From Cryobacterium glucosi (GTDB taxonomy: Bacteria; Actinomycetota; Actinomycetes; Actinomycetales; Microbacteriaceae), in contig NZ_SOFS01000039.1 in NCBI RefSeq assembly GCF_004402235.1, positions 4,415-68,414 on the forward strand: DNA of 64,000 nucleotides, read 5' to 3'. The position numbers and the translations under genes are program-made. The notes under the pieces are model-generated. The model did not search any database, was not told the DNA's origin, and saw nothing but the letters and a program-made list of their open reading frames with translations. Below are positions 1-64,000 of this stretch, in pieces; positions within the stretch are counted from its first letter, which is position 1; each line of letters begins with the position of its first letter.

Positions 1-927
1 CCGCTTCGCCCACGCGGCCTGCTCCTTGTCCACGAAGCGCACCCCGCCCCGGCGGGGACTGGTGATGGCGTCGTAGGTACTCATCAGGTACTCGCCGTCT
101 TCGGGGGCGAACAGGCCGACCATGCGCACCTGCCCCGTGTGGAGTCGCCAGAACCGCAGGGACCGGTCGTCGTAGACGGCTTTCTCCCGGGCGGCGATGC
201 CGGCTTCATCGAGCACGTCCCGCACCCGGCGGGCCCGCTTGAACAGCTGGTCAGCGTTCAGGGTCCGAGCTTCGGTGAGGAGCCGGGCCAGGGCGGTCGC
301 GAGTTTCTCCGGGGTGATCGCCCGGTCCAGGTCGCCCAGGCCCTTCCGGAGCGAGTCCGCCTTCTCAACACTGAGCCAGCCTTCTCGCAACGCCCGGCCG
401 ATCGGCGCGTGCCACGGCGGCACCGCGGCCGCAGGAACCGGCGGGTCGACTGGCGGCAGGTCTGGAGCGGCCTCGTTGAGGGGCGGAGTCCCGTCGAGTA
501 ACTTCTGCGCCTCGGCGGCTTCGCGGGCGGCCTTCTCGGCGGCGTCGGCCTCGGCCAGCAGCCGGCCCACCCCGAGGAGCTTGACAGCATCGCCCTTGCT
601 TGACCCAGACACGCTCTGCAGCAGGTCTTCCGGAGTCCGGAAGCCTTGCCGGGCCGCGAGGCCCTTCCCGCCGAGTTCCGGACGGGACCGCCGGGCGAGT
701 GTCGCGGCGAACCAGGCAGCCTGGGTGTCCAAGGCCCGCCGGGCTCCCGCGATCAACACGTGCCCCTCGAGCACCGCCTCGTCACTGAGAGTGTCGACAG
801 CGGCGGACGAACCACCCAGCCCGGTGACGACATCCGCCATCGACCGCAACCCGCCGAGAACACCGCCCTGCACCCGTTCGCCATGCGGCTGATCGGGTGA
901 AGCGGGTGACTCGGGAAGGTTGATCAT
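1..927 (-). CDS. DUF222 (13E12-type) HNH endonuclease family protein, 3' end outside window
   Basis: The frame reads leftwards from ATG at 927 and is still open at base 1, giving 309 codons. The visible part matches the DUF222 region found in front of HNH nuclease domains in actinobacteria: an Ala/Arg-rich helical segment (residues about 55-100), a Pro/Ala linker near 135-155, and a second conserved block ending in RFWRLHTG and YDAITSPRRGG. The HNH motif itself would lie beyond the left edge and is not seen, so nuclease activity is an inference from the family. Many copies of this family occur per genome in Microbacteriaceae, and their role is unsettled (13E12 repeat proteins, sometimes linked to mobile DNA). 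The start is supported by a -10 box six bases upstream. Confidence 0.85.
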   Translation of the reverse strand, partial: MINLPESPASPDQPHGERVQGGVLGGLRSMADVVTGLGGSSAAVDTLSDEAVLEGHVLIAGARRALDTQAAWFAATLARRSRPELGGKGLAARQGFRTPEDLLQSVSGSSKGDAVKLLGVGRLLAEADAAEKAAREAAEAQKLLDGTPPLNEAAPDLPPVDPPVPAAAVPPWHAPIGRALREGWLSVEKADSLRKGLGDLDRAITPEKLATALARLLTEARTLNADQLFKRARRVRDVLDEAGIAAREKAVYDDRSLRFWRLHTGQVRMVGLFAPEDGEYLMSTYDAITSPRRGGVRFVDKEQAAWAKR

Positions 928-933
928 GCCCCC

Positions 934-939
934 ACGCTA
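934..939 (-). promoter_or_regulatory. -10 box (TAGCGT) of the DUF222 gene, leaderless
   Basis: TAGCGT lies six bases before the ATG at 927, and no Shine-Dalgarno sequence is present between them. Transcription should start on the start codon. Confidence 0.55.
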
Positions 940-1037
940 CGACCAACCACCGACACTCTCTGAGCATGGCTCAGGTCTGTGGAAACTAACTCTGATCAGG
1001 TATCTGGTGAGGACAGGGTCGCTCGATCACCCGCCGG

Positions 1038-2822
1038 CTACTCGTCGTCGGCCTCGGCGCGCGGATGCCGTTTCGCGTCGGCAGGGGGGAGGTCGCCGGG
1101 CGTGCTGACTTCCTCGCCGGTCTCGGCGTTGACGGCGGTCTGGCCGGGCGGAAGGTTCGACAGGTCCGGCGCGATCATCGTCGGCATCAGCTTGGAGTCC
1201 GGCAGTCCGAATCGAGGAATCGACTCCGCTTCGGTTGTGGCGAGCACGAGGTCGTCGGACTGGCGCGGCAGGGTGCGGCCGCGGAAGAAATTCGGGTTGA
1301 CCGCCCACCAGACCAGCATCACGACCACACCGAGCACCAGTGCGCCGATCCCGACGACGGCGACGGCGCCGATGCCGAAGATCGTGACGTTGTCCCCGTT
1401 ATCGTCGGTGAGCCAGTCGACCGTGGCGTACTGCTGCAGCCCGTAGACGAAGGCCGCGGTCAGCATCAGGCCGCCGAGCAGTGGGAAGAGGCCCCGCATG
1501 ATCACGTTCCGGAACGACGACCACATCGACCTGCGGTAATACCAGACGCACGCGAAACCGGTGAGCCCGTAGTAGAAGGCGATCATCAGGCCGACGGAAC
1601 CGATCAGCGCCCCGAGCAGCTGGACACTGATCAGGGTGAAGAGCAGGTAGAACCCGATCGAAATGCCGCCCATGGCGAGGGTGGCCCAGGTCGGGGTGAG
1701 GTACCGCGGGTGGATCTTTGCGAAGCGTGCGGGCAGGGCGCGATAGACACCCATCGACAGGGCCGTGCGGGCGGTGGGCAGGATCGTGGTCTGCGTCGAC
1801 GCGGAGGCCGAGGTGAGGATCGAGGCCGAGAGGAGGAGCATCGCGAGGTTGCCGAGGGTGCTGTCACCGAACAGCGCCGGCCCGATCGCGGCGAAGACGT
1901 CCGCCGAGTTCGCGTCGTTGCCGAGTCCCACACCGTCGGTGCCGACGCCCGCGAAGGCGACCGCCGCGATGGTCACGAGGGCATAGGTGCCGAGCAGGAG
2001 CAGGGTGCTGATGATGGCGGCCCGGCCAGGGGTCTTGCTCGGGTCGGCCGTCTCCTCGTTGACGGAGACGGCTGTGTCCCAGCCCCAATAGATGAACACG
2101 GCGGTCAGCACGGCGGGGGCGATCACACTGCCGAAGTCGAGCGTGAACGGGTTGAACCAGTCGAGCGTCGGGGTCAGCGAGTAGCTTTCCGCGCTCCCCG
2201 TGTACACGCGGATGAGCGCGAAGACGGCGAACATGATCAGCACGACAACCTCGATGCCCAGGAGCACGTACTGGATGCGGGCGGAGAGTTCGATACCGCG
2301 GTAGCAGATCCAGGTCATGATCACGATCCAGAGCACACCGGCGACCGTCGACCAGAACTGGTCGTTCGCGAGGTCGGCGACACCCGTCAGTCCGAGGTCG
2401 CCCATGAAGGTGAATGAGTAGGAACCGGCCACCTGTGCGAGGTTGGCCATCACGATGACGTCTGCGGCGATGATGCCCCAGCCACCGAGCCAGCCGGTGA
2501 TCGGGCCGAACGCACGGGTGGCCCAGGTGAAGGTCGTTCCGCAGTCCGGCTCCGCCTTGTTGAGTTCCTGGTATGCGACCGCGATGAGGTACATCGGGAT
2601 GAAGGCGAGCAGCACGATACCCGGCGCCTTGACGCCGGCGAGAAGGGCTCCGCCGCTCGCGACGATGAAGCCGAGGCTCGCGGCGAGGCTGTACGCGGGG
2701 GCCGTTGACGCCATTCCGACGACGACGCTCGACAGCAGGCCGAGCGCCCCGCCTTTCAGCCCCTTGCTGTCGACCTGGTCGGAACGTTTCTCGCCGGCTT
2801 GGGACGAAGCGCTATCGGTCAT
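1038..2822 (-). CDS. APC superfamily amino acid permease
   Basis: A 594-residue polytopic membrane protein with at least twelve hydrophobic segments between residues about 25 and 500, followed by a roughly 70-residue hydrophilic tail. The first helix carries the Gly/Ser/Ala-rich stretch SSVVVGMASTAPAYS typical of amino acid-polyamine-organocation transporters, and the third helix region has PDCGTTFTWATRAFGP, a family hallmark. It should import an amino acid or related amine by proton or sodium symport; the substrate cannot be read from the sequence. GGGGAG at 2828-2833 is a good Shine-Dalgarno site for the ATG at 2822. It stands alone; the esterase upstream on the same strand ends 174 bp away. 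Several overlapping long frames in this stretch are composition shadows. Confidence 0.9.
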   Translation of the reverse strand: MTDSASSQAGEKRSDQVDSKGLKGGALGLLSSVVVGMASTAPAYSLAASLGFIVASGGALLAGVKAPGIVLLAFIPMYLIAVAYQELNKAEPDCGTTFTWATRAFGPITGWLGGWGIIAADVIVMANLAQVAGSYSFTFMGDLGLTGVADLANDQFWSTVAGVLWIVIMTWICYRGIELSARIQYVLLGIEVVVLIMFAVFALIRVYTGSAESYSLTPTLDWFNPFTLDFGSVIAPAVLTAVFIYWGWDTAVSVNEETADPSKTPGRAAIISTLLLLGTYALVTIAAVAFAGVGTDGVGLGNDANSADVFAAIGPALFGDSTLGNLAMLLLSASILTSASASTQTTILPTARTALSMGVYRALPARFAKIHPRYLTPTWATLAMGGISIGFYLLFTLISVQLLGALIGSVGLMIAFYYGLTGFACVWYYRRSMWSSFRNVIMRGLFPLLGGLMLTAAFVYGLQQYATVDWLTDDNGDNVTIFGIGAVAVVGIGALVLGVVVMLVWWAVNPNFFRGRTLPRQSDDLVLATTEAESIPRFGLPDSKLMPTMIAPDLSNLPPGQTAVNAETGEEVSTPGDLPPADAKRHPRAEADDE

Positions 2823-2996
2823 CGGTACTCCCCACGTGAGGGCCGACCGGGGTCGGCAACAGGGCGGAACAGGACGAACGCGGTCCCTCAGCGGTGAGCG
2901 ATCGTGATTGACACCGTTCTACCCCTGTTTCCCGCGGCCCGCACCTGCCCAATGTTCCGGTTTCGCATGTTTCTGGGCCGAGGGAGGGACCCGCGA

Positions 2997-4616
2997 TCAC
3001 CAGTCGGGCAGGAATTCCTGCCACACCGCCCGACGGTCCCCGCGGGGATCCGACTCGACGCGGTCCTCCGCATCGATGATCAGGGTCAGGCGGTCCTCCG
3101 CGGTGAAGCGGGGCCAGTCGGCGTCGGGACGGCCGGTGAGCGCGAAGTGCAGCCAGTTCCGGCGCATCCGCTCGCCCGCGTTGATGAAGAGCTCGCGACC
3201 GCCGAGCACGCTCATGATCCGGGCGACCGGCAGGTCGGTCTGGTCGAACAGGGCGAAAAGCTCGATTCCGTGGGTCGCGCCGAATCCGAGCATGTGCATC
3301 AGGCGCGGCGCGAGGTCGAAGCGGTAGACGTACACCGGCGCGACCCTGGAGTGCAGCTCCCCGAGCTGCAGGCTCGGGTACCAGAACACGAAGTCGCTGC
3401 CGAAATCGACCGAGCCGCGCAGCGGTGACAACCCCGCGTACACCGCGCGCATCGCCTCGTGTGAGCTCTCCGGTGCCTGGTCGAAGATGGCGCTGATCCG
3501 GGGAGCCGAATGCGGCAGGATGTCGACCCTGCCGCGGAAGAGGGTGCCTTCCCGCTCGTTGGAGCCGATGATGAGCGGGACCCGGTGTTCGCGGCCGGCG
3601 CGGAAGGCATCGACCGGGCGTTCCGGCAGGAAGTCGCCGTCGACGACGGGCACGAGGCAGAAGGTGCCCGGGTTCGAGTCCGGGGTCCGGGTCTGCACCG
3701 CGATGACAGCCTGGGAGATCACGTCGGCGGGTGCCATGGCGAGCAGCTCGTCCGGGGCCAGGCCGACCGCTCCGGCGTCGGCTTCCGTGAGCGTCCGCAA
3801 CTCCTCGACGACCTCCCCGGCCCAGGCATCCGTGAGTTCCCGCGAGAACGCGGCGTTGGACGGCGAGCTCTGGGCGATCGCGCGCGCGAAGAGCCCCTCG
3901 GCCGCCGGCGTCGCCATCAGTGTGATGACGGCGTTCCCTCCCGCCGATTCCCCGAACACGGTGACGTTGTTCGGGTTCCCGCCGAAGGCGCGGATGTTGT
4001 CCCGCACCCAGCGCAGGGCGGCGACCTGGTCGCGCAACCCGAGGTTGCTCTCAAAGGGGTGGTCCGGCGTCGAGAATCTGGTGAAGTCGATGTAGCCGAG
4101 CGCCCCCAGGCGGTAGTTGAAGCTCACGTAGACGACGCGGCCGCTGCGCACGAAGCGCTCGCCGCGGCCGGTGAAGTCCTGGGAGGACCCCACGCTGTAC
4201 CCTCCGCCGTGGATGAACACCATCACCGGCAGGCCGAGCCGGCGCGGGTGCCCCGCGGCCGGGCGCATGACATTGATCGTCAGGCAATCTTCCCCTGAGG
4301 CGCTGCGCGGCCCGTGGGCCCGAAACTGCCCGCGGTGCGGTTGTGAGGCGATCTTCCCGAACCTCGAGGCGTCACGGATGCCTGCCCACGATTCCACAGG
4401 ACGCGGCGCCCGGAAACGCCCGTCGCCGACCGGTGGCGCCGCATACGGGATGCCGCGCCAGGCCAGTATCCCGTCCTCGTGCACTCCGCGCACGATCCCG
4501 CCGCTGACGCGGACGTCGAGCCGGCCCCGGGGGAGCGAGACGGAGCGAAGGGGGGCTCCCAAACCGGGGCCGGGGCCTGGATGCGGTTCATCGTCGAGGG
4601 TCACTGCTGTGGACAT
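2997..4616 (-). CDS. Type-B carboxylesterase (alpha/beta hydrolase)
   Basis: A 539-residue serine esterase of the carboxylesterase/para-nitrobenzyl esterase family, near the usual 500-550 residues. The oxyanion-hole motif HGGG is at residues 137-140, the nucleophile elbow GESAGG has Ser224, the acid is probably Glu356 in GSNEREG, and the base His449 in ATHGIE. No signal peptide is seen, so it is probably cytoplasmic; it would hydrolyse carboxylic esters, with the natural substrate unknown. GAGGAGG just upstream (4622-4630 region) fixes the ATG at 4616. The N-terminal 30 residues are Pro/Gly-rich and not part of the fold. Confidence 0.9.
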   Translation of the reverse strand: MSTAVTLDDEPHPGPGPGLGAPLRSVSLPRGRLDVRVSGGIVRGVHEDGILAWRGIPYAAPPVGDGRFRAPRPVESWAGIRDASRFGKIASQPHRGQFRAHGPRSASGEDCLTINVMRPAAGHPRRLGLPVMVFIHGGGYSVGSSQDFTGRGERFVRSGRVVYVSFNYRLGALGYIDFTRFSTPDHPFESNLGLRDQVAALRWVRDNIRAFGGNPNNVTVFGESAGGNAVITLMATPAAEGLFARAIAQSSPSNAAFSRELTDAWAGEVVEELRTLTEADAGAVGLAPDELLAMAPADVISQAVIAVQTRTPDSNPGTFCLVPVVDGDFLPERPVDAFRAGREHRVPLIIGSNEREGTLFRGRVDILPHSAPRISAIFDQAPESSHEAMRAVYAGLSPLRGSVDFGSDFVFWYPSLQLGELHSRVAPVYVYRFDLAPRLMHMLGFGATHGIELFALFDQTDLPVARIMSVLGGRELFINAGERMRRNWLHFALTGRPDADWPRFTAEDRLTLIIDAEDRVESDPRGDRRAVWQEFLPDW

Positions 4617-4670
4617 GCGCTCCTCCTCGTGGGAATCTTCTGGAGTTGTCTTGGTCCTTCGTGTGGGTGG

Positions 4671-4714
4671 TGGGTCTGGGTCTGGGTCGGGGTTCTGGTG
4701 GGTACTGGTGGGTA
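4671..4714 (+). repeat. Short tandem repeats in the leader of the esterase
   Basis: Three copies of TGGGTC (4671-4688) are followed by two perfect copies of CTGGTGGGTA (4695-4714). They fill the 109-bp gap between the reductase gene and the esterase. No function is evident; replication slippage is the simplest origin. Confidence 0.6.
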
Positions 4715-4725
4715 CCGGGTTCGGT

Positions 4726-5460
4726 TCAGCGGTACTCGGGGTTGGGCTCGAAGCCGAAGCGCTCGCCGGAGTCCCAGTCCTTGCGGAGGTTCCCGTAGGC
4801 GGGGAAGCCGCCGTTGGCCTTCAGGATCGCCGCGAGGTGCATCAGGTTCCAGGTCATGAAGGTCGTGTTGCGGTTGGTGAAGTCGTTCAGGGGGCCGCCG
4901 GACCCGGCGTCCAGGTAGCTCGGACCCGGCCCGATCTCGCCGATCCAACCGGCGTCCGCGGCCGGCGGGATCGAGTAGCCGATGTGCTGCAGGCTGTAGA
5001 GGATGTTCGACGAGCAGTGCTTCACGCCATCCTCGTTGCCGGTGATGATGGCGCCGCCGACCTTGCCGTAATAGACGTACTGGCCCTTGTCGTTGAACTC
5101 TCCACTCATCGCGTAGAGCCGCTCGATCACGCGTTTCGTCACCGAACTGTTGTCGCCGAGCCAGATCGGGCCGCCGATCACGAGGATGTCCGCCGTCTGC
5201 ACCTTGTCGAAGAGCGCCGGCCAGGCATCCGTCTTCCAGCCGTGCTCCGTCATGTCGGGATAGACGCCGGTCGCGATGTCGTGGTCGATCGCCCGGATCG
5301 TTTCGGCGTAGACGCCCTGCTCGTGCATCAGGTTCATGCTCAGGTCGATGATCGCCTGGGTATTGCTGGCTTCGGGGCTGCGCTTGAGCGTGCAATTGAT
5401 GAACAGGGCACGCAGCCCGGAATAGTCGTAGGAGGCCTGGGTATTACGGCTCGGGGTCAT
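4726..5460 (-). CDS. NADPH-dependent FMN reductase / flavodoxin-fold protein
   Basis: A 244-residue protein of the NADPH-dependent FMN reductase superfamily. After a short N-terminal segment comes beta strand ALFINCTLKRSPEASNT, the phosphate-binding loop of the flavodoxin fold, then GGPIWLGDNSSVTKRVIER and GNEDGVKHCSSNILYSLQHIGY, which resemble the flavin-binding and catalytic regions of the family. It should bind FMN and reduce flavin or small quinone/azo/nitro substrates; the physiological substrate is unknown. An in-frame ATG at 5514 exists, but the shorter form starting MTPSRNTQ is preferred because the extra residues are not family-like and AACACT lies six bases before the 5460 start, consistent with a leaderless start. 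Confidence 0.8.
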   Translation of the reverse strand: MTPSRNTQASYDYSGLRALFINCTLKRSPEASNTQAIIDLSMNLMHEQGVYAETIRAIDHDIATGVYPDMTEHGWKTDAWPALFDKVQTADILVIGGPIWLGDNSSVTKRVIERLYAMSGEFNDKGQYVYYGKVGGAIITGNEDGVKHCSSNILYSLQHIGYSIPPAADAGWIGEIGPGPSYLDAGSGGPLNDFTNRNTTFMTWNLMHLAAILKANGGFPAYGNLRKDWDSGERFGFEPNPEYR

Positions 5461-5533
5461 GGCGCCAGTGTTGCACCCGCTCCGCGCACCGGCTACCCCG
5501 GGGCGCGGGTTCACTTCGTCCGGGATCCGGGGT

Positions 5534-5539
5534 TAGATT
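5534..5539 (+). promoter_or_regulatory. -10 box (TAGATT) of the MFS gene, near-leaderless
   Basis: TAGATT is five bases before the GTG at 5545 (TTAGAT in the overlapping register gives six). It supports this GTG over the very long upstream open frame. Confidence 0.5.
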
Positions 5540-5544
5540 GCCGG

Positions 5545-6930
5545 GTGACTCCTCGCGAACGCCGCATCCTGATCGTCGCCGTCCTCTCCTCCTTCGTCGC
5601 GTTCCTCGACGGGTCCATCGTCAACGTCGCACTCCCCGCGATCTCCCGCGAACTCGGCGGCGGCCTCACCCTGCAGCAGTGGGTCGTCGACGGCTACCTG
5701 CTCTCCCTCGGCGCCCTGATCCTCGTGGCCGGCTCGCTCTCGGATACCTTCGGCCGGGTGCGCGTTCTGCGGGTCGGCCTGATCTGGTTCGGGATCACTT
5801 CTCTCGCGTGCGCCGTCGCACCGTGGGGCGCCGCCCTCGTCGTCGCGCGGATCCTGCAGGGCGCTGCTGCCGCCCTTCTCGTTCCGAGCTCCCTCGCGCT
5901 CATCACCTCGACGTTCACCGGTCCTGCCCAGGGCCGGGCGATCGGCGTCTGGACAGGCTGGACCGGCATCGCGGGCATCGCCGGGCCCATCCTCGGCGGC
6001 GTCCTGGTCGACACGAGCAGCTGGCGGCTCGTGTTCGCGATCAACGTGCTCCCGATCGTGGCGACCCTCATCGTGCTCGCCGGAGTGCGGGAACCGGCGC
6101 GCACCGCTCCGGCCGCCCGGATCGACGTCGCCGGGGCCTGCCTCGCCGTCGTCGGCCTCGGCGGTCCCGTTTTCGCGCTCATCGAGCAGGGTCGGCTCGG
6201 CTGGGGCAGTCCCATCGTGTACCTGCCGCTCGTCTTCGGGCTGCTCTCCCTCGCCGCGTTCCTCTGGTGGGAGGCGCGCGCTCCGCACCCGATGATGCCC
6301 CTCGGCCTCTTCCGGGTGCGCAATTTCTGGGCAGGCAACCTCGCGACCGTCGGCATCTACGGTGCGCTGAGCCTCGGTTTCTTCATCTTCGCCGTCTACC
6401 TGCAACAGGTCGGCGGCCTCTCGGCGACGAGCGCGGGACTCGCGGGCATCCCGGCGACCCTGATGATGCTGTTCTTCTCGACATTGTTCGGCGGGCTCGC
6501 CGGCCGGTTCGGCCCGCGACTCTTCATGACCCTGGGTCCGATCGTGGCGGGCATCGGCTTCCTGATCCTGACCCTGGCCGTTCCCCCGGTGGATGTCTGG
6601 CGCACCGTGATCCCCGGCATCGCCGTCGTGGGCCTCGGGCTCTCGATCACGGTGGCACCCCTGACGGGCGCCGTGCTCGGCTCCATCCATCCTGAGCAGG
6701 CCGGAATCGGCTCGGCGATCAACAACGCCGTCTCCCGGGTCGCCGGACTCATCATGATCGCCTTCGCCGGCACGATCGCCGGCGAACAGCTCGGCGTCGC
6801 CGGGTTCCAGCGGGTCCTGCTGGTCACCGCCACGCTCATGTTCGCCGGCGCACTCGTGTCGTGGCTCGGCATCCGCACCCCGAAGAGCGGGGCGGATGCC
6901 GCAGCGCCTGCGGCAGGGGAACCCGCCTGA
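5545..6930 (+). CDS. MFS transporter, DHA2 (14-TM drug:H+ antiporter) type
   Basis: A 461-residue major facilitator. It begins directly at helix 1 with VAFLDGSIVNVALPAI, the DHA2-family signature, followed by QQWVVDGYLLSLGALIL, the loop GSLSDTFGRVRVL between helices 2 and 3, and the antiporter motif C-like GWTGIAGIAGPILGGVL in helix 5. Fourteen hydrophobic segments can be counted. Members export drugs, dyes or siderophores using the proton gradient. The frame stays open more than 1.3 kb further upstream, but that part is composition-driven; the GTG at 5545 begins the conserved domain. Confidence 0.9.
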   Translation: MTPRERRILIVAVLSSFVAFLDGSIVNVALPAISRELGGGLTLQQWVVDGYLLSLGALILVAGSLSDTFGRVRVLRVGLIWFGITSLACAVAPWGAALVVARILQGAAAALLVPSSLALITSTFTGPAQGRAIGVWTGWTGIAGIAGPILGGVLVDTSSWRLVFAINVLPIVATLIVLAGVREPARTAPAARIDVAGACLAVVGLGGPVFALIEQGRLGWGSPIVYLPLVFGLLSLAAFLWWEARAPHPMMPLGLFRVRNFWAGNLATVGIYGALSLGFFIFAVYLQQVGGLSATSAGLAGIPATLMMLFFSTLFGGLAGRFGPRLFMTLGPIVAGIGFLILTLAVPPVDVWRTVIPGIAVVGLGLSITVAPLTGAVLGSIHPEQAGIGSAINNAVSRVAGLIMIAFAGTIAGEQLGVAGFQRVLLVTATLMFAGALVSWLGIRTPKSGADAAAPAAGEPA

Positions 6931-6987
6931 GCGCGGCATCCGCGCCTCTCCCACCTGCCCTCGAACGGGAGGGGCCGGGAAATCTGT

Positions 6988-6993
6988 TATAGT
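6988..6993 (+). promoter_or_regulatory. -10 box (TATAGT) of tRNA-Arg
   Basis: TATAGT lies in a locally AT-rich stretch about 38 bases before the tRNA. No convincing -35 element is seen 17 bases further upstream. Confidence 0.45.
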
Positions 6994-7031
6994 TTCTAAG
7001 TTGTCTTCGCGAAGGATTTCGCCTGACACAT

Positions 7032-7104
7032 GCGCTCGTAGCTCAACGGATAGAGCATCTGACTACGGATCAGAAGGTTGGGGGTTCGAATCCCTTCGGG
7101 CGCA
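7032..7104 (+). tRNA. tRNA-Arg (anticodon ACG)
   Basis: A 73-base cloverleaf: acceptor arms GCGCTCG and CGGGCGC (one T-G pair), D-arm sequence GCTCAACGGATAGAGC, anticodon stem TCTGA/TCAGA enclosing CTACGGA (anticodon ACG), and T-loop GGTTCGAATCC. The discriminator is A; a CCA end is not encoded. A34 should be converted to inosine by the TadA encoded at 17973-18452, so this one tRNA reads CGU, CGC and CGA. Confidence 0.97.
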
Positions 7105-7110
7105 CAAGAC

Positions 7111-7146
7111 AAAAGCCCCGCACTCACTGAGATGCGGGGCTTTTTT
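7111..7146 (+). terminator. Rho-independent terminator of tRNA-Arg
   Basis: A 10-bp perfect stem (7113-7122 with 7133-7142) and a ten-base loop run into a six-base T tract, seven bases after the tRNA. Confidence 0.9.
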
Positions 7147-7189
7147 GTGGCTGTCCGCGGGATCCGCGGCCGAGCCCCCCAGCCGCGTC

Positions 7190-7795
7190 TCACTCGCCCA
7201 GGCGCCCGGGTGGAGCTGCGCGCACGTGCATCCGCTCGCCCTGGCGGCCGAAGAGGGTGAGGAACTCGACGTCGCCCGGACCGACCCGGCCGAACCAGTG
7301 CGGCGTGCGGGTGTCGAACTCGGCGGCCTCCCCGGCCGGGAGCACCAGGTCGTGCGTGCCGAGCACGAGCCGGAGGCGGCCCCGGAGCACGTAGATCCAC
7401 TCGTATCCCTCGTGCACCCTCGGATCCGGCTCACGCTCCGCTACCGTTGCGGGGATCAGGTGTTTGAACGCCTGCGGCCCGCCGCTCGCGCCGCGGGACA
7501 GCGGCACGATCGTCTGGTCGCGGTGCCGCGTCGGCCGGAGGTGGATGCGCGGGTCACCCGTCTCCGGCGCCCCGACCAGTTCGTCCAGCGGAACGCCATA
7601 GGCCCGCGCCAGTGGCAGCAGCAGCTCGAGTGCGGGACGCCGTTGCCCGGATTCGAGCCGGGACAGCGTGCTGACCGAGATGCCCGTGGCGCGCGACAGT
7701 TCGGCGAGTGTCATACCGTGCTCGCTGCGCCGCGCCCGAAGGAGCGGGCCGACGGCGGCGAGCATCGTCTCCGTCGTGGCGGAAGTGTCGTCCAT
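7190..7795 (-). CDS. XRE-family regulator with C-terminal cupin
   Basis: A 201-residue two-domain regulator: a Cro/CI helix-turn-helix at residues about 18-72 (MTLAELSRATGISVSTLSRLESG, with the recognition helix in the second half) and a cupin barrel at about 120-190 (EGYEWIYVLRGRLRLVLG, then AAEFDTRTPHWFG). In this family the cupin senses a small ligand. The frame extends past 8167, but the ATG at 7795 opens the domain and has CAAGAT six bases upstream. The methyltransferase is divergent with only 78 bp between the starts, so a shared control region is likely. Confidence 0.88.
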   Translation of the reverse strand: MDDTSATTETMLAAVGPLLRARRSEHGMTLAELSRATGISVSTLSRLESGQRRPALELLLPLARAYGVPLDELVGAPETGDPRIHLRPTRHRDQTIVPLSRGASGGPQAFKHLIPATVAEREPDPRVHEGYEWIYVLRGRLRLVLGTHDLVLPAGEAAEFDTRTPHWFGRVGPGDVEFLTLFGRQGERMHVRAAPPGRLGE

Positions 7796-7873
7796 GGGTC
7801 GATCTTGCCACTTCGGCAAACGGGCTTGGCGATTCCGTCGATCCTGTCCGAGCATCGAAGCAGGAGGTCTGCC

Positions 7874-8533
7874 ATGACACACGAGGAACACCCGTTCGGC
7901 CGCGACTACTGGGAGGAGCGTTACGCCGCCCCAGGGCTGGCGTGGAGCGGCGACCCGAACCCCGTGCTCGTCGCCGAAGTGACACCGCTCGCGCCGGGCC
8001 GCGCCCTCGACATCGGCAGCGGGGAAGGCGGCGACGCACTCTGGCTGGCGATGAGCGGGTGGCACGTCACCGGTGTCGACATCTCCACGAACGCGCTCGA
8101 CAAGGCACGTGCCCGGGCGGAGTCCGTCGACGGACCCGCCGCGGCGCGCATCCGCTGGGAGCAGCACGACCTGACGTCCTGGTCGCCAGAGCCCCGCTCA
8201 TTCGACCTCGTCACTTCGCAGTTCATGCACCTGCCCGAGAGCGCCCGAAGCGTGCTCTTCCGGGCCCTCGCGGCGGCCGTCGCGCCGGGCGGCACGCTGC
8301 TCATCGTCGGTCACGACGTCTCCGACGCTGATGCAGGCGAGCACCGGGCGCACTTCCGCGAGCTGATGTTCGGGGTCGACGACGTGCTCGCCGCGATCGA
8401 CGGCGCGGAACTCGAGGTCGAGGTCGCCGAATCGCGTGAGCGGGAGGCGCCCGCCGCCCACGACGGCGCGACCCCCGTGCGCGACGTGGTGGTCAGGGCG
8501 ACCCGGCCGGTCAGGCCTCCGGCAGCAGGATGA
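7874..8533 (+). CDS. Class I SAM-dependent methyltransferase
   Basis: A 219-residue Rossmann-fold methyltransferase. Motif I is ALDIGSGEGGDA (residues about 44-55), the acidic residue after strand 2 is in TGVDIS, and motif IV/V is SFDLVTSQFMHL. The start sequence DYWEERYAAPGLAWSGDPN is typical of Tam/thiopurine-like small-molecule methyltransferases; the substrate is unknown. AGGAGG at 7862-7867 fixes the ATG. The last 23 bases overlap the 3' end of the convergent AlkD-like gene. Confidence 0.87.
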   Translation: MTHEEHPFGRDYWEERYAAPGLAWSGDPNPVLVAEVTPLAPGRALDIGSGEGGDALWLAMSGWHVTGVDISTNALDKARARAESVDGPAAARIRWEQHDLTSWSPEPRSFDLVTSQFMHLPESARSVLFRALAAAVAPGGTLLIVGHDVSDADAGEHRAHFRELMFGVDDVLAAIDGAELEVEVAESREREAPAAHDGATPVRDVVVRATRPVRPPAAG

Positions 8534-9617
8534 ACGGCGTCCGGCCGTGGGTCACACCGTTCACCTGCAACTCGACGGCGTGCTCTCCGGGGTAGTAGCG
8601 ACGGGTGGTGATCGCCCGGAGCGAGTGCCCCTTGGTCAGCAGCACGACCTCGCCTGGCTCCAGGGTCAGGGTCGTGAGCTTGAACGTCTTGCCGGTGAGG
8701 GTGCCGTTCGCCTTCTGGTGGTGCAGGACATAGTCGACGGCCAGCCGGGTGGCCACACGGGCGTTGTTGCGGATGCTTGCGGTGAAGTCGACCGTTCCGC
8801 CGAACGCCACCTTCGTCTCGGCCAGCACCGGGCCGGCCACCGTCACATCGGCCGCATGGAAGCCGAGCTGGGCGAGGGCGGCAGGATTGCCTCGCTTCAC
8901 GAGGGTGCGCAGCGCGTGCCGCACGAGCCGGGCGGTGTGCCCGTCCGGCTCGGCGAGCCACTCGGCCGTCGTGGCGACCGCGAGCTCCGGCTGCTGCCTG
9001 CTCAGGTCGTTGAGATGGTTGGCGACCGACCGGCGCACGGCCTCGTCATCGTCGCGGTAGAGCGCGTGCAGGATCGGCAGGGTCGCGGTCGGCTCGGCGA
9101 GGATCCCCGGGACCCGCCGAGCCCAGGGCAGGAACGGCCGGGTGCCCTCGGTCGCGAGCCTGCGCACGTCGACGTCGGTCGAGGCGGTCCAGCCCAGCAC
9201 GACCGGGAGCGCCCGCTCGAGGTCGTGGTCGAGGAGTAGCCGGATCGCGAACTCGGAACTGAGCCGGCCGGTGAGCTCGGCGAGCATGCCCAGGGCGTCG
9301 TCGAAGGCGGCATCCGTGCCCGCCTCGATGCCCTTGACCGCGATCGCGGTCGACACCGGCCAGATCAGCCAGCCGGTGAACGGCGCGGTTCCCGACGCGG
9401 CTGCGCGGATGGTCGCGGCGAATGAGTCGTAGCCGCCCGGCAGGTCTGCCAGCAGGGCGTCACGCAACAGGTCGCTCCGCTCCCGCAGTGAGAGCGGGTC
9501 GAGCGCTTCCGTGGCTGCGCGCAGCGCGGTGAGCGGCGCGTGCGGTGTGACGGCCTGGATCGCCGCGGTGAGGGCGACCGCGGTCGGCACTCCGATGAGT
9601 TGGTCGGCGAAGGGCAT
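8511..9617 (-). CDS. AlkD-like DNA alkylation repair / HEAT-repeat protein
   Basis: A 368-residue all-helical protein. Helical pairs such as DVRRLATEGTRPFLPW and DDDEAVRRSVANHLNDLSR are HEAT-like repeats of the AlkC/AlkD superfamily, which flips out and removes alkylated bases. The C-terminal 90 residues (from about ETKVAFGGTVDFTASIRNN) look like a beta-rich appendage seen in the longer members (COG4335 type). The key Trp/Asp pair of AlkD cannot be assigned by eye, so activity is a family inference. AGGAG upstream supports the ATG at 9617. Together with the AlkA-like gene at 13.6 kb the region holds two candidate alkylation-repair genes. Confidence 0.78.
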   Translation of the reverse strand: MPFADQLIGVPTAVALTAAIQAVTPHAPLTALRAATEALDPLSLRERSDLLRDALLADLPGGYDSFAATIRAAASGTAPFTGWLIWPVSTAIAVKGIEAGTDAAFDDALGMLAELTGRLSSEFAIRLLLDHDLERALPVVLGWTASTDVDVRRLATEGTRPFLPWARRVPGILAEPTATLPILHALYRDDDEAVRRSVANHLNDLSRQQPELAVATTAEWLAEPDGHTARLVRHALRTLVKRGNPAALAQLGFHAADVTVAGPVLAETKVAFGGTVDFTASIRNNARVATRLAVDYVLHHQKANGTLTGKTFKLTTLTLEPGEVVLLTKGHSLRAITTRRYYPGEHAVELQVNGVTHGRTPFILLPEA

Positions 9618-9701
9618 GGGGCTCCTGGTGCTGGTGTAGCGGTGTACCCCTCCAGCGTGCCAGATTGCGGTCGCGCCGAACACCCCGCCGGTTTCTTCCG
9701 T

Positions 9702-9725
9702 CCGCGCCCGAAACGGCGGGCGCGG
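9702..9725 (-). terminator. Hairpin downstream of the P-type ATPase
   Basis: A 9-bp perfect GC-rich stem (9702-9710 with 9717-9725) around a six-base loop lies 53 bases after the ATPase stop. It has no T tract, so it may only slow polymerase or protect the mRNA end. Confidence 0.4.
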
Positions 9726-9777
9726 TGTGCCGAAACCAGCGCGGGCGCGGTGCCGGTCGCGGTGAGAAGCGGATGTC

Positions 9778-12570
9778 TCAGGCGCGGCCGGCGTCCGCGC
9801 TCGCACCGCGGCGCCGAAGGGCAGCAGCCCCCTCCCGGATCCCGAGGAACACGATCGCGGCACCGAGCACGAACGCCCAGTCCAGGACGCCGAGCCCGCT
9901 CGTGCCGAAGAAGCCCGCGACCACCGGCACGTAGACGATGACGAGCATGATCGTGATAGCGAGGGCGACTGCATACCAGAACGAGGGGTTGCTGAACTGG
10001 TACCTCGTGAAGAACCCGTGCACGCTGCGGCGCTGGATGATGCTGACGAGCTGGCAGATCATGATCGTGACGTAGGTGATCGACATCGCCTGGGCGAGCG
10101 GCAGAGCGGGCACGGTCTGGCTGAACGGGTCGATGCCGTTCCGGTCGTAGAACAGCAGGTAGTTCGTGATGGCGAAGATGCCCATCAGGGCACCGCACGA
10201 GAGCACGTCGACGATCGACCGTCCGTTCAGGATCCGGGCGCGGGAATCCCGGGGCGGGTCCTTCATCGTCTCCCCTTCGGCGGGGTCCTTGCCGAGCGCC
10301 GCGATCGGGAAGATCTCCCCGAGCAGGTCGATCGCGAGGATCTGCAACACGTTCAGGGCGAGGGGCACGCCGAACAGGGAGGCCAGGGCCAGGCTCGCGG
10401 TGTTGACCACGAACTCGGCGATGTTCGAGGTCAGGCAGCTGAGAACGCCCTTGGTGATGTTGCGGTAGATCGTCCGTCCCTCGGCGATCGCGTTCACGAG
10501 GGTTGCGAAGCTGTCGTCGAGCAGCACGATCTCGGCGGCCTGCTTGGCCACATCCGTCCCGGAGGCGCCCATCGCGACCCCGATGTTCGCATGCCGCAAT
10601 GCTGGCGCATCGTTGATGCCGTCGCCGGTGACGGCGACGATGTGCCCGGAGGCCTTGACGAGGTCGACGATACGCACCTTGTCCTCCGGCGCGACCCTGC
10701 TGAACACCGTGCCGCCGCCGAGTGCGTGACGGAGAACCTCGGCGTCGGGCATCACCGCAAGCTCCGCGCCGGTGACGATGCTGAGCCCGTCGTCGCCAGA
10801 GAGCCCGGCCTGGTGTGCGATGGCCTCGGCCGTGAGGGAGAAGTCGCCTGTCACGATGTTGACCTTCACCCCGGCTGCGAGCACGGTCGTCATGGCGGCG
10901 GGGACGGCAGCGCGGATCGGGTCCTGCATCGAGACGAGTCCCAGGATGGTCAGGTCGCGTTCGATGACATGGATGTCCCCGCTGGCGGCATCCGCTTCGG
11001 TGAGCACCCGCGTCGCGAAGACGAGGTTGCGGAGTGCGCGGCCCGCCTTCTCGGTGTGCCGGGCGAGCAGGGCCGCCCGGTCGGCGTCCGTGAGCGAACG
11101 CACGGCGGTGCCGTCGTCGATCAGGGTGGCCCGGGCGAGCAGGCTTTCCGGGGCGCCCTTCGAGTATGCGGTGAGCACTCCGTCCGGGTCCCGGCGGATG
11201 CTGGTCATCAGTTTCCGGGTGGAATCGAACGGCAGTTCGTCGATCTCGGGGCAGCGGGCGCGCAGGGCCTCGAGGTCGACTCCGGCCTTGCCGGCCACGA
11301 CGAGGAGCGCGCCTTCCGTCGGGTCGCCGAGGATGCGCCAGTCGTCGTCCCCGGCAGGGGCGACGAGGCGGGCGTTGTTCGCGAACACCCCGACGGTGAG
11401 GAACGCGCGCAGCCGGGCCGTTGCCGTGTCGCTCCGGGATTCCGGCTCGAAGACGCCGACGGGCGCGTAGCCGATCCCGGTGACCCGGTAGTCGGCGCCG
11501 CAGACGACGAGTTCGCTGACCGTCATCTCGTTCTTGGTGAGCGTGCCGGTCTTGTCGGTGCAGATCACGTGCGTCGCCCCGAGCGTCTCGACGGAGCTGA
11601 GCTTCTTGACCAGGGCGTTCTGCCGGGCGAGGGTGCCGGCCGCGGCGGCGAGCGCAGTGTTGACTTCGGCGGGCAGCCCCTGCGGGATGAGGGCGCAGGC
11701 GAATCCGACGGCGAAGAGCATCGCCTCGCGGAGCGGAAGCTCGGACTGCACGGCGATGACAAGCACGACGAGAGACACCACGGCGACGCCATAGCTGACG
11801 TACTTCGCGATCTTGCCCGTCTCCACCTGAAGTGGGCTGCGGGTCTGCGGAGCCGACTGGCTGAGCCGGGCGATTCGGCCGAGCTCGGTGTGCATCCCGG
11901 TCGCGGTGACGAGTCCGAGCGCCTCACCGGTGGCGACGCTCGTGCCCGCGAAAGCCAGGTTGTGCCGGTCCGCGAGCGGCACCTCGTGCGGGATCGGCCG
12001 CGCGTACTTCCGGGTCGGGTCGCTCTCCCCGGTCAGGGCGAAGTCGTTGGTGGAGAAGGCGGTGGTGTCGACCAGTCTCACGTCGGCGGGTACTGAGGCG
12101 CCTTCGGTCAGGCGCACCACGTCCCCGGGCACGAGCGCCCGGGATTCGATCTCGGTCAGGGCGCCGTCCCGATAGACCTGGGTGGTCGGGTCGACGAGCC
12201 TTTCGAGCGCCTCCATGGTCTTCTCCGCGCGGTTCTCCTGCACGAAACCGATCAGGGTGTTGAATCCGACGAGTGCGACGAGGACGCCGGCGGTGCCCAG
12301 GTCGCCGAGAAACCCCGTGATGGCGGCGCTCGCGAGGAGCAACACGATCATCCAGTCGGCGAACTGGCGCAGGTAGCGCCTCAGCGTGGATTCCTTCTTG
12401 AGGGTGACGATCGCATTGCTGCCCGCGCGGATCCGCCGCTCGTCCGCGGCGCCGGTCGTGAGGCCGGAGCGGGAGCTCCCGAATGCGCTGAGCACCTCAT
12501 CAGCTGTTTCCCGATAGATCGACGCGGCGGGGTCAGCAGAATCGGCAGGGTGGAGCTGCGGCAAGCTCAT
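9778..12570 (-). CDS. P2-type cation-transporting ATPase
   Basis: A 930-residue P-type ATPase. In order: N-terminal domain, helices 1-2 (about 70-112), actuator loop with TGES at 180-183, helices 3-4 with PQGLP at 296-300, phosphorylation motif DKTGT with Asp339, nucleotide domain, hinge TGDGINDAP, and six C-terminal helices. The layout is that of the Ca2+/Mg2+/Na+-pumping P2 group, not the metal CxxC P1B type. The PEGLP glutamate that binds the ion in calcium pumps is Gln here, and the helix-6 region reads AIDLLGEIFPIAALG, so the transported ion cannot be assigned. It is monocistronic with a leaderless -10 box. Confidence 0.9.
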   Translation of the reverse strand: MSLPQLHPADSADPAASIYRETADEVLSAFGSSRSGLTTGAADERRIRAGSNAIVTLKKESTLRRYLRQFADWMIVLLLASAAITGFLGDLGTAGVLVALVGFNTLIGFVQENRAEKTMEALERLVDPTTQVYRDGALTEIESRALVPGDVVRLTEGASVPADVRLVDTTAFSTNDFALTGESDPTRKYARPIPHEVPLADRHNLAFAGTSVATGEALGLVTATGMHTELGRIARLSQSAPQTRSPLQVETGKIAKYVSYGVAVVSLVVLVIAVQSELPLREAMLFAVGFACALIPQGLPAEVNTALAAAAGTLARQNALVKKLSSVETLGATHVICTDKTGTLTKNEMTVSELVVCGADYRVTGIGYAPVGVFEPESRSDTATARLRAFLTVGVFANNARLVAPAGDDDWRILGDPTEGALLVVAGKAGVDLEALRARCPEIDELPFDSTRKLMTSIRRDPDGVLTAYSKGAPESLLARATLIDDGTAVRSLTDADRAALLARHTEKAGRALRNLVFATRVLTEADAASGDIHVIERDLTILGLVSMQDPIRAAVPAAMTTVLAAGVKVNIVTGDFSLTAEAIAHQAGLSGDDGLSIVTGAELAVMPDAEVLRHALGGGTVFSRVAPEDKVRIVDLVKASGHIVAVTGDGINDAPALRHANIGVAMGASGTDVAKQAAEIVLLDDSFATLVNAIAEGRTIYRNITKGVLSCLTSNIAEFVVNTASLALASLFGVPLALNVLQILAIDLLGEIFPIAALGKDPAEGETMKDPPRDSRARILNGRSIVDVLSCGALMGIFAITNYLLFYDRNGIDPFSQTVPALPLAQAMSITYVTIMICQLVSIIQRRSVHGFFTRYQFSNPSFWYAVALAITIMLVIVYVPVVAGFFGTSGLGVLDWAFVLGAAIVFLGIREGAAALRRRGASADAGRA

Positions 12571-12576
12571 GGACCA

Positions 12577-12582
12577 AGGCTA
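12577..12582 (-). promoter_or_regulatory. -10 box (TAGCCT) of the P-type ATPase, leaderless
   Basis: TAGCCT is six bases from the ATG at 12570; no Shine-Dalgarno site intervenes. Confidence 0.55.
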
Positions 12583-12634
12583 CGCTTCGGCCCGGGCGGC
12601 GGATGCCGGCGCCCACCGGCCGGGGCGTCCGCGC

Positions 12635-13033
12635 TCAGTCTCCGCGGGCGGTGGTCTCCTGCACCAGCGGGGCCGCGTGCACGAGGTATCCCTCCCCGCG
12701 TCGGCGGGGAAGGGAAGCCTGCCGCGGATCTGCGGCGACAAGGGAGTCCTCCTCCCCGGTCACGACCAGACCGGCAGAACTGTTCGCCGATTCGCTCAGG
12801 CAGTGCAGCCATCTCTCGTTGATGCTCGGGGCGTGGCCGCCGGAGAACCGGAAGTAGAGCGGAATCGACGGGTTCAACCACGCCGAACTGTGACCGCCGG
12901 ATTTCCCGACATCGGGCCAGGAGAGCAGGAAGCTCTCGCCCCTGCGGAGCTTCTGCACGATCACGATCTGCAGGTGAGCGAGAATCCGATCGTCGAAATC
13001 GACGATCATCCCCTTGTACATCAGATATCCCAT
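12635..13033 (-). CDS. DUF7882-like small protein of unknown function (copy 1)
   Basis: A 132-residue soluble protein with no recognised fold. It is a paralogue of the protein at 30950-31282: both contain DFDDRILAH, then KLRRGE, a Trp-containing strand, an IPL..F or IPL..K strand and ANSS.GL. Databases often label this family ATP-dependent DNA ligase, but no ligase motif (KxDG) is present, so that name should not be used. The start MGYLMYKG matches the paralogue. A longer form from ATG 13090 is possible because a strong promoter would start transcription one or two bases before it. The C-terminal 35 residues have no counterpart in copy 2. Confidence 0.72.
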   Translation of the reverse strand: MGYLMYKGMIVDFDDRILAHLQIVIVQKLRRGESFLLSWPDVGKSGGHSSAWLNPSIPLYFRFSGGHAPSINERWLHCLSESANSSAGLVVTGEEDSLVAADPRQASLPRRRGEGYLVHAAPLVQETTARGD

Positions 13034-13098
13034 GGCGCGCCATTCCGGATCGGCCTGAGGCCCAGCGCCATCGATGTCGCCTCGAAGCATATTGCCCA

Positions 13099-13127
13099 GT
13101 TATACGCGTGAGAATTCGTCACTACAA
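13099..13127 (-). promoter_or_regulatory. Promoter of DUF7882-like copy 1
   Basis: TTGTAG (13122-13127), a 17-base spacer and TATAAC (13099-13104) form one of the best promoters in the window. The transcript should begin near 13091, either just before the alternative ATG at 13090 or about 58 bases before the preferred one. Confidence 0.6.
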
Positions 13128-13261
13128 CCAATTAAGCGAGCTTCTAGGCAACCTTCGGATCAGGGGAAAGACGGCGTGGCAGCGCGTGAGGGCGGGGCCG
13201 GTGGACCGGGCGTACGCTGTGCTCGTCGGCTGCCGCAGAGGGTGCCAACGGGGAGAATCTC

Positions 13262-13678
13262 ATGACACAGGCCAGGAAGAACATCGCGAAGCGATCGGCA
13301 CGGAAACGGGCCTGGAGCGACCTCAGCCCCCGGGAGCAGACCGGGGTCCTCGTCGCCGGGTCGGTGCAGCTGGCGCTCGCCGCGACAGCATGGGCAGACC
13401 TTGTGAAGCGGCCCGCCGCACTCGTCAACGGACCCAAGCTCCTGTGGGCCGCCATCATCGGACTGAACTTCGTCGGGCCGATCGCCTACTTCGTCTGCGG
13501 CAGGCGGAAAGCACCCTCGGCAGGACCAGTGCCGGCAGCGGTCACCGTGCCCGCGGAGCCTTTGGCGCCCGCGGAGCCCGACGCGAGTCCAACGCCCGCA
13601 CCGACACAGTCCGAGTCCGCCTCAGTGACCCCTGTGGTCGACGAAGGCGAGCCGGGGCCCGTGCCGGGGCTTGCCTAG
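13262..13678 (+). CDS. Small membrane protein, PLDc_N-like
   Basis: A 138-residue protein with a basic N-terminus, two predicted membrane helices (about 29-47 and 60-79, the second ending FVGPIAYFVCGRRK) and a Pro/Ala/Glu-rich hydrophilic tail. The two-helix pattern with a G-P kink and a basic end resembles the N-terminal domain of cardiolipin synthases (PLDc_N), without any catalytic domain. A GGGGAGA Shine-Dalgarno site precedes the ATG. Its last 57 bases are antisense to the end of the glycosylase gene. Function unknown. Confidence 0.7.
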   Translation: MTQARKNIAKRSARKRAWSDLSPREQTGVLVAGSVQLALAATAWADLVKRPAALVNGPKLLWAAIIGLNFVGPIAYFVCGRRKAPSAGPVPAAVTVPAEPLAPAEPDASPTPAPTQSESASVTPVVDEGEPGPVPGLA

Positions 13679-14572
13679 GCTCCCCGAGGCCTCCAGCAGG
13701 CGGACGACCCGGTAGCGATGCGGCTGCCAGATGCGCATCGCGGAGACCATGAGCGCGTCGTCGAAGTCCGCGTCGAACAGGGTGTGGCCGATCGCCCCGG
13801 CGAGGTGGTAGTCGCCGACCGAGAGCGCATCGGCGTCGCCGAACGCCCGCTGGGCGACTTCCGCCGCCGTCCACTCGCCGATCCCCGGCACCGCCCGCAG
13901 CCGCGCGCTCGCCTCGGCCGCCGACAGGTCGCTCGCCGCTTCCAGCTGCCGCGTCACGGCGAGGCAGACCATCACCGTGCGGGACCGCATCGGGTCGACA
14001 CCGGCCCGATGCCACTCCCACGAGGGAATGAGCTGCCAGGCCCGTGCCGAAGGCGGCACGCGCATTCCGGCAGGTGCCGGGCCGGGAGCAGGTGTCCCGT
14101 GCGCGCGGACGAGGGTGCGGAACGAGGCCGTCGCCTGCAGGCTGATGACCTTCTGTTCGAGGATCGCGGGAATGAGCGATTCGATGACCCGCCCGGTGCG
14201 GGGGATCCGCAGGCCGGGCCAGCGCCGGTGCGCATCCCGCACGAGCGGATGCTGCGCCTCGAACCCCGAGGGATCGTCGCGCTCCCCGAGAAGTTCCGGT
14301 GCGTCCTCGACGGCCTCCCTCGCGCCCTCGCCCCACGCCTCGCAGCGAAGCTCGGTCAGGCCGGACTGGGTCAGGCGCAGGGTCGCGGGTCCCGATCGGG
14401 TGAGCGTCGTGCGCCACACGGCACCGTCCAGGCTCACCTGGAAGGTGGGGTCTGTCCGGCCCCGGCGCAAGCGGGAGAGAGTGAGCCCGACATCCGTCGG
14501 ATGGGCGGGCTTCCACCGGCTCGAGCAGTCCGCCGCCCCCGGTGCGTTGTCAGGTCCCGTCGCTGTGCCCAC
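13622..14572 (-). CDS. AlkA-like DNA-3-methyladenine glycosylase (HhH-GPD)
   Basis: A 316-residue helix-hairpin-helix glycosylase. The hairpin and catalytic loop are clear near residues 228-262: LRAVPGIGEWTAAEVAQR followed by ALSVGDYHL, where the Asp of DYHL is the expected catalytic residue. The helix IPAILEQKVISLQAT is the family's conserved substrate-pocket region. It should excise alkylated purines at the start of base excision repair. The N-terminal 100 residues resemble the AlkA N-domain but without the Ada part. Start is GTG at 14572, supported by a -10 box. The 3' end overlaps the convergent PLDc_N-like gene. Confidence 0.87.
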   Translation of the reverse strand: MGTATGPDNAPGAADCSSRWKPAHPTDVGLTLSRLRRGRTDPTFQVSLDGAVWRTTLTRSGPATLRLTQSGLTELRCEAWGEGAREAVEDAPELLGERDDPSGFEAQHPLVRDAHRRWPGLRIPRTGRVIESLIPAILEQKVISLQATASFRTLVRAHGTPAPGPAPAGMRVPPSARAWQLIPSWEWHRAGVDPMRSRTVMVCLAVTRQLEAASDLSAAEASARLRAVPGIGEWTAAEVAQRAFGDADALSVGDYHLAGAIGHTLFDADFDDALMVSAMRIWQPHRYRVVRLLEASGSLGKPRHGPRLAFVDHRGH

Positions 14573-14578
14573 CCTGAC

Positions 14579-14584
14579 AGCCTA
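14579..14584 (-). promoter_or_regulatory. -10 box (TAGGCT) of the AlkA-like gene, leaderless
   Basis: TAGGCT is six bases from GTG 14572 and fixes this non-ATG start. Confidence 0.55.
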
Positions 14585-14681
14585 GGGACTGCGTACGACA
14601 CAGGCGCGTTCCCGGAGGCTCACTGCGCTTCGGGTGCGCTCCGAACCCCGGACCCTGAACCTTCGAACACCGGGTGCCGGG

Positions 14682-14852
14682 TCAGTGCGCCCCGACCGTG
14701 AGGTGCTGCTTGCGAATCGGCTCGATCCGCACGCTCGTGCGTTCGCAGCCCGAGCACTTGAGCACGTAGAGCGGCAGGGTGACCTGCTTCGCGTGCGCGG
14801 CGTTCGGCGTGAGCTGTGCCGGCGAATGACAGAACGGACACTTGATCAGCAT
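14682..14852 (-). CDS. 56-residue zinc-ribbon protein
   Basis: A short intact frame with two CxxC knuckles, CPFC at residues 5-8 and CSGC at 33-36, spaced as in a single zinc ribbon. The ends are basic (RIEPIRKQH). AGGGGA stands upstream of the ATG at 14852, so it is probably translated. Such ribbons may bind nucleic acid or a protein partner; no function can be assigned. It is isolated, with 109 bp to the glycosylase and about 170 bp to the DUF1918 gene. Confidence 0.72.
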   Translation of the reverse strand: MLIKCPFCHSPAQLTPNAAHAKQVTLPLYVLKCSGCERTSVRIEPIRKQHLTVGAH

Positions 14853-15025
14853 GGTTGGGTCCCCTAATCCTCTTACCCGCCACGGTTTGTAACGTGTACT
14901 TCAACGGTAGCTCTCGAAACCGGCCGTGGTACCCCCTAGACGGATGTGACGAAGTATGTATCCAAACCGAAACGAAACGTATGCCGCATGGGTGCAGGCG
15001 CGCCGGCCGACGGTTCTCAGCGGTC

Positions 15026-15217
15026 TCAGTCCGTGTCGGAGCGCTCGACGACGAAGTCCGTGCCCGGGTAGACGACGCTCTGGTGGCCCTCGCCGAAGCG
15101 GACGAGGTACGGCGGTTCGCCGTCTGGCCCGCGGACCTCGATGATCTCCCCGTGCTTGTCCGGTGTCTCGACCGTCCGGCCGCGAATGATGATCCTGTCG
15201 CCGATGATTGCGTGCAT
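15026..15217 (-). CDS. DUF1918 domain protein
   Basis: A 63-residue protein that is almost entirely the DUF1918 domain: GDRIII near the start, GEIIEVRGPDGEPPYLVRF in the middle and a YPG.DF ending. The domain has an SH3-like beta pattern and is common in actinobacteria; its role is unknown. An earlier in-frame ATG at 15241 is rejected because AGGAGG (about 15226-15231) lies inside that extension at ideal spacing for 15217. Confidence 0.88.
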   Translation of the reverse strand: MHAIIGDRIIIRGRTVETPDKHGEIIEVRGPDGEPPYLVRFGEGHQSVVYPGTDFVVERSDTD

Positions 15218-15262
15218 GGTCACGAACCTCCTGCGGCTCACGCTACGCCGGGGCGGCGGTTC

Positions 15263-15730
15263 TCAACAGGGCAGGTCCTCCGGCGGCGGGCAACCCGCCG
15301 GCCCGATCCGGAGCCGGTCGCACAGGGATGTGAGCTGCTCGAGCTCTTCGTTGGAGAGGGCATCGCCGAAGCGGGCCGAGATCGACCCCATGTGGTCGAC
15401 TGCGACACTGCGGAACAACGCGTACCCGGCATCCGTCAGCTCGACGATCGCGCCGCGCCCGTCGTTCGGGTCGGTGAGTTTGCGGATATACCCGCGCGAG
15501 GCCAGGCGATCGATCAGGCGACTCACGCTCGGCTGGGTGAGCAGCACGTGCTGGTTCAGGTCACGCAAGCGGATGCGCCGGTCCGGCTCCCTCGAGAGGT
15601 TGAAGAGCACGTCGTACTCGTTGAAGGAGATCTCGCGGGACGGGAAATCGCTCGCGAGGCTGCGCATGATCGCCACCTGCGCGCGGAAGAGCGACTCCCA
15701 GGCGGATACTGCGGCCGCTCGATCCGTCAC
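15263..15730 (-). CDS. MarR-family transcriptional regulator
   Basis: A 155-residue winged-helix regulator. The recognition region is LRDLNQHVLLTQPSVSRLIDRLASRGYI (residues about 58-85), followed by the wing KLTDPNDGRGAIVELTDAG, both typical of MarR proteins; long N- and C-terminal helices would form the dimer interface. Start is GTG at 15730 with GAGGAGG upstream. Ligand and targets are unknown; the nearest gene downstream is the DUF1918 gene. Confidence 0.88.
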   Translation of the reverse strand: MTDRAAAVSAWESLFRAQVAIMRSLASDFPSREISFNEYDVLFNLSREPDRRIRLRDLNQHVLLTQPSVSRLIDRLASRGYIRKLTDPNDGRGAIVELTDAGYALFRSVAVDHMGSISARFGDALSNEELEQLTSLCDRLRIGPAGCPPPEDLPC

Positions 15731-15930
15731 CGGTCCTCCTCAGTCGTGTCTTCCCAGACTAGAGAATCTACGCCGACCCTCGCTGCACGCCTCTTGGCGA
15801 ATTCGCAGAAAGAATACAGCCGCACAGCTAGCTTTCCGTTACCGGTTCGTTATATATTCGTTGTGCGTCAACCGTTTGCTGTGGCGGAAGACGCGAAATG
15901 TGATTGCAGGACACTCTTGGTGCAAGGGAA

Positions 15931-15965
15931 GAGGGTCGGTCGTTAAGCCTCTACGACCGGCCCTC
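15931..15965 (-). terminator. Hairpin in the 15731-16037 gap
   Basis: A 13-bp stem with one wobble (15931-15943 with 15953-15965) and a nine-base loop, about 73 bases after the OmpR-type gene. The rest of this 307-bp gap is the AT-richer MarR promoter region (near TATATATTCG at 15850); I see no gene in it. Confidence 0.5.
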
Positions 15966-16037
15966 AATCACGTTAACGGCCCGTCCGCGTCATGAACCCG
16001 CCGCTCGTCGCGCATCGCGCACGGCCGGGGAGAAGGC

Positions 16038-16739
16038 TTAGAAGATGTCGGGGCTCGGCGTCGTCGACTGGCGGATGGAGACATCCGCGTGACGGTCGAA
16101 GCGGTAGCCGACGCCACGCACCGTGCGCACGATGTCTTCGTAACGGCCGAGCTTGGCGCGCAGGCGGCGGACGTGCACGTCGATGGTGCGCTCGTTGGGT
16201 GCGTCGTCCTCATCCGCGGCGTCCCAGAGCTTTTCGATGAGTTCGGCACGCTCGATGGTGCGGCCCTCACGCAGCACGAGGTACTGCAGGAGTTCGAATT
16301 CCTTGTAGGTCAGCGCCGCGGTCTCGTTGTCGAGCACCACGCGCTTGCGGGAGATGTCCACGACGACGCCGCCGGCGGCGCGGTCCGGGTCGGCCACCGT
16401 GCGGTGGCGGGCCAGGGCGGCGGGGTCCTGGAGGGCGAGGCGCACGACGTCCACGTCGCGACCGCCGGCACCTGCCGGCGCGAGCGCCACGGCGGCGTGG
16501 GTTTCCGCGTTCGGGGCGAGTTCCTCGGTGAGGGCCTTGAGCGCCTCGACGATGCGGTGCAGCGAGGTGCCGGCCGCGGCGGCCTTGGCCTCGTCGATGC
16601 CGACGTAGAGGACGAAGCCGCGGGCCTCTGTGCCCTCCGGCACGGCGCGGATGCGGGGAGCAGCGGGGGCAGGCGCAAGGGCGAGTGCCGGGCGGGCGTT
16701 GTGGATGGAGCGGGCGGTGTCAATGTGTGCGAGCGACAT
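16038..16739 (-). CDS. OmpR/PhoB-type winged-helix regulator without receiver domain
   Basis: A 233-residue protein. The C-terminal half (about 130-225) is an OmpR-type DNA-binding domain: LTYKEFELLQYLVLREGRT, then RTIDVHVRRLRAKLG as recognition helix and RTVRGVGYRF as wing. The N-terminal half has no phospho-acceptor Asp pattern, so it is not a normal response regulator; it holds an FVLYVGIDE strand and an Ala-rich helix. It resembles orphan regulators conserved in Microbacteriaceae whose targets I do not know. The ATG at 16739 is chosen because the upstream extension is not domain-like. A leaderless small ORF and promoter sit about 300 bases upstream. Confidence 0.8.
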   Translation of the reverse strand: MSLAHIDTARSIHNARPALALAPAPAAPRIRAVPEGTEARGFVLYVGIDEAKAAAAGTSLHRIVEALKALTEELAPNAETHAAVALAPAGAGGRDVDVVRLALQDPAALARHRTVADPDRAAGGVVVDISRKRVVLDNETAALTYKEFELLQYLVLREGRTIERAELIEKLWDAADEDDAPNERTIDVHVRRLRAKLGRYEDIVRTVRGVGYRFDRHADVSIRQSTTPSPDIF

Positions 16740-16948
16740 GGCAGGAGTCCTTGGGAATGATGATGCTGGGGTGAACCCGGCGCTCTGCGCGGTTGTGGGT
16801 TCGACAATGGCCGTTGCGACCGGGTGCGGAGCGTACGAAAGGCTCCGGGAGTTCAACCGACTGACTCAGAACCGCTCAGTGCAGAGGCACGGGGTGCTAC
16901 TGCGCGGGGTTCGGAGGCGAGAGGGGAACTCGGCGATGATGTCGCGAT

Positions 16949-17050
16949 TCAGCGGCACATTCGGCAACACTCGGCGCGCATGCCGGGCATCATCATGCCG
17001 GCATTCCCAAGGGCCTCGAGGGAGGTCAGGGGGCGGTGAGGGGTTGTCAT
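16949..17050 (-). CDS. Leaderless 33-codon small ORF ending in Cys-Cys-x-x-Cys
   Basis: ATG at 17050 opens 33 codons that end ECCRMCR-stop. A promoter places the transcription start on or one base before the ATG. It lies in the 567-bp gap ahead of the OmpR-type regulator, 210 bases before that start. In mycobacteria, leaderless small ORFs with consecutive Cys codons act as cysteine-responsive attenuators; that role here is an inference. No homologue is recognised, and chance occurrence cannot be excluded. Confidence 0.4.
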   Translation of the reverse strand: MTTPHRPLTSLEALGNAGMMMPGMRAECCRMCR

Positions 17051-17057
17051 AACTGTG

Positions 17058-17087
17058 AGTAAAGCCCACTGTTACGGCGTGTGTCAA
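17058..17087 (-). promoter_or_regulatory. Promoter ahead of the Cys-rich small ORF and OmpR-type regulator
   Basis: A consensus TTGACA (17082-17087), an 18-base spacer and TTTACT (17058-17063), seven bases before ATG 17050. This is the only consensus promoter visible between the regulator and upp and probably drives both the small ORF and the regulator. Confidence 0.55.
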
Positions 17088-17160
17088 CTTTGTGACGCAG
17101 GAAGCCAGGAAACCTGCTGCATCACGTTCGCCCCGGTCGGGTCGAACGGGAGGATCCGTG

Positions 17161-17209
17161 CTCGATGGGCACTTCATCACATGTTCCTCGATGGAAAGGC
17201 ACTTCATCA
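17161..17209. repeat. Imperfect 26-bp tandem duplication
   Basis: CTCGATGG-GCACTTCATCA (17161-17179) recurs as CTCGATGGAAAGGCACTTCATCA (17187-17209). It lies in the non-coding gap between the regulator and upp. It may be a duplicated binding site; no protein is implied. Confidence 0.6.
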
Positions 17210-17230
17210 AAGATTCGTGAAAGTACTGCG

Positions 17231-17292
17231 CTGCGACGCCCGTGTGTCGCAGGACCTGCGTGTTCCGCCGGCGTGGTCGCAACCGGCGGAAC
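17231..17292 (-). terminator. Two tandem hairpins downstream of upp
   Basis: A 7-bp stem (17231-17237 with 17246-17252) and a 10-bp perfect stem (17262-17271 with 17283-17292) lie 14 to 76 bases after the upp stop. Neither has a T tract. They probably end or stabilise the upp transcript. Confidence 0.5.
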
Positions 17293-17306
17293 GGGTGGAC
17301 TGTGCC

Positions 17307-17939
17307 CTAGACGAGTCCGTACAGACGGTCGCCGGCGTCGCCGAGTCCGGGAACGATGTAGCCGAGCTCGTTGAGGCGTTCGTCGACGGCGCCGAGAATG
17401 ATCGACACCTCACGACCGGGGAACGCCGCCTCGACGGCGGCGAGACCCTCTGGCGCCGCCAGGATGCAGATGGCGGTGACGTCGACGGCGCCGCGGTCGA
17501 AGAGGAACTTGATGGCCGCGATCAGCGAGCCTCCGGTGGCGAGCATCGGGTCGAGCACGAAGCACTGGCGGTCGGAGAGGTCGTCGGGCAGGCGCTCGGC
17601 GTACGTGGTCGGCTGGAGGGTTTCCTCGTTGCGGGCCATTCCGAGGAAGCCGACCTCTGCGGTCGGCAGCAGCTTGACCATGCCCTCGAGCATGCCGAGG
17701 CCGGCGCGCAGGATCGGCACGACGAGCGGCTTCGGGTCGCTGATCTGCACCCCGTGGGCCAGCCCGACCGGGGTTTCGACGGTAATGTCTTCGACCCGCA
17801 CCCCGCGGGTTCCCTCGTAGGCGAGGAGCGTCATCAGCTCCTCCACGAGGGAGCGGAAGAGCGGTGAGGAGGTGCGTTTGTCCCGCAGAACCGTCAGTTT
17901 ATGGGTGATGAGCGGATGGTCGGCTACATGGACTCGCAT
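17307..17939 (-). CDS. upp: Uracil phosphoribosyltransferase
   Basis: A 210-residue enzyme of standard length that converts uracil and PRPP to UMP in pyrimidine salvage. The opening [16 protein letters not shown], the uracil-binding [13 protein letters not shown], the PRPP loop [16 protein letters not shown] and the end [12 protein letters not shown] are all diagnostic. Cytoplasmic. It is divergent from tadA with only 33 bp between starts; upp has a leaderless -10 box while tadA has a strong Shine-Dalgarno site. Confidence 0.97.
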
Positions 17940-17945
17940 AGGCTC

Positions 17946-17951
17946 AATCTA
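17946..17951 (-). promoter_or_regulatory. -10 box (TAGATT) of upp, leaderless
   Basis: TAGATT lies six bases before the upp ATG at 17939, inside the 33-bp upp/tadA intergenic space. Confidence 0.6.
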
Positions 17952-17972
17952 CTAGCTGGGGGAGGTATCCGG

Positions 17973-18452
17973 ATGGGCGAGCAGGCTCGCGAGCACCGCG
18001 AATGGATGCGGCTTGCCCTCCGGGAGGCCCGCGCGGCCCTCGAGACGGGTGACGTCCCGGTCGGCGCGGTCGTGATCGATGCCTCCGGTGTCGTCGTCGG
18101 CCACGGCCGCAACGACAGGGAGGCACGGCAGGACCCGACCGGTCACGCCGAGATCGTCGCCATCCGGGCCGCGGCCGCCGCTCTCGGCGACTGGCACCTC
18201 ACCGGCTGCACTCTGGTGGTCACGCTCGAGCCCTGCGTGATGTGCGCCGGCGCGATCCTGGCCGCGCGGATCCCGGTCGTCGTCTTCGGCGCCTGGGACG
18301 AGAAGGCGGGAGCAGCGGGCTCCGTGTACGACGTGCTGCGCGACCGCAGGCTCAACCATCGTGCCGAGGTCTACGCGGAGGTCGACGCCGAAGAGTGCGG
18401 CGCCCTCCTCCGGGAGTTCTTCAGCGATCCAGCCCGTCGAGCCATTCGCTGA
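17973..18452 (+). CDS. tadA: tRNA-specific adenosine deaminase
   Basis: A 159-residue zinc deaminase that makes inosine at position 34 of tRNA-Arg(ACG); that substrate is encoded at 7032-7104. The zinc site is HAEIVAIRAA (ligand His and proton-shuttling Glu) and PCVMCAGA (two Cys ligands). The start MGEQAREHREWM is chosen over an ATG at 17901 because GGGGGAGG at 17958-17965 precedes it at good spacing. The last 32 bases overlap the convergent amidotransferase gene. Confidence 0.94.
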   Translation: MGEQAREHREWMRLALREARAALETGDVPVGAVVIDASGVVVGHGRNDREARQDPTGHAEIVAIRAAAAALGDWHLTGCTLVVTLEPCVMCAGAILAARIPVVVFGAWDEKAGAAGSVYDVLRDRRLNHRAEVYAEVDAEECGALLREFFSDPARRAIR

Positions 18453-19170
18453 ACAGCGCGCGGGACGCATCCTGCATCGTCCCGGCGTAGAGGTCGCGCT
18501 CGGCGCGCAGCGTTTCCGGGTCGAGGCCGGCCGCGGTGACCTCCGCGGCCGAAGCGCGCAGCCAGACCTCGTGCATGGCCGGTGTCACTTCGGGGTGGAA
18601 CTGCACCGCGAGCGCCCAGTCGCCGATACCGAACGCCTCGTTGCCGTACTGCGGCGAACCGGCCAGGCGTGTCACGCCCTCCGGAAGGTCGAAGGTGTCG
18701 CTGTGCCACTGCAACACCGGGACGCCGGCCACGTGGCGGAGCGGCCCTGTGGCGCCGAGGCTCGTCGGTTCGACCGTGCGGAAGCCGATTTCGTTGGTCG
18801 GCCCGGGGTAGACCCTGGCGCCGAGCGCGTTGGCCATCAGCTGCGCGCCGAGGCACACGCCGAACACCGGGCGCTCGGCGGCGAGCCGGTCCTGCAGGAT
18901 CGTGATCTCCCGGGCGAGCGCCGGGAACCGGTCGATCTCATACGCGCCCATCTCCCCGCCGAGCACGACGACGAGGTCGGCGGAGGTGGGGTCGATCGTG
19001 CTGAGGTCGTCGCTGAGGATCTCGACGTAGGTCACGGAATAACCGTGGTCGTGGAGCACGGGCTCGAGGTTGCCGAGATGGATGGTGGCGTCGTGGCGCA
19101 GCACGAGTGCCGTCCGCGTCCCAGCGACCGGTGCGGCATCCGTCGCCGGCGCGGCAGGCACTGCGCTCAT
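18421..19170 (-). CDS. Class I glutamine amidotransferase-like protein
   Basis: A 249-residue stand-alone class I amidotransferase domain related to GMP-synthase subunit folds. The nucleophile elbow is PVFGVCLGAQLMA and the His-x-Glu of the triad is in VQFHPEV; the early strand LVVVLGGEMGAYE shows the oxyanion region. The first 20 residues are Ala/Pro-rich. Substrate unknown; proteins of this type are often annotated as GuaA-like hydrolases. Its ATG overlaps the stop of the CDF transporter (ATGA), so the two are translationally coupled. Confidence 0.85.
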   Translation of the reverse strand: MSAVPAAPATDAAPVAGTRTALVLRHDATIHLGNLEPVLHDHGYSVTYVEILSDDLSTIDPTSADLVVVLGGEMGAYEIDRFPALAREITILQDRLAAERPVFGVCLGAQLMANALGARVYPGPTNEIGFRTVEPTSLGATGPLRHVAGVPVLQWHSDTFDLPEGVTRLAGSPQYGNEAFGIGDWALAVQFHPEVTPAMHEVWLRASAAEVTAAGLDPETLRAERDLYAGTMQDASRALFSEWLDGLDR

Positions 19171-20129
19171 TCCCGGCCCCGGATGATGATGGTGTCGGTG
19201 AGCGGGCCGTGCTGGCTCGGGTCGTGGAACACGTCGGGCTCGAGATAGATCGCGCGGGCGCTCGGCATCGCCGCCCGCACGCGTTCCTCGATCACGTCGA
19301 TCGACGCCGCGACATCCGAGAAGCGCAGCTCGGCGTCGAACGCGAGCTTCGCGGCCACGAGCAGTTCGTCCGGCCCGAGGTAGAGCGTCTTCATGTGGAT
19401 GATGCGCTGTGTCTCCGGGCCGTTCAGGATCGCGCGCTGGATCGTCGCCGTGTCGGTGGGTCGGGCGCCCTCGCCGACGAGGAGGCTCTTCGTCTCGATG
19501 CCGAGCACGATCGCGACGAGCACGAGGAGCACACCGATGCAGATGGTCCCGATCGCATCCCAGATCGGGTCGCCGGTGACGATGGTCAGGCCGACGCCGA
19601 GGAATGCGAGCACGAGGCCGCTGAGCGCCGCGACGTCTTCGAGCAGTACGACGGGCAGCTCGGGGGCCTTGGCGTGGCGGATGAACTGCACCCAGGTCTC
19701 CCCGCCCCTGGTGTGGTTCGACTCCTTGATCGCGGTGCGCAGGGAGAACGACTCGAGGCCCATCGCCACGAGCAGCACGAGGATCGGCAGCCACGGCACG
19801 TCGAGGTGGTGCGGGTCCTGCAGCTTCTGCACCCCTTCATAGAGCGAGAAGACGCCGCCGATGGAGAACAGGATGATCGAGACGACGAAGGCGTAGACGT
19901 AGCGTTCGCGCCCGTAGCCGAACGGATGCTCCGTGTCGGCGTCCTTCCGCGACTTGCGGGCTCCGAGCAACAACAGGAGCTGGTTGCCGGAGTCGGCGAG
20001 GGAGTGCACGCCCTCCGCGAGCATCGACGACGAACCGGAGAACGCCCAGGCGATGAGTTTTGTCGCGGCGATGCCCAGGTTCGCACCGAGTGCAGCGATG
20101 ATGGCCTTGTTCCCCGAAGATGCGCTCAT
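19167..20129 (-). CDS. Cation diffusion facilitator (CDF) transporter
   Basis: A 320-residue membrane antiporter for divalent metal ions. Signature SGSSSMLAEGVHSLADSGNQ in helix 2 provides the zinc-site ligands (His and Asp), with a matching DPIWDAIGTICIG in helix 5 and a cytoplasmic C-terminal domain from about residue 215. Six membrane segments. The exported metal is uncertain (Zn, Mn, Co or Fe). It overlaps the amidotransferase by four bases and is divergent from proC by 58 bp. Confidence 0.9.
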   Translation of the reverse strand: MSASSGNKAIIAALGANLGIAATKLIAWAFSGSSSMLAEGVHSLADSGNQLLLLLGARKSRKDADTEHPFGYGRERYVYAFVVSIILFSIGGVFSLYEGVQKLQDPHHLDVPWLPILVLLVAMGLESFSLRTAIKESNHTRGGETWVQFIRHAKAPELPVVLLEDVAALSGLVLAFLGVGLTIVTGDPIWDAIGTICIGVLLVLVAIVLGIETKSLLVGEGARPTDTATIQRAILNGPETQRIIHMKTLYLGPDELLVAAKLAFDAELRFSDVAASIDVIEERVRAAMPSARAIYLEPDVFHDPSQHGPLTDTIIIRGRE

Positions 20130-20135
20130 GCAGCA

Positions 20136-20141
20136 ATTCTA
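20136..20141 (-). promoter_or_regulatory. -10 box (TAGAAT) of the CDF gene, leaderless
   Basis: TAGAAT is six bases from the ATG at 20129; its partner for proC is 35 bases away on the other strand. Confidence 0.6.
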
Positions 20142-20175
20142 GGAGGCCCCCGAGGCTGCGAAACGCCCCGAAAAG

Positions 20176-20181
20176 TAGACT
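20176..20181 (+). promoter_or_regulatory. -10 box (TAGACT) of proC, leaderless
   Basis: TAGACT is six bases before the ATG at 20188. Confidence 0.6.
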
Positions 20182-20187
20182 GGCTGC

Positions 20188-21057
20188 ATGACCGAGACTG
20201 CCGCCACCGCGGTGCCCCCCACCGTCCTGCCCACCATCGCATTCCTCGGAGCCGGATCGATGGCGCGCGCCGTCCTGACCGGACTGCTGACCCCCGCCGT
20301 GACGGTCGAGGGCGGCATCCGGGCCACCAACCGCACCGCGGAGAAGGCGGCAGAGCTGCACGACCTGCCCGGGGTCACCGCCTGGGCGACCGCGCTCGAT
20401 CCGGACGCCAACCGCACAGCGGTCACCGGGGCGCGCATCGTCGTCGTCGCCGTGAAGCCGGCGATGGTGCCAGACCTGCTCCGCGAGATCGCGTCCTCCC
20501 TCGCGCCGGGCACCCTCGTGGTGAGCGTCGCGGCCGGCGTGACGATCGCCACGTTCGAGGCGCTGCTGCCGGCATCCGTCGCCGTGATCCGATCAATGCC
20601 CAACACCCCTGCCCTCGTCGGCAAGGCCGTGACCGGCCTGAGCGCAGGCAGCCGTTCCACGGCGGCCGACCTCGACCTGGCCAGGGCCCTGTTCGGCACC
20701 GTCGGTTCGGTGCTCGTCGTCCCGGAGGACAAGCTCGACGCCCTGAGCACGATCAGCGGCTCCGGCCCGGCATACGTGTTCTACCTGATCGAGGAGTTCA
20801 CCCGCACCGCCATCGACAAGGGGTTCACGGCGGAGGAGGCCGCGATCCTCGTCAACGGCACCTTCCTCGGTGCGAGCACCCTCCTCGCAGCAAGCCCGCT
20901 GTCGCCGGGCGAACTGCGCCGCCAGGTCACGAGCCCGCACGGCACCACCGAGCGCGCGGTCTGGGAACTCGAGAAGGGCGGCCTCAAGGAGCTCTTCGAC
21001 CGGGCGACGGATGCCGCACTCGCCCGGGCGCGCGAACTCGCCGCCCCCACCGACTGA
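20188..21057 (+). CDS. proC: Pyrroline-5-carboxylate reductase
   Basis: A 289-residue cytoplasmic enzyme that reduces 1-pyrroline-5-carboxylate to proline with NAD(P)H. The N-terminal Rossmann motif is IAFLGAGSMARAVLTGL, followed by the conserved RSMPNTPALVGKAVTGL and the C-terminal signature ISGSGPAYVFYLIEE...VTSPHGTTERAVWELE. Length is slightly above the usual 265-280 because of a 15-residue N-terminal extension. It is followed by the ArsR-like gene after 68 bp. Confidence 0.95.
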   Translation: MTETAATAVPPTVLPTIAFLGAGSMARAVLTGLLTPAVTVEGGIRATNRTAEKAAELHDLPGVTAWATALDPDANRTAVTGARIVVVAVKPAMVPDLLREIASSLAPGTLVVSVAAGVTIATFEALLPASVAVIRSMPNTPALVGKAVTGLSAGSRSTAADLDLARALFGTVGSVLVVPEDKLDALSTISGSGPAYVFYLIEEFTRTAIDKGFTAEEAAILVNGTFLGASTLLAASPLSPGELRRQVTSPHGTTERAVWELEKGGLKELFDRATDAALARARELAAPTD

Positions 21058-21113
21058 CCCTGTCCCGGACAGCCGTTGCGGGCCCTTCCGTAGTATCCCT
21101 TCGTGGGAATGAC

Positions 21114-21119
21114 TAGCCT
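21114..21119 (+). promoter_or_regulatory. -10 box (TAGCCT) of the ArsR-like gene, leaderless
   Basis: TAGCCT is six bases before ATG 21126. Confidence 0.6.
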
Positions 21120-21125
21120 AAAGGT

Positions 21126-21572
21126 ATGGCAGACATCTTCGGCGTGGTGGCGGACTCGACTCGACGCGAAATATTACGCATTCTCCTCGAGCGATACAAC
21201 CAGTCCGGGGCGGTCGGCGGCGAGCTCAGCGTGTCTGACATCGTCGTGCAACTCGGCCTCAGCCAGCCGACGGTCTCCAAGCACCTCAAGGTGTTGCGCG
21301 AGGCGGGACTCGTCGGCGTACGTGAAGCAGGGCAGCACCGTTATTACCATCTCGACTATGCCCCCCTGGAGGAGATCGAAGACTGGCTGATCCCATTCCT
21401 GAGCGTCGATTTCGATGCCGCAACGGAGGGGGAAGCCGAAGAGGCCGAGGGCCTCAAGGAAGAGCAGCGGGCGTTCGCGACCGCGATCGGCAAGGTCTTC
21501 GCCGATACCTCATTCCAGGTCGCGCATGCGGTCAAAGACGTTAAACCGCGCAAATGGCGGAAGAACGAATAG
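21126..21572 (+). CDS. ArsR-like winged-helix regulator
   Basis: A 148-residue regulator with an ArsR fold in the first 90 residues: VADSTRREILRILL, recognition helix GLSQPTVSKHLKVLREAGLV and wing REAGQHRYYHL. There is no CxC or His metal site, so metal sensing is unlikely. The C-terminal 55 residues are acidic then basic (end PRKWRKNE) and may form a coiled coil. The neighbourhood proC - regulator - bS22 - HAD phosphatase - glutaredoxin appears housekeeping. Target unknown. Confidence 0.83.
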   Translation: MADIFGVVADSTRREILRILLERYNQSGAVGGELSVSDIVVQLGLSQPTVSKHLKVLREAGLVGVREAGQHRYYHLDYAPLEEIEDWLIPFLSVDFDAATEGEAEEAEGLKEEQRAFATAIGKVFADTSFQVAHAVKDVKPRKWRKNE

Positions 21573-21695
21573 AACAACCAGCAGTACTCGACCGGCAACC
21601 GCCGACCGAGCGTCGAGCGTCGCGCTTATCCGCTAGACTGGCACTTTCGTGTCTGTCGCGAATCTCGCGGCGAAATCAAATCTTGTGAGGTCCGT

Positions 21696-21794
21696 GTGGG
21701 TTCTGTAATTAAGAAGCGACGCAAGCGTATGGCGAAGAAGAAGCACCGCAAGCTGCTTCGTAAGACCCGCCATCAGCGTCGCAATAAGAAGTAG
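21696..21794 (+). CDS. Small ribosomal protein bS22 (AURKAIP1/COX24-type)
   Basis: A 32-residue, extremely basic protein (17 Lys/Arg-rich positions; MGSVIKKRRKRMAKKKHR at the start) that matches the actinobacterial 30S protein bS22. Start is GTG at 21696 with GAGG eight bases upstream; an internal ATG at residue 12 exists but would remove half the conserved segment. A strong terminator follows, so it is probably monocistronic and highly expressed. Confidence 0.93.
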   Translation: MGSVIKKRRKRMAKKKHRKLLRKTRHQRRNKK

Positions 21795-21820
21795 GACGGC
21801 TTAGCCCGTCCCCAAGCGTG

Positions 21821-21853
21821 AGCGTTAGGCCCTTCCGGGCCTAGCGCTTTTTG
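21821..21853. terminator. Terminator of the bS22 gene
   Basis: A 12-bp stem with one wobble (21821-21832 with 21837-21848), a four-base loop and a T run. The right arm contains the stop codon of the convergent HAD gene, so the hairpin can also serve that gene. Confidence 0.88.
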
Positions 21854-22578
21854 CTTGTGCGGACCCGGTTCGCGCGCGCCGCCCGGCGGATGCTCGCGCG
21901 CTTCATCCGCATCACGGGCCAGTCGCGCGCCGCCGCATACCGCGCGAGCGCAGCGTCCGGGTTGACCACCACCGGGTGGCCGACGAGGTCGAGCAGCGGA
22001 ATGTCGTTGTGGGAGTCTGAGTACGCCCAGCAGTCGGCGAGGTCGACGCCGCTCGCCGCGGCGCGTGCCCGTGCCGCCTCGGACTTCAGGGCGCCGTGAC
22101 AGACCCCGGCGGTCAGCCGACCCGTAAAGATGCCGTCGTCCGCCTCGAGCACGGTTCCGAGCGCGCCCGTGAAGCCGAGGCGCTCGGCGATGACGTCGGC
22201 GACCTCCTGAACGCTCGCGGTGAGCAGCCAGACCTCGTGGCTGTTCTCGAGGTGCCGTCTGGCCACCGCGACCGTCTCCGGCCAGAGCCGGCGGGTGAGC
22301 TTCGTGTCGAAGATCTCCTCGCTCAAGCGGATGAGCTCGGCCTGTTCGAATCCCACGGCGACCTCGAGGGCACGCAGCAGCACCGTGGAGAGGTGATCGC
22401 GGTTCTCGCCGACCGCGAGGAACCGGGCCTGCTTCCAGCCGAAGGAGGTGATGTCCCTGCGGGTGATGATCCCGCCCCGCCACGCGGCGACGCCCAGATG
22501 ATAGAGGCTGGCCCCTCGCATCAGGGTGTTGTCGACATCGAAGAACGCGATGGCGCGCGGGGGAGTGGCTTGGAACAT
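21841..22578 (-). CDS. HAD-IB family phosphatase
   Basis: A 245-residue HAD hydrolase of subfamily IB. Motif I is FFDVDNTLM (nucleophile and acid Asp), motif II WLLTASVQEV, and motif IV YSDSHNDIPLL. The closest well-known relatives dephosphorylate phosphoserine or phospholipid headgroups (SerB/CicA-like); the substrate here is not assignable. The C-terminus is very basic (RMKRASIRRAARANR...KKR). AGGGAG lies directly before the ATG, and TAGACT nine bases upstream. Confidence 0.86.
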   Translation of the reverse strand: MFQATPPRAIAFFDVDNTLMRGASLYHLGVAAWRGGIITRRDITSFGWKQARFLAVGENRDHLSTVLLRALEVAVGFEQAELIRLSEEIFDTKLTRRLWPETVAVARRHLENSHEVWLLTASVQEVADVIAERLGFTGALGTVLEADDGIFTGRLTAGVCHGALKSEAARARAAASGVDLADCWAYSDSHNDIPLLDLVGHPVVVNPDAALARYAAARDWPVMRMKRASIRRAARANRVRTSKKR

Positions 22579-22619
22579 CTCCCTTGGAGTCTAGTTGGGT
22601 CACCATGCCGTCCCCGGCT

Positions 22620-22625
22620 TAGGCT
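22620..22625 (+). promoter_or_regulatory. -10 box (TAGGCT) of the glutaredoxin-like gene, leaderless
   Basis: TAGGCT is six bases before ATG 22632. Confidence 0.6.
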
Positions 22626-22631
22626 GGGTGC

Positions 22632-22901
22632 ATGGCTACTGCACTGCTCACCCTGATCGGGAAACCCGGATGTCACCTGTGCGACGATGCGCGTGAGCTC
22701 GTCACGGGTGTCGTCAGGACCCTGGACGGCACGCCGGGAGCGCCCGAGATGGCCATCGAAGAGCGTTCGATCCTCGACGACGCGGCCCTGAGCGACCTGT
22801 ATCTGGAGGACATCCCCGTGCTGATGATCAACGGCACGGTGCACAACTACTGGCGGATCGATCCCGACCGCCTCCGCACCGCCCTTCTGGCCGTGAAATG
22901 A
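22632..22901 (+). CDS. Glutaredoxin-like (DUF836-type) protein
   Basis: An 89-residue thioredoxin-fold protein with a CHLC dithiol at residues 15-18 preceded by GKPG, and the cis-Pro region DIPVLMING. It probably acts as a small thiol-disulfide reductase in the cytoplasm. Its stop overlaps the start of the Dabb gene (ATGA), so the two are co-expressed. Confidence 0.86.
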   Translation: MATALLTLIGKPGCHLCDDARELVTGVVRTLDGTPGAPEMAIEERSILDDAALSDLYLEDIPVLMINGTVHNYWRIDPDRLRTALLAVK

Positions 22902-23194
22902 TCCGGCACGTGGTGTCGTGGCGGCTCGCCGCGACCGAGCCCGCCGCACGTGCGGCCGATGCGGCCGCCATCGTCGAGCGCCTCGAGGCCCTCGTCGGCG
23001 TCGTCCCAGAGATCCGCACCCTGCAGGTCGGCACGGATGTCGTCGGGAACCCCAACTGGGACGTCGTGCTGATCGCGGACTACGAGGACCTCGACGCGCT
23101 CGCCCGCTACCAGGTGCACCCGGCCCACGAGGCCGCCGCGGCGTTCATCCGCTCCGTCGCCGCCGAGAAGGCAGCCGTCGACGTCCAGTTCTGA
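22898..23194 (+). CDS. Dabb-family (stress-responsive alpha/beta-barrel) protein
   Basis: A 98-residue ferredoxin-like domain: opening strand MIRHVVSWRL, helix with AIVERLEALVGVVPEIRTL, and strand WDVVLIADYEDLDALARYQVHP, the family hallmark HPAHEA following. These dimers are often annotated stress-responsive; the biochemical role is unknown. It is the second gene of the glutaredoxin operon. Confidence 0.88.
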   Translation: MIRHVVSWRLAATEPAARAADAAAIVERLEALVGVVPEIRTLQVGTDVVGNPNWDVVLIADYEDLDALARYQVHPAHEAAAAFIRSVAAEKAAVDVQF

Positions 23195-23224
23195 CCCGTG
23201 CGGTTCTGAGCCGGCCGGAAACGC

Positions 23225-23291
23225 CGAAACGCAGGAGCTCCGGGCTGCTGAGGCGGTGTGAGCCTCAGGGCGCCGGAGCTCCTGCGTTTCG
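23225..23291. terminator. 19-bp perfect inverted repeat with nested hairpin between convergent genes
   Basis: Arms 23225-23243 and 23273-23291 are perfectly complementary over 19 bp; inside them 23248-23254 pairs with 23262-23268 (7 bp). It fills most of the 121-bp gap between the Dabb gene and aspS and can end transcripts from both sides. There is no long T tract. Confidence 0.7.
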
Positions 23292-23315
23292 TTGTGCCGC
23301 TTGGACCCTGGCGGC

Positions 23316-24644
23316 CTACGGCTCGAGACGGGTCGGGCCGCGGAACAGGTAGGTGACCTCGCGGATGCTGGCCTGGTGCAGCATCAGCATCAGTACCCGG
23401 GCGAGGCCCATGCCGAAGCCGCCGTGGCTGGGAACGCCGTAACGGAAGAAGTCGAGGTAACCGCCGAGCTCTTCCGGGTCGAGGCCCTTCTCGATCGCCT
23501 GGGCGGTGAGCACGTCGATGCGGTGCTCACGCTGCGCGCCGGTCGAGATCTCGGTGCCGTTGAAGATCAGGTCGTAGCTGTTGGTGATGGTCTGGTCGTT
23601 CTCCGGACGCATGTGGTAGAACGGGCGGATGCTCGCGGCGTAGTCGGTCAGGAACACGAACTCGTGGCCGTAGGTCTCCAGCACGTACGCGGCGATCTGG
23701 CGCTCGCCCTCCGGGTCCATGTCGTCGTCGTCGCGCGGCACCTCGTAGCCGCGACCCTTGACGATCTCCTTGGCCTCGGCGAGGGGGATGCGCGGGAAGG
23801 GCTGGGTGGGAACCGTCACCTCGACGCCGAACAAAGCCAGGACTTCTTCGCCGTGCTTGGCCTTGACGGCCGTGAAGCCGGCGACGAGGAGCTCCTCGTG
23901 CAGCTGCATGACGTCTTCGTGGCTGTCGATCCAGCTGATCTCCGCGTCGACGCTCGTGAACTCCGTCGCGTGACGGCTCGTGAACGACGGGTCGGCGCGG
24001 AACGCCGGTCCGACCTCGAAGACCTTGCCGAAGCCGGCCGACTGGGCCATCTGCTTGAAGAACTGCGGGCTCTGCGCGAGGTAGGCCTTGGTGTCGAAGT
24101 ACTCGACCTCGAAGAGTTCGGCGCGGGACTCGCTCGCGCTCGCCATCAGCTTCGGGGTGTGCAACTCGATGAAGTCGTGTTCGATCCAGTACGTGCGGAG
24201 TGCGTGCTCGAACGTGGTCTGGATGCGGAAGATCAGGTTCTGCTTCGGCTGGCGCAGGTCGAGGAAGCGCCAGTCGAGGCGCTTGTCCAGGCTTGAGTCT
24301 GCGGCGATCGGCGTCTCGGGGATGGCGGCGGTGACGACCGTAAGCGTCGCGAGCTTGATCTCGATCCCGCCGAGCTTGACCCGTTCGTCGTGCTTGAGCT
24401 CACCGGTCACGGTGATGAAGCTGCCCTGGGCGAGCGTGGAGATCGTGGAGGCCGGCTCGTCGGCGACGACGGCACCGTCGGCATCCGTCGTGCGGGGGTT
24501 CACGAGCTGCACGGCACCCGACTCGTCGCGCAGCACGACGAACTGCACCTTCTTCTGGTCGCGGACCGTGTCGACCCACCCCGAGACCGTCACGGTTCCG
24601 TTAGAGAGGGCGGCCAGGTTCTTGATCAATACGCGCGAAGTCAC
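23316..24644 (-). CDS. aspS: Aspartyl-tRNA synthetase (archaeal-type, short)
   Basis: A 442-residue class II synthetase that charges tRNA with aspartate. The N-terminal OB fold (VSGWVDTVRDQKKVQFVVL) binds the anticodon; motif 2 is FRADPSFTSRHATEFTSVDAE and motif 3 GGFGMGLARVLM. At about 440 residues and without the bacterial GAD insertion, it is the archaeal/AspRS2 kind, which in many bacteria is non-discriminating and also charges tRNA-Asn for the GatCAB route. Start is GTG 24644. Confidence 0.94.
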   Translation of the reverse strand: MTSRVLIKNLAALSNGTVTVSGWVDTVRDQKKVQFVVLRDESGAVQLVNPRTTDADGAVVADEPASTISTLAQGSFITVTGELKHDERVKLGGIEIKLATLTVVTAAIPETPIAADSSLDKRLDWRFLDLRQPKQNLIFRIQTTFEHALRTYWIEHDFIELHTPKLMASASESRAELFEVEYFDTKAYLAQSPQFFKQMAQSAGFGKVFEVGPAFRADPSFTSRHATEFTSVDAEISWIDSHEDVMQLHEELLVAGFTAVKAKHGEEVLALFGVEVTVPTQPFPRIPLAEAKEIVKGRGYEVPRDDDDMDPEGERQIAAYVLETYGHEFVFLTDYAASIRPFYHMRPENDQTITNSYDLIFNGTEISTGAQREHRIDVLTAQAIEKGLDPEELGGYLDFFRYGVPSHGGFGMGLARVLMLMLHQASIREVTYLFRGPTRLEP

Positions 24645-24650
24645 CGGATA

Positions 24651-24656
24651 AGTTTA
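24651..24656 (-). promoter_or_regulatory. -10 box (TAAACT) of aspS, leaderless
   Basis: TAAACT is six bases from GTG 24644 and identifies this start. Confidence 0.6.
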
Positions 24657-24696
24657 GCGGCACCGGCTCTCGGCTAATTCATGGGCACCTCCTCCG

Positions 24697-24702
24697 TAGA
24701 AT
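24697..24702 (+). promoter_or_regulatory. -10 box (TAGAAT) of the histidine phosphatase operon, leaderless
   Basis: TAGAAT is six bases before GTG 24709. The surrounding sequence from 24695 is nearly identical to the one before the gene at 36884 (CGTAGAATGAGCGG). Confidence 0.62.
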
Positions 24703-24708
24703 GAGCGG

Positions 24709-25353
24709 GTGGTAGCCAGCCAGATCCATCTCGTCCGTCACGGTGAAGTGTTCAATCCTGAGCGCGTGCTGTACGGCAGGCTGCCCGAATTCCGGCTTTC
24801 CGACCTCGGCGCCGCCATGGCGACCGCCGCTGCCGTCGACCTCGTCGAACGCGGCCGGCCGGTGCGCCGCGTCATCGCCTCCCCCCTGCAGCGCACCCGC
24901 GAGTCCGCGGCGCCCATCGCCGCGGCCTTCGGCCTGCCCGTCGAGATCGACGAGCGCATCATCGAGCCGACCAACAGATTCGAGGGTAAGCGGATGTCGG
25001 GCGAGCACGGCGCCCTGCGCGACCCGCGCAACTGGCCGGCCATGCTCAACCCGCTGCGACCGAGCTGGGGCGAACCGTACCGGGTGATCTCGGCACGGAT
25101 GCTCGCGGCCATCGACGAGGCATACAACTCCGTGACCGACGGCGACGTCGTGCTTGTCAGCCACCAGCTGCCGATCTGGATGGTGCACCGCGCCCTCGCC
25201 GGCGAGCGGCTCCCGCACGACCCGCGCGGCCGACGCTGCGCCCTGTCGAGCATCACCACGCTGTCGTGGCGGGGCGAGGGACTCGTGGAGATCAGCTACG
25301 CGAACCCGGCGGCCGCGCTGCAGGCCGGGGCCACGGATGTAGGAGCGGTGTGA
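24709..25353 (+). CDS. Histidine phosphatase family protein
   Basis: A 214-residue phosphoglycerate-mutase-like enzyme. The phospho-His motif is HLVRHGE at the start, the second arginine is in SPLQRTRESA and the second catalytic His in VLVSHQLPIW. It is probably a phosphatase; the substrate is unknown. GTG is the start; an out-of-frame ATG at 24701 hits a stop after four codons. It heads the cytochrome c maturation operon: its stop overlaps the TlpA start by four bases (GTGA). Confidence 0.9.
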   Translation: MVASQIHLVRHGEVFNPERVLYGRLPEFRLSDLGAAMATAAAVDLVERGRPVRRVIASPLQRTRESAAPIAAAFGLPVEIDERIIEPTNRFEGKRMSGEHGALRDPRNWPAMLNPLRPSWGEPYRVISARMLAAIDEAYNSVTDGDVVLVSHQLPIWMVHRALAGERLPHDPRGRRCALSSITTLSWRGEGLVEISYANPAAALQAGATDVGAV

Positions 25354-25991
25354 AGGCCGGTCCCGCGAACGGAACGCACCCGCGTCGGCGCCGTGCCGCC
25401 GGCCTGGCCGGCCTGACGGGGCTGCTCGCGCTCGCGCTCGTCCTCACCGGCTGTTCGACAGACCCCCTCGCCGACCAGTACCGCGCCGGAAGCAACAAGG
25501 GTTTCATCGCCGGCGACGGCAGCGTCACGGAGATCCCGGCCGCCGACCGCGGGGCCGCCGTGACCTGGAGCGGCGTCGACGAGACCGGCGCCACCGTGTC
25601 GAACACCGACTACGCCGGAAAAGTGCTCGTGGTCAACTTCTGGTACGCGAGTTGTGCGCCGTGCCGGGTCGAGGCCCCCGCCCTCCAGAAGCTCAACGCC
25701 GAGTTCTCCGGCAAAGGAGCCGAGTGGCTCGGCGTGAACGTGCGCGACCAGGCCGCGAACGCGATCGCGTTCAACCAGAGCTACGGCATCACCTATCCCT
25801 CGATCATGGATGTCGACGGCGGGGCCATGCAGCTCGCCTTCAGCGGCAGCATCCCGCCGAACGCGGTGCCGACCACCCTCGTGCTCGACAAGAGCGGCCG
25901 GGTCGCCGCGCGCATCCTCGGCGCCCTGTCGACGCCCTCGATCCTCGAGACCATTGTGCGCGACGCGATCGCCGAGGTCCCCGCGGCGTGA
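25350..25991 (+). CDS. TlpA/ResA-like thiol-disulfide reductase lipoprotein
   Basis: A 213-residue extracytoplasmic thioredoxin. The N-terminus is a lipoprotein signal (lipobox LTGC, Cys at about residue 34) and the active site is ASCAPCRVEAP (CAPC) in FWYASC; the end carries the cis-Pro loop AVPTTLVLD. It should reduce apocytochrome c cysteines before heme attachment, with electrons from the CcdA protein encoded next. Start is GTG 25350, overlapping the previous stop; the next gene overlaps in the same way. Confidence 0.92.
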   Translation: MKAGPANGTHPRRRRAAGLAGLTGLLALALVLTGCSTDPLADQYRAGSNKGFIAGDGSVTEIPAADRGAAVTWSGVDETGATVSNTDYAGKVLVVNFWYASCAPCRVEAPALQKLNAEFSGKGAEWLGVNVRDQAANAIAFNQSYGITYPSIMDVDGGAMQLAFSGSIPPNAVPTTLVLDKSGRVAARILGALSTPSILETIVRDAIAEVPAA

Positions 25992-26749
25992 ACAATCCCT
26001 TCGGCGAAATCGTCTTCAGCGGCCAGCTCCTGTTTGCGATTCCCATCGCGGTGCTCGCGGGGCTCGTCTCGTTCGCGTCCCCGTGCATCCTGCCGCTCGT
26101 GCCCGGCTACCTCGCATACATCGGCGGATTCACCGACGGCCGGTCGACCGCCGGTCGCGGTGACCGGCGCGGCCGGAACCGGCTCCTGGCCGGCGTCGGG
26201 CTCTTCGTGCTCGGCTTCACGCTCGTCTTCGTGCTGACCGGGGTCGTCTTCGGCGCGGCAGGCTTCTGGCTCAACCAGTACCGCGACCTCGTCACCCGGA
26301 TCGCCGGCGTTGTCGTGATCCTGCTGGGGCTCGTCTTCGTCGGCCAGTTCGCGGCCCTGCAACGCACGGTCAAGACGAGCTGGCGCCCGCGCGCGGGACT
26401 TGCGGGCGCCCCCGTGCTCGGCGCGGTCTTCGCCGTCGGCTGGACCCCGTGCACCGGTCCGACGCTCACGGCGATCAACTCGCTCAGCCTCACCACGGGC
26501 TCCCCGTGGCAGGGCGGCCTGCTCGCGCTGTTCTATGCGCTCGGACTCGGCATCCCGTTCCTTCTCATCGCGCTCGGCCTCAACTGGGCGACAGGGGCAG
26601 TGTCGTTCCTGAAACGGCACGTCCGCGCGATCAATCTGTTCGGGGGCGTGCTCCTCGTCGTCATCGGCGTCCTCATGGTGACCGGCGTCTGGAATGCCTG
26701 GCTCCTCGACCTGCAAGGAGTGATCGGCAGTTATGTCCCGGCCATCTGA
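25988..26749 (+). CDS. ccdA: CcdA-type thiol-electron transporter
   Basis: A 253-residue, six-helix membrane protein. The two redox cysteines are in FASPCILPLVPGYLAY (helix 1) and GWTPCTGPTL (helix 4), the CcdA/DsbD hallmark. It carries electrons from cytoplasmic thioredoxin across the membrane to the TlpA-like lipoprotein. It overlaps its neighbours on both sides (GTGA before, 17 bases into resB). Confidence 0.94.
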   Translation: MNNPFGEIVFSGQLLFAIPIAVLAGLVSFASPCILPLVPGYLAYIGGFTDGRSTAGRGDRRGRNRLLAGVGLFVLGFTLVFVLTGVVFGAAGFWLNQYRDLVTRIAGVVVILLGLVFVGQFAALQRTVKTSWRPRAGLAGAPVLGAVFAVGWTPCTGPTLTAINSLSLTTGSPWQGGLLALFYALGLGIPFLLIALGLNWATGAVSFLKRHVRAINLFGGVLLVVIGVLMVTGVWNAWLLDLQGVIGSYVPAI

Positions 26750-28424
26750 CCACTACGATTCCCCAGCGCCGGCCCCGGCGTCCGACGATGTCATCCAGCC
26801 CAGGCTCGGCCTCGTCGGCTGGCTGCGCTGGTTCTGGCGCCAGCTCACCAACATGCGCACCGCCCTGTTCCTGCTGCTCCTGCTGGCGATCGCCGCCGTG
26901 CCCGGTTCGCTCGTTCCGCAGCGCAGCTCAGACCCGAACGGTGTCACCCAGTACTTCGCGGACAACCCCGACCTGGCTCCCGTGCTCGACAAGATCCAGG
27001 CCTTCGACGTCTACTCCTCCGCCTGGTTCTCGGCGATCTACCTCCTCCTGTTCATCTCGCTGATCGGCTGCGTTATCCCGCGCACGAAGCACCACTTCCA
27101 GGCGCTCCGGGCCCAGCCGCCGCGCACGCCAGCGCGGCTCATGCGGCTCGCCGGCTTCACCGAACGCACGGCTCCTGCCGGCACGGATGCCGCGGCGGCG
27201 GTCGACTCCGCCCGCTCGCTCCTGAAGAAGAGCGGCTACCGCGTCGCCCTGTTCGACAGCGCGCCGGCACGCGGCGGGCGGGAATTCTCGGCGTCGGCCG
27301 AGCGCGGCTACCTGCGCGAGACCGGAAACCTCGTGTTCCACTTCGCGCTCGTCGGCATCCTGATCACTGTCGGCTTCGGCAGTGGCTTCGGGTTCAGCGG
27401 CCAACGGGTGCTCGTCGAGGGCCAGACCTTCGTGAACACCCTGCTCGCCTACGACTCGTTCAGCCCGGGGCGGTTCTTCAGTGACTCGAGCCTCGAGCCG
27501 TACAAGCTCACCCTCGACGACTTCAGCGTCACCTACGAGACCCAGAACCTCGAGGCGTACGGCCAGGCGATCGACTACTCCGCTGCCGTCAGCGTCACCC
27601 GCCGCGGCGAGGCCCTCCAGACCGGCGTCGTCAAGGTGAACGCCCCGATGCGCACCGGCGGCACCGATGTGTACCTGCTCGGCAACGGCTACGCGCCCTC
27701 GATCACCGTCAAGGACCCCAACGGGGTCGTCGTCTTCACCGACGCGGTGCCGTTCCTGCCGCAGGACGCGAACCTCACCTCGCTCGGCGTGATCAAGGTG
27801 CCGGACGGCCTCAGCGAACAGCTCGGCATGATCGGCTTCTTCTACCCGACGCAGGCCGCCAGTTCGACGGGCGCCTTCTACTCGTCGTACCCGGACCTCG
27901 AATACCCGATGCTCACCCTGAACATCTACTCTGGCGACCTCGGGTTGAACGCGGGAGTGCCGACATCCGTCTACTCGCTCAACACCGACAAGATGACGCG
28001 GCTCACCGGTGGCAAGACCGGCGTGGAGTCGCTCGAACTCAAGCCGGGGGAGACCCAGCAGCTGCCGAACGGACTCGGCTCCGTCACGTTCAACGACGCG
28101 CACCCCGGCGCCGCCGCGAACGATTTCTCCGGCTCGGTGCTGCGGTTCGCGTCCTTCGACATCCACCACGACCCGACGCAGGTCTGGGTGCTGTCCTTCG
28201 CGATCCTCGCCCTGCTCGGGCTGCTCACGAGCCTGTTCGTGCCGCGGCGGCGAGTCTGGGTCAAGGCGATCGAGAGCGAAGACGGATCGCTGACCCTCGA
28301 GTACGCGGGACTCGCCCGCGGCGAGGACCCGGCCCTCGAAGCGGCCGTGACCGACATCGCAGACCGCCACGGGCGACTGCTGGTATCCTCCACATCAGCC
28401 GTCCCGGCAACCGAACAGAATTAG
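26733..28424 (+). CDS. resB: Cytochrome c biogenesis protein ResB
   Basis: A 563-residue System II heme-lyase subunit. Three N-terminal membrane segments (FLLLLLAIAAVPGSLVPQR first), a large extracytoplasmic domain from about 230 to 480, and a fourth segment (VLSFAILALLGLLTSLFVP) near residue 485-505 followed by a cytoplasmic tail. With CcsB it forms the heme delivery and ligation complex. The ATG at 26733 lies within ccdA; the gene's TAG stop is also part of the -10 box of ccsB. Confidence 0.94.
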   Translation: MSRPSDHYDSPAPAPASDDVIQPRLGLVGWLRWFWRQLTNMRTALFLLLLLAIAAVPGSLVPQRSSDPNGVTQYFADNPDLAPVLDKIQAFDVYSSAWFSAIYLLLFISLIGCVIPRTKHHFQALRAQPPRTPARLMRLAGFTERTAPAGTDAAAAVDSARSLLKKSGYRVALFDSAPARGGREFSASAERGYLRETGNLVFHFALVGILITVGFGSGFGFSGQRVLVEGQTFVNTLLAYDSFSPGRFFSDSSLEPYKLTLDDFSVTYETQNLEAYGQAIDYSAAVSVTRRGEALQTGVVKVNAPMRTGGTDVYLLGNGYAPSITVKDPNGVVVFTDAVPFLPQDANLTSLGVIKVPDGLSEQLGMIGFFYPTQAASSTGAFYSSYPDLEYPMLTLNIYSGDLGLNAGVPTSVYSLNTDKMTRLTGGKTGVESLELKPGETQQLPNGLGSVTFNDAHPGAAANDFSGSVLRFASFDIHHDPTQVWVLSFAILALLGLLTSLFVPRRRVWVKAIESEDGSLTLEYAGLARGEDPALEAAVTDIADRHGRLLVSSTSAVPATEQN

Positions 28425-28427
28425 GCT
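28422..28427 (+). promoter_or_regulatory. Internal -10 box (TAGGCT) of ccsB built on the resB stop codon
   Basis: TAGGCT starts with the resB stop TAG and is six bases before the GTG of ccsB, so ccsB may have its own leaderless transcript in addition to read-through from upstream. Confidence 0.5.
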
Positions 28428-28433
28428 GACCAC

Positions 28434-29507
28434 GTGAATCTCAACGAGCTCTCGATCCTGAGCCTGTACTCGGCGATGGCCGTCTATGCGCTCGCCTTCA
28501 TTTCCTTCGCCTTCGACCTCGCCAAGCGCTCCGCGGCCGTCAAGACGGCGGACGAGGCGACGGGCCTCGCGGCGCTCGCCTCCGTACCGGTCGGCGTCGG
28601 CGCGGCTAATGGGGCGCAACCGGCGGGCAGGGACGCGACCCTCGATCCGGGGAAGCCTGCGGGCAAGGCCGGTGCCGCGGCATCCGCCGGAACGATCGTG
28701 AACCGGATCAGCGCCCGCATCGCCAACGACGCCGCCACCCCGTACGGCCGCTCGAAGAGCCTGCGGATCGGCGTCTCGCTCACCGTGCTGGCCTGGGCGA
28801 TCCACTTGATGGCCGACGTGCTGCGCGGCTTCGCCGCCGGGCGGGTGCCGTGGGCCAACATGTACGAGTTCGCGATGACGGGCACCCTGCTCATCGTGAC
28901 CGTGTTCCTGATCGTGCTCACCCGCGCGGACCTGCGCTTCCTCGGCACCTTCGTGACCGGCATGGTGCTCGTGCTGCTCGGCATCGCGGCGCTGCGCTTC
29001 TATGTCGAGGTCGCCCCGCTGCCGCCGGCGCTCCAGTCGGCATGGCTCGTGATCCACGTCTTCGTCGCCTCGCTCGGAACCGGGTTCTTCGCGCTCGGCT
29101 TCGCGCTCTCCGTGGTGCAACTGCTGCAGTTCCGGCGGGAGGCGCTCGTCACGACCGCCGGCCGGGTGCGCCTCCGCTTCCTCGCGACGCTGCCCTCGGC
29201 AGCGACGCTCGAGAACCTGGCGTACCGGGTTCACATCATCGGCTTCATCCTCTGGACGTTCACCCTGATGGCCGGTTCGATCTGGGCGGAGAAGGCCTGG
29301 GGCCGTTATTGGGGCTGGGACACCAAGGAGGTCTGGACCTTCATCATCTGGACCATCTACGCCGGCTACATCCACGCCCGTGCAACCAGGGGCTGGCGCG
29401 GTTCCCGCTCCGCGTGGCTCGCGATCGTCGGTTTCAGCGCCGTGATGTTCAACTTCGGCGTCGTGAACGTCTTCTTCAAGGGACTGCACGCATACTCGGG
29501 CCTCTAA
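28434..29507 (+). CDS. ccsB: Cytochrome c biogenesis protein CcsB (ResC)
   Basis: A 357-residue membrane protein of the heme-handling superfamily. The tryptophan-rich WWD motif is WGRYWGWDTKEVWTFIIW (residues about 285-302), which presents heme outside the membrane, and conserved His residues flank it. Eight hydrophobic segments; residues 40-85 are a Gly/Ala-rich loop. It completes the histidine phosphatase-tlpA-ccdA-resB-ccsB operon and is convergent with menC. Confidence 0.94.
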   Translation: MNLNELSILSLYSAMAVYALAFISFAFDLAKRSAAVKTADEATGLAALASVPVGVGAANGAQPAGRDATLDPGKPAGKAGAAASAGTIVNRISARIANDAATPYGRSKSLRIGVSLTVLAWAIHLMADVLRGFAAGRVPWANMYEFAMTGTLLIVTVFLIVLTRADLRFLGTFVTGMVLVLLGIAALRFYVEVAPLPPALQSAWLVIHVFVASLGTGFFALGFALSVVQLLQFRREALVTTAGRVRLRFLATLPSAATLENLAYRVHIIGFILWTFTLMAGSIWAEKAWGRYWGWDTKEVWTFIIWTIYAGYIHARATRGWRGSRSAWLAIVGFSAVMFNFGVVNVFFKGLHAYSGL

Positions 29508-29528
29508 CCCGGCATCCGCCCGGGCGGG

Positions 29529-30542
29529 TCAGTCCGTGATGGCGTCCATGATGGCGGGTTCGGCGGCGAGCAGGGCGTAGCAGCGGCTGAGGCGGGCGAG
29601 CCACCAGGCGCTGCGCTCGGCGGATGCCGCGTAGCGGTCGAGCAGGTCGGCGTCGGGCACGACGCGGCGAACCGGGATCCGGCCGTCGACCGGCAGCAGC
29701 GGGTCGTGGGTGACATCGGCGGCGAGCAGCGAGGCGGTGCCGAGGCCGCAGTCGAACTCGAGGCCGGGGATCGCGGCGGCGAGGTGCGCGCCCATCGCGA
29801 TGCCGACCGAGGTGTCGAGGGCACTCGAGACCACGACGGGCAGGCCGGCCAGCGCAACGAGGTCGAGTGCGACGTGAATCCCGCCGAGCGGTGCCGCCTT
29901 GATCACGAGGATGTCGGCCGAGCCCGTGGTCGCCACGAGCAGCGGGTCATCGGCGCGGCGCACGCTCTCGTCGGCGGCGACGGGGATGCCGAGGTAGTCG
30001 GCGGAGCGACGGCGGATCTCGGCGAGTTCCTCGATGCTCGCGCACGGCTGTTCGACGTACTCGAGGTCGAACTCGCCGAGGGCGTTCAGGGCGTGTTCGG
30101 CTTCGTCGAGGTTCCAGAGGCCGTTCGCGTCCACACGGATGCGCCCCTCCGGTCCCAGCACCCGGCGCACGGCGCGCACGCGGGCGACGTCTTCTGCGAG
30201 GGTCTGCCCGGGGGCGGCCACCTTCACCTTGGCCGTGCGGCACCCCGGAAAGCGGGCGAGGACATCCGCCACGAGTTCCGCGTCGATTGCAGGGACGGTC
30301 GCGTTGACCGGGATGCTCTCGCGCAGGAGGGCGGGCGTCGGGGTCCAGCCGAAGTCGATCGCGGCGCGCAGCCAGGCGACGGACTCTGCGTCGTCGTACT
30401 CGGCGAACGGCGCGAACTCCGTCCAGCCCTCCGGTCCTTCGAGGAGGAGTGCCTCGCGGGTGTCGATTCCGCGGAATCGGGTGATGAGCGGCAACGCGAC
30501 AATGCGGGCCGTTCCGAGCAACTCTGCGAGTGGGGGAAGCAT
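29529..30542 (-). CDS. menC: o-Succinylbenzoate synthase
   Basis: A 337-residue enolase-superfamily enzyme that dehydrates SHCHC to o-succinylbenzoate in menaquinone synthesis. Catalytic lysine in TAKVKVA, metal ligands in RVDANGLW, EYVEQP and AADES, and second lysine in LVIKAAPLGG are all in order. Length fits the actinobacterial form. CAGACT lies six bases before the ATG and may be its -10 box. It stands between ccsB and the DUF7882-like cassette, away from the other men genes but within 3 kb. Confidence 0.94.
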   Translation of the reverse strand: MLPPLAELLGTARIVALPLITRFRGIDTREALLLEGPEGWTEFAPFAEYDDAESVAWLRAAIDFGWTPTPALLRESIPVNATVPAIDAELVADVLARFPGCRTAKVKVAAPGQTLAEDVARVRAVRRVLGPEGRIRVDANGLWNLDEAEHALNALGEFDLEYVEQPCASIEELAEIRRRSADYLGIPVAADESVRRADDPLLVATTGSADILVIKAAPLGGIHVALDLVALAGLPVVVSSALDTSVGIAMGAHLAAAIPGLEFDCGLGTASLLAADVTHDPLLPVDGRIPVRRVVPDADLLDRYAASAERSAWWLARLSRCYALLAAEPAIMDAITD

Positions 30543-30615
30543 GCTTCCAGTCTGCCAGCCGGGCGCGGGTGCGGGCGACCGTGCCGCCGCACGCGTCGGG
30601 GCGTGCGCGCCAGAA

Positions 30616-30655
30616 GCGCCGTTCCGCGCCAGGCCTGCCGGGCGCGGAACGGCGC
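30616..30655. repeat. Dispersed palindrome, copy 1 (15-bp perfect arms)
   Basis: Arms 30616-30630 and 30641-30655 pair perfectly around a ten-base loop, 35 bases after the 87-residue gene. Bases 30617-30634 match 33956-33973 inside menE in 17 of 18 positions, and the right arms match in 17 of 19; the differing pair is C:G here and A:T there. It could also act as a terminator for the cassette. Confidence 0.75.
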
Positions 30656-30689
30656 AGTGGGCGCGCGGCGGAGCGGACCGTGCGGGCGG

Positions 30690-30953
30690 CTAGAGGGAGT
30701 CGTGGTTGAAGGCGCCGTCGACCTCGAGGTCGAGGTCGTCCCCGTTGGTGGGTTTGACGTCGATAACCGCGAACGCGATGCCGGGCGCGATCAGGAGATA
30801 GGCGTCCTCGAAGCGGCCGCCGCCGCTGTTGACCGGAAGCCAGTACGGCTGCCCGGACGTGACGGCCGCGTTGATCTCATTCCGGAGCGACTCTGCGGAC
30901 CGGCCGCCCAGGGAGTACTGCTGACCGCCATAGACGATGTCGATGCGAATCAT
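30690..30953 (-). CDS. 87-residue protein of unknown function, cassette partner
   Basis: An intact small soluble frame, MIRIDIVYGGQQYSLGG at the start and acidic at the end (GDDLDLEVDG). No known domain is recognised; hydrophobic alternation suggests a beta-rich fold. Its ATG overlaps the stop of the DUF7882-like gene by four bases (ATGA), so both are made from one transcript and may interact. No partner gene of this kind follows copy 1 at 12.6 kb. Confidence 0.7.
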   Translation of the reverse strand: MIRIDIVYGGQQYSLGGRSAESLRNEINAAVTSGQPYWLPVNSGGGRFEDAYLLIAPGIAFAVIDVKPTNGDDLDLEVDGAFNHDSL

Positions 30954-31282
30954 GGTTCATCCTTCGTCGCGAGCACGGATGCCGGCCGGTGCGGTTCGGG
31001 GACGAGCTGCAAACCGCCAGAGGAGTTGGCGGTCAGCATGAGCGCCTCCACCCAGTCGCGATTGAGGCTCGGCGAGCGACCGCCGAAGTATTTGAAGGCG
31101 AGCGGGATGGCCGGATGCAGCCAGATCGTGCTGCGACCGTCGCCTCCGGACGGGTCGTCCCTCCACGTGAAGTAGAAGCACTCTCCCCGGCGCAGCTTGG
31201 CTCCGATGACCACCTGGATGTGCGCCAGGATGCGATCATCAAAGTCGGCCGTCACCGTCGAGTTATAGGTGAGCTTTCCCAT
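30950..31282 (-). CDS. DUF7882-like small protein of unknown function (copy 2)
   Basis: A 110-residue protein starting MGKLTYNS. It shares with copy 1 the blocks DFDDRILAH, KLRRGE and TANSSGGL, and about half of the remaining positions by eye. No transmembrane segment, no nuclease or ligase motif. GAGGGAA precedes the ATG. Together with the 87-residue gene it forms a two-gene unit inserted between the menaquinone genes and the sigma factor. The common database name DNA ligase is not supported. Confidence 0.75.
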   Translation of the reverse strand: MGKLTYNSTVTADFDDRILAHIQVVIGAKLRRGECFYFTWRDDPSGGDGRSTIWLHPAIPLAFKYFGGRSPSLNRDWVEALMLTANSSGGLQLVPEPHRPASVLATKDEP

Positions 31283-31366
31283 GATTCCCTCGTTGGCGCG
31301 TCATAAGGAATTATTGCTACAAAATCGAGACGTTGCCAATGCTCAGTTCGGGGGGTCCCCCGGAGA

Positions 31367-31398
31367 GCCGTGGAAAAGTTCAGTGCCGTGGAAAAGTT
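31367..31398. repeat. 14-bp direct repeat, period 18
   Basis: GCCGTGGAAAAGTT occurs at 31367-31380 and 31385-31398, four bases apart, in the gap between the DUF7882-like gene and the sigma factor terminator. Nothing else in the window matches; it could be a paired protein site. Confidence 0.55.
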
Positions 31399-31411
31399 GG
31401 GTCACGCCGGA

Positions 31412-31450
31412 ACCGGGTTGTGCGGGTGCTCACGCACCCGCACAACCGGT
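31412..31450 (-). terminator. Hairpin downstream of the sigma factor
   Basis: A 17-bp stem with one bulged G (core 31416-31429 with 31434-31447 perfect over 14 bp) around a four-base loop, 27 bases after the sigma factor stop. No T tract. Confidence 0.65.
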
Positions 31451-31476
31451 CATCGACGGACCAGGCCTGCGGGCAT

Positions 31477-32502
31477 CTAATCGCGCAGGTACCGTTCGAG
31501 CCGGGGCACGTGCAGGAGGGCCAGCGCGCGCTTCTCGATCTGGCGGACCCGCTCCCGCGTGACGCCCTGGATGACGGCGATCTGGTCGAGGGTGCGCGGT
31601 TCGTCGCCGTCGAGCCCGAATCGGGCCTTCAGGATCGACCGCTCCCGCGGCGGCAGCGCGTCGAGGTAGAAGCAGATGTCCGCGGCACGCAGCGTGACCG
31701 TCGCATACTCGTCCGGCTGCGGCAGGTCGTCGTCGATGATGAGCTCCGAGATGTCTCCGACGCCGTCACCGACCGGGGAATGCAGGGAAATCGGCTCATT
31801 GTCGTACTGCAGCAGCCGCGAGACGTCGCGGATGGGGATCTGCGCCGCCTCGGAGAGCTCCTTGAGCGAGGGGTCGCGGTCGAGGGTGCTCGTGAGGTCG
31901 CGGCGGATGCGCTTGATCTTGTTGAGCTTCTCCGCGGTGTGCACGGGGATGCGGATCATCCGGGACTTGTCGGCCATTCCGCGGTGAATCGCCTGGCGGA
32001 TCCACCAGGTCGCGTAGGTAGAGAACTTGTATCCGGTCATGAAGTCGTACTTCTCGACCGCTCGGACGAGGCCGATGTTGCCGTCCTGGACGAGGTCCAT
32101 GATCGGCACCCCGCGGCCGGAGTAGTGCTTGGCGATGCTGACGACGAGGCGGAGGTTGGCTTCGATGAAGTGGTTCTTCGCCCGGCCGCCGTCGTGGGCG
32201 AGCCAGGCGAGTTCCCGGGAAAGCTCGTGGTCGTCGACCCCGTGCGCGAGCTTCTCTGCGGCGAACAGGCCGACCTCGATCCGCCGGGCGAGGTTGACCT
32301 CGTCCTCGGCGCTCAGGAGGGGGCCCTTGCCGATGCGGCGCAGGTAGTCGCCGAAGGCATCCGTGGATGCCCTGCTGTAGCGGGACGCTGCCGTACTGCC
32401 GGCCGAACGCTGGGATGAGCCGGCCGGGTTGATCGAGGGGAGCGGGGCGCGGTAGGAGTCGGGAGAATCGAAGTGGTCGTGGGCCGGTGCCGACGTGTTC
32501 AT
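31477..32502 (-). CDS. RpoD-family group 2 sigma factor (SigB/HrdB-like)
   Basis: A 341-residue sigma-70. Region 1.2 is DAFGDYLRRIGKGPLLSAEDE, region 2 contains DLVQDGNIGLVRAVEKYDFMTGYKFSTYATWWIRQAI (shown in parts), and region 4.2 is TLDQIAVIQGVTRERVRQIEKRAL. It recognises standard -10/-35 promoters. The short N-terminus without the acidic region 1.1 of primary sigma A points to a group 2 factor, as SigB in other actinobacteria; it is probably non-essential and stress- or growth-phase-linked. The ATG at 32502 has no Shine-Dalgarno site but follows the stop of a 54-codon ORF by eight bases, suggesting coupled translation. Confidence 0.9.
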   Translation of the reverse strand: MNTSAPAHDHFDSPDSYRAPLPSINPAGSSQRSAGSTAASRYSRASTDAFGDYLRRIGKGPLLSAEDEVNLARRIEVGLFAAEKLAHGVDDHELSRELAWLAHDGGRAKNHFIEANLRLVVSIAKHYSGRGVPIMDLVQDGNIGLVRAVEKYDFMTGYKFSTYATWWIRQAIHRGMADKSRMIRIPVHTAEKLNKIKRIRRDLTSTLDRDPSLKELSEAAQIPIRDVSRLLQYDNEPISLHSPVGDGVGDISELIIDDDLPQPDEYATVTLRAADICFYLDALPPRERSILKARFGLDGDEPRTLDQIAVIQGVTRERVRQIEKRALALLHVPRLERYLRD

Positions 32503-32510
32503 CGTGACGG

Positions 32511-32675
32511 TCACGGTCGCACCGCCGTTCCGATGGCGTTCTGGTGTTTTCTGGTGTTTTCTGCCGGGGTCATGCGGATGCTGACGGCGCTGATGGTGCT
32601 GTGGGTTCGGGTTGCCACGTCGTTGTGGAGTGGCAGGTCGATCGGGGCTTTTGACTGTGTGTCTAGGTCGTTCAT
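32511..32675 (-). CDS. 54-codon leader ORF upstream of the sigma factor
   Basis: ATG at 32675 is preceded by GGAGGTAG (32679-32686), one of the strongest Shine-Dalgarno sites in the window. The frame MNDLDTQSKAPIDLPLHN... ends in AVRP-stop eight bases before the sigma factor ATG, which itself lacks a ribosome site. No homologue is recognised. It may be a small protein or a leader peptide whose translation controls the sigma factor. Two TTCTGGTGTT units (32532-32555 region) cause the repeat ENTRKHQN. Confidence 0.6.
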   Translation of the reverse strand: MNDLDTQSKAPIDLPLHNDVATRTHSTISAVSIRMTPAENTRKHQNAIGTAVRP

Positions 32676-32704
32676 GACTACCTCCGGGTCTCACTGAGAC
32701 CACA

Positions 32705-32733
32705 AGTACACATGGTGAAAATGAGGCGCTCAA
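32705..32733 (-). promoter_or_regulatory. Putative promoter of leader ORF and sigma factor
   Basis: TTGAGC (32728-32733), 17 bases, TGTACT (32705-32710); the start would be near 32698, leaving a 23-base leader before ATG 32675. The left arm of the inverted repeat lies in the spacer. Confidence 0.45.
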
Positions 32734-32779
32734 GGGGGTTGACTTTGCCACCACAAAAGGGGTATTTCTCATTTTCACC
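32714..32779. promoter_or_regulatory. Separated inverted repeat, likely paired operator
   Basis: GGTGAAAATGAG (32714-32725) and its exact reverse complement (32768-32779) are centred 54 bp apart, about five helical turns. They flank TTGACT-18-TATTTC (32739-32768), a possible rightward promoter, and the left arm overlaps the sigma factor promoter. A repressor acting on the sigma factor and perhaps menB is the natural reading. Confidence 0.55.
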
Positions 32780-32881
32780 GGCGTGTCGTTTGGTTTTTCA
32801 GGCCTGAGTATGTGTGAGAGCGCGCCCATCCGCGCGCTGTCCAGCCGGCACCCCTCGGGTCCGCGCGCGGGGTCCGCCGCG

Positions 32882-32887
32882 TAGGCT
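32882..32887 (+). promoter_or_regulatory. -10 box (TAGGCT) of menB, leaderless
   Basis: TAGGCT is six bases before ATG 32894. Confidence 0.6.
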
Positions 32888-32893
32888 TGCAGC

Positions 32894-33805
32894 ATGATCG
32901 AACAGGTGTCTGAAATCTTCGACCCGAGCCAGTGGAAACTCGTCCCGGGCTTCGAGTCCCTCGCCGACGTGACGTACCACCACGACCTCACCGGGCAGAT
33001 CGCGCGCGTCGCGTTCAACCGCCCGGAGGTGCGCAACGCGTTCCGGCCGCACACCGTCGACGAGCTGCAGGCCACCCTCGAAGACGCCCGGATGAACCCG
33101 CGCATCGGCGTCGTCCTCCTCACCGGAAACGGCCCGAGCCCGAGGGACGGCGGCTGGGCGTTCTGCTCGGGCGGGGACCAGCGCATCCGTGGCCGCGACG
33201 GCTACAAGTACGCGGAAGGCGAGACTGCCAGCGGCATCGACAAGGCCCGCAGCGGCCGACTGCACATCCTCGAGATCCAGCGCCTGATCCGCTTCATGCC
33301 CAAGGTCGTCATCGCCGTCATCCCCGGCTGGGCGGCCGGGGGCGGGCACTCCCTGCACGTGGTCTGCGACCTCAGTATCGCGAGCGCAGAGCACGCCAAG
33401 TTCAAGCAGACGGATGCCAACGTCGGCTCCTTCGACGCCGGTTACGGCAGCGCATACTTCGCCCGCCAGGTCGGGCAGAAAGCCGCGCGCGAGGTCTTCT
33501 TCCTCGCCCGCGAGTACTCCGCCCAGCGCGCCCTCGAGATGGGCGCGATCAACGCGGTCGTCCCGCACGCCGATCTCGAAAACGAAGCCATCGACTGGGC
33601 TCGCACGATCCTGACCAAGTCGCCCACCGCCATCCGCATGCTCAAGTTCGCCTTCAACGCCGTCGATGACGGACTCGTCGGCCAGCAGGTCTTCGCGGGC
33701 GAAGCGACGCGGCTCGCCTACGGCACGGACGAGGCCGTCGAGGGCCGCGACGCGTTCCTCGAGAAACGCGACCCCGACTGGGGTCCGTACGACTGGCAGT
33801 TCTAG
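32894..33805 (+). CDS. menB: 1,4-Dihydroxy-2-naphthoyl-CoA synthase
   Basis: A 303-residue crotonase-fold enzyme that cyclises o-succinylbenzoyl-CoA. Substrate and oxyanion segments AFNRPEVRNAFRPHTVDEL, FCSGGDQRIRGRDGY and IPGWAAGGGHSLHVVCDL, with the Asp of NVGSFDAGYGSAYF and the C-terminal FLEKRDPDWGPYDWQF, are diagnostic. Length is standard for the actinobacterial form. menE follows after seven bases. Confidence 0.96.
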   Translation: MIEQVSEIFDPSQWKLVPGFESLADVTYHHDLTGQIARVAFNRPEVRNAFRPHTVDELQATLEDARMNPRIGVVLLTGNGPSPRDGGWAFCSGGDQRIRGRDGYKYAEGETASGIDKARSGRLHILEIQRLIRFMPKVVIAVIPGWAAGGGHSLHVVCDLSIASAEHAKFKQTDANVGSFDAGYGSAYFARQVGQKAAREVFFLAREYSAQRALEMGAINAVVPHADLENEAIDWARTILTKSPTAIRMLKFAFNAVDDGLVGQQVFAGEATRLAYGTDEAVEGRDAFLEKRDPDWGPYDWQF

Positions 33806-33812
33806 TCCCGCC

Positions 33813-35207
33813 GTGACACGGATGCTCCGGGTCGTCTCCGTCGACCGGCCGCTCGACCTTCTCGACCTGCTCCGCGAGGCCCTCTCCGGGCGCGGGGACG
33901 CCCTGCTGCCCGTGCCCGGCCCCGCGCCCGACCCTGCCGTCTCCCGCGCCAGTTCCGCCGTTACGCGCCAGGCACGCCTGGCGCGTAACGGCGCGCCTGG
34001 CGCGCATGTCCCCGTTCCGGTATCCGTGTCGCCCGTGCCCGTGCCCGTGCCCGTGCCCGTGCCCGTGCCCGTGCCCGTGCCCGTTCCGGACGGCACGGCC
34101 GTCGTCATCGAGACGAGCGGTTCGACCGGCGTGCCCAAGCGGGTGCTGCTCGGCGCGCCAGCCCTCCTGGCGAGCGCCGCGGCGTCGAGTGCGGCGCTCG
34201 GCGGGCCCGGCCAGTGGCTGCTCGCCCTGCCCGCCCACTACGTCGCGGGCGTCCAGGTGCTCGTCCGCTCGCTCGAGGCGGGGACCACGCCGATCGCGCT
34301 GGCACCCGGTCACTTCGACCCGGCCGCCTTCTTCGAAGCGGCGGCCCGGCTGACCGCGCCGCTGCGCTACACCTCCCTTGTGCCGGTGCAGCTCGCCCGC
34401 CTCCTCGACGCGGTCGACGCTGACGACCAGGGCGGGGCCGCGGAAATGCTCGCACTCCTGCGCCGCTTCACGGCGATCCTGGTCGGCGGCCAGGCCATGC
34501 CCCCTGCCCTGATCGAGCGCGCCGCCTCGCTCGGCATCACGGTCGTGCGCACATACGGCTCCTCTGAAACGGCTGGCGGATGCTGTTACAACGGCCGCCC
34601 GATCGGCGACACGGTTGTGCGCGTCGTCGACGGCGAGCTCGAGATGTCCGGCTCCGTGCTCGCCGACGGGTACCTCGACGACCCGCTCCGCACCCACGAC
34701 CGCTTCACCGAAGACCATGGCGTGCGCTGGTACCGCACCGGCGACCTCGGCGAGGTCGACGCCGTGACCGGCCTCGTGCGCGTGCTCGGCCGCGCGGACA
34801 ACGTGATCATCTCGGGCGGAGAGAAGGTCTCCCTCGACGCCGTCGAACGCGTGGTGCGCGCCCTGCCCGGTTTCGCCGACGCGGTGATCGTGGGGGTGGC
34901 GGATGCCCGGTGGGGCCAGGTGCCCGTCGTCGCGGTCCCGGGGTCGCACTCCGCGGTGCCGGCCCGGTCGCGGGGCGAGGCCTCGCGCACGTCGCCGACC
35001 GCAACGCCGTTCAGCTCGCCGGAGACGGAGGCAGACACGGCGACGGCCCGACTCGCAGTCGTGAAGGACGCCGTCGCATCCGCCCTGGGCAAGGCGGCCC
35101 GGCCCGATCGCCTGCTTGTGGTCGCCGAGATCCCCCTGCTCGTCTCAGGCAAGCCCGACCGGCTCGCCCTGCAGCGCATCGCCGACGCCGGCCCCGTGCG
35201 GGCCTAG
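33813..35207 (+). CDS. menE: o-Succinylbenzoate-CoA ligase
   Basis: A 464-residue AMP-forming ligase. The P-loop is IETSGSTGVPKRVLL (about residues 97-111), then TYGSSETAGGCCYNG, YRTGDLGEVD and the C-terminal lysine segment LLVSGKPDRLALQ. Actinobacterial MenE is usually 350-400 residues; the excess lies between about residues 30 and 92, where a palindromic element and eight GTGCCC hexamers insert a low-complexity Arg/Ala then Val-Pro stretch. A second low-complexity insert is near 380-405. GTG 33813 is used; ATG 33822 is an alternative. It has no Shine-Dalgarno site and is probably coupled to menB. Confidence 0.92.
   Translation: MTRMLRVVSVDRPLDLLDLLREALSGRGDALLPVPGPAPDPAVSRASSAVTRQARLARNGAPGAHVPVPVSVSPVPVPVPVPVPVPVPVPVPDGTAVVIETSGSTGVPKRVLLGAPALLASAAASSAALGGPGQWLLALPAHYVAGVQVLVRSLEAGTTPIALAPGHFDPAAFFEAAARLTAPLRYTSLVPVQLARLLDAVDADDQGGAAEMLALLRRFTAILVGGQAMPPALIERAASLGITVVRTYGSSETAGGCCYNGRPIGDTVVRVVDGELEMSGSVLADGYLDDPLRTHDRFTEDHGVRWYRTGDLGEVDAVTGLVRVLGRADNVIISGGEKVSLDAVERVVRALPGFADAVIVGVADARWGQVPVVAVPGSHSAVPARSRGEASRTSPTATPFSSPETEADTATARLAVVKDAVASALGKAARPDRLLVVAEIPLLVSGKPDRLALQRIADAGPVRA
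33956..33993. repeat. Dispersed palindrome, copy 2, inside menE
   Basis: A 17-bp perfect stem (33956-33972 with 33977-33993) encodes part of VTRQARLARNGAPG in menE. It is the same element as 30616-30655 with a compensatory base-pair change. A truncated third arm, GCGCCTGGCGCG, follows at 33993-34004. Confidence 0.75.
34032..34079 (+). repeat. Hexanucleotide microsatellite (CCCGTG)8 in menE
   Basis: Eight perfect copies of CCCGTG encode a Pro-Val run. As the unit is six bases, copy-number change keeps the frame, so the length of this linker may vary between strains. Confidence 0.95.
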
Positions 35208-35320
35208 CCGCGGTCACTGGCCGTGGGCTGAGCCGCGGGCGCATGCGCTGGCCACGGGCGTTGATCTGCGCGCGTCGCGCGAGGGTGCCGACTCGCGGCA
35301 TCCTCTTATCAAGTGCCCGG

Positions 35321-35326
35321 TAACAT
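35321..35326 (+). promoter_or_regulatory. -10 box (TAACAT) of menA, leaderless
   Basis: TAACAT is six bases before GTG 35333. The out-of-frame ATG inside it (35325) is not used. Confidence 0.55.
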
Positions 35327-35332
35327 GAAAAC

Positions 35333-36415
35333 GTGGCACAGGGAGCGCGGCCGGTCAGGCCCAAAATGCAGCGATTGAATCCTTCGGAGACCCTCGGGGC
35401 ACCGGCGTCCGCCGGACAGTCGTCCGGAAAACAGGCGGGTAAGCCAGCCGGGAAGGCAGCGGGCAAGCCCGCCAACTCCGGTCGATCCGGAAACCCGGCG
35501 AAGCGGAACGGCGCAGAGGCGCACGGCCGCTCCGGCCCGGCGACGGCCGGCGACTGGATCTCCGGCGCGCGCCTTCGCACCCTTCCCCTCGCGATCGCCC
35601 CGGTCGCCCTCGGCACCGGCGCGGCCATCGTCGCGAGCGACCCGGGCGTCTTCCACCCGGTCCGCGCCCTGCTCGCGCTCATCGTGGCACTCTGCCTGCA
35701 GATCGGCGTGAACTACGCGAACGACTACTCCGACGGCATCCGCGGCACCGACGCCTACCGCGTCGGCCCGGCCAGGCTGACCGGCGGAGGAGCGGCGAGG
35801 CCGCGGTCCGTGCTCACCGTCGCGCTCGCGTTCTTCGGGCTCGCCGCGTTCGCGGGTCTCGTGCTCGTGATCCTGAGCGGCCAGTGGTGGCTGCTGCTCG
35901 TCGGCGCCGCCGCGATCGTCGCAGCCTGGTTCTACACCGGCGGCAAGCGTCCCTACGGCTACTTCGGCCTCGGCGAGCTGTTCGTGTTCGTGTTCTTCGG
36001 ACTCGTCGCAACCGCGGGCACGACCTTCGTGCAGGTCGGAACGGTGAACCTTGAGAGCTGGCTCGGCGGGGTCGCGATCGGGCTCATCGCCTGTGCCGTG
36101 CTGATGGTCAACAACCTGCGTGACATCGTCCCGGACAAGGCGTCCGGCAAGCGCACCCTCGCGGTGCTGATCGGCAACCTGCCCGGCCGCATCGTCTTCT
36201 GCGTGCTGCTGCTCGTGCCGTTCGCGATCGCGGCCTTCTTCGCGCTCTTCTACCCGCTCGCCTGGTTCGTGCTCTTCGTGCTCCTGCTCGCCCTTCCGGC
36301 GTGCCTGATCACCGTCACAGCGAAGACCGCGGCCGAGCTCATCCTGGCGCTCAAGCTCACGAGCTTCAGCGCGCTCCTGTACGGCCTGCTACTGGGCGCT
36401 GCCTTCGCGTTCTGA
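35333..36415 (+). CDS. menA: 1,4-Dihydroxy-2-naphthoate polyprenyltransferase
   Basis: A 360-residue UbiA-family membrane enzyme that joins the prenyl chain to DHNA. The first Asp motif is NYANDYSDGIRGTDA (the N-D-x-x-D type) and the second is LRDIVPDKASGKRTLAV; about eight membrane helices follow residue 75. The first 70 residues form a Lys/Ala/Gly-rich cytoplasmic extension (KQAGKPAGKAAGKPA) not needed in homologues; an internal ATG at 35369 would shorten it slightly. Its last 27 bases overlap the convergent DUF4229 gene. Confidence 0.94.
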   Translation: MAQGARPVRPKMQRLNPSETLGAPASAGQSSGKQAGKPAGKAAGKPANSGRSGNPAKRNGAEAHGRSGPATAGDWISGARLRTLPLAIAPVALGTGAAIVASDPGVFHPVRALLALIVALCLQIGVNYANDYSDGIRGTDAYRVGPARLTGGGAARPRSVLTVALAFFGLAAFAGLVLVILSGQWWLLLVGAAAIVAAWFYTGGKRPYGYFGLGELFVFVFFGLVATAGTTFVQVGTVNLESWLGGVAIGLIACAVLMVNNLRDIVPDKASGKRTLAVLIGNLPGRIVFCVLLLVPFAIAAFFALFYPLAWFVLFVLLLALPACLITVTAKTAAELILALKLTSFSALLYGLLLGAAFAF

Positions 36416-36793
36416 CGCCGCTGACCCAGCGGTCGTGACGGGCGCAGCGGATGCCGCGGCCCGCGTCGTCGCCCGGCCGGCGGCATCCGCTACCTCGGCA
36501 GAGGCGACCGCGGCAGAAGCAGCGGCGTCGGCGGCACGGTCGATCGCCGCGTCTTCCGACTCCGCGTCGGGATGTACGACCTCAGCGGTGGGGTGCCGGG
36601 CAGTGTACAGGTCGAGGGCGACCTGCTCCCTGGGCTTCCGCAGGAAGATGTACGACAGGCAGAGCCCGATCAGGGCCGCGACGATGGCGGAGACCCACCA
36701 GACGATCGAGAGCATCAGCAGTACCGCGAGGGGTACTGCGAACATGAGGATGCGGTAGACCGAGTAGCTCAGCCAAGACGGGACAGCTTTCAT
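36389..36793 (-). CDS. DUF4229 membrane protein
   Basis: A 134-residue protein with two N-terminal membrane helices (YRILMFAVPLAVLLMLSIVWW and AALIGLCLSYIF, given in part) followed by LRKPREQVALDLY, the DUF4229 end, and an Ala/Glu-rich tail. The family typically lies beside men genes in actinobacteria, as here between menA and menD; function unknown. The frame is open far upstream, but ATG 36793 begins the domain and has a -10 box. Confidence 0.86.
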   Translation of the reverse strand: MKAVPSWLSYSVYRILMFAVPLAVLLMLSIVWWVSAIVAALIGLCLSYIFLRKPREQVALDLYTARHPTAEVVHPDAESEDAAIDRAADAAASAAVASAEVADAAGRATTRAAASAAPVTTAGSAASEREGSAQ

Positions 36794-36799
36794 ACTTTC

Positions 36800-36805
36800 A
36801 GCATA
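36800..36805 (-). promoter_or_regulatory. -10 box (TATGCT) of the DUF4229 gene, leaderless
   Basis: TATGCT is six bases from ATG 36793. Confidence 0.58.
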
Positions 36806-36871
36806 GATTGTGGTTCCGATCGTTAGATTTGCGGACCTCTGCGTACTCACCGATCTCTCGGGTGATATACG

Positions 36872-36877
36872 TAGAAT
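36872..36877 (+). promoter_or_regulatory. -10 box (TAGAAT) of the PLDc_N-menD operon, leaderless
   Basis: TAGAAT is six bases before ATG 36884; the local sequence repeats that at 24695-24709. Confidence 0.62.
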
Positions 36878-36883
36878 GAGCGG

Positions 36884-37402
36884 ATGGTAAAGGTGTGGCT
36901 TGTCGTAGGAATTGCGGTCATTCTCGTGACCGTCTATGCGCTCGTCGAGTGTGTCACCTTCGACCGCGGTCGGATCCGCGGATTGCCGCGCTGGGTCTGG
37001 GTCTTTGTGATCGTCCTGGTCCCCGTCGTCGGCGCCCTCCTCTGGCTGTTCATCGGCCGTGGCAGCAACCAGAGTTCCGCGCCCGGTCGCGGCCCATCGC
37101 GGCAGCTGGCCCCCGATGACGATCCCGATTTTCTGAAGAGCCTCGGCCGTGACCGGCTCCAGGAGGAGCGCATCCGCCAGATGGAGCAGGAGCTCGCCGA
37201 CCTCGACAAGCCGGACGCGACCGACAAGCCAGACCGACCGGGCAAGGGCCAGAACTCCGGCCCCGGCAAGGGGCAGGCCGCCGGCAACGCCGGGCCATCG
37301 ACGGGCCAGTCCACCGGCCCGGCGAAGGGTCCCGCCGCGGCCGAACCCAAGAAGACGACCGACCCTGGCGAGGGCGAACTGCCTGGCCGCCGGGATGCCT
37401 GA
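36884..37402 (+). CDS. PLDc_N domain membrane protein
   Basis: A 172-residue protein: two membrane helices (about 5-22 and 40-58, [22 protein letters not shown]) as in the N-terminal domain of cardiolipin synthases, then a hydrophilic tail with a predicted short coiled coil ([20 protein letters not shown]) and Gly/Lys/Pro repeats. No phospholipase motif. menD starts eight bases before its end, so the two are coupled. Confidence 0.84.
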
Positions 37403-39290
37403 CCCGATCCTGACCGACACCGCGGCCGTGGGTGAAGGCCTGCCCTTCACCAGTCCGGCGGCCACCGGCAGCCCCGCGACCGATTTCAGCGTCGCCCTCC
37501 TCGGCGCGTTCGTGAGCCGCGGCATCCGCGACATCGTCGTGAGCCCCGGTTCCCGCTCGCAGGCGCTCGCCCTGGTCGCCGCGGAACTCGAACGCCTCGG
37601 CCTGGTCCGCCTGCACGTGCGCATCGACGAACGCGGCGCCGGTTTCCTCGCGCTCGGCCTCGCGGTCGAGACCGGCGTGCCCGCCCTCGTGATCTGCACG
37701 TCCGGCACCGCCGTCGCCAACCTGCACCCCGCGGTGCTCGAGGCCCATCACTCCGGGGTGCCCCTCATCGTGCTGACGGCCGATCGCCCCGTCGAACTCC
37801 GCGGCATCCGCTCGAACCAGACGACCGTGCAGACCGGGCTCTTCGGCGTCGCGACCCGGCTCTGCCTCGACGTACCGGCCCCCGGTGCTGCTGCGATTGC
37901 TGCTGCCGGTGCCCCGGCCGGCCATGCCGGCGATGCCACCGAGTCCCGTGCCGACGGTGCGGGCCGTTCTTCCGACGCTGTCCGCGCTGCCGAACTCGCC
38001 GCCCGGTCGATGGATGCCGCCACCGGAGGCCGCTCGCTCGACCCCGGTCCCGTGCAGCTCAACCTCGCCTTCCGGGAGCCCCTCTCCGCCCCCGTGACCC
38101 TTGAGCGCTCCGCCGACCCGGCCGCGACGACGACTGAGCCGCCGCTGAGCCACGGCCAGACCGACGGCTCACCCGCTTTCGCGGTGAGCGGTGACGTGGT
38201 GACGGGTGACCAGGCCGCACTCGTCGTCGACGGGGGGCTGCGCACCGTCGTGGTCGCCGGCACAGGCGCGGGGAGTGCTGCAGAGGAGTTCGCCCGGGCC
38301 GGAGGCTGGCCACTGCTCGCGGAGGTGTCGAGCAACGCCCGCTTCGGGCCGAATCTCGTGGCCGCATACCGTGAGCTGCTGCAGGCCGAGGACTTCGGCG
38401 GCAGGGTCGAGCGCGTGATCGTGTTCGGACATCCGTCGCTGAGCCGGGAAGTCCCGGCCCTCATCCAGCGGGACGACGTCGAGACGATCGTCGTGGCCCC
38501 GACCGGCGCCGAGTGGTACAACCCTGGGCACCGGGTGCGCACGTTCGCCCGCACGGCGCGTGTCGGCGCATCCGCTTCGTCCGAGGCGGAAACCCGCGAC
38601 GGCCGGGCCTGGCTCGGCAGCTGGGTGATGTCGAGCCGGCGCGTTCTCGACGCGGCGACCGAAGACGCGGATGTCCCCTTAGGCGCCCACGGGATGACGC
38701 GCGCCGAATTCGCAGCCCTCCGCGCTCCCGTCACCCGGAGCATGCTCGTCGACGCCGTCTGGCGGGCCTCCTGGCCGCACGACCGGCTGGTGCTCGGCGC
38801 GTCCCGGTTGATCCGCGAGGCGGACCGGCGGGTGCCGGGCAAGAAGATCTCCGTGCACTCGAACCGGGGCCTCGCGGGCATCGACGGCACGATCGCGACC
38901 GCGACGGGTATCGCGCTCGCGAGCCAGGCGTTCCAGCACGGCAGCGAACCGCGCTCGACCGGCACGACCCGGCTGCTCCTCGGCGACCTCGCCCTGTTGC
39001 ACGACGCGGGATCGATGCTCCTGGTCCCGGGCGAGGCGCGGGCGCGGCTGCAGGTCATCGTCGGCAACGACGGTGGCGGAACCATTTTCGACGGGCTCGA
39101 GGTCGCGGCATCCGCCCCCGACGACTTGATCAGCAGGGTGCTCTACACACCGCAGGGCGTCGACCTCTCCGCGCTCGCCGCAGCATACGGCTGGGAATAC
39201 GACCGGGCGGCGACCCGCAGCGAGCTCGAGCGGGCGCTCACCGCGCCGCCGCTCGGACCGAGCCTGCTCGAGGTGCCGCTTACGCGCTAG
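37395..39290 (+). CDS. menD: SEPHCHC synthase
   Basis: A 631-residue thiamine-diphosphate enzyme that joins 2-oxoglutarate and isochorismate, the first committed step to menaquinone. Conserved parts are [51 protein letters not shown], the ThDP region [18 protein letters not shown] and [13 protein letters not shown]. It is longer than the usual 550-580 because of an Ala/Gly-rich insert at about residues 155-215. Start ATG lies inside the preceding gene. Confidence 0.95.
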
Positions 39291-39367
39291 GTTTTCTCCA
39301 TAGCCTTACGCGGGCCCGGCTGCACAGTCTCAGTCTTCCTGCGGTTTTCGACGAAGGGTGCATCATC

Positions 39368-40243
39368 ATGAGCGGACTCAACCAAAAGTTTTGGGATTCA
39401 GACCCGATCGAGACGCTCCGCGTCGGCCCCGGATTCCGGCTCGCCTCCGTCGACCCCGACGCGACGCCCGGCTTCGACGGGGTCGTGAAGAAGAACGCCG
39501 ACAAGGCGCTCGCCTCGGGCGTGGGTCTGCTCGATTCGCTTCAGGAGAAGCTCTACGCCAATAGCCGGGCTTCCGCAGACGACGGCGGTGGCCGCAAGGT
39601 GCTCCTCGTGCTGCAGGCCATGGACACCGCAGGGAAGGGCGGCATCGTGCGGCACGTCGTCGGGTCCGTCGACCCGCAGGGTGTGCGCCTCACCGCGTTC
39701 AAGGCACCGACAGCGGAAGAACGCGCGCACGACTTCCTCTGGCGGGTGCGGAGCCGCGTGCCTGGGCCCGGCCTGATCGGGGTCTTCGACCGCTCGCACT
39801 ACGAGGATGTGCTGATCGCCCGCGTGCACGAGCTCGCCCCCGCCGAAGAGATCGAGGCCAGGTACGGGCAGATCCGCCAGTTCGAGCAGGATCTCGTCGA
39901 CGACGGAACCACGATCGTCAAGGTCATGCTGCAGATCAGCTCGGCAGACCAGAAAGAGCGGCTGCTCGAGCGCCTCGAACGCCCGGACAAGCACTGGAAG
40001 TACAACCCGGGCGACGTCGACGAGCGGATGCGCTGGGCCGACTACCAGACGGCATACCAGCTCGCCCTCGAACGCACCTCGACCCCCGACGCGCCGTGGT
40101 TCGTCGTTCCCGCGGGCAAGAAGTGGTACGCGCGCCTCGCCGTGCAGCACCTGCTGATCGATGCCCTCGAGCGTCTGGACCTCGACTGGCCGCCCGCCGC
40201 CTTCGACGTCGACGCCGAAAAGGCGCGCCTCGCAGCCACCTGA
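39368..40243 (+). CDS. Polyphosphate kinase 2 family protein
   Basis: A 291-residue PPK2 enzyme: P-loop MDTAGKGGIVRH, then FDRSHYEDVLIARVH (lid/Walker B region) and RMRWADYQTAYQ. It transfers phosphate between polyphosphate and a nucleotide (ADP/ATP or AMP/ADP); the class cannot be fixed by eye. GAAGGG precedes the ATG at 39368. It stands 77 bp after menD and is convergent with menF. Confidence 0.92.
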   Translation: MSGLNQKFWDSDPIETLRVGPGFRLASVDPDATPGFDGVVKKNADKALASGVGLLDSLQEKLYANSRASADDGGGRKVLLVLQAMDTAGKGGIVRHVVGSVDPQGVRLTAFKAPTAEERAHDFLWRVRSRVPGPGLIGVFDRSHYEDVLIARVHELAPAEEIEARYGQIRQFEQDLVDDGTTIVKVMLQISSADQKERLLERLERPDKHWKYNPGDVDERMRWADYQTAYQLALERTSTPDAPWFVVPAGKKWYARLAVQHLLIDALERLDLDWPPAAFDVDAEKARLAAT

Positions 40244-40275
40244 CCCGCCCCATCCGCCCACTCCTCCCGTTCATC

Positions 40276-40338
40276 CCGCGAGAGTACGAAATCGGCCCTT
40301 ATGGGGCCGTCTTTAGGGCCATAAGTGTGCTCTCGCGG
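40276..40338. terminator. Nested hairpin between PPK2 and menF
   Basis: A 12-bp outer stem with one G-T pair (40276-40287 with 40327-40338) encloses a 7-bp inner stem (40298-40304 with 40319-40325). It lies between convergent genes and probably terminates both. Confidence 0.6.
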
Positions 40339-40381
40339 TTCACGGCGCTGAGCGCTGAGCGCAGCGGAGGAGGAGGGGGAG

Positions 40382-41614
40382 TTAGCCGAAGGCCTCGACG
40401 ATGGGGCGAAACTTCATCCGGGTCTCGGCGAGCTCGCGGTCGGGCTCTGAACCGAGGACGATGCCGCAGCCGGCGTATGCCGTGACGTCGCCGCCGGGAG
40501 TGACCTGGGCGCAGCGCAGCGCGATCGCCCATTCGCCGTCGCCGTCCGCGCCGACCCAGCCGACCGGCCCGGCGTACCGGCCGCGGTCGAAGGGCTCGAG
40601 TTCGCGGATGAGCGCAAGCGCTGCCTGCGTCGGCGTTCCCGCGACCGCCGCCGTCGGGTGCATGGCGGCGATGAGGTCGAGGGAGGTCGATCCGTCGGAG
40701 AGGGTTCCCTCGACATCCGTCGCGAGGTGCCAGAGGTTCGGGAGCTTGACCGTGAACGGCAGCTCGCTCGTGAGCAGGTGCGAGGTATGCGGGCGCAGCG
40801 AGACGAGCACGCTCTGCACCGCGAAGGCGTGTTCGTCGCCGTCCTTCGCGCTCGTCGCGAGCGCGGCGGCGGCCTCGAGGTCCGCTGCGGCGTCGGCGCC
40901 GCGCGAGACGGTCCCGGCGAGCACCCGGGCGTTGACCTCGCCGTGGTCGGCGCGGATCAGGGTTTCGGGGCTCGACCCGACGAGTCCGTCGACGGCGTAG
41001 GTCCAGCAGTCCGGGTAGCCGAGGGCGAGTTCGCTGATCGTGCGGCGGAGGTCCGACTTCGCCGGAAGGTGGCCGCGGAGGTCGCGGGCGAGCACGACCT
41101 TGTTGACCTCGCCGGCCGAGAGACGCACGACCGCCTCATCGACGGCTGCCTTGTATGCCTCGGGCCGCAGCGTGCCCGAGAGCAGCGAGATCCGGTACTC
41201 CGTGCCCAGCGGATGCAGCGCCACCGGAATTTCCGGAGGAGTGCCGCCGGTCGGCCAGATCCGGGTGACCCAGCAGAGACCGTCCTCACGTCCGACGATG
41301 ACCTCCGGAACGAGCAGCACGCTCGTCTCGGCGGATTCGTCGTCGAAGGCGAAGGTTCCGAACGCCAGCAGGCCGGTGCCCGTTCGCGCGAGGGGATCGG
41401 TCACCGTCGCAGCGGCGACGACGTCCCGCCACGCACTCGCGGCATCCGTCATGCGGGTCGGGCCCGAGAATTCGAGCCGCAGCGCCGAGCCGAGGCCGGC
41501 GAGGCCCTGGTTGCGGCGCATCCAGAGCAGCGGCTTCTGGGCGTCGAGGAGAAGGACCAGTTGTCGAATGTCGGCAATGGGAGTGGTTTCAACCGTTAGG
41601 GCCTGCACATTCAC
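40382..41614 (-). CDS. menF: Isochorismate synthase
   Basis: A 410-residue chorismate-using enzyme, first step of menaquinone synthesis (EntC/MenF/DhbC). The C-terminal catalytic domain shows KVVLARDLRG, PETLIRADHGEVNARVLAGT, MHPTAAVAGTP and GPVGWVGADGDGEWAIALR, ending in AGCGIVLGSEPDRELAET. Length is normal. Start is GTG 41614, divergent from menG by 107 bp. Confidence 0.94.
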   Translation of the reverse strand: MNVQALTVETTPIADIRQLVLLLDAQKPLLWMRRNQGLAGLGSALRLEFSGPTRMTDAASAWRDVVAAATVTDPLARTGTGLLAFGTFAFDDESAETSVLLVPEVIVGREDGLCWVTRIWPTGGTPPEIPVALHPLGTEYRISLLSGTLRPEAYKAAVDEAVVRLSAGEVNKVVLARDLRGHLPAKSDLRRTISELALGYPDCWTYAVDGLVGSSPETLIRADHGEVNARVLAGTVSRGADAAADLEAAAALATSAKDGDEHAFAVQSVLVSLRPHTSHLLTSELPFTVKLPNLWHLATDVEGTLSDGSTSLDLIAAMHPTAAVAGTPTQAALALIRELEPFDRGRYAGPVGWVGADGDGEWAIALRCAQVTPGGDVTAYAGCGIVLGSEPDRELAETRMKFRPIVEAFG

Positions 41615-41620
41615 TTGCCC

Positions 41621-41626
41621 AGCCTA
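41621..41626 (-). promoter_or_regulatory. -10 box (TAGGCT) of menF, leaderless
   Basis: TAGGCT is six bases from GTG 41614. Confidence 0.6.
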
Positions 41627-41709
41627 TGCCAGCCGCCACGACGACCGGCTTCCCGGACTCCAGACTGCCCCTATCACCGGCTTCGCAGGATCACCGGGGA
41701 ACGGCAACC

Positions 41710-41715
41710 TAGACT
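41710..41715 (+). promoter_or_regulatory. -10 box (TAGACT) of menG, leaderless
   Basis: TAGACT is six bases before GTG 41722. Confidence 0.6.
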
Positions 41716-41721
41716 GTTGGA

Positions 41722-42447
41722 GTGAACAGAGCAGACCTCAGTAAGCAGCCGGAGCAGGTCGCTGCCATGTTCGATCAGGTGTCGACGCATTACGACCGCA
41801 CGAACGCGGTGCTCTCGGTCGGAAACGCCGCCCTGTGGCGGCTCCAAGCGACCCGCGCCGTCAACCCCCAGGCCGGCGAGCGCATCCTCGACATCGCCGC
41901 GGGCACCGGCACCTCGAGCGTCGCGCTGACCCACACCGGCGCCCACGTCGTCGCCGCCGATTTCTCCGCCGGCATGATCGCGGTCGGCCGCGAACGCCAA
42001 GCGGGCAACCCGCTCGTCGAGTTCGTCCAGGCCGACGCCACGGCGCTTCCCTTCGCCGACAACGAATTCGACGCCGTCACGATCTCCTTCGGCCTCCGCA
42101 ACGTCGTGGAACCGCGCAAGGCGCTCGCCGAGTTCTTCCGCGTCACCAAGCCCGGCGGCAGGGTCGTCATCTGCGAGTTCTCCACCCCGCCGAACCCGGT
42201 CATCCGCAGCGCCTATTTCGCCTACCTCAACCAGGTGATGCCCCGGGTCGTCAAGCTCGCCTCCTCGAACGCCGAGGCGTACGACTATCTCGGCGAATCG
42301 ATCGCCGCCTGGCCGACCCAGCCCGTGCTGAGCGGATGGCTCCGCGAAGCCGGGTACGAGTCCGTCGCCTACAAGAACCTCACCCTCGGAATCGTGGCGC
42401 TGCACCGCGGCGTCAAGGCCGCCCCCGCGGCAGTCCCCGCCGACTGA
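41722..42447 (+). CDS. menG: Demethylmenaquinone methyltransferase
   Basis: A 241-residue UbiE/MenG methyltransferase, the last step of menaquinone synthesis. YDRTNAVLSVGNAALWR, the SAM motif ILDIAAGTGTSSVAL, and ISFGLRNVVEPRKALAEFFRVTKPGG with VICEFSTP are all signature sequences. The polyprenyl synthase follows after 30 bp but has its own -10 box. Confidence 0.96.
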   Translation: MNRADLSKQPEQVAAMFDQVSTHYDRTNAVLSVGNAALWRLQATRAVNPQAGERILDIAAGTGTSSVALTHTGAHVVAADFSAGMIAVGRERQAGNPLVEFVQADATALPFADNEFDAVTISFGLRNVVEPRKALAEFFRVTKPGGRVVICEFSTPPNPVIRSAYFAYLNQVMPRVVKLASSNAEAYDYLGESIAAWPTQPVLSGWLREAGYESVAYKNLTLGIVALHRGVKAAPAAVPAD

Positions 42448-42465
42448 AACTCCCCACCCAATGGA

Positions 42466-42471
42466 TAGGCT
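42466..42471 (+). promoter_or_regulatory. -10 box (TAGGCT) of the polyprenyl synthase, leaderless
   Basis: TAGGCT is six bases before GTG 42478. Confidence 0.6.
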
Positions 42472-42477
42472 GTCAGA

Positions 42478-43548
42478 GTGAAACCGAGTCTTCCCCTGTT
42501 CCGGCGCGGCTCCTCCGTGACGAGCCAGATCGGCCTCAGCGATCGAATCTTCTCGACAGCGGATGACCGGGGCCTTGCCGCCGGAATCGACGCCGGTCTC
42601 GAGCGGGTCGAGGCGAGCCTCTTCGCCGAGATCGTCTTCGCAGACGAGATCGCAAGCGTCACCACCCGGTACCTCCTCGAAGCCGGCGGCAAGCGGGTTC
42701 GCCCGATGCTTGCCCTCCTCACCGCCCACCTCGGCAGCGGTGGGATCACCGACGTCGTGACCGCGTCGACGGCGATCGAGATCACCCACCTCGCCTCGCT
42801 CTACCACGACGACGTCATGGACGACTCCGGCCAGCGCCGCGGCGTCCCGAGCGCCCAGACGGTCTGGGGAAACTCGGTCGCGATCCTCACCGGCGACCTG
42901 CTGTTCGCCAGGGCGAGCCAGCTGATGGCCAAGCTCGGCGAGCGGGCCATCCGCCTGCAGGCCGACACCTTCGAACGCCTCGTCATGGGGCAGCTGCACG
43001 AGACCGTCGGCCCGCACGCGGGCGACGACCCGATCGAGCACTACATCTCGGTGCTCGCGGACAAGACCGGTTCGCTCATCGCGGCAGCGGCCCAGGCCGG
43101 CATCATCTTCTCGGATGCGCCCGACGAATTCGAACAGCCTCTCGTGAGCTTCGGCGAGAAGATCGGCGTCGCGTTCCAGCTCATCGACGACGTGCTCGAC
43201 CTGTCCCCGCAGCCCGAGGCGACCGGGAAGGTGCCAGGCACCGACCTGCGTGCCGGGGTCGCCACCCTGCCCCTGCTCAGGCTCCGCGAGCGCGCCGCCG
43301 ACGAGCCGGCATCCGCGGCCCTGCTCGAGCGGCTCGAGCGGGACGTCATGAGCAGCCAGGGCACCCGCTCAGAGGCGGCCGACTCCGCGATTGCCGCGCT
43401 GCGCGACCACGAGGTGACCGCACAGACCCTCTCAGAGGCCCACGGCTGGGCACACGACGCCGTTGCTTCCCTCGCTCCCCTGCCCGACGGGTCCGTCAAG
43501 AAGGCGCTGACCCGATTCGCCGACACGATCGTCGAGCGTTCAAGTTAG
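42478..43548 (+). CDS. Polyprenyl (all-trans) diphosphate synthase
   Basis: A 356-residue trans-prenyltransferase that makes the isoprenoid tail of menaquinone. First Asp-rich motif LYHDDVMDDSGQRRG, second FQLIDDVLDL, with GGKRVRPML upstream. Product length cannot be determined from sequence alone; position beside menG supports a menaquinone role (HepT/GrcC-like). fprA starts ten bases after its stop. Confidence 0.93.
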   Translation: MKPSLPLFRRGSSVTSQIGLSDRIFSTADDRGLAAGIDAGLERVEASLFAEIVFADEIASVTTRYLLEAGGKRVRPMLALLTAHLGSGGITDVVTASTAIEITHLASLYHDDVMDDSGQRRGVPSAQTVWGNSVAILTGDLLFARASQLMAKLGERAIRLQADTFERLVMGQLHETVGPHAGDDPIEHYISVLADKTGSLIAAAAQAGIIFSDAPDEFEQPLVSFGEKIGVAFQLIDDVLDLSPQPEATGKVPGTDLRAGVATLPLLRLRERAADEPASAALLERLERDVMSSQGTRSEAADSAIAALRDHEVTAQTLSEAHGWAHDAVASLAPLPDGSVKKALTRFADTIVERSS

Positions 43549-43558
43549 AAAGGTCGTC

Positions 43559-45019
43559 ATGACCGAGAAGCGCCCCACCGACCAGCAACCCGCGAAGCTG
43601 CGCCTGGCGATCGTCGGGGCAGGGCCGGCCGGCATCTACGCCGCGGATATCCTGCTCAAGGCGGAACGCAACTTCGAGGTCTCGATCGACCTGTTCGACC
43701 ACCTCCCCGCGCCGTACGGGCTCGTACGCTACGGGGTCGCGCCGGACCACCCCCGCATCAAGGGCATCATCACCGCCCTGCGCGACGTGCTCGACCGCGG
43801 CGACATCCGCATCTTCGGAAACGTGCGCTTCGGGGTCGACATCACGCTCGACGACCTCAGGAAGCACTACAACGCGGTCATCTTCGCGACCGGCGCCGTG
43901 CGCGACGCCGACCTCAGGATCCCCGGCATCGACCTCGTCGGCTCCTACGGCGCCGCCAAGTTCGTGAGCTGGTTCGACGGCCACCCCGACTACCCGCGCA
44001 CCTGGCCGCTCGAAGCGAAGCAGGTCGCCGTGATCGGCAACGGAAACGTGGCCCTCGACGTGGCTCGGATCCTCGCGAAGCACGCGGACGACCTGCTGCC
44101 CACCGAGATCCCGGCGAACGTCTACGACGGGCTCAAGGCCTCACCCGTGACCGACGTGCACATCTTCGGGCGTCGCGGACCGACATCCGTGAAGTTCACG
44201 CCCCTCGAACTGCGTGAGCTCGGCGAACTGCCCGACGTCGACATCGTCGTCTACGACGAGGACTTCGACTACGACGACGCCGCGCGCGCCGCCGTTGCGA
44301 GCAACAAGCAGGTCTTCGTGATCGACAAGGTGCTCGGCAAATGGCGCGAACGCGCCCACAAGCTCGCCGAGGACCCGCAGGCGGGCGCGAGCCGCCGGCT
44401 GCACCTGCACTTCTTCGCCAAGCCCCTCGAACTGGTCGACGACGGCACCGGCCGGGTCGGCGGCATCCGCTACGAACGCACAGCGCCGGACGGCCAGGGC
44501 GGCGTCGTGGGCACGGGGGAGATCCGCGAGCTGCCGGTGCAGGCCGTGTACCGCGCGGTCGGGTATTTCGGCTCGCCGCTGCCCGGGGTGCCGTTCGACA
44601 AGAAGCACGGCGTGATCCCGAACCGCGAGGGGCAGGTGCTCTCCAAGGGCGACCCGTCGTCTGGTGCGGGCAGCGCCAACCAGCAGCTCTACGGCGTGTA
44701 CGCGACCGGGTGGATCAAGCGTGGGCCTGTCGGCCTGATCGGGCACACCAAGTCCGACGCGATGGAGACCGTGCGGCACCTGATCAACGATCTCGGCAAC
44801 TGGTGGCGGCCCGAATCCCCGTCGGAGGAGAGCGTCGTCGCGCTCCTCGAGGAACGCGGCGTCGAGTACACGAACCTCGACGGCTGGCACCGCCTCGACC
44901 AGCACGAGCAGGCGCTCGGCGCGGCCGAGGGCCGGGTGCGGATCAAGGTCGTGCCCCGCGACGAGATGGTCGCCATCTCCCGCGCCGTCGCGCCAGTAGC
45001 AGTGACCGCCTCGGCCTAG
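43559..45019 (+). CDS. fprA: Ferredoxin-NADP+ reductase, FprA type
   Basis: A 486-residue adrenodoxin-reductase-like flavoprotein. FAD site AIVGAGPAGIYAADILL, then YGLVRYGVAPDHPRIKGI, and NADP site VAVIGNGNVALDVARIL; GVYATGWIKRGPVGLIGHTKSDAMET is a family hallmark. It passes electrons between NADPH and ferredoxin. AAAGG is the ribosome site. It ends beside the remnant of an aminotransferase gene on the other strand (stops overlap by four bases). Confidence 0.95.
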   Translation: MTEKRPTDQQPAKLRLAIVGAGPAGIYAADILLKAERNFEVSIDLFDHLPAPYGLVRYGVAPDHPRIKGIITALRDVLDRGDIRIFGNVRFGVDITLDDLRKHYNAVIFATGAVRDADLRIPGIDLVGSYGAAKFVSWFDGHPDYPRTWPLEAKQVAVIGNGNVALDVARILAKHADDLLPTEIPANVYDGLKASPVTDVHIFGRRGPTSVKFTPLELRELGELPDVDIVVYDEDFDYDDAARAAVASNKQVFVIDKVLGKWRERAHKLAEDPQAGASRRLHLHFFAKPLELVDDGTGRVGGIRYERTAPDGQGGVVGTGEIRELPVQAVYRAVGYFGSPLPGVPFDKKHGVIPNREGQVLSKGDPSSGAGSANQQLYGVYATGWIKRGPVGLIGHTKSDAMETVRHLINDLGNWWRPESPSEESVVALLEERGVEYTNLDGWHRLDQHEQALGAAEGRVRIKVVPRDEMVAISRAVAPVAVTASA

Positions 45020-45141
45020 AACCCGAGCAGTTCGCTGACCACCTCGCCGAACACGGCGAGGTGGGCGTCGACGTCCGCTGCGGTGGTGTCCGGGCTCATC
45101 AGCGCCATATCGTGGAACGGCGTCACAAGGATGCCCCGATG
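45016..45141 (-). pseudogene. 3' remnant of a class III aminotransferase
   Basis: On the minus strand, 41 codons and a stop read RGILVTPFHDMALMSP then TTAADVDAHLAVFGEVV to the end. This is the C-terminal tail of glutamate-1-semialdehyde-aminomutase-like class III transaminases. The match begins exactly at the yajQ stop codon and there is no start or catalytic part, so a deletion has removed about nine tenths of the gene. Not translatable on its own. Confidence 0.7.
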
Positions 45142-45142
45142 C

Positions 45143-45631
45143 CTACCGGAAGTTGACGAACTGCAGGGCGACGTCGAGGTCCTTGCCCTTGAGCAGCGCC
45201 ATCGTGGCCTGCAGGTCGTCGCGGCTCTTCGAGCTCACGCGCAGCTCATCGCCCTGGATCTGGCTCTTGACGCCCTTGGGGCCCTCGTCGCGAATGATCT
45301 TGCCGATCTTCTTCGCGTTCTCCTGGTCGATGCCGGCCTTCATCGAGGCCTCGATCCGGAATTCCTTGCCGGAGGCGTACGGGTCGCCCGCGTCGAGGCT
45401 GCGCAGCGAGATGCCGCGCTTGATGAGCTTGGACTCGAAGACCTCGAGGATCGCCTTGACACGCTCCTCCGAGTTCGCCTTCATGAGCACCTTCTCGCCG
45501 CTCATCTCGATCGAGGCGCCGACGTTCTTGAAGTCGTAGCGCTGCGCGACTTCCTTGTGGGCCTGGTTGAGGGCGTTGTCGACCTCCATCGGGTCGACCT
45601 TGCTGACGATGTCGAACGTTGAGTCTGCCAT
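45143..45631 (-). CDS. YajQ family nucleotide-binding protein (UPF0234)
   Basis: A 162-residue protein of two ferredoxin-like halves. Opening [20 protein letters not shown], middle [21 protein letters not shown] and end [20 protein letters not shown] identify the family, reported to bind c-di-GMP or nucleotides. Start 45631 is chosen over 45673 by homology, with TAACAT seven bases upstream. Confidence 0.94.
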
Positions 45632-45638
45632 GACAGCA

Positions 45639-45644
45639 ATGTTA
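45639..45644 (-). promoter_or_regulatory. -10 box (TAACAT) of yajQ, near-leaderless
   Basis: TAACAT is seven bases from ATG 45631. Confidence 0.45.
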
Positions 45645-45802
45645 TCGGCGGATGCTTCGCCCGGCATCCGCACACCGGCTCACGCACCGGGCATGCCGGG
45701 CTCATCGGGAACTGATAGCCGCTGGAGGCCGCGGCCATAGCCCTGCTGCGTACCGTTGCCGACGCGGCAGTCAGAAGCCGCGCACGAGCTATCGAGGAGA
45801 CC

Positions 45803-47017
45803 ATGAAACGGCCACAGTTTCTCACGCACATCCGCCCACGAACCTGGGTGGTTGCCGGCGTCATCGTGCTCGCCCTCGCGGGCGGCAGCATCTACTGGTT
45901 CGGATTCGCCGTTCCGGCGAACACCAAGTCCACGGTCGCCGCTCCCATCACCACCGCAGCGAGCCTGACGACCATGCAGAAGACCGTCGACAGCGACGGC
46001 ACCGCGACCCCGACCGTGAACGACTCGGTCAGCTTCGCCGTGTCCGGTACCGTCACGGCCGTGCCGGTCGTCGCGGGGACCACCGTGACCGCTGGCCAGG
46101 TGCTCGCAACCGTCGACACGCTCAGCCTCGACGCCGCCGTGCTCGAAGCGCAGGCGACGCTCGCGACCGCGAAGGCGAAACTCGCCACGAGCGTGAGCGA
46201 CAGCGATGGAACCGCCGCTGCCGTCGCTCAGATCGCGGCCCAGACGGCATCCGTCGCCGTCGACGAGGCCGCCGTCGTGACCGCGCAGGCCGCAGTCGCC
46301 GGTGCGACCCTCACCGCCCCCGCCGCCGGCCTCGTCACCGCGGTCAACGTCGCCGTCGGCGACGTGATCTCCTCGGGCAGCTCGGGCAGTTCTGGGGCCG
46401 GGGGAGCCACGACCGCCTCGACCGCCTCGACCTCGACGAGCACGGCCGACTTCAGCATCGTCGGAACAGACTCGTGGTCGCTCTCCCTCGCCATCGGCGA
46501 GTCGGACATCGCCAACGTCGCGGTCAACGACCAGGTCGAACTCTCCCTCGACGACGGCACCGCGTTCTTCGGAACCGTGCAGTCCGTCGGCATCCTGCCG
46601 TCGACGACCTCCGGAGCGGTCACCTACCCCGTCGTCGTCGCCGTCACCGGCGACCCCGACGGCCTCTACGACGGCGTCGCCGTCACGGCCAAAATCGTCT
46701 ACGAGCGTCGCACCAACGTGCTCACCGTCCCGAGCGCCGCGGTCACGACCGCGGACGGCGTCTCCACGGTGAAGACCCTCGACGCCTCCGGCACTGCGGT
46801 TGCGACGACTGTCACCGTCGGCGAGACCGTCGGCAATGTCACCGAGATCCTCACCGGGATCGCAGAGGGCGACGAAGTCGTGGTCGTGACATTCACCCCT
46901 GGCTCCGGCAACAGCGGCTCGACGACCGACCGGCAGAGCGGCGGCAGCGGCGGATTCCCGTCCGGCGGCCCGCCCTCCGGTGGAATGACCCAGGGAAACG
47001 GGTCGAACGGTGGTTGA
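45803..47017 (+). CDS. HlyD/MacA-family efflux adaptor (exporter gene 1)
   Basis: A 404-residue membrane-anchored adaptor. One helix at about 15-35, then the barrel-sandwich domain split around a helical segment (FAVSGTVTAVPVVAGTTVTAGQVLATV ... ATLTAPAAGLVTAVNVAVGD), and a beta-barrel domain at 225-330. A Gly/Ser-rich tail ends the protein. In Gram-positive bacteria such adaptors work with MacB-type ABC transporters on the outer face of the membrane. GAGGAG precedes the ATG. It overlaps the ATPase gene by eight bases. Confidence 0.86.
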   Translation: MKRPQFLTHIRPRTWVVAGVIVLALAGGSIYWFGFAVPANTKSTVAAPITTAASLTTMQKTVDSDGTATPTVNDSVSFAVSGTVTAVPVVAGTTVTAGQVLATVDTLSLDAAVLEAQATLATAKAKLATSVSDSDGTAAAVAQIAAQTASVAVDEAAVVTAQAAVAGATLTAPAAGLVTAVNVAVGDVISSGSSGSSGAGGATTASTASTSTSTADFSIVGTDSWSLSLAIGESDIANVAVNDQVELSLDDGTAFFGTVQSVGILPSTTSGAVTYPVVVAVTGDPDGLYDGVAVTAKIVYERRTNVLTVPSAAVTTADGVSTVKTLDASGTAVATTVTVGETVGNVTEILTGIAEGDEVVVVTFTPGSGNSGSTTDRQSGGSGGFPSGGPPSGGMTQGNGSNGG

Positions 47018-47804
47018 GCCGCTCGCGAACCCGTTCGCCCCCCTGCCCGCGCCCCAGGCGGCGGTACTGTCCGCAGCCCTGCCCGCCCACCCGTGGGTGC
47101 TCGAAGCGGATGCCGCAGGCCCCGTCATCGAGCTCATCGACGCCGGAAAGACCTACAGGTCCGGCACCATCGAATTCGAAGCACTGAAAGGGATCAACCT
47201 CGCCATCCACGAGGGCGAGTACGTCGCCATCATGGGGCCGTCCGGCTCCGGGAAATCCACCATCATGAACATCCTCGGCTGCCTCGACACCCTCACCCGC
47301 GGCCAGTACCGCCTCGGCGGCACCGACGTCGAGGAGCTCGACGAGATCGAACTCGCGAGCGTGCGCAACCAGCAGATCGGCTTCGTCTTCCAGGGCTTCA
47401 ACCTGCTGTCCTCGCTCCCGGCCTGGCGCAACGTCGAACTTCCGCTCGTCTACGGGCACGTCCCGCGCGAGGAACGCAGGAAGCGCGCGAGCCGCGCCCT
47501 CGAACGCGTCGGCCTCGGCGACCGCCTCGACAACAAGCCTGGAGAGATGAGCGGCGGCCAGCAGCAGCGCGTCGCCGTCGCCAGGGCCCTCGTCGGGGAA
47601 CCGACCATGATCCTCGCCGACGAACCGACCGGAAACCTCGACTCGGTGTCGACCCGCGACGTGCTCACCTTGTTCGACGAACTCAACGCCCTCGGCCGCA
47701 CGATCGTCCTGATCACCCATGAACTCGAGGTCGCCCAGCGCGCCCGCCGCATCGTTTGGGTCAAGGACGGCGCCATCATCAGGGACGAGGTGAATGCGGC
47801 ATGA
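47010..47804 (+). CDS. MacB/LolD-type ABC transporter ATPase (exporter gene 2)
   Basis: A 264-residue ATP-binding subunit. Walker A GPSGSGKST, Q-loop FVFQGFNLL, signature MSGGQQQRVAVARAL, Walker B MILADEPTGNLDS and H-loop LITHELEVA are complete. The first 35 residues are an Ala/Pro-rich extension before the domain. GTG start inside the adaptor gene; its stop overlaps the permease start (ATGA). The short LolD/MacB class hydrolyses ATP to drive extracytoplasmic substrate expulsion. Confidence 0.95.
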   Translation: MVEPLANPFAPLPAPQAAVLSAALPAHPWVLEADAAGPVIELIDAGKTYRSGTIEFEALKGINLAIHEGEYVAIMGPSGSGKSTIMNILGCLDTLTRGQYRLGGTDVEELDEIELASVRNQQIGFVFQGFNLLSSLPAWRNVELPLVYGHVPREERRKRASRALERVGLGDRLDNKPGEMSGGQQQRVAVARALVGEPTMILADEPTGNLDSVSTRDVLTLFDELNALGRTIVLITHELEVAQRARRIVWVKDGAIIRDEVNAA

Positions 47805-49033
47805 CCTGGATGGAGAGTTTCCGCACCAGCTGGAGCGCCGTCTACTCCCACGCCCTGCGTTCGATGCTCACGATCCTCGGGATCCTGATCGGCATCGCCG
47901 CGGTCATCCTGACCGTCGGCCTCGGCCTCGGCACCCAGCTCGACGTCAGCGCCCAGATCAGCTCCCTCGGCAGCAACCTGCTCATCGTCGCCCCCGGCAG
48001 CAGCACGAGCACAACGGGAACCCGCGGCGGCTTCGGCACGAGCGCGACACTCACGATCAAGGACGCCGAGGCCCTCAGCTCCACCGTGAACGCCCCCGAC
48101 ATCTCCGGGGTCGCCCCGGAGAGCACCACCTCGCTCTCGCTGACGGCCAATGACACCAACTGGACGACGACGGTCACGGGAACCACGACCGCGTGGACCT
48201 CGGTGCGGCAGCGCACCCTCGCCCGCGGCTCCTTCTTCACCCAGGCCCAGGCGGATGCCTCCGCAGCGGTCGTCGTGCTCGGCTCGGAGACCGCCGACGA
48301 ACTCTTCGGCACCCAGAACGTGGTCGGCCAGTCCGTCGTGATCAGCGACAAGACCTTCCAGGTGGTCGGCGTGCTCGCCACGGCGGGCTCGGATTCCTCG
48401 AGCAACCTCGACGACGTGGCCATCGTGCCGTTCAGCACGGCGGCCACCGCCCTCGTCGGCGGCACCTCGAGCAATGCGGTGTCGACGATCTACCTGCAGG
48501 CCGCCTCGGACACGCAACTGTCCGCCGCGTACCAGGAGGCCGACGCGCTCCTGCTCAACCTGCACTCGATCTCCTCGACGGACGACGCCGACTTCACCAT
48601 CAGCAGTCAGGACGCCCTGGTCAGCACCGCGACAGCGGTCTACCAGACCCTGACGATCCTCCTCACCGGCGTCGCCGGGCTGTCGCTCCTCGTCGGCGGC
48701 ATCGGCGTGATGAACATCATGCTCGTCTCGGTTTCCGAGCGCACCAGGGAGATCGGCCTCCGCAAGGCGCTCGGCGCCCCACCGTGGGCGATCCGGCGCC
48801 AGTTCCTGATCGAGGCCGCCATCCTCGGGCTGTCCGGCGGAATCCTCGGTGCCGTGATCGGCGTCGTTGCCGCCCTGACCCTGCCCGCGGTGATCGGAAG
48901 CTCGATCGTGGTGTCCCCGCTCGCGGTCGGGCTGTCCATCGGCGTGGCGATCGCCATCGGCATCGTCTTCGGGGTCTACCCCGCCACCCGGGCGGCCAAG
49001 CTCGCGCCGATCGATGCGCTCAGGAGCGAGTAG
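47801..49033 (+). CDS. MacB-type ABC transporter permease (exporter gene 3)
   Basis: A 410-residue permease: N-terminal helix (RSMLTILGILIGIAAVILTVGLG), an extracytoplasmic MacB_PCD domain (about 45-280), then three C-terminal helices beginning GVAGLSLLVGGIGVMNIML and VSERTREIGLRKALGA. The topology is that of MacB/FtsX mechanotransmission transporters. Substrate unknown (peptide, lipid or antibiotic are known for relatives). Confidence 0.93.
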   Translation: MTWMESFRTSWSAVYSHALRSMLTILGILIGIAAVILTVGLGLGTQLDVSAQISSLGSNLLIVAPGSSTSTTGTRGGFGTSATLTIKDAEALSSTVNAPDISGVAPESTTSLSLTANDTNWTTTVTGTTTAWTSVRQRTLARGSFFTQAQADASAAVVVLGSETADELFGTQNVVGQSVVISDKTFQVVGVLATAGSDSSSNLDDVAIVPFSTAATALVGGTSSNAVSTIYLQAASDTQLSAAYQEADALLLNLHSISSTDDADFTISSQDALVSTATAVYQTLTILLTGVAGLSLLVGGIGVMNIMLVSVSERTREIGLRKALGAPPWAIRRQFLIEAAILGLSGGILGAVIGVVAALTLPAVIGSSIVVSPLAVGLSIGVAIAIGIVFGVYPATRAAKLAPIDALRSE

Positions 49034-49136
49034 CCATGCGCGTCAACCGAACCCACGCCCCGCACGACTCGCCCGGCAGGCAGAACCGGCCCCGGGCATC
49101 CGCTTCAGCCACCGTTCCACGTCCATTGGAGACCTC

Positions 49137-50018
49137 ATGACCCGCACTCGACCGACCACCCGTTTCGCCACCAACTTCGGAGTTCTTCTCGCCCTCGGCG
49201 GAGTGCTCCTCCTGACCGGCTGCGCCGCGGGGGCGAGCACGGCCGCGGTCCCGGCCGCCTCGTCAGCCCCGGCGGCCTCGGCTGGGGGGCAGGGAGACGG
49301 GGGCATCACCGGCACCATCGCCTCCGTTGCCGCCGGCATCCTGCAGGTTCAGGATTCCAGCACCCAGACCGCCGTGTCGTACACGGCCGCGACGACGATC
49401 ACTGCGACCGTGACGGGCGCCCTGACGGATGTCTCCGTCGGCCGTTGCGTCTCCGTCTCCGGCTTCACCGCGGCGAGCGGTACGACGGTGGCCACCGCCG
49501 CGACGAGCGTGACCGTGACCGACGCGGTGGATGGAGCCTGCACGACGGGCAACCGCGGTGGCGGCGCGGGCGGAACGGGCGGGGCCGACGGCACCATGCC
49601 GAGCGGTGCCCCCGATGGGACCGCACCGACCGATATGCCGACTGACATGCCGACGGACATGCCGACCGACGGCGCCACCGGCGCCCCGGGCGGGATGACA
49701 GGAGGTTTCCCGGTCAGCGGACTCGTGACCGCGGTCACCGCCGACTCGATCACCATCGACGCCGTTGGCATGGGAGGCACGGACACGACCTCGACCGCGG
49801 TCACCGTCGCGTCCACGACCACGTACCTCAACACGGTCGCCTCCGACTCGAGCGCCCTCGTCGTCGGCGCGTGCGCCGTGGCGACCGGCGCCTCGGACAC
49901 GAGCGGCGGCTTCGCCGCGACCGCCCTGAAGATCTCGACCGCCACCGCGGACGGCTGCGTCTCGCGGTCGGGCTTCGGCGGCGGAACCCGTCCGAGCGGG
50001 AGCACCTCCAATGAGTAG
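49137..50018 (+). CDS. DUF5666-like lipoprotein (exporter gene 4)
   Basis: A 293-residue predicted lipoprotein with lipobox LLTGCA (Cys about 28). Two similar beta-rich repeats (GTIASVAAGILQVQDSSTQ and GLVTAVTADSITIDAVG), each like DUF5666, are separated by a Gly-rich linker with four PTDM units. GGAG precedes ATG 49137. It lies 103 bp after the permease and overlaps the second adaptor by eight bases, so it belongs to the same unit. It may cap or dock the exporter on the cell surface; this is inference. Confidence 0.75.
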   Translation: MTRTRPTTRFATNFGVLLALGGVLLLTGCAAGASTAAVPAASSAPAASAGGQGDGGITGTIASVAAGILQVQDSSTQTAVSYTAATTITATVTGALTDVSVGRCVSVSGFTAASGTTVATAATSVTVTDAVDGACTTGNRGGGAGGTGGADGTMPSGAPDGTAPTDMPTDMPTDMPTDGATGAPGGMTGGFPVSGLVTAVTADSITIDAVGMGGTDTTSTAVTVASTTTYLNTVASDSSALVVGACAVATGASDTSGGFAATALKISTATADGCVSRSGFGGGTRPSGSTSNE

Positions 50019-52146
50019 GACTCCCTTCGGCGCCTCCCGCAAGGCGGCCCGCGCGGAGGCTGCGGCAGCCGCAGCCGCAGCGGCCGCAGCCGGGGCTTCG
50101 CCTGCGACCGCGAAATCCGTCAGGACGGCCCGATCGGCGAAGGCCGTCGTGAAGCGCCGCCGGCGCCTGATTGCCCTCGGCGCGGTCACCGCCGTGCTCT
50201 GCGCCTCGGGCGGCGGGGTCGTCTACGCGATGAACCGCACGGACAGCGGCAACTTCCGCACCGTCGTCGCCGCAACGGGAACGGTGAGCCAGTCGCTCGC
50301 CGTCACCGGGACCGTCGCACCGACCACCAGGAAGGATGCCGCCTTCTCCGTCGGCGGGACCGTCGCGACGGTCGACGTCGCGGTCGGGGCCATCGTGACC
50401 GCCGGTCAGACCCTCGCGACCCTCGACGCCACGGATCTGGCCGCCGCGGTCACGAAGGCGGAGGAGACCGTCACCGCAGCCGAGCAGACCCTCACCGACG
50501 ACCTCGACTCCCAGACCGCCACCGCGACAACCGCGACCACCGCGACGTCGTCGACGTCGTCTACGGCCGTCGCGACCGGGTCCTCGTCGGCGGCTTCAGT
50601 GTCCGGGGGCACCACGGACACGAGCTCGGGAACGACGGGAGCGTCGACCGGCTCGACCCCGACCGTTTCGAACGCGGCCGTGACGGCGGCCGTGACCGCG
50701 GTCACCGCAGCCCAGGCGGCGCTCCTCGCGAAATACACCGATGCCCAGACCGCGGTCGCCGCGAGCGACGCGACCATGGCCTCGACCGACGAGACCTGCA
50801 AGCCGTTCATCGACGCGGCACTCGACGACGCCGCGACGACCGACACGAGCGCGACCGACACGATCACCGCCACGACGGATGCCTCGCCCACCGCCACCGC
50901 CACGCCGACCCCGACCCCGACCCCGACCCCGACAGCGACCCCGACGGCGACCCCGACGGCGACCGCTGACCCTGCGACCGCCGCCGAGCGACTCGCCGCC
51001 GCGAAGGCCGACCTGGCCGCCTGCCAGACCGCCATCACCGCGGTCCTCGCCGGCCAGAAGACCGTCGACACGGCCCAGCAGGACGTGCTGACCCTCGTGA
51101 CCGCGCTGAACTCCGCCGTCACCGGCCTCACCGACGCCGTCACGGCGGCGAATGCCGCCACGACGACCGCGACGACCGGAAGCTCAACCGGGACCACGGG
51201 AGCCACCGGCACCGGCACGACAACGGGTGCGACCGGCACGACAACGGGTACAGCAGCAACCGCGGGCACCACGTCAGGGACAGCAACGGGCACCACGTCC
51301 ACCGCCACCGGAACCACCGGGACGACCGGAACCATCTCCGGAGCCGGCACGGGCTCGACGGCGACGACGACGGTCGCCTCGGCCGAGACGATCGTCGCCG
51401 ACCGGGCCGACATCGCCGCGGCAGGGGCTCAGCTCGCCATCGCCCAGAAGCAGGCCACCCTCGCCACCCTCACGGCCCCGTACGCCGGAACCGTCGCCGC
51501 GGTGGCGATCCTTGCCGGCGACACCGTCTCGGCGGCGTCGACCACCGCCGTCATCACGATCCTCGGCAATGACGGCTACGTCATCGACTCGACCGTGTCC
51601 CTCGCGAGCGTCGCGAGCCTCGAGGTCGGCCAGACCGCGAAGATCGAACTCGCCACGACGGGAACGGAACTGACCGGGGTCGTCAGCTCCATCGGCATCC
51701 TGAACGTCTCGACGTCGTCGACGCCGAAATATGCGGTCACCCTCGCCGTCGACGCGACGGACGCCACAATCCTGACGGGGGCCTCCGCCCAGGTCACGGT
51801 CGCGATCGAGAGCACGGATGCCGTGCTCACCGTGCCGACCTCTGCCGTGCACCGCGACGGCTCGGCATACACCGTCGACCTGCTCGTCGCCGGTACCTCC
51901 ACCTCGACGACGGTCACGGTCGGCGCGGTCGGCACCGAGCTCACCGAGATCGACTCCGGCCTCGTGGCCGGCGACGTCGTGATCCTCGCCGACCTGGACG
52001 ACGCGATCCCGGGGACCGCGGCCGACACGAGCTCGAGCCTCACCAGCCTCGGCGGTTCGAGCAGTGGAAGCAGCACCGATTTCCAGGGCGGCCCGCCATC
52101 CGGCGACTTCAGCGGCTTCAGCGGTGGCACCCCGCCCCAGGGCTGA
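50011..52146 (+). CDS. Large HlyD-like adaptor with low-complexity hairpin region (exporter gene 5)
   Basis: A 711-residue second adaptor. An Ala-rich cytoplasmic segment, one helix near 52-72, then the lipoyl half GTVATVDVAVGAIVTAGQTLATLD; the second half is at about 490 (LTAPYAGTVAAVAILAGDTVSA), followed by a beta-barrel and a Gly/Ser tail. The 370 residues between halves, normally an alpha hairpin, are Thr/Ala/Ser-rich with TPTPTPTPTPTATPTATPTA and TGTTTGATGTT-like repeats. Its length is nearly twice that of the first adaptor. Confidence 0.8.
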   Translation: MSRTPFGASRKAARAEAAAAAAAAAAAGASPATAKSVRTARSAKAVVKRRRRLIALGAVTAVLCASGGGVVYAMNRTDSGNFRTVVAATGTVSQSLAVTGTVAPTTRKDAAFSVGGTVATVDVAVGAIVTAGQTLATLDATDLAAAVTKAEETVTAAEQTLTDDLDSQTATATTATTATSSTSSTAVATGSSSAASVSGGTTDTSSGTTGASTGSTPTVSNAAVTAAVTAVTAAQAALLAKYTDAQTAVAASDATMASTDETCKPFIDAALDDAATTDTSATDTITATTDASPTATATPTPTPTPTPTATPTATPTATADPATAAERLAAAKADLAACQTAITAVLAGQKTVDTAQQDVLTLVTALNSAVTGLTDAVTAANAATTTATTGSSTGTTGATGTGTTTGATGTTTGTAATAGTTSGTATGTTSTATGTTGTTGTISGAGTGSTATTTVASAETIVADRADIAAAGAQLAIAQKQATLATLTAPYAGTVAAVAILAGDTVSAASTTAVITILGNDGYVIDSTVSLASVASLEVGQTAKIELATTGTELTGVVSSIGILNVSTSSTPKYAVTLAVDATDATILTGASAQVTVAIESTDAVLTVPTSAVHRDGSAYTVDLLVAGTSTSTTVTVGAVGTELTEIDSGLVAGDVVILADLDDAIPGTAADTSSSLTSLGGSSSGSSTDFQGGPPSGDFSGFSGGTPPQG

Positions 52147-52151
52147 GCCCG

Positions 52152-52239
52152 CGTTCCGAATTCAGGAGACGGCCTCGGATTCCGGCCAGAACCGGTCAGA
52201 AAACCGGTTCAGCCGGGCGCAACTCCTGAATTCGGAACG
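52152..52239. terminator. 17-bp perfect inverted repeat with nested 8-bp stem
   Basis: Arms 52152-52168 and 52223-52239 are perfectly complementary; 52189-52196 and 52203-52210 form an inner perfect stem. It fills the gap between the convergent adaptor and LacI-family genes. Confidence 0.68.
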
Positions 52240-52281
52240 GGGGCGGCGGTGGATTCGACGCGGGGCGCGAACGGGTGAGGT

Positions 52282-53301
52282 TCAGCCCTGGGCCGGGCGG
52301 GCGGTGCTCGACCGCACCATCAGCTCGAACGGGATGGCGGTGTCGAGTCCGACCGGGTCGTGCTTTCCCGGCTGCAGCTCGTCGAGCAGGATCTCGACGG
52401 CCTTGTCTCCCTGCCACTGCGGGAACTGGGCGATCGTGGTCAGCCCGAAGAAGTCGGCGAGGTCGTGGTCGTCCGTCCCGACCACGGAGACGTCCCGCGG
52501 CACGACCAGCCCGAGGTCGCGCGCGGCGAGGATGCTGCCGATCGCCATTTCGTCCGACGCGGCGAAGATCGCGGTGGGACGCTCGTGCGGGTTGCCGAGC
52601 AACTGCTTCGCGGCCTGGTACCCGCCGCGGACCGTGAAGTCCGCCGCCTGGAACAGGGCGGGCGTCGGCGTGATGCCCGCGCCGGTCAGCGCGAGCTCGT
52701 AGCCGAGCCGCCGGTTCGTCGGCAGGTGGAAGTCGAGGTCTAGCTCGAGGTTGCCTCCGATATGCGCGATCCGGGTGTGCCCGAGCGCGAGCAGGTGCTC
52801 GGTCGCGAGACGGGCGACGGCGACATCGTCGATCGTGAGGGTACGCACCCCGGGGATCGGACCGCCGATGCCGACGAGCGGCTTCTTGAGCGCGTGCAAC
52901 CGGGCCACCTCATCCGGGCTCAGCTCGAGGGAGACCGCGATGACGGCATCCACTCTCTGGCGCAGCAGGAAGTGCTCGAAGACGCTGCGGCGTTCGTCGT
53001 AGTCCCCGGCGAGGCTGTAGAGGGTGAGGTCGAAACCGCCGCGGAGCAGCGCCTTCTGCGCGCCCTCGACGACATTGGAGAAGAACCAGCGGTCGAGGAA
53101 CGGCACGACGACGCCGATGTTCTTCATCCGACCGGATGCGAGGCTCGAGGCGTTCGAGGACACGACGTAGCCGAGTTCCCCCGCAACGGTCTCGACCCGG
53201 AGCCGGGTGGCCGGGGAGACATGCCCGTTGCCGCTCAGGGCGCGGGACACCGTCGCTGTGGACACGCCCGCCTGGCGGGCGACGTCGTCGATGCCGACCA
53301 T
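52282..53301 (-). CDS. LacI-family transcriptional regulator
   Basis: A 339-residue repressor: helix-turn-helix and hinge DVARQAGVSTATVSRALSG ... SSNASSLASGRMKNIGVVVP, followed by a periplasmic-binding-like ligand domain (FSNVVEGAQKALLRGG; FAASDEMAIGSILAARDLG). It should bind a sugar. ATG 53301 is preferred to GTG 53313 because GAGGAG lies within that extension. It is a possible regulator of the maltodextrin cluster 6 kb away, but a linked target is not proven. Confidence 0.88.
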   Translation of the reverse strand: MVGIDDVARQAGVSTATVSRALSGNGHVSPATRLRVETVAGELGYVVSSNASSLASGRMKNIGVVVPFLDRWFFSNVVEGAQKALLRGGFDLTLYSLAGDYDERRSVFEHFLLRQRVDAVIAVSLELSPDEVARLHALKKPLVGIGGPIPGVRTLTIDDVAVARLATEHLLALGHTRIAHIGGNLELDLDFHLPTNRRLGYELALTGAGITPTPALFQAADFTVRGGYQAAKQLLGNPHERPTAIFAASDEMAIGSILAARDLGLVVPRDVSVVGTDDHDLADFFGLTTIAQFPQWQGDKAVEILLDELQPGKHDPVGLDTAIPFELMVRSSTARPAQG

Positions 53302-53393
53302 GCGGCTCCTCACAAGTCAGGGGGAAATGGCCCTTCAGCGATCATATCGAGCGGGCGCATCCGCCAGCCGTCAGCGACGGTTCCGGACGCAAT

Positions 53394-53422
53394 TTCGCAC
53401 GGGGGCAATTCCCTTGTATTCT
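53394..53422 (+). promoter_or_regulatory. Promoter of tRNA-Tyr
   Basis: TTCGCA (53394-53399), 17 bases, TATTCT (53417-53422), 47 bases before the tRNA. Confidence 0.5.
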
Positions 53423-53469
53423 GTCTGAGCGTCTCCGGTCAGGTGGTTTCACATGGTCGGGTGCGCAAT

Positions 53470-53554
53470 GGCAAGTTACCCAAGTGGCCAAAGGGATCTG
53501 ACTGTAAATCAGCCGTCGTAGACTTCGGGGGTTCGAATCCCTCACTTGCCACCA
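53470..53554 (+). tRNA. tRNA-Tyr (anticodon GTA)
   Basis: A class II tRNA of 82 bases plus encoded CCA. Acceptor arms GGCAAGT and ACTTGCC, anticodon loop CTGTAAA (GTA), a long variable arm (GCCGTCGTAGACTTCG region) as in bacterial tyrosine tRNAs, T-loop GGTTCGAATCC, discriminator A. Confidence 0.97.
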
Positions 53555-53561
53555 CCCAATG

Positions 53562-53593
53562 CCCCCGGAAACCCCGTGTTTCCGGGGGTTTTT
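53562..53593 (+). terminator. Rho-independent terminator of tRNA-Tyr
   Basis: An 11-bp perfect stem (53562-53572 with 53578-53588), a five-base loop and five T. Confidence 0.92.
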
Positions 53594-53625
53594 GCGTCTC
53601 CTTCCCGGCTCTCCCCTGCGTCATC

Positions 53626-53631
53626 TACCGT
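53626..53631 (+). promoter_or_regulatory. -10 box (TACCGT) of the inositol-phosphatase-like gene, leaderless
   Basis: TACCGT is six bases before ATG 53638. Fits the spacing but is a weaker hexamer. Confidence 0.45.
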
Positions 53632-53637
53632 GGAACC

Positions 53638-54468
53638 ATGACTGCTCCCGCCCCGACCGAACTGCTCCGCCTCGCCAAGGACACCGCGCTCGTCGCGGGG
53701 GAGCTGGCCGCGCGGCGACGCGCGGAGGGTGTCGAGGTGGCCGCGTCCAAGTCCTCGCCGGAGGACATCGTCACCTTCGCAGACCGGGAGACCGAGAACC
53801 TGATCCGCGCGCTGCTCGCCGAGGCGCGGCCGAATGACGGCTTCTTCGGCGAGGAATCCGCGGCGACCCCCGGCACCTCCGGCCTGACCTGGGTCGTCGA
53901 CCCGATCGACGGCACGGTCAACTTCCTCTACGGGATCCCCGCCTGGGGCGTCAGCGTCGCCGTCGTCGAGGGCGACGACCCGGCCACCTGGACGACCGTG
54001 GCCGGCGCCGTCTTCAACCCGGCGCTCGGCGAACTCTTCACGGCCTCGGCGGGCGGCGGCTCACACCTCAACGGCAGCAGGCTCCAGGTCAAGACCGGCG
54101 TTCCCCTCAACCTCGCACTGGTCGGAACCGGGTTCTCCTACCGGGCGGCCATGCGGCTGCGGCAGGCGAACGTCGTACACGGCCTCATCGGCCGGGTACG
54201 GGACATCCGCCGGATCGGTTCGGCCGCGCTCGACCTCTGTTCGGTTGCCGCGGGGCGCCTCGACCTCTACTACGAGCGCGGGCTCAACCCGTGGGACCAG
54301 GCCGCTGGCGCGCTCGTCGCCCGCGAGGCCGGCGCGCGCGTCGGAGCCTTCGGCGAGGACCGGGAGGGAATCGACCTCCTGATCGCAGGGGCACCCGACC
54401 TGTACGCCGACTTCGAGCCGATACTGGCCCCACTCTTCAGCGAATTCATGAGTTCTCAGGAACGGTGA
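53638..54468 (+). CDS. Inositol monophosphatase family protein
   Basis: A 276-residue metal-dependent phosphatase. The metal motifs are FFGEESA, WVVDPIDGTVNFLYGIP and GLNPWDQAAGALVAREAG. Substrates in this family include inositol-1-phosphate, PAP, fructose-1,6-bisphosphate and histidinol phosphate; HisN is a real possibility in actinobacteria. Standard length. No gene follows for 293 bp. Confidence 0.93.
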   Translation: MTAPAPTELLRLAKDTALVAGELAARRRAEGVEVAASKSSPEDIVTFADRETENLIRALLAEARPNDGFFGEESAATPGTSGLTWVVDPIDGTVNFLYGIPAWGVSVAVVEGDDPATWTTVAGAVFNPALGELFTASAGGGSHLNGSRLQVKTGVPLNLALVGTGFSYRAAMRLRQANVVHGLIGRVRDIRRIGSAALDLCSVAAGRLDLYYERGLNPWDQAAGALVAREAGARVGAFGEDREGIDLLIAGAPDLYADFEPILAPLFSEFMSSQER

Positions 54469-54547
54469 CGCGTCGGCCGCCGGATGCCCGCCGATGCCGG
54501 GGTGACAGCGGAAATCCGGCCGAAACAGCGCCCCCAATAGTGACGGC

Positions 54548-54615
54548 AAAATACCCCGTTTTGGGGTGTCATTACGTGCACAGGAATGGAATATTCGGGC
54601 CTCGCGGGTTAGCCT
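54548..54615 (+). promoter_or_regulatory. Leader region of the M23 peptidase gene
   Basis: The 293-bp gap 54469-54761 contains a small hairpin (ACCCC/GGGGT, 54553-54567) that may end the phosphatase transcript and a -10-like TAGCCT at 54610-54615, which would give a leader of about 140 bases. I looked for the cyclic-di-AMP (ydaO) riboswitch that precedes some cell-wall hydrolase genes and did not find its conserved blocks. Confidence 0.35.
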
Positions 54616-54761
54616 GTAGTGATTCGTTACTTTGGCCAGGCCAAGACGACCACTCTCTCGCCACTGTCAGCCCCGCCGAAAGAATTCACCCGACTTTGTC
54701 TTCTCACTCCTCCACACCGCGTGAACGCGCGCGTGCCGCGAGTGACTCTGGAAGCCCGGCA

Positions 54762-56051
54762 GTGACCGATTCTTCCGCTCCGGCGCAGCCCGTCCAGCAG
54801 GCTGTCCCCGTGCATCCGGCCGCACTGACCCGCCGGGAACTGCGCGAGCAGGAACGCCTCGCCGCGACACCCCTGGCCGCTGCACACCGCGCCGCAGCAG
54901 CCGACGCACTCGCCGTTCCCGCCGTTCCGAACGCCGCGCGGCCGATCGAACTCAGCGCCGACGCTGCGCAGGTCCTCGCCGATGAACTCGCCGAACCCGA
55001 ACTCGCCGCCGTGACGGTCAACGACACCGACCGCCTGATTGCTGCCCCGGCCGCCGCAGACGCACCCGTGACCGACCTCGACCAGCTCCTGACGGATGCC
55101 GGGACGCCGACCACCTCGATCCCCCTGCCGACCAGGTCCCAGGTTCGCGCCGCGAAGTCCGGCCACGGTTCCGCCCGTGCCGCTGGGGCGATCCGGGCCC
55201 TGGACGACGCCGGCCAGCCGGTCCGCCCGTCTCGAACCGGGTCGCGGACCGCCTCTCGGGCACTCCGCAGCGGCACGATGAAGCAGTCGACCCAGCGACC
55301 CGCCGTCCAGGCGCCGTCCCAGCGGCCGGCACCGAAGCTGCGCCGCCTCGCCACGACGGGCGTCACGGTCGTCGCCATGGCCTTCGTCGCCCTGATGGCC
55401 GTGTCGACATCGCTTCCCGCCGAGGCGCTGCTCTCCTCGGCCGACGTGCAGGCCGCCGCCCGGCTCTCCACGCAGACCTCACCGGCCGAGCCGGCCCAGA
55501 CGCTCAGCATGGACGGCGGCACGGACACGATTTCCGTCACGCGTGACGGCTTCGAATCGAAGTCGATCGCCGAGGTCGCAGCGGCGAGCGGCATCCGCAT
55601 GGAAGCGACCTTCACCAACAACCCGAACGGCACGATCCAGTGGCCCTTCGCGGTCGGCGTGCACATCGGCGACCGGTTCGGTTATCGCAACTGCGCCGGC
55701 TGTTCCGCTGACCACCAGGGCCAGGACTTCAACCCCGGCATCGGTGCCCCGATCCAGTCCATCGCCGACGGCGTCGTGAGCTTCACCGAAGACGGCGAAG
55801 GCAGCCTCGGCGTGCATATGATCATCGACCACGTCATCGACGGCAAGGTCGTCTCGAGCGTCTACGCGCACATGATCCACGGCTCGATGCTCTTCAAGAC
55901 CGGCGACGTCGTCAAGGTCGGCCAGGTCATCGGCAAGGTCGGTAACACCGGAATGTCCACCGGCCCGCACCTGCACTTCGAGATCCGCCTCGGCGGCAAG
56001 GACGGCGTCCACGTCGACCCGCTCGTCTGGCTCCGCGCCAACACGAACTAG
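54762..56051 (+). CDS. M23-family cell-wall peptidase (LytM domain)
   Basis: A 429-residue membrane-anchored or secreted hydrolase. A roughly 190-residue Ala/Pro-rich cytoplasmic part, one helix at about 195-220 (VTVVAMAFVALMAVSTSL), then a C-terminal M23 domain from about 285: metal ligands in HQGQDFNPG, and in GPHLHFEIRL, with VYAHM between. It should cleave peptidoglycan cross-links or regulate such enzymes. GTG 54762 has GGAAG upstream; TTG 54696 in the same frame is the alternative. The first metal-binding His is preceded by CSAD rather than the usual spacing; activity is likely. Confidence 0.88.
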   Translation: MTDSSAPAQPVQQAVPVHPAALTRRELREQERLAATPLAAAHRAAAADALAVPAVPNAARPIELSADAAQVLADELAEPELAAVTVNDTDRLIAAPAAADAPVTDLDQLLTDAGTPTTSIPLPTRSQVRAAKSGHGSARAAGAIRALDDAGQPVRPSRTGSRTASRALRSGTMKQSTQRPAVQAPSQRPAPKLRRLATTGVTVVAMAFVALMAVSTSLPAEALLSSADVQAAARLSTQTSPAEPAQTLSMDGGTDTISVTRDGFESKSIAEVAAASGIRMEATFTNNPNGTIQWPFAVGVHIGDRFGYRNCAGCSADHQGQDFNPGIGAPIQSIADGVVSFTEDGEGSLGVHMIIDHVIDGKVVSSVYAHMIHGSMLFKTGDVVKVGQVIGKVGNTGMSTGPHLHFEIRLGGKDGVHVDPLVWLRANTN

Positions 56052-56087
56052 AGCCCGCCGCGCGCCCGGTGGCGCCAGCCGGTGGCG

Positions 56088-57035
56088 CTAGTCGGTGGCG
56101 TCGCTCGTGCGGCCGCGATCGATGGCTTCGAGCAGGCTCGTCGGCAGCGCGAACGGGGTGAGTCCGGCGATGCTCAGAAGGTCGTCCCCTGCCCGCACCG
56201 TGGGTTCGAGGGCGACGACCTGGTTGTGCAGGCGTTCCATCTGGATATCCAGGCGATTGGCGACATCCGCCGCCTCTTTGAGCTCGGCGACGAGGTTCGC
56301 CGGCACGACGCCGCGGTACTTGTAGAAGATCTTGTGCTCGAGGCTCGCCCAGAAATCCATCGCGACGGTGCGGATCTGGATCTCGACGGTGACCGGCTCG
56401 ACCCGGTCGGACATGAACACCGGGATCGCCACGATCAGATGCAGGCTCTTGTAGCCGTTCGACTTGGGGGCGGCGACGTAGTCCTTGACCTCGAGGACGG
56501 TGACGTCTTCCTGGCTGGTCAGCATGTCGAGCACCCGGTAGGTGTCGGAGATGAAGCTGCAGGTGACCCGGATGCCCGCAATGTCCTGGATCTGCCGGCG
56601 GATGTCCTCGAGGTCGAGCGGGCAGCCCTTGCGGAGAGCCTTGTTCAGGATCCCCTCCGGCGACTTGATCCGGGAGCTGACATGCTCGATCGGGCTGTAG
56701 TCGTGGATGGACGCGAACTCTTCCTTGAGGATGTTGATCTTCGTCATCATCTCGTCGGTCGCGAACTTGTAGGACATCATGAAGCGGGTGAGCTCGGTCT
56801 TGATCTCATGGTGGCGCGCCTTCTCGGCGTCGCTCTCGGCCTGCATCTCAGCGTGTGTTTCCGCGTGTGTCTCGACGTAGGCTCCTGCACGGGACACTGC
56901 GCGAGCCCCAGACCGGGTTCCTGGCCCTGAACCGGACTCGACGACGAGGTCGGTATCCGTGCTCTCCTGTGCGACCAGGTCGGTATCCGTGCTCTGCTGG
57001 ATGCCGGCGACGCTGTCGGTCTGTGGGGCGGTCAC
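56088..57035 (-). CDS. Small alarmone synthetase (RelA/SpoT synthetase domain)
   Basis: A 315-residue single-domain (p)ppGpp synthetase of the RelQ/RelP type; no HD hydrolase or TGS/ACT domains. Core motifs: SRIKSPEGILNKALRKG (substrate binding), DIAGIRVTCSFISDTYRV, KSNGYKSLHLIV and VEIQIRTVAMDFWASLEHKIFYK in two parts. The first 75 residues are low complexity with two STDTDLV units and HAETHAEMQAE. GTG start with AAGGAG at ideal spacing. It lies between an M23 gene (convergent side) and the glucosidase. Confidence 0.92.
   Translation of the reverse strand: MTAPQTDSVAGIQQSTDTDLVAQESTDTDLVVESGSGPGTRSGARAVSRAGAYVETHAETHAEMQAESDAEKARHHEIKTELTRFMMSYKFATDEMMTKINILKEEFASIHDYSPIEHVSSRIKSPEGILNKALRKGCPLDLEDIRRQIQDIAGIRVTCSFISDTYRVLDMLTSQEDVTVLEVKDYVAAPKSNGYKSLHLIVAIPVFMSDRVEPVTVEIQIRTVAMDFWASLEHKIFYKYRGVVPANLVAELKEAADVANRLDIQMERLHNQVVALEPTVRAGDDLLSIAGLTPFALPTSLLEAIDRGRTSDATD
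56947..56995. repeat. 19-bp direct repeat, period 30, in the alarmone synthetase N-terminus
   Basis: AGGTCGGTATCCGTGCTCT occurs at 56947-56965 and 56977-56995. It encodes the duplicated STDTDLV segment of the non-conserved N-terminal tail. Confidence 0.85.
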
Positions 57036-57107
57036 GGTGTGCTCCTTCTACGGGCTCCCAATCGGCGCCGCTCCCTCAATCCTCCCACTTCGGGCTGAAC
57101 GGCAGCC

Positions 57108-57168
57108 GCTGAGGTGTCGCATATCGATGTTCGCGCGGGTCGCGAACATCGATATGCGACACCTCAGC
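57108..57168. terminator. 28-bp perfect inverted repeat
   Basis: Arms 57108-57135 and 57141-57168 are perfectly complementary over 28 bp with a five-base loop, the longest in the window. It lies 16 bases after the glucosidase stop and 73 before the alarmone synthetase. No T tract. It may terminate, protect a 3' end, or bind a protein. Confidence 0.75.
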
Positions 57169-57183
57169 TGAGGGAGGGTGGAG

Positions 57184-58860
57184 CTAGGCGCGCAGCCAGG
57201 CCGTGGTGTCGCCGGGCAGGGTGCGTCCCGTGAGCGGTTCGCTCGCGAGCAGCACCTCGCCGGCGGGCAGCGTGACGGATGCCGCCCCCGTGTTCGCGAC
57301 AACGGTCACGCTGCCGTTCGTGAACGCCACGACCGCGTCACCGAGCCCGTCCAGCCCGTTCAGCCAGGACACCGAACCGAGCCCGAGGCCGTGCTCCTTG
57401 CGGAGCCGGAGGGCGAGCTTGTAGAGCTCAAGGGTCGACGTCGGCACGCCTTCCTGCACGTCGCGGGCGAGTTCGCCCCAGATGGCCGGCTGCGGCAACC
57501 AGCTGGCCGCGGTCGGGCCGAAACCGTAGGACGGCGCAGAGCCGACCCAGGGCAGCGGCACGCGGCATCCGTCCCTGCCGTAGCGTTCACCGTTGGTACG
57601 GAACCAGGTCGGGTCCTCGCGAGCGGTGTCCGGCAGGTCGACGACCTCGGGCAGGCCGAGCTCCTCGCCCTGGTACAGGTAGCTCGAGCCGGGCAGGGCG
57701 AGCATGAGGGCGGATGCCGCCCGCGCGCGACGCAGGCCGACGACGGTATCGGGAAGGCCGACCGTCTTCGGGCCGATGCCGTGACCCTGCAGGTTGTCGC
57801 CCGTCAGCGCGAGGCGCGAAGCGTGCCGGACCACGTCGTGGTTGGAGAGCACCCAGGTGCTCGGCGCCCCGACCGCGCTGAACGCGGCGAGGGAATCGTC
57901 GATGACGCGGCGGAGGGCTGGGCCGCCCCAGAGAGTCTCGAGGTAGGCGAAGTTGAATGCCTGGTGCATCTCGTCTGGGCGCACCCACTCGGCGACGTGG
58001 CTGAGCGGGTCGACCCAGGCCTCGGCGGCCAGGATCCGGTCGCCGGGGTACTCGTCGAGCACGAGCCGCCAGTCGCGGTAGACCTCGTGCACTCCGGGCT
58101 GCGCCCAGTACGGGGCGGTCGCGGCGGACTCGGCGACGACGCCGGGCTCGAGCGCGGTGGCTCCGCCCATGCTGCCGCCGTCCGCGGGGGGAGTGTAGTC
58201 AGGGAGGCCTGCGGCCTTGATCATGCCGTGTGCGACGTCGACCCGGAAGCCGTCGGCGCCGCGGTCGAGCCAGAAGCGCAGCACGTCGCGGAACTGTGCG
58301 CGCACCCAGGGGCTCTGCCAGTCGAAGTCCGGCTGGCTCGAGTCGAAGAGGTGCAGGTACCACTGGCCAGGAGTGCCGTCGGCCTCCATGACGCGGGTCC
58401 ACGCGAGACCGCCGAAGACGGATTCCCAGTTGTTCGGCGGCAGCTGGCCGTTGACGCCCTTGCCGTCGCGGAAGATGTAGTGCCCGCGCTCCTCGCTGCC
58501 TGGGCCGGCCGCGAGGGCGGCCTGGAACCAGGGGTGATCGCTCGAGGAGTGGTTGGGCACGAGGTCGACGATGACCCGGATGCCGAGATCGTGCGCCGTC
58601 GCCTGCAGGGTGGCGAAATCGTCGAGGGTGCCGAAGAGTGGATCGACGTCGCAGTAGTCGGCCACGTCGTAGCCTGCGTCGCGCTGGGGCGACGTATAGA
58701 ACGGTGAAAGCCAGATCGCGTCGATCCCGAGATCGCGCAGGGCCGGGAGTCGGCTGGTAATACCGGCGAGGTCGCCCATACCGTCGCCGTTCGAGTCAGC
58801 AAACGAGCGCGGGTAGATCTGGTAGATAACGGCGGTACGCCACCATTCGGAGCCTGTCAT
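57184..58860 (-). CDS. GH13 alpha-glucosidase
   Basis: A 558-residue family 13 glycoside hydrolase (oligo-1,6-/alpha-1,4-glucosidase group). Regions: YPRSFADSNGDGMGDLAGI, DLVPNHSSSDHPWF, nucleophile DGFRVDVAHG, acid/base AEAW in ILAAEAWVD, and LSNHDVVR. It hydrolyses maltose or short maltodextrins in the cytoplasm after uptake. Divergent from malE, with two LacI-type operators in the 174-bp gap. Confidence 0.94.
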   Translation of the reverse strand: MTGSEWWRTAVIYQIYPRSFADSNGDGMGDLAGITSRLPALRDLGIDAIWLSPFYTSPQRDAGYDVADYCDVDPLFGTLDDFATLQATAHDLGIRVIVDLVPNHSSSDHPWFQAALAAGPGSEERGHYIFRDGKGVNGQLPPNNWESVFGGLAWTRVMEADGTPGQWYLHLFDSSQPDFDWQSPWVRAQFRDVLRFWLDRGADGFRVDVAHGMIKAAGLPDYTPPADGGSMGGATALEPGVVAESAATAPYWAQPGVHEVYRDWRLVLDEYPGDRILAAEAWVDPLSHVAEWVRPDEMHQAFNFAYLETLWGGPALRRVIDDSLAAFSAVGAPSTWVLSNHDVVRHASRLALTGDNLQGHGIGPKTVGLPDTVVGLRRARAASALMLALPGSSYLYQGEELGLPEVVDLPDTAREDPTWFRTNGERYGRDGCRVPLPWVGSAPSYGFGPTAASWLPQPAIWGELARDVQEGVPTSTLELYKLALRLRKEHGLGLGSVSWLNGLDGLGDAVVAFTNGSVTVVANTGAASVTLPAGEVLLASEPLTGRTLPGDTTAWLRA

Positions 58861-58867
58861 GACGAAA

Positions 58868-58873
58868 ACTTTA
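58868..58873 (-). promoter_or_regulatory. -10 box (TAAAGT) of the glucosidase gene
   Basis: TAAAGT is seven bases from ATG 58860. The matching -35 position (about 58890-58896) lies inside operator 1. Confidence 0.5.
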
Positions 58874-58890
58874 CTGCATGGAATCCCTTA

Positions 58891-58904
58891 TGAAAGCGTT
58901 TGCA
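58891..58904. promoter_or_regulatory. LacI-type operator 1
   Basis: The minus strand reads TGCAAACGCTTTCA, a near-palindrome around the central CG that is typical of LacI/GalR-family sites. It overlaps the -35 region of the glucosidase promoter. Confidence 0.68.
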
Positions 58905-58958
58905 GAAATCTATGCTTAAACGATTCCGACAAACTTTCAAATACCATCGTGCTTTGAA

Positions 58959-58987
58959 TTGCCAATCAACAGCCGATCGACTAAACA
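58959..58987 (+). promoter_or_regulatory. Promoter of malE
   Basis: TTGCCA (58959-58964), 17 bases, TAAACA (58982-58987). Operator 2 follows immediately at the expected start of transcription. Confidence 0.6.
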
Positions 58988-59001
58988 TGTAAACGCTTGC
59001 A
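58988..59001. promoter_or_regulatory. LacI-type operator 2
   Basis: TGTAAACGCTTGCA matches operator 1 in 12 of 14 positions when that is read on the minus strand. Its place at the malE start site predicts repression without sugar. Confidence 0.7.
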
Positions 59002-59034
59002 CTTTTATTTGTTCGTTCTATGAGAGGCACACCA

Positions 59035-60273
59035 ATGATGGTGAAGAAGAAAGCCCTGCTTGCCGCCGGCGCCGTACTGGCCGCCGCAACACTGGCCCTG
59101 ACCGGCTGTTCAGGCGGAGGGGCCGCCTCGACAGCGAGCTCCACGGCCGCCGCCGGCTCCGGAAGCCTGACCGTCTGGGTCGACGCCGACCGCGCACCCG
59201 TGCTCAAGGATGCCGCCGCAGCGTTCACCCAGGAGACCGGTGTCGAGGTGAAGCTGGTCCAGAAGGACTTCACCAAGATCCAGGACGAGTTCATCGCCCA
59301 GGTCCCCACCGACAAGGGCCCGGACATCACGATCGCCGCCCACGACTGGCTCGGCAACTTCGTCGCCAACGGCGTCGTGCAGCCGGTCGAACTCGGCGAC
59401 ACCGCCGCCAACTACCAGAAGGTCGCGGTCACGGCGATGAGCGTCGAGGGCAAGACCTACGGCGTCCCGTACTCCATCGAGAACATCGCGCTGCTCCGCA
59501 ACACCGCGCTCGCCCCGGCCGCCCCCGCCAGCTATGACGACATGGTCGCAGCGGGCAAGGCCGCCGGCACCGAGTTCCCGTACCTCGTGCAGCTCGGCCC
59601 GGACGCCGACCCGTACCACCTGTACCCGTTCCAGACCTCCTTCGGCGCCCCGGTCTTCGGCACCAACGCCGACGGCAGCTACAACGCGAACGACCTGTCC
59701 ATCGGCAACGCCGGTGGCGAGGGCTTCGCGACCTGGCTCGGCGCCCAGGGCGCTGCAGGCAACCTGAGCCTCAACGTCACGAGCGACATCGCCAAGGAGA
59801 AGTTCCTCGCCGGGGCCTCGCCGTTCCTGATCACCGGCCCGTGGAACGTCCCCGACGCCCAGAAGGCCGGCATCACCGTCGCCGTCGACCCGATCCCCTC
59901 GGCCGGCGGCCAGACCGCACAGCCGTTCGTCGGCGTGCAGGGCTTCGTCGTGAGCGCCAAGAGCAAGAACGCCCTCGCCGCGAACGAGTTCCTGGTCAAC
60001 TACATCGGCAGCGAAAAGGTCCAGACCGCCCTCTACAAGGTCGGCGGGCGGGCTCCGGCCAACACCGCGGCCTTCGAGGCAGCCAGCTCCGACCCGATCA
60101 CCGCCGGCTTCGGCAAGGTTGCGGCCACGGCCGTCCCGATGCCGAGCATCCCGCAGATGGGCAAGGTCTGGCAGTTCTGGGGTGTCACCGAAGCGGCGAT
60201 CATCTCCCAGAAGGGTGACCCGGTCGCCCTGTGGCAGAAGATGACCGCCGACATCCAGACCGCCATCAAGTAA
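59035..60273 (+). CDS. malE: Maltodextrin ABC transporter substrate-binding lipoprotein
   Basis: A 412-residue extracellular binding protein. Lipobox LALTGCS with Cys about 23, then mature domain opening GSLTVWVDADRAPVLKDAAAAF, and MalE-type blocks (DIAKEKFLAGASPFLITGPWNV). The GH13 genes on either side support malto-oligosaccharides. ATG 59035 is chosen because AGAGG lies seven bases upstream; 59020 and 59038 are in-frame alternatives. Confidence 0.92.
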   Translation: MMVKKKALLAAGAVLAAATLALTGCSGGGAASTASSTAAAGSGSLTVWVDADRAPVLKDAAAAFTQETGVEVKLVQKDFTKIQDEFIAQVPTDKGPDITIAAHDWLGNFVANGVVQPVELGDTAANYQKVAVTAMSVEGKTYGVPYSIENIALLRNTALAPAAPASYDDMVAAGKAAGTEFPYLVQLGPDADPYHLYPFQTSFGAPVFGTNADGSYNANDLSIGNAGGEGFATWLGAQGAAGNLSLNVTSDIAKEKFLAGASPFLITGPWNVPDAQKAGITVAVDPIPSAGGQTAQPFVGVQGFVVSAKSKNALAANEFLVNYIGSEKVQTALYKVGGRAPANTAAFEAASSDPITAGFGKVAATAVPMPSIPQMGKVWQFWGVTEAAIISQKGDPVALWQKMTADIQTAIK

Positions 60274-60276
60274 CGA

Positions 60277-60324
60277 AGCACCACAGCGCCACAGCACCAC
60301 AGCACCACAGCACCACAGCACGAC
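60277..60324 (+). repeat. Six octamer units between malE and malF
   Basis: AGCACCAC in six tandem copies, two of them with one substitution (60277-60324), begin just after the malE stop and run into a hairpin. They are not CRISPR (no spacers). Confidence 0.9.
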
Positions 60325-60360
60325 GGATGCCCGTCCCCGTCCCCCGAGGACGGGCATCCG
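60324..60360 (+). terminator. malE-malF intercistronic hairpin
   Basis: A 13-bp perfect stem (60324-60336 with 60348-60360) around an 11-base loop. Such a hairpin between binding-protein and permease genes usually stabilises the upstream message and gives more binding protein than permease. Confidence 0.7.
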
Positions 60361-60398
60361 CTCACCAGCACAACCTGCACCCGAGAAAGCGGACGACG

Positions 60399-62021
60399 AT
60401 GACCACACCACGCACCGAGCAGGACGCGGCGCAGCTCCGGCAGACGAAACGCTCCCGGCGGGCCTCCCGGGTCGCCGAGGCCGCCTCCGCCGGGGTCAAG
60501 GTGCTCCTCGTCAAGATCGTGCTTCTGGGCATCGTCGACGCGATCAGCGTCTACGCCCTCTTCGTGCTCGTGATGAAGCAGGACTGGGTCGTCGTCGGCC
60601 TCGTCGCCTTCGTCACCCTGGTCGTCAACTGGATCTACTTCAGCCACCAGAAGCTCCCGGCCAAGTACCTCGCGCCCGGGCTGATCTTCCTGCTCATCTT
60701 CCAGATCTTCGTGATCGGCTACTCCGGCTACATCGCCTTCACCAACTACGGCACCGGTCACAACAGCACCAAGGCCGACGCGGTCAACGCGCTCATCGTC
60801 TCCTCGCAGGAGCGGGTTCCCGACTCCGCGAGCTACGGCCTCACCGTGCTCGAACAGTCCGGCGAGTTCAGCTTCCTCGTCACCGACCCCGACGGCACCA
60901 TCAGCGTCGGCTCGGCGACGAGCCCCCTCCGGGTCGTCACCGACGCGACGACGGATGCCACGGGCAAGGCCACCGGCCTCGCCGGCTACACGTCGCTGCG
61001 CTTCGCCGACATCGTCGCCCAGCAGCAGGCGATCGCCGCGCTCTCCGTCCCCGTCTCGGACGACCCGAACGACGGGTCCCTCCGCACCCCCGACGGGTCG
61101 AGCGCTTACCTCTACGTCTCCGACCTGGTCTACTCCGCCGCCGACGGCACCATGACGAACAGCAGCACCGGCGTCGTCTACGCCGACAACGGCAAGACCG
61201 GCTCCTTCGTGGCGCCGAGCGGCGAGGAACTGCTCCCCGGCTGGAAGGTCGAGGTGGGCTTCGCGAACTTCGTGCACGCCTTCGGCTCCGAGTCCATCCG
61301 CGGGCCGCTGATCAGCGTCACCCTCTGGACCTTCGCCTTCGCCTTGCTCTCGGTGCTGACCACGTTCGGGCTCGGGCTCTTCCTCGCGATCGTCTTCAAC
61401 GACCTGCGGATGCGCGGACGGAACGTCTACCGGGTGGTGATGATCCTGCCGTACGCCTTCCCAGCCTTCCTCTCCGCCCTCGTCTGGGCGGGCATGCTCA
61501 ACCCGCAATTCGGCTTCGTGAACCAGGTGCTCTTCGGCGGGGCGGACATCCCCTGGCTGACCAACGAATGGCTCGCGAAGTTCAGCATCATCTTCGTCAA
61601 CCTCTGGCTCGGCTTCCCGTACATGTTCCTGGTCTGCACCGGGGCTCTGCAGTCGATCCCGACCGAGATCCAGGAGGCCGCGACCGTGGACGGGGCGAGG
61701 CCCTGGCAGGTGTTCCGGCTGATCAAGCTCCCGCTGCTGCTCGTCTCGGTCGCGCCGCTGCTGATCTCCTCGTTCGCGTTCAACTTCAACAACTTCAACC
61801 TGATCTACATGCTCACCGGCGGCGGTCCCCGAGACGTCACGGCCGGCGTGAACGTCGGGGCCACCGACATCCTGATCTCGATGGTCTACAAGGTGGCCTT
61901 CGTCGGCGCGAGCCGGGACTACGGGCTCGCGAGCGCGTTCTCGATCATCATCTTCCTGCTGGTCGCGCTCGTGTCGATCGTCAGCTTCAAACAGACCAAG
62001 GCGCTAGAGGAGTTGAACTGA
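60399..62021 (+). CDS. malF: Maltodextrin ABC transporter permease MalF
   Basis: A 540-residue permease with eight helices and a large extracellular insertion (about residues 118-300) like the MalF P2 loop. The ATPase-contacting EAA loop is EIQEAATVDGARPWQVFRLIKLP (in part) near 425. GAGAAAG is a weak ribosome site. malG follows after one base. Confidence 0.93.
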   Translation: MTTPRTEQDAAQLRQTKRSRRASRVAEAASAGVKVLLVKIVLLGIVDAISVYALFVLVMKQDWVVVGLVAFVTLVVNWIYFSHQKLPAKYLAPGLIFLLIFQIFVIGYSGYIAFTNYGTGHNSTKADAVNALIVSSQERVPDSASYGLTVLEQSGEFSFLVTDPDGTISVGSATSPLRVVTDATTDATGKATGLAGYTSLRFADIVAQQQAIAALSVPVSDDPNDGSLRTPDGSSAYLYVSDLVYSAADGTMTNSSTGVVYADNGKTGSFVAPSGEELLPGWKVEVGFANFVHAFGSESIRGPLISVTLWTFAFALLSVLTTFGLGLFLAIVFNDLRMRGRNVYRVVMILPYAFPAFLSALVWAGMLNPQFGFVNQVLFGGADIPWLTNEWLAKFSIIFVNLWLGFPYMFLVCTGALQSIPTEIQEAATVDGARPWQVFRLIKLPLLLVSVAPLLISSFAFNFNNFNLIYMLTGGGPRDVTAGVNVGATDILISMVYKVAFVGASRDYGLASAFSIIIFLLVALVSIVSFKQTKALEELN

Positions 62022-62022
62022 G

Positions 62023-62931
62023 ATGCGAATCGCAGCCCCCGAAACGAGTGACCTGTACATCCCGACCAAACGACCGTTCAACTTCGGCCGGTGGTTCTCC
62101 CGCACCGGCTGGCGGCACCTCGTCGGCGCCGTCATGGTCGTGTTCTCCGCATTCCCGCTGCTCTACGTGCTCTCCGCGTCGCTGCACCCGGGTGGCACCC
62201 TGATCACGGCGAACGGCCTCTTCAACGAGGTCGACCTCGGCAGCTACTCGACCCTGTTCAACCTGCCGCAGCAGCCATACGCCGCCTGGTACGGCAACAC
62301 GCTCCTGATCGGAACGATCACCTCGGTGTGCACCGTCTTCCTCGGAGCGCTCGCCGCATATTCCTTCTCCCGCATGCGCTTCCGCGGGCGTCGGGCGGGG
62401 CTGCTCATGCTCGTCCTCGTGCAGATGTTCCCGCAGCTCCTCGCCGTCGTCGCGATCTTCCTGCTGCTCAGCGGCATCTCGGACATCTTCCCCGCGATCG
62501 GCCTCGACACCCAGATCGGGCTGATCATGGTCTACCTCGGCGGCGCCCTCGGCGTGAACACCTACCTGATGTACGGCTTCTTCAACACGATCCCCGCCTC
62601 GATCGACGAGGCGGCCAAGATCGACGGCGCCGGCCATGCCCGGATCTTCTTCACGATCATTCTGCGGCTCGTCGCCCCGATCCTCGCGGTCGTCGGCCTG
62701 CTCTCCTTCGTCGGCACGACGAATGAGTTCGTGATCGCGAGCATCGTGCTCATCACGCCGGAGAAGCAGACGCTCGCCGTCGGCCTCTACCAGTTCGTCT
62801 CCCAGGAGTTCTCGAGCAACTACTCGGTGTTCGCCGCCGGAGCCGTGCTCGCGGCGCTGCCGGTGATGGCCCTGTTCCTGTTCCTGCAGAAGTACATCGT
62901 CGGCGGGCTGACCGCCGGGTCCGTCAAGTAA
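62023..62931 (+). CDS. malG: Maltodextrin ABC transporter permease MalG
   Basis: A 302-residue, six-helix permease. EAA loop SIDEAAKIDGAGHARIFFTII (in part) near residue 190, and C-terminal KYIVGGLTAGSVK, the MalG end. It pairs with MalF. No ATPase gene follows; actinobacterial sugar importers often share one MsiK-type ATPase. Confidence 0.94.
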   Translation: MRIAAPETSDLYIPTKRPFNFGRWFSRTGWRHLVGAVMVVFSAFPLLYVLSASLHPGGTLITANGLFNEVDLGSYSTLFNLPQQPYAAWYGNTLLIGTITSVCTVFLGALAAYSFSRMRFRGRRAGLLMLVLVQMFPQLLAVVAIFLLLSGISDIFPAIGLDTQIGLIMVYLGGALGVNTYLMYGFFNTIPASIDEAAKIDGAGHARIFFTIILRLVAPILAVVGLLSFVGTTNEFVIASIVLITPEKQTLAVGLYQFVSQEFSSNYSVFAAGAVLAALPVMALFLFLQKYIVGGLTAGSVK

Positions 62932-62939
62932 TCGGCACG

Positions 62940-64000
62940 ATGCGCCCGCAGCCCTCTGCAGAGCCTCATCACGACGGGTCACCGCTCTACGTCTCCACCC
63001 AGACTCCCGCGCTCGGGGAGAGGGTGCGGGTGCGGGTGCGCGTTCCCCGGCAGTTCGGCTGTGTCAGTGCTGTCTACGCACGGTCCAACCCCGACAGGGA
63101 GCCTCGATTCAATGCGGCGCACCTGCTCGGCACGGTCGACGGCACGCAGTGGGTCGACGGCGCCCAGTGGTGGGAGGCCGAGGTGCTCGTGGAGAACCCG
63201 GTGCACGGTTACCGGTTCCTCCTCACGCGGGTCGACGGCAGCCATGCCTGGCTGAACGCGAGCGGCGTGCACTCCATCGAGACGCTCGACTCGGAGGACT
63301 TCAAGCTCGTCACGTTTGCTCCGCCGCCCGAGTGGGCGCGGTCGACCGTGATGTACCAGGTCTTCCCTGACCGGTTCGGCCGGTCCGCGAGGGCCGACGG
63401 GCGGGAGGCACCCGCGTGGGGCATCCCGGCGGGCTGGAGCGACGGCGTCGACAGGGAACAGCCCGGTCGTTCGCACCAGTTCTACGGCGGTGACCTCGAC
63501 GGCGTGGTCGACCACCTCGACCACCTCGCCCGGCTCGGCATCACCCTGATCTACCTGACCCCGGTGTTCCCCGGTGCCTCCAACCACCGCTACGACGCCT
63601 CGAGCTTCAGCGAGGTCGATCCCCTGCTCGGCGGCGACGATGCCCTGGTCCGGCTCGTCGGTGCCGCGCACGCGAACGGCCTCCGGGTGATCGGCGACCT
63701 CACGTCCAACCACTCGGGCGATCGCCACGACTGGTTCCGGGCCGCGCACCGCGCCCCGGCGGCCCCCGAGGGTGCCTTCTACTATTGGCTCGACGAGGAG
63801 CACGACGGCTACGCCTCCTGGCTCGGTGAGCGCAGCCTGCCCAAGTTCAACTGGGCCTCGGCAGAGCTCCGGCGGCGTTTCATCGAGGGCCCCGACTCCG
63901 TCGTCGCGCACTGGCTCGAGCCGCCCTTCAGCCTCGACGGCTGGCGCATCGACGTCGCCAACATGACCGGGCGGATGCTCGGCGACGACCTCAACGCCGA
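62940..64000 (+). CDS. GH13 alpha-amylase family enzyme, 3' end outside window
   Basis: ATG at 62940, eight bases after malG, opens 353 codons that are still open at the right edge. An N-terminal beta domain (about 15-115), then the catalytic barrel: YQVFPDRFGRS, LIYLTPVFPGASNHRYDAS, DLTSNHSGDRHDWF and GWRIDVANMTG (nucleophile Asp). The N-terminal domain and the Y-x-x-FPDRF start point to the maltogenic amylase/neopullulanase or cyclomaltodextrinase group. Acid/base and third acidic residues lie outside. Confidence 0.9.
   Translation, partial: MRPQPSAEPHHDGSPLYVSTQTPALGERVRVRVRVPRQFGCVSAVYARSNPDREPRFNAAHLLGTVDGTQWVDGAQWWEAEVLVENPVHGYRFLLTRVDGSHAWLNASGVHSIETLDSEDFKLVTFAPPPEWARSTVMYQVFPDRFGRSARADGREAPAWGIPAGWSDGVDREQPGRSHQFYGGDLDGVVDHLDHLARLGITLIYLTPVFPGASNHRYDASSFSEVDPLLGGDDALVRLVGAAHANGLRVIGDLTSNHSGDRHDWFRAAHRAPAAPEGAFYYWLDEEHDGYASWLGERSLPKFNWASAELRRRFIEGPDSVVAHWLEPPFSLDGWRIDVANMTGRMLGDDLNA

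Follow-up and report, generated by a model that had tools for sequence, protein, structure and literature searches.

Among the closest described systems, MacAB and the pneumococcal Spr0693-0694-0695 are composed, like the locus presented here, of a MacB-type permease, an ABC ATPase and a MacA-like adaptor. Each of them has one adaptor, whereas this locus encodes two specialised adaptors, a distal cysteine module in one of them and a lipoprotein. In the available parts of the sources, the Gram-positive relatives of MacAB are described with one adaptor (PMC5768738, PMC5985334), which agrees with the statement in the preliminary description of this locus that such systems are typically single-adaptor ones. 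The Gram-positive YknWXYZ of Bacillus, also a MacAB-like exporter, has an additional component, the membrane protein YknW, and YknX as its one adaptor (PMC5985334); here, the five genes include no YknW-like accessory membrane protein, and the sole extra non-adaptor gene encodes a lipoprotein (D) with two small barrels. Two adaptors are present in the TriABC pump of Pseudomonas aeruginosa, which has an outer-membrane partner, OpmH (PMC4446572, and the title of Mima et al. 2007 cited there). A lipoprotein that serves a MacAB pump as an accessory is YbjP, which binds TolC in the outer membrane (PMC13082787); no TolC gene was found among the five genes. The role of adaptors in bacteria without an outer membrane is described as an open question (PMC5985334, PMC4446572). 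No description of a two-adaptor, five-gene arrangement was found in the literature searched, in line with the earlier view of a candidate for an undescribed system.

Layout and conservation of the five-gene block

Reading of the open reading frames together with domain searches revealed five consecutive genes (A-B-C-D-E) on the plus strand, at positions 45803-52146 of the window (i.e. the whole stretch of 64,000 nucleotides that was analysed). These are:

45803..47017, +, gene A, adaptor of 404 aa, with 62 residues separating the lipoyl halves (short hairpin) and without a hairpin cysteine
47010..47804, +, gene B, ABC ATPase of 264 aa, GTG start
47801..49033, +, gene C, MacB-type permease of 410 aa, MacB_PCD and FtsX domains
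49137..50018, +, gene D, lipoprotein of 293 aa, lipobox LTGC, two DUF5666-like small beta-barrels
50011..52146, +, gene E, second adaptor of 711 aa, MacA-like core

The overlaps amount to 8 nt (A/B), 4 nt (B/C) and 8 nt (D/E); the claim that all genes overlap or nearly so fails for C and D, which are separated by 103 nt.

Pfam searches identified A and E as HlyD/biotin-lipoyl adaptors, B as ABC_tran and C as MacB_PCD (146.4 bits) plus FtsX (74 bits), both over the cut-off. The TIGR01730 model was passed by both adaptors (102 and 113 bits, with a cut-off of 94.9). The top model for B was MacB (258 bits, below the equivalog cut-off of 966 bits of this fused model, which is expected of a separate ATPase), and B carries the motifs GPSGSGKST, SGGQQQR and LADEP, which we take to be Walker A, the signature and Walker B, respectively. 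Judged by its sequence, the five-gene block is a MacAB-like exporter, in which export itself is presumed. Unlike the Tri pump, which belongs to the RND type, this locus has a permease of the MacB/FtsX type accompanied by an ABC ATPase; the trait shared with TriABC is the presence of two different adaptors in one operon. The plasmid collection contained no match to the permease at E<=1e-60.

A survey of 296 genomes of the class revealed, in addition to the one in the window, 34 close permease loci, some of which duplicate named records (L174=L018, L190=L027 and L191=L024). D adjoins C in 33/34 of them, while E is present in all 32 loci uncut by a contig end and A in all 27 uncut loci. The five-gene order was looked for in other actinobacteria and is kept in many genera, which is more than chance would explain; the preliminary description, in which two unequal adaptors and a lipoprotein belong to a MacAB-like exporter, was borne out for a conserved block. 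Among the named loci (the reading covers the first 40 of 80, several of which end at a contig edge soon after C), the coding regions of D and E overlap by 1 or 8 nt in 8 of 9 cases and by 34 nt in the ninth, with the E starts assigned in this analysis. When 118 genomes were searched with the C-terminal part of E, the top 13 matches beyond the window's own (>=76 bits) all fell in exporter loci, one of them on a contig broken off within D. Below these, the picture was mixed: G141:C106 (74.9 bits) and G073 (73.8 bits; short hairpin, no cysteine) lie outside such loci and G053 (74.0 bits) inside. Within 18 named loci, inspected as unannotated output of a simple ORF caller, no gene was seen recurring beside the block, near relatives apart. 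Neither was a recurring regulator, toxin or biosynthetic gene seen there and, in consequence, any substrate named is a guess.

Division of features between the two adaptors

The profile of E matched MacA (E=4e-48), and the best structural match of the E model was MacA of 9qgy/5nik, with Spr0693 (5xu0) also matched. The model, built from 16 sequences (mean pLDDT 70, pTM 0.43; linkers <50), predicts helices at residues 140-174, 219-276, 321-387 and 458-483, separated by Thr/Ser/Ala/Pro stretches of low confidence. The arm can be divided as follows (the proximal hairpin from the structure model, the other parts from sequence comparison and the model):

50428..50532, +, proximal hairpin, outgoing helix, residues 140-174
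50533..50664, +, Thr/Ser linker 1, residues 175-218
50665..50838, +, distal helix 1, residues 219-276, with Cys263 at 50797-50799
50839..50970, +, Pro/Thr-rich tip, residues 277-320
50971..51171, +, distal helix 2, residues 321-387, with Cys338 at 51022-51024
51172..51381, +, Thr/Gly linker 2, residues 388-457
51382..51459, +, proximal hairpin, returning helix, residues 458-483

The outer helices resemble the short hairpin of A in place and length, and the inner ones are, in the model, an added distal module with the conserved Cys263 and Cys338. A replacement of the alpha hairpin of E by a Thr/Ala-rich stretch, as initially proposed, was rejected, since the hairpin is near-normal in its proximal part and elaborated by Thr/Ser linkers and a long pair of distal helices. 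In the alignments, 55/55 E rows (52 distinct) and none of the 48 A rows (46 distinct) have two hairpin cysteines; these persist in E while the linkers vary strongly in length and sequence. At 1.5 A per residue, the predicted added helices alone would measure about 87-100 A, compared with a height of 56 A for the helical barrel of Spr0693 (PMC5768738). The E arm may, as proposed, span the cell wall.

The distinctive feature of A lies elsewhere, at the gate loop, as indicated by the sequence and alignments:

46370..46447, +, Ser/Gly/Thr/Ala insert of 26 codons in A, at the site of the MacA gate loop (MacA Gln209)

Gln209 is the gate residue of MacA (PMC5768738), and its site was located in this analysis by residue count along the MacA sequence. 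The Ser/Gly-rich insert is present in A and absent from E, the gate span (hmmalign) being 54-103 residues in A rows (except for the badly aligned row L028) and 42-51 residues in E rows (except for the contig-cut row L198). As hmmalign inflates the hairpin spans of A, motif-based values were used for these, although the same motif shortens some E spans; this gave 54-62 residues in 18 A rows, with no value for L028 and L038, and with L029 and L033 being single adaptors in that set.

Four single-adaptor actinobacterial relatives (L029, L040, L206 and L207) combine a mid-hairpin cysteine pair on a long hairpin with a Ser/Gly gate loop, which suggests that a single adaptor was divided into a gate adaptor and a reach adaptor (the contig of L040 stops 1.4 kb past C and a second adaptor is possible there). 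A and E thus appear to be a duplicated adaptor with divided jobs, i.e. the gate (A) and the long arm (E). Other single adaptors show differing feature sets, namely a long arm and gate insert without cysteines (L043, L052 and L061) or two hairpin cysteines without the gate insert (L055 and L094, Chloroflexota-type), so that more than one ancestral state is conceivable; L058, in which two cysteines were counted away from the tip, was set aside.

A second pair of adaptors, divided in the same way, was found in another family, f35, in which two hairpin cysteines are present in 14/14 long-arm forms and absent from 15/15 short forms. The two forms are adjacent and divergent in all 14 genomes carrying both on one contig; of the 20 genomes with a match, 5 show the short form alone. 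In 13 of the 15 short forms, the Ser/Gly gate insert was seen (L264 gave no row, and the gate spans of L259, L268, L269, L270 and L274 are motif misfits), and the long arm between the cysteines appears, by inspection, to be Thr/Pro-rich and not helical.

The core-only tree left out the hairpin and the gate region (by cutting or filtering) and used 45 of the rows that remained once 25 had been dropped for a failed motif cut. In it, E formed one clade (100/98), A another (90/96) and the f35 pair its own (95/88). The AU test rejected the grouping of E with the f35 long forms (p 7.7e-5), and with it a single origin of the E-type arm common to the f35 pair, as well as the grouping of A with the f35 short forms (p 8.6e-5; this topology was tested only once the first tree was known). 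Gate and reach were apparently separated into two proteins twice, which makes each of them accessible to removal or change independently of the other. The appearance of two separate duplications could also result from gene conversion between paired adaptors. In the whole-sequence tree, A of Amycolatopsis, Frankia and L028 was closer to E than to other A. The placement of A and E in one clade excluding L029 and L040 was not rejected (AU p 0.325), and for these Acidimicrobiaceae adaptors both descent from before the split and loss of A are considered.

Proposed mechanism of export

We favour, with moderate confidence, the reading that the locus encodes a MacAB-like exporter with its adaptor split into a gate (A) and a reach protein (E), likely forming a mixed ring; the ring, disulfides, reach into the wall, efflux and role of D are presumed. 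B and C would use ATP to pass a substrate, which we guess to be probably amphipathic or peptide-like and picked up at the outer membrane surface, to an adaptor tube atop C. A would provide the gate ring, through its enlarged, flexible Ser/Gly loop, together with a short hairpin, beside which the proximal hairpin of E would lie. The distal coiled coil of E, with the cysteine pair near its tip, would be carried on flexible, possibly glycosylated Thr/Ser linkers and in this way displace the outlet outward, beyond the membrane zone and into the wall. Most likely, one mixed ring would contain both A and E, while D would be a membrane-anchored double small barrel acting as an outer-side accessory, perhaps a substrate receiver or shield. 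More tentatively, and as a possible rather than a probable extension, at least two gate/reach splits may have occurred in MacB-type exporters of Actinomycetota, with a mixed tube, an E arm that is locked by a disulfide close to the tip, has glycosylated linkers and takes the channel across the thick wall to the exterior, and D as a receiver or cap there. If true, this would be the TolC-less counterpart of a tripartite pump in one-membrane bacteria.

It is rather unlikely that A and E are interchangeable, i.e. that they form separate rings on the same B-C for different substrates or conditions and do not mix. The adaptor core is retained in both, and E lies in a part of the operon that couples it to D and is set off from C by 103 nt, but the features of A and E are complementary rather than alternative and are united in the four single-adaptor relatives, both adaptors occur together in every uncut locus of the 34-locus survey, and the split was found again in family f35. 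An arm of E serving outside the channel as a wall anchor or spacer, with its Thr/Ser stretches tethering the pump in peptidoglycan, would suit the highly variable linkers with constant cysteines, the Thr/Pro-rich arm of f35 and the binding of peptidoglycan by purified YknX (PMC5985334), but is improbable, as a pure spacer would need neither two long helices nor a conserved cysteine pair like those of E.

Lipoprotein D and its link to the exporter

The lipobox cysteine of D is Cys29 (49221-49223), and it is followed by two barrels and a linker, in which the PTDM repeats noticed earlier are indeed present:

49305..49541, +, barrel 1, residues 57-135, with conserved Cys104 and Cys135
49620..49688, +, linker with PTDM repeats, residues 162-184
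49713..49958, +, barrel 2, residues 193-274, with conserved Cys246 and Cys274

A comparison of the D model with the PDB using Foldseek gave no match at E<=0.001, and VIA-align gave many small-barrel matches (OB-like by inspection) with Z 7-9, which may reflect just a shared arrangement.

With the window D as a query, D-like proteins were found in 5 of 36 other genomes of the same genus, i.e. the distribution is patchy. D is absent from some systems with A, or with B-C and E (L025, L031, L034, L036, L038 and G310), and D-like proteins occur with no exporter in genus g29 genomes and on a single contig of G141; G064 carries D-like and adaptor-like pieces, with one stop and no permease on the 11.7 kb examined. 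D is therefore not essential to the adaptor pair. Occurrence apart from the exporter, which would have counted against the preliminary reading, was partly observed for D and was not observed for E among its strongest matches.

A function of the pump in envelope building instead of defence, with a lipid or lipoprotein moved and D as cargo or carrier, as in Gram-negative LolCDE, is unlikely. The lipoprotein gene D lies between C and E and adjoins C in nearly all surveyed loci, a D likewise comes after C in L029, a single-adaptor system (there lacking the lipobox cysteine), and its small barrel might fit a ligand; however, C is far nearer to the MacB model (216 bits) than to LolCE (44 bits, with a cut-off of 362 for the LolC/E permease model), curated cut-offs being reached by neither score, D is absent where B-C-E is intact, and D-like proteins occur without the pump.

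The assignment of D as DUF5666-like held in part. DUF5666 (PF18914) was matched at E<=0.01 by 8 of 11 D homologues, including the window D (best 2.8e-8), and its gathering cut-off was passed at the D loci of G102, G110, G165 and G169, but the window D reached 17.5 bits, below the Pfam cut-off of 27. D also differs from DUF5666 proteins in that the barrel occurs twice, and a cysteine pair is conserved in each barrel. The homologues link this domain of unknown function to an exporter in many actinobacteria. Pfam DUF5666 on its own is a poor marker for D: its matches occur in 12 of 118 genomes (the source genome not included), at 15 places in total, of which at least 5 are in or adjoining a MacB-type locus.

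Organization and conservation of the five-gene block

The block consists of five consecutive genes, all on the + strand and flanked on both sides by - strand genes (in our reading, probably a YajQ-like gene on one side and a LacI-type gene on the other).

45803-52146, + strand: block A-E, i.e. first adaptor (A, 404 aa), ABC ATPase (B), MacB-type permease (C), lipoprotein (D, 293 aa) and second adaptor (E, 711 aa)
52147-52243: large palindrome following E

Domain searches identified A and E as HlyD/biotin-lipoyl adaptors (both passing the TIGR01730 cut-off), B as an ABC ATPase, C as a MacB-type permease and D as a lipoprotein with DUF5666-like domains. The genes overlap by 8 nt (A/B), 4 nt (B/C) and 8 nt (D/E), and 103 nt separate C from D. 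The palindrome (RNA fold of -66 kcal/mol, z -8.8) has 22 matches in its own genome at E<=0.01, including itself and short arm-to-arm matches, with one nearly full-length copy (78%) on contig C25, and these matches suggest a dispersed palindromic repeat.

Of 60 genomes near the window, eight carry D (the window's own among them); in the other seven D is accompanied by A, B, C and E, in an intact block in six and a decayed one in genome G035. In the latter (locus L016, about 5887-10113) A is truncated, C broken and E split, which shows block loss within the window's genus.

The permease profile was also used to fetch 80 named loci, the first 40 of which were examined. The permease was at least 46% identical in 20, and in 17 of these E lies downstream of C (two partial, at a contig end). 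D directly follows C in 10 of the 20, with E next in nine; the tenth, L029, lacks E and its D has no lipobox cysteine. Neither D nor E was found in L033 and L040, the L040 contig ending 1.4 kb past C, nor downstream in the 20 loci with a permease at most 44% identical, where several contigs stop soon after C. The five-gene order, which the preliminary description had proposed to seek in other actinobacteria, was found in Herbiconiux, Cellulomonas, Amycolatopsis, Demequina, Aeromicrobium, Miniimonas and Frankia torreyi, among others, and E without D in several Propionibacteriales and one Acidimicrobiia genome. Flanking genes (our reading of unannotated ORF lists for 18 loci) vary from genus to genus, as joint inheritance of the whole block would predict. 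That A-E constitute a conserved system is well supported.

Linkage of D and E to the exporter

In a class-wide sample of 296 genomes, the permease profile (E<=1e-100) gave 37 matches in 36 genomes, 35 of at least 425 bits (the window's own included) and two of about 341 bits. Leaving aside the window's own, 34 strong loci remain; D is adjacent in 33 of them (missing in G310), while E is present in all 32 and A in all 27 that are uncut by a contig end (two and seven, respectively, are cut). Both weak loci have an adaptor on the upstream side only.

The preliminary description had regarded D and E found apart from the exporter in relatives as evidence against a joint system. For D this is partly the case. 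D was detected (E<=1e-10) in 40 of the 296 genomes, and exporter-free D occurs in genus g29 (five genomes, in one of them near a contig end) and on a single contig of G141. On contig C6 of G141, D comes after an adaptor, and the sequence stops there. G064 holds D- and adaptor-like pieces with an internal stop and no permease within the 11.7 kb examined, and in G040 a weak D match adjoins a weaker permease. For E, 118 genomes were searched with its last 263 residues, and all 13 matches of at least 76 bits outside the window lie in such loci (the G169 contig breaks inside D). Among the next matches, G053 (74.0 bits) is inside such a locus, and G141:C106 (74.9 bits) and G073 (73.8 bits) stand apart; two of the weaker matches (G111, G143) lead to a second two-adaptor system, described below.

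The exporter-free D-like proteins of g29 (L137, L140, L141, L143, L133), single or paired, have two cysteine-bearing barrels and, in most, a lipobox. DUF5666-like proteins also occur beside other actinobacterial MacB-type exporters (L142, 5972-6799; L206; L028, 12972-13991), and to us these look membrane-anchored and devoid of the four D cysteines.

Structure of the two adaptors and the lipoprotein

The AlphaFold model of E, built from 16 sequences (mean pLDDT 70, pTM 0.43), places the bulk of the adaptor core at about 90. The best PDB match of this core is MacA, and a profile comparison with MacA gives E=4e-48. The hairpin was previously described as replaced by a Thr/Ala-rich stretch; this did not hold, as the model gives four helices there (140-174, 219-276, 321-387 and 458-483), with residues 176-215, most of 279-319 and 391-450 below 50. 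The outer two match, in both position and length, the entire hairpin of A, which spans 54-62 residues in 18 sequences, and the inner two are predicted to form an extra distal module bearing Cys263 and Cys338. Exactly two hairpin cysteines occur in 55/55 E sequences (52 distinct) and none in 48/48 A sequences (46 distinct), and a disulfide between the two E cysteines is likely.

A carries a Ser/Gly-rich insert at the site of the MacA gate loop, whose gating residue is Gln209 (PMC5768738), located by our own count along MacA. The gate span is 54-103 residues in A (apart from one badly aligned sequence) and 42-51 in E (apart from one cut by a contig end). The D model comprises two small beta-barrels at about 90 joined by a low-confidence PTDM linker; all 11 D sequences compared keep the four cysteines, two in each barrel.

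Among single-adaptor relatives, 7 of 27 sequences have two hairpin cysteines (in L058 not at the tip). Both features, i.e. the cysteine pair midway along a long hairpin and a Ser/Gly gate loop, are combined in four actinobacterial adaptors (L029 and L040, both Acidimicrobiaceae, L206 and L207); the arm and gate insert occur without cysteines in L043, L052 and L061, whose counterparts L055 and L094 have cysteines and no insert. In a core-column tree (hairpin cut out, sparsely filled columns dropped) E forms one clade (100/98), in agreement with earlier trees, and A another (90/96); in a whole-sequence tree A of Amycolatopsis, Frankia and L028 is nearer to E.

In the pneumococcal MacAB-like pump, as presented in PMC5768738, a hexameric adaptor sits on top of the transporter, with a modelled reach of about 154 A above the membrane. 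As to the function of A-E, we infer that A provides the gate and E the reach, both probably within one mixed ring; TriABC is a precedent for the use of two adaptors, and D would work outside the membrane. In the accessible parts of reviews on MacB (PMC5985334) and adaptors (PMC4446572), Gram-positive systems possess a single adaptor, and YknW is presented as an additional component. The A-E arrangement was not recognised among the papers listed on two-adaptor systems, DUF5666, actinobacterial MacB lipoproteins and YknX, surveyed mostly outside subscription journals; in the accessible part of PMC12455991 a DUF5666 protein appears solely in a mycobacterial regulon table.

A second two-adaptor system in family f35

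Family f35 harbours another adaptor pair.

L253, 3377-8612, divergent: f35-type two-adaptor MacB system
L254, 3447-8617, divergent: f35-type two-adaptor MacB system

One adaptor has a short hairpin and a gate insert and is accompanied by B and C (checked in these two loci); the other, divergently oriented, has a long arm and two cysteines and lacks the insert. Matches were found in 20 of 61 genomes of the family: the two forms are adjacent and divergent in all 14 genomes that have both on one contig, lie on separate contigs in one, and five have the short form only. Two hairpin cysteines were present in 14/14 long-arm forms read and none in 15/15 short forms, 13 of which have the Ser/Gly insert. 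The pair forms its own clade (95/88) in the core-column tree, and topologies uniting its members with E or A were rejected (p 7.7e-5 and 8.6e-5). The simplest account would be two separate duplications with the same split of jobs each time, a pattern that gene conversion could mimic. In two Anaerolineae loci (L049, L051) a pair of adaptors, a single ATPase and two MacB-type permeases are encoded in a row.
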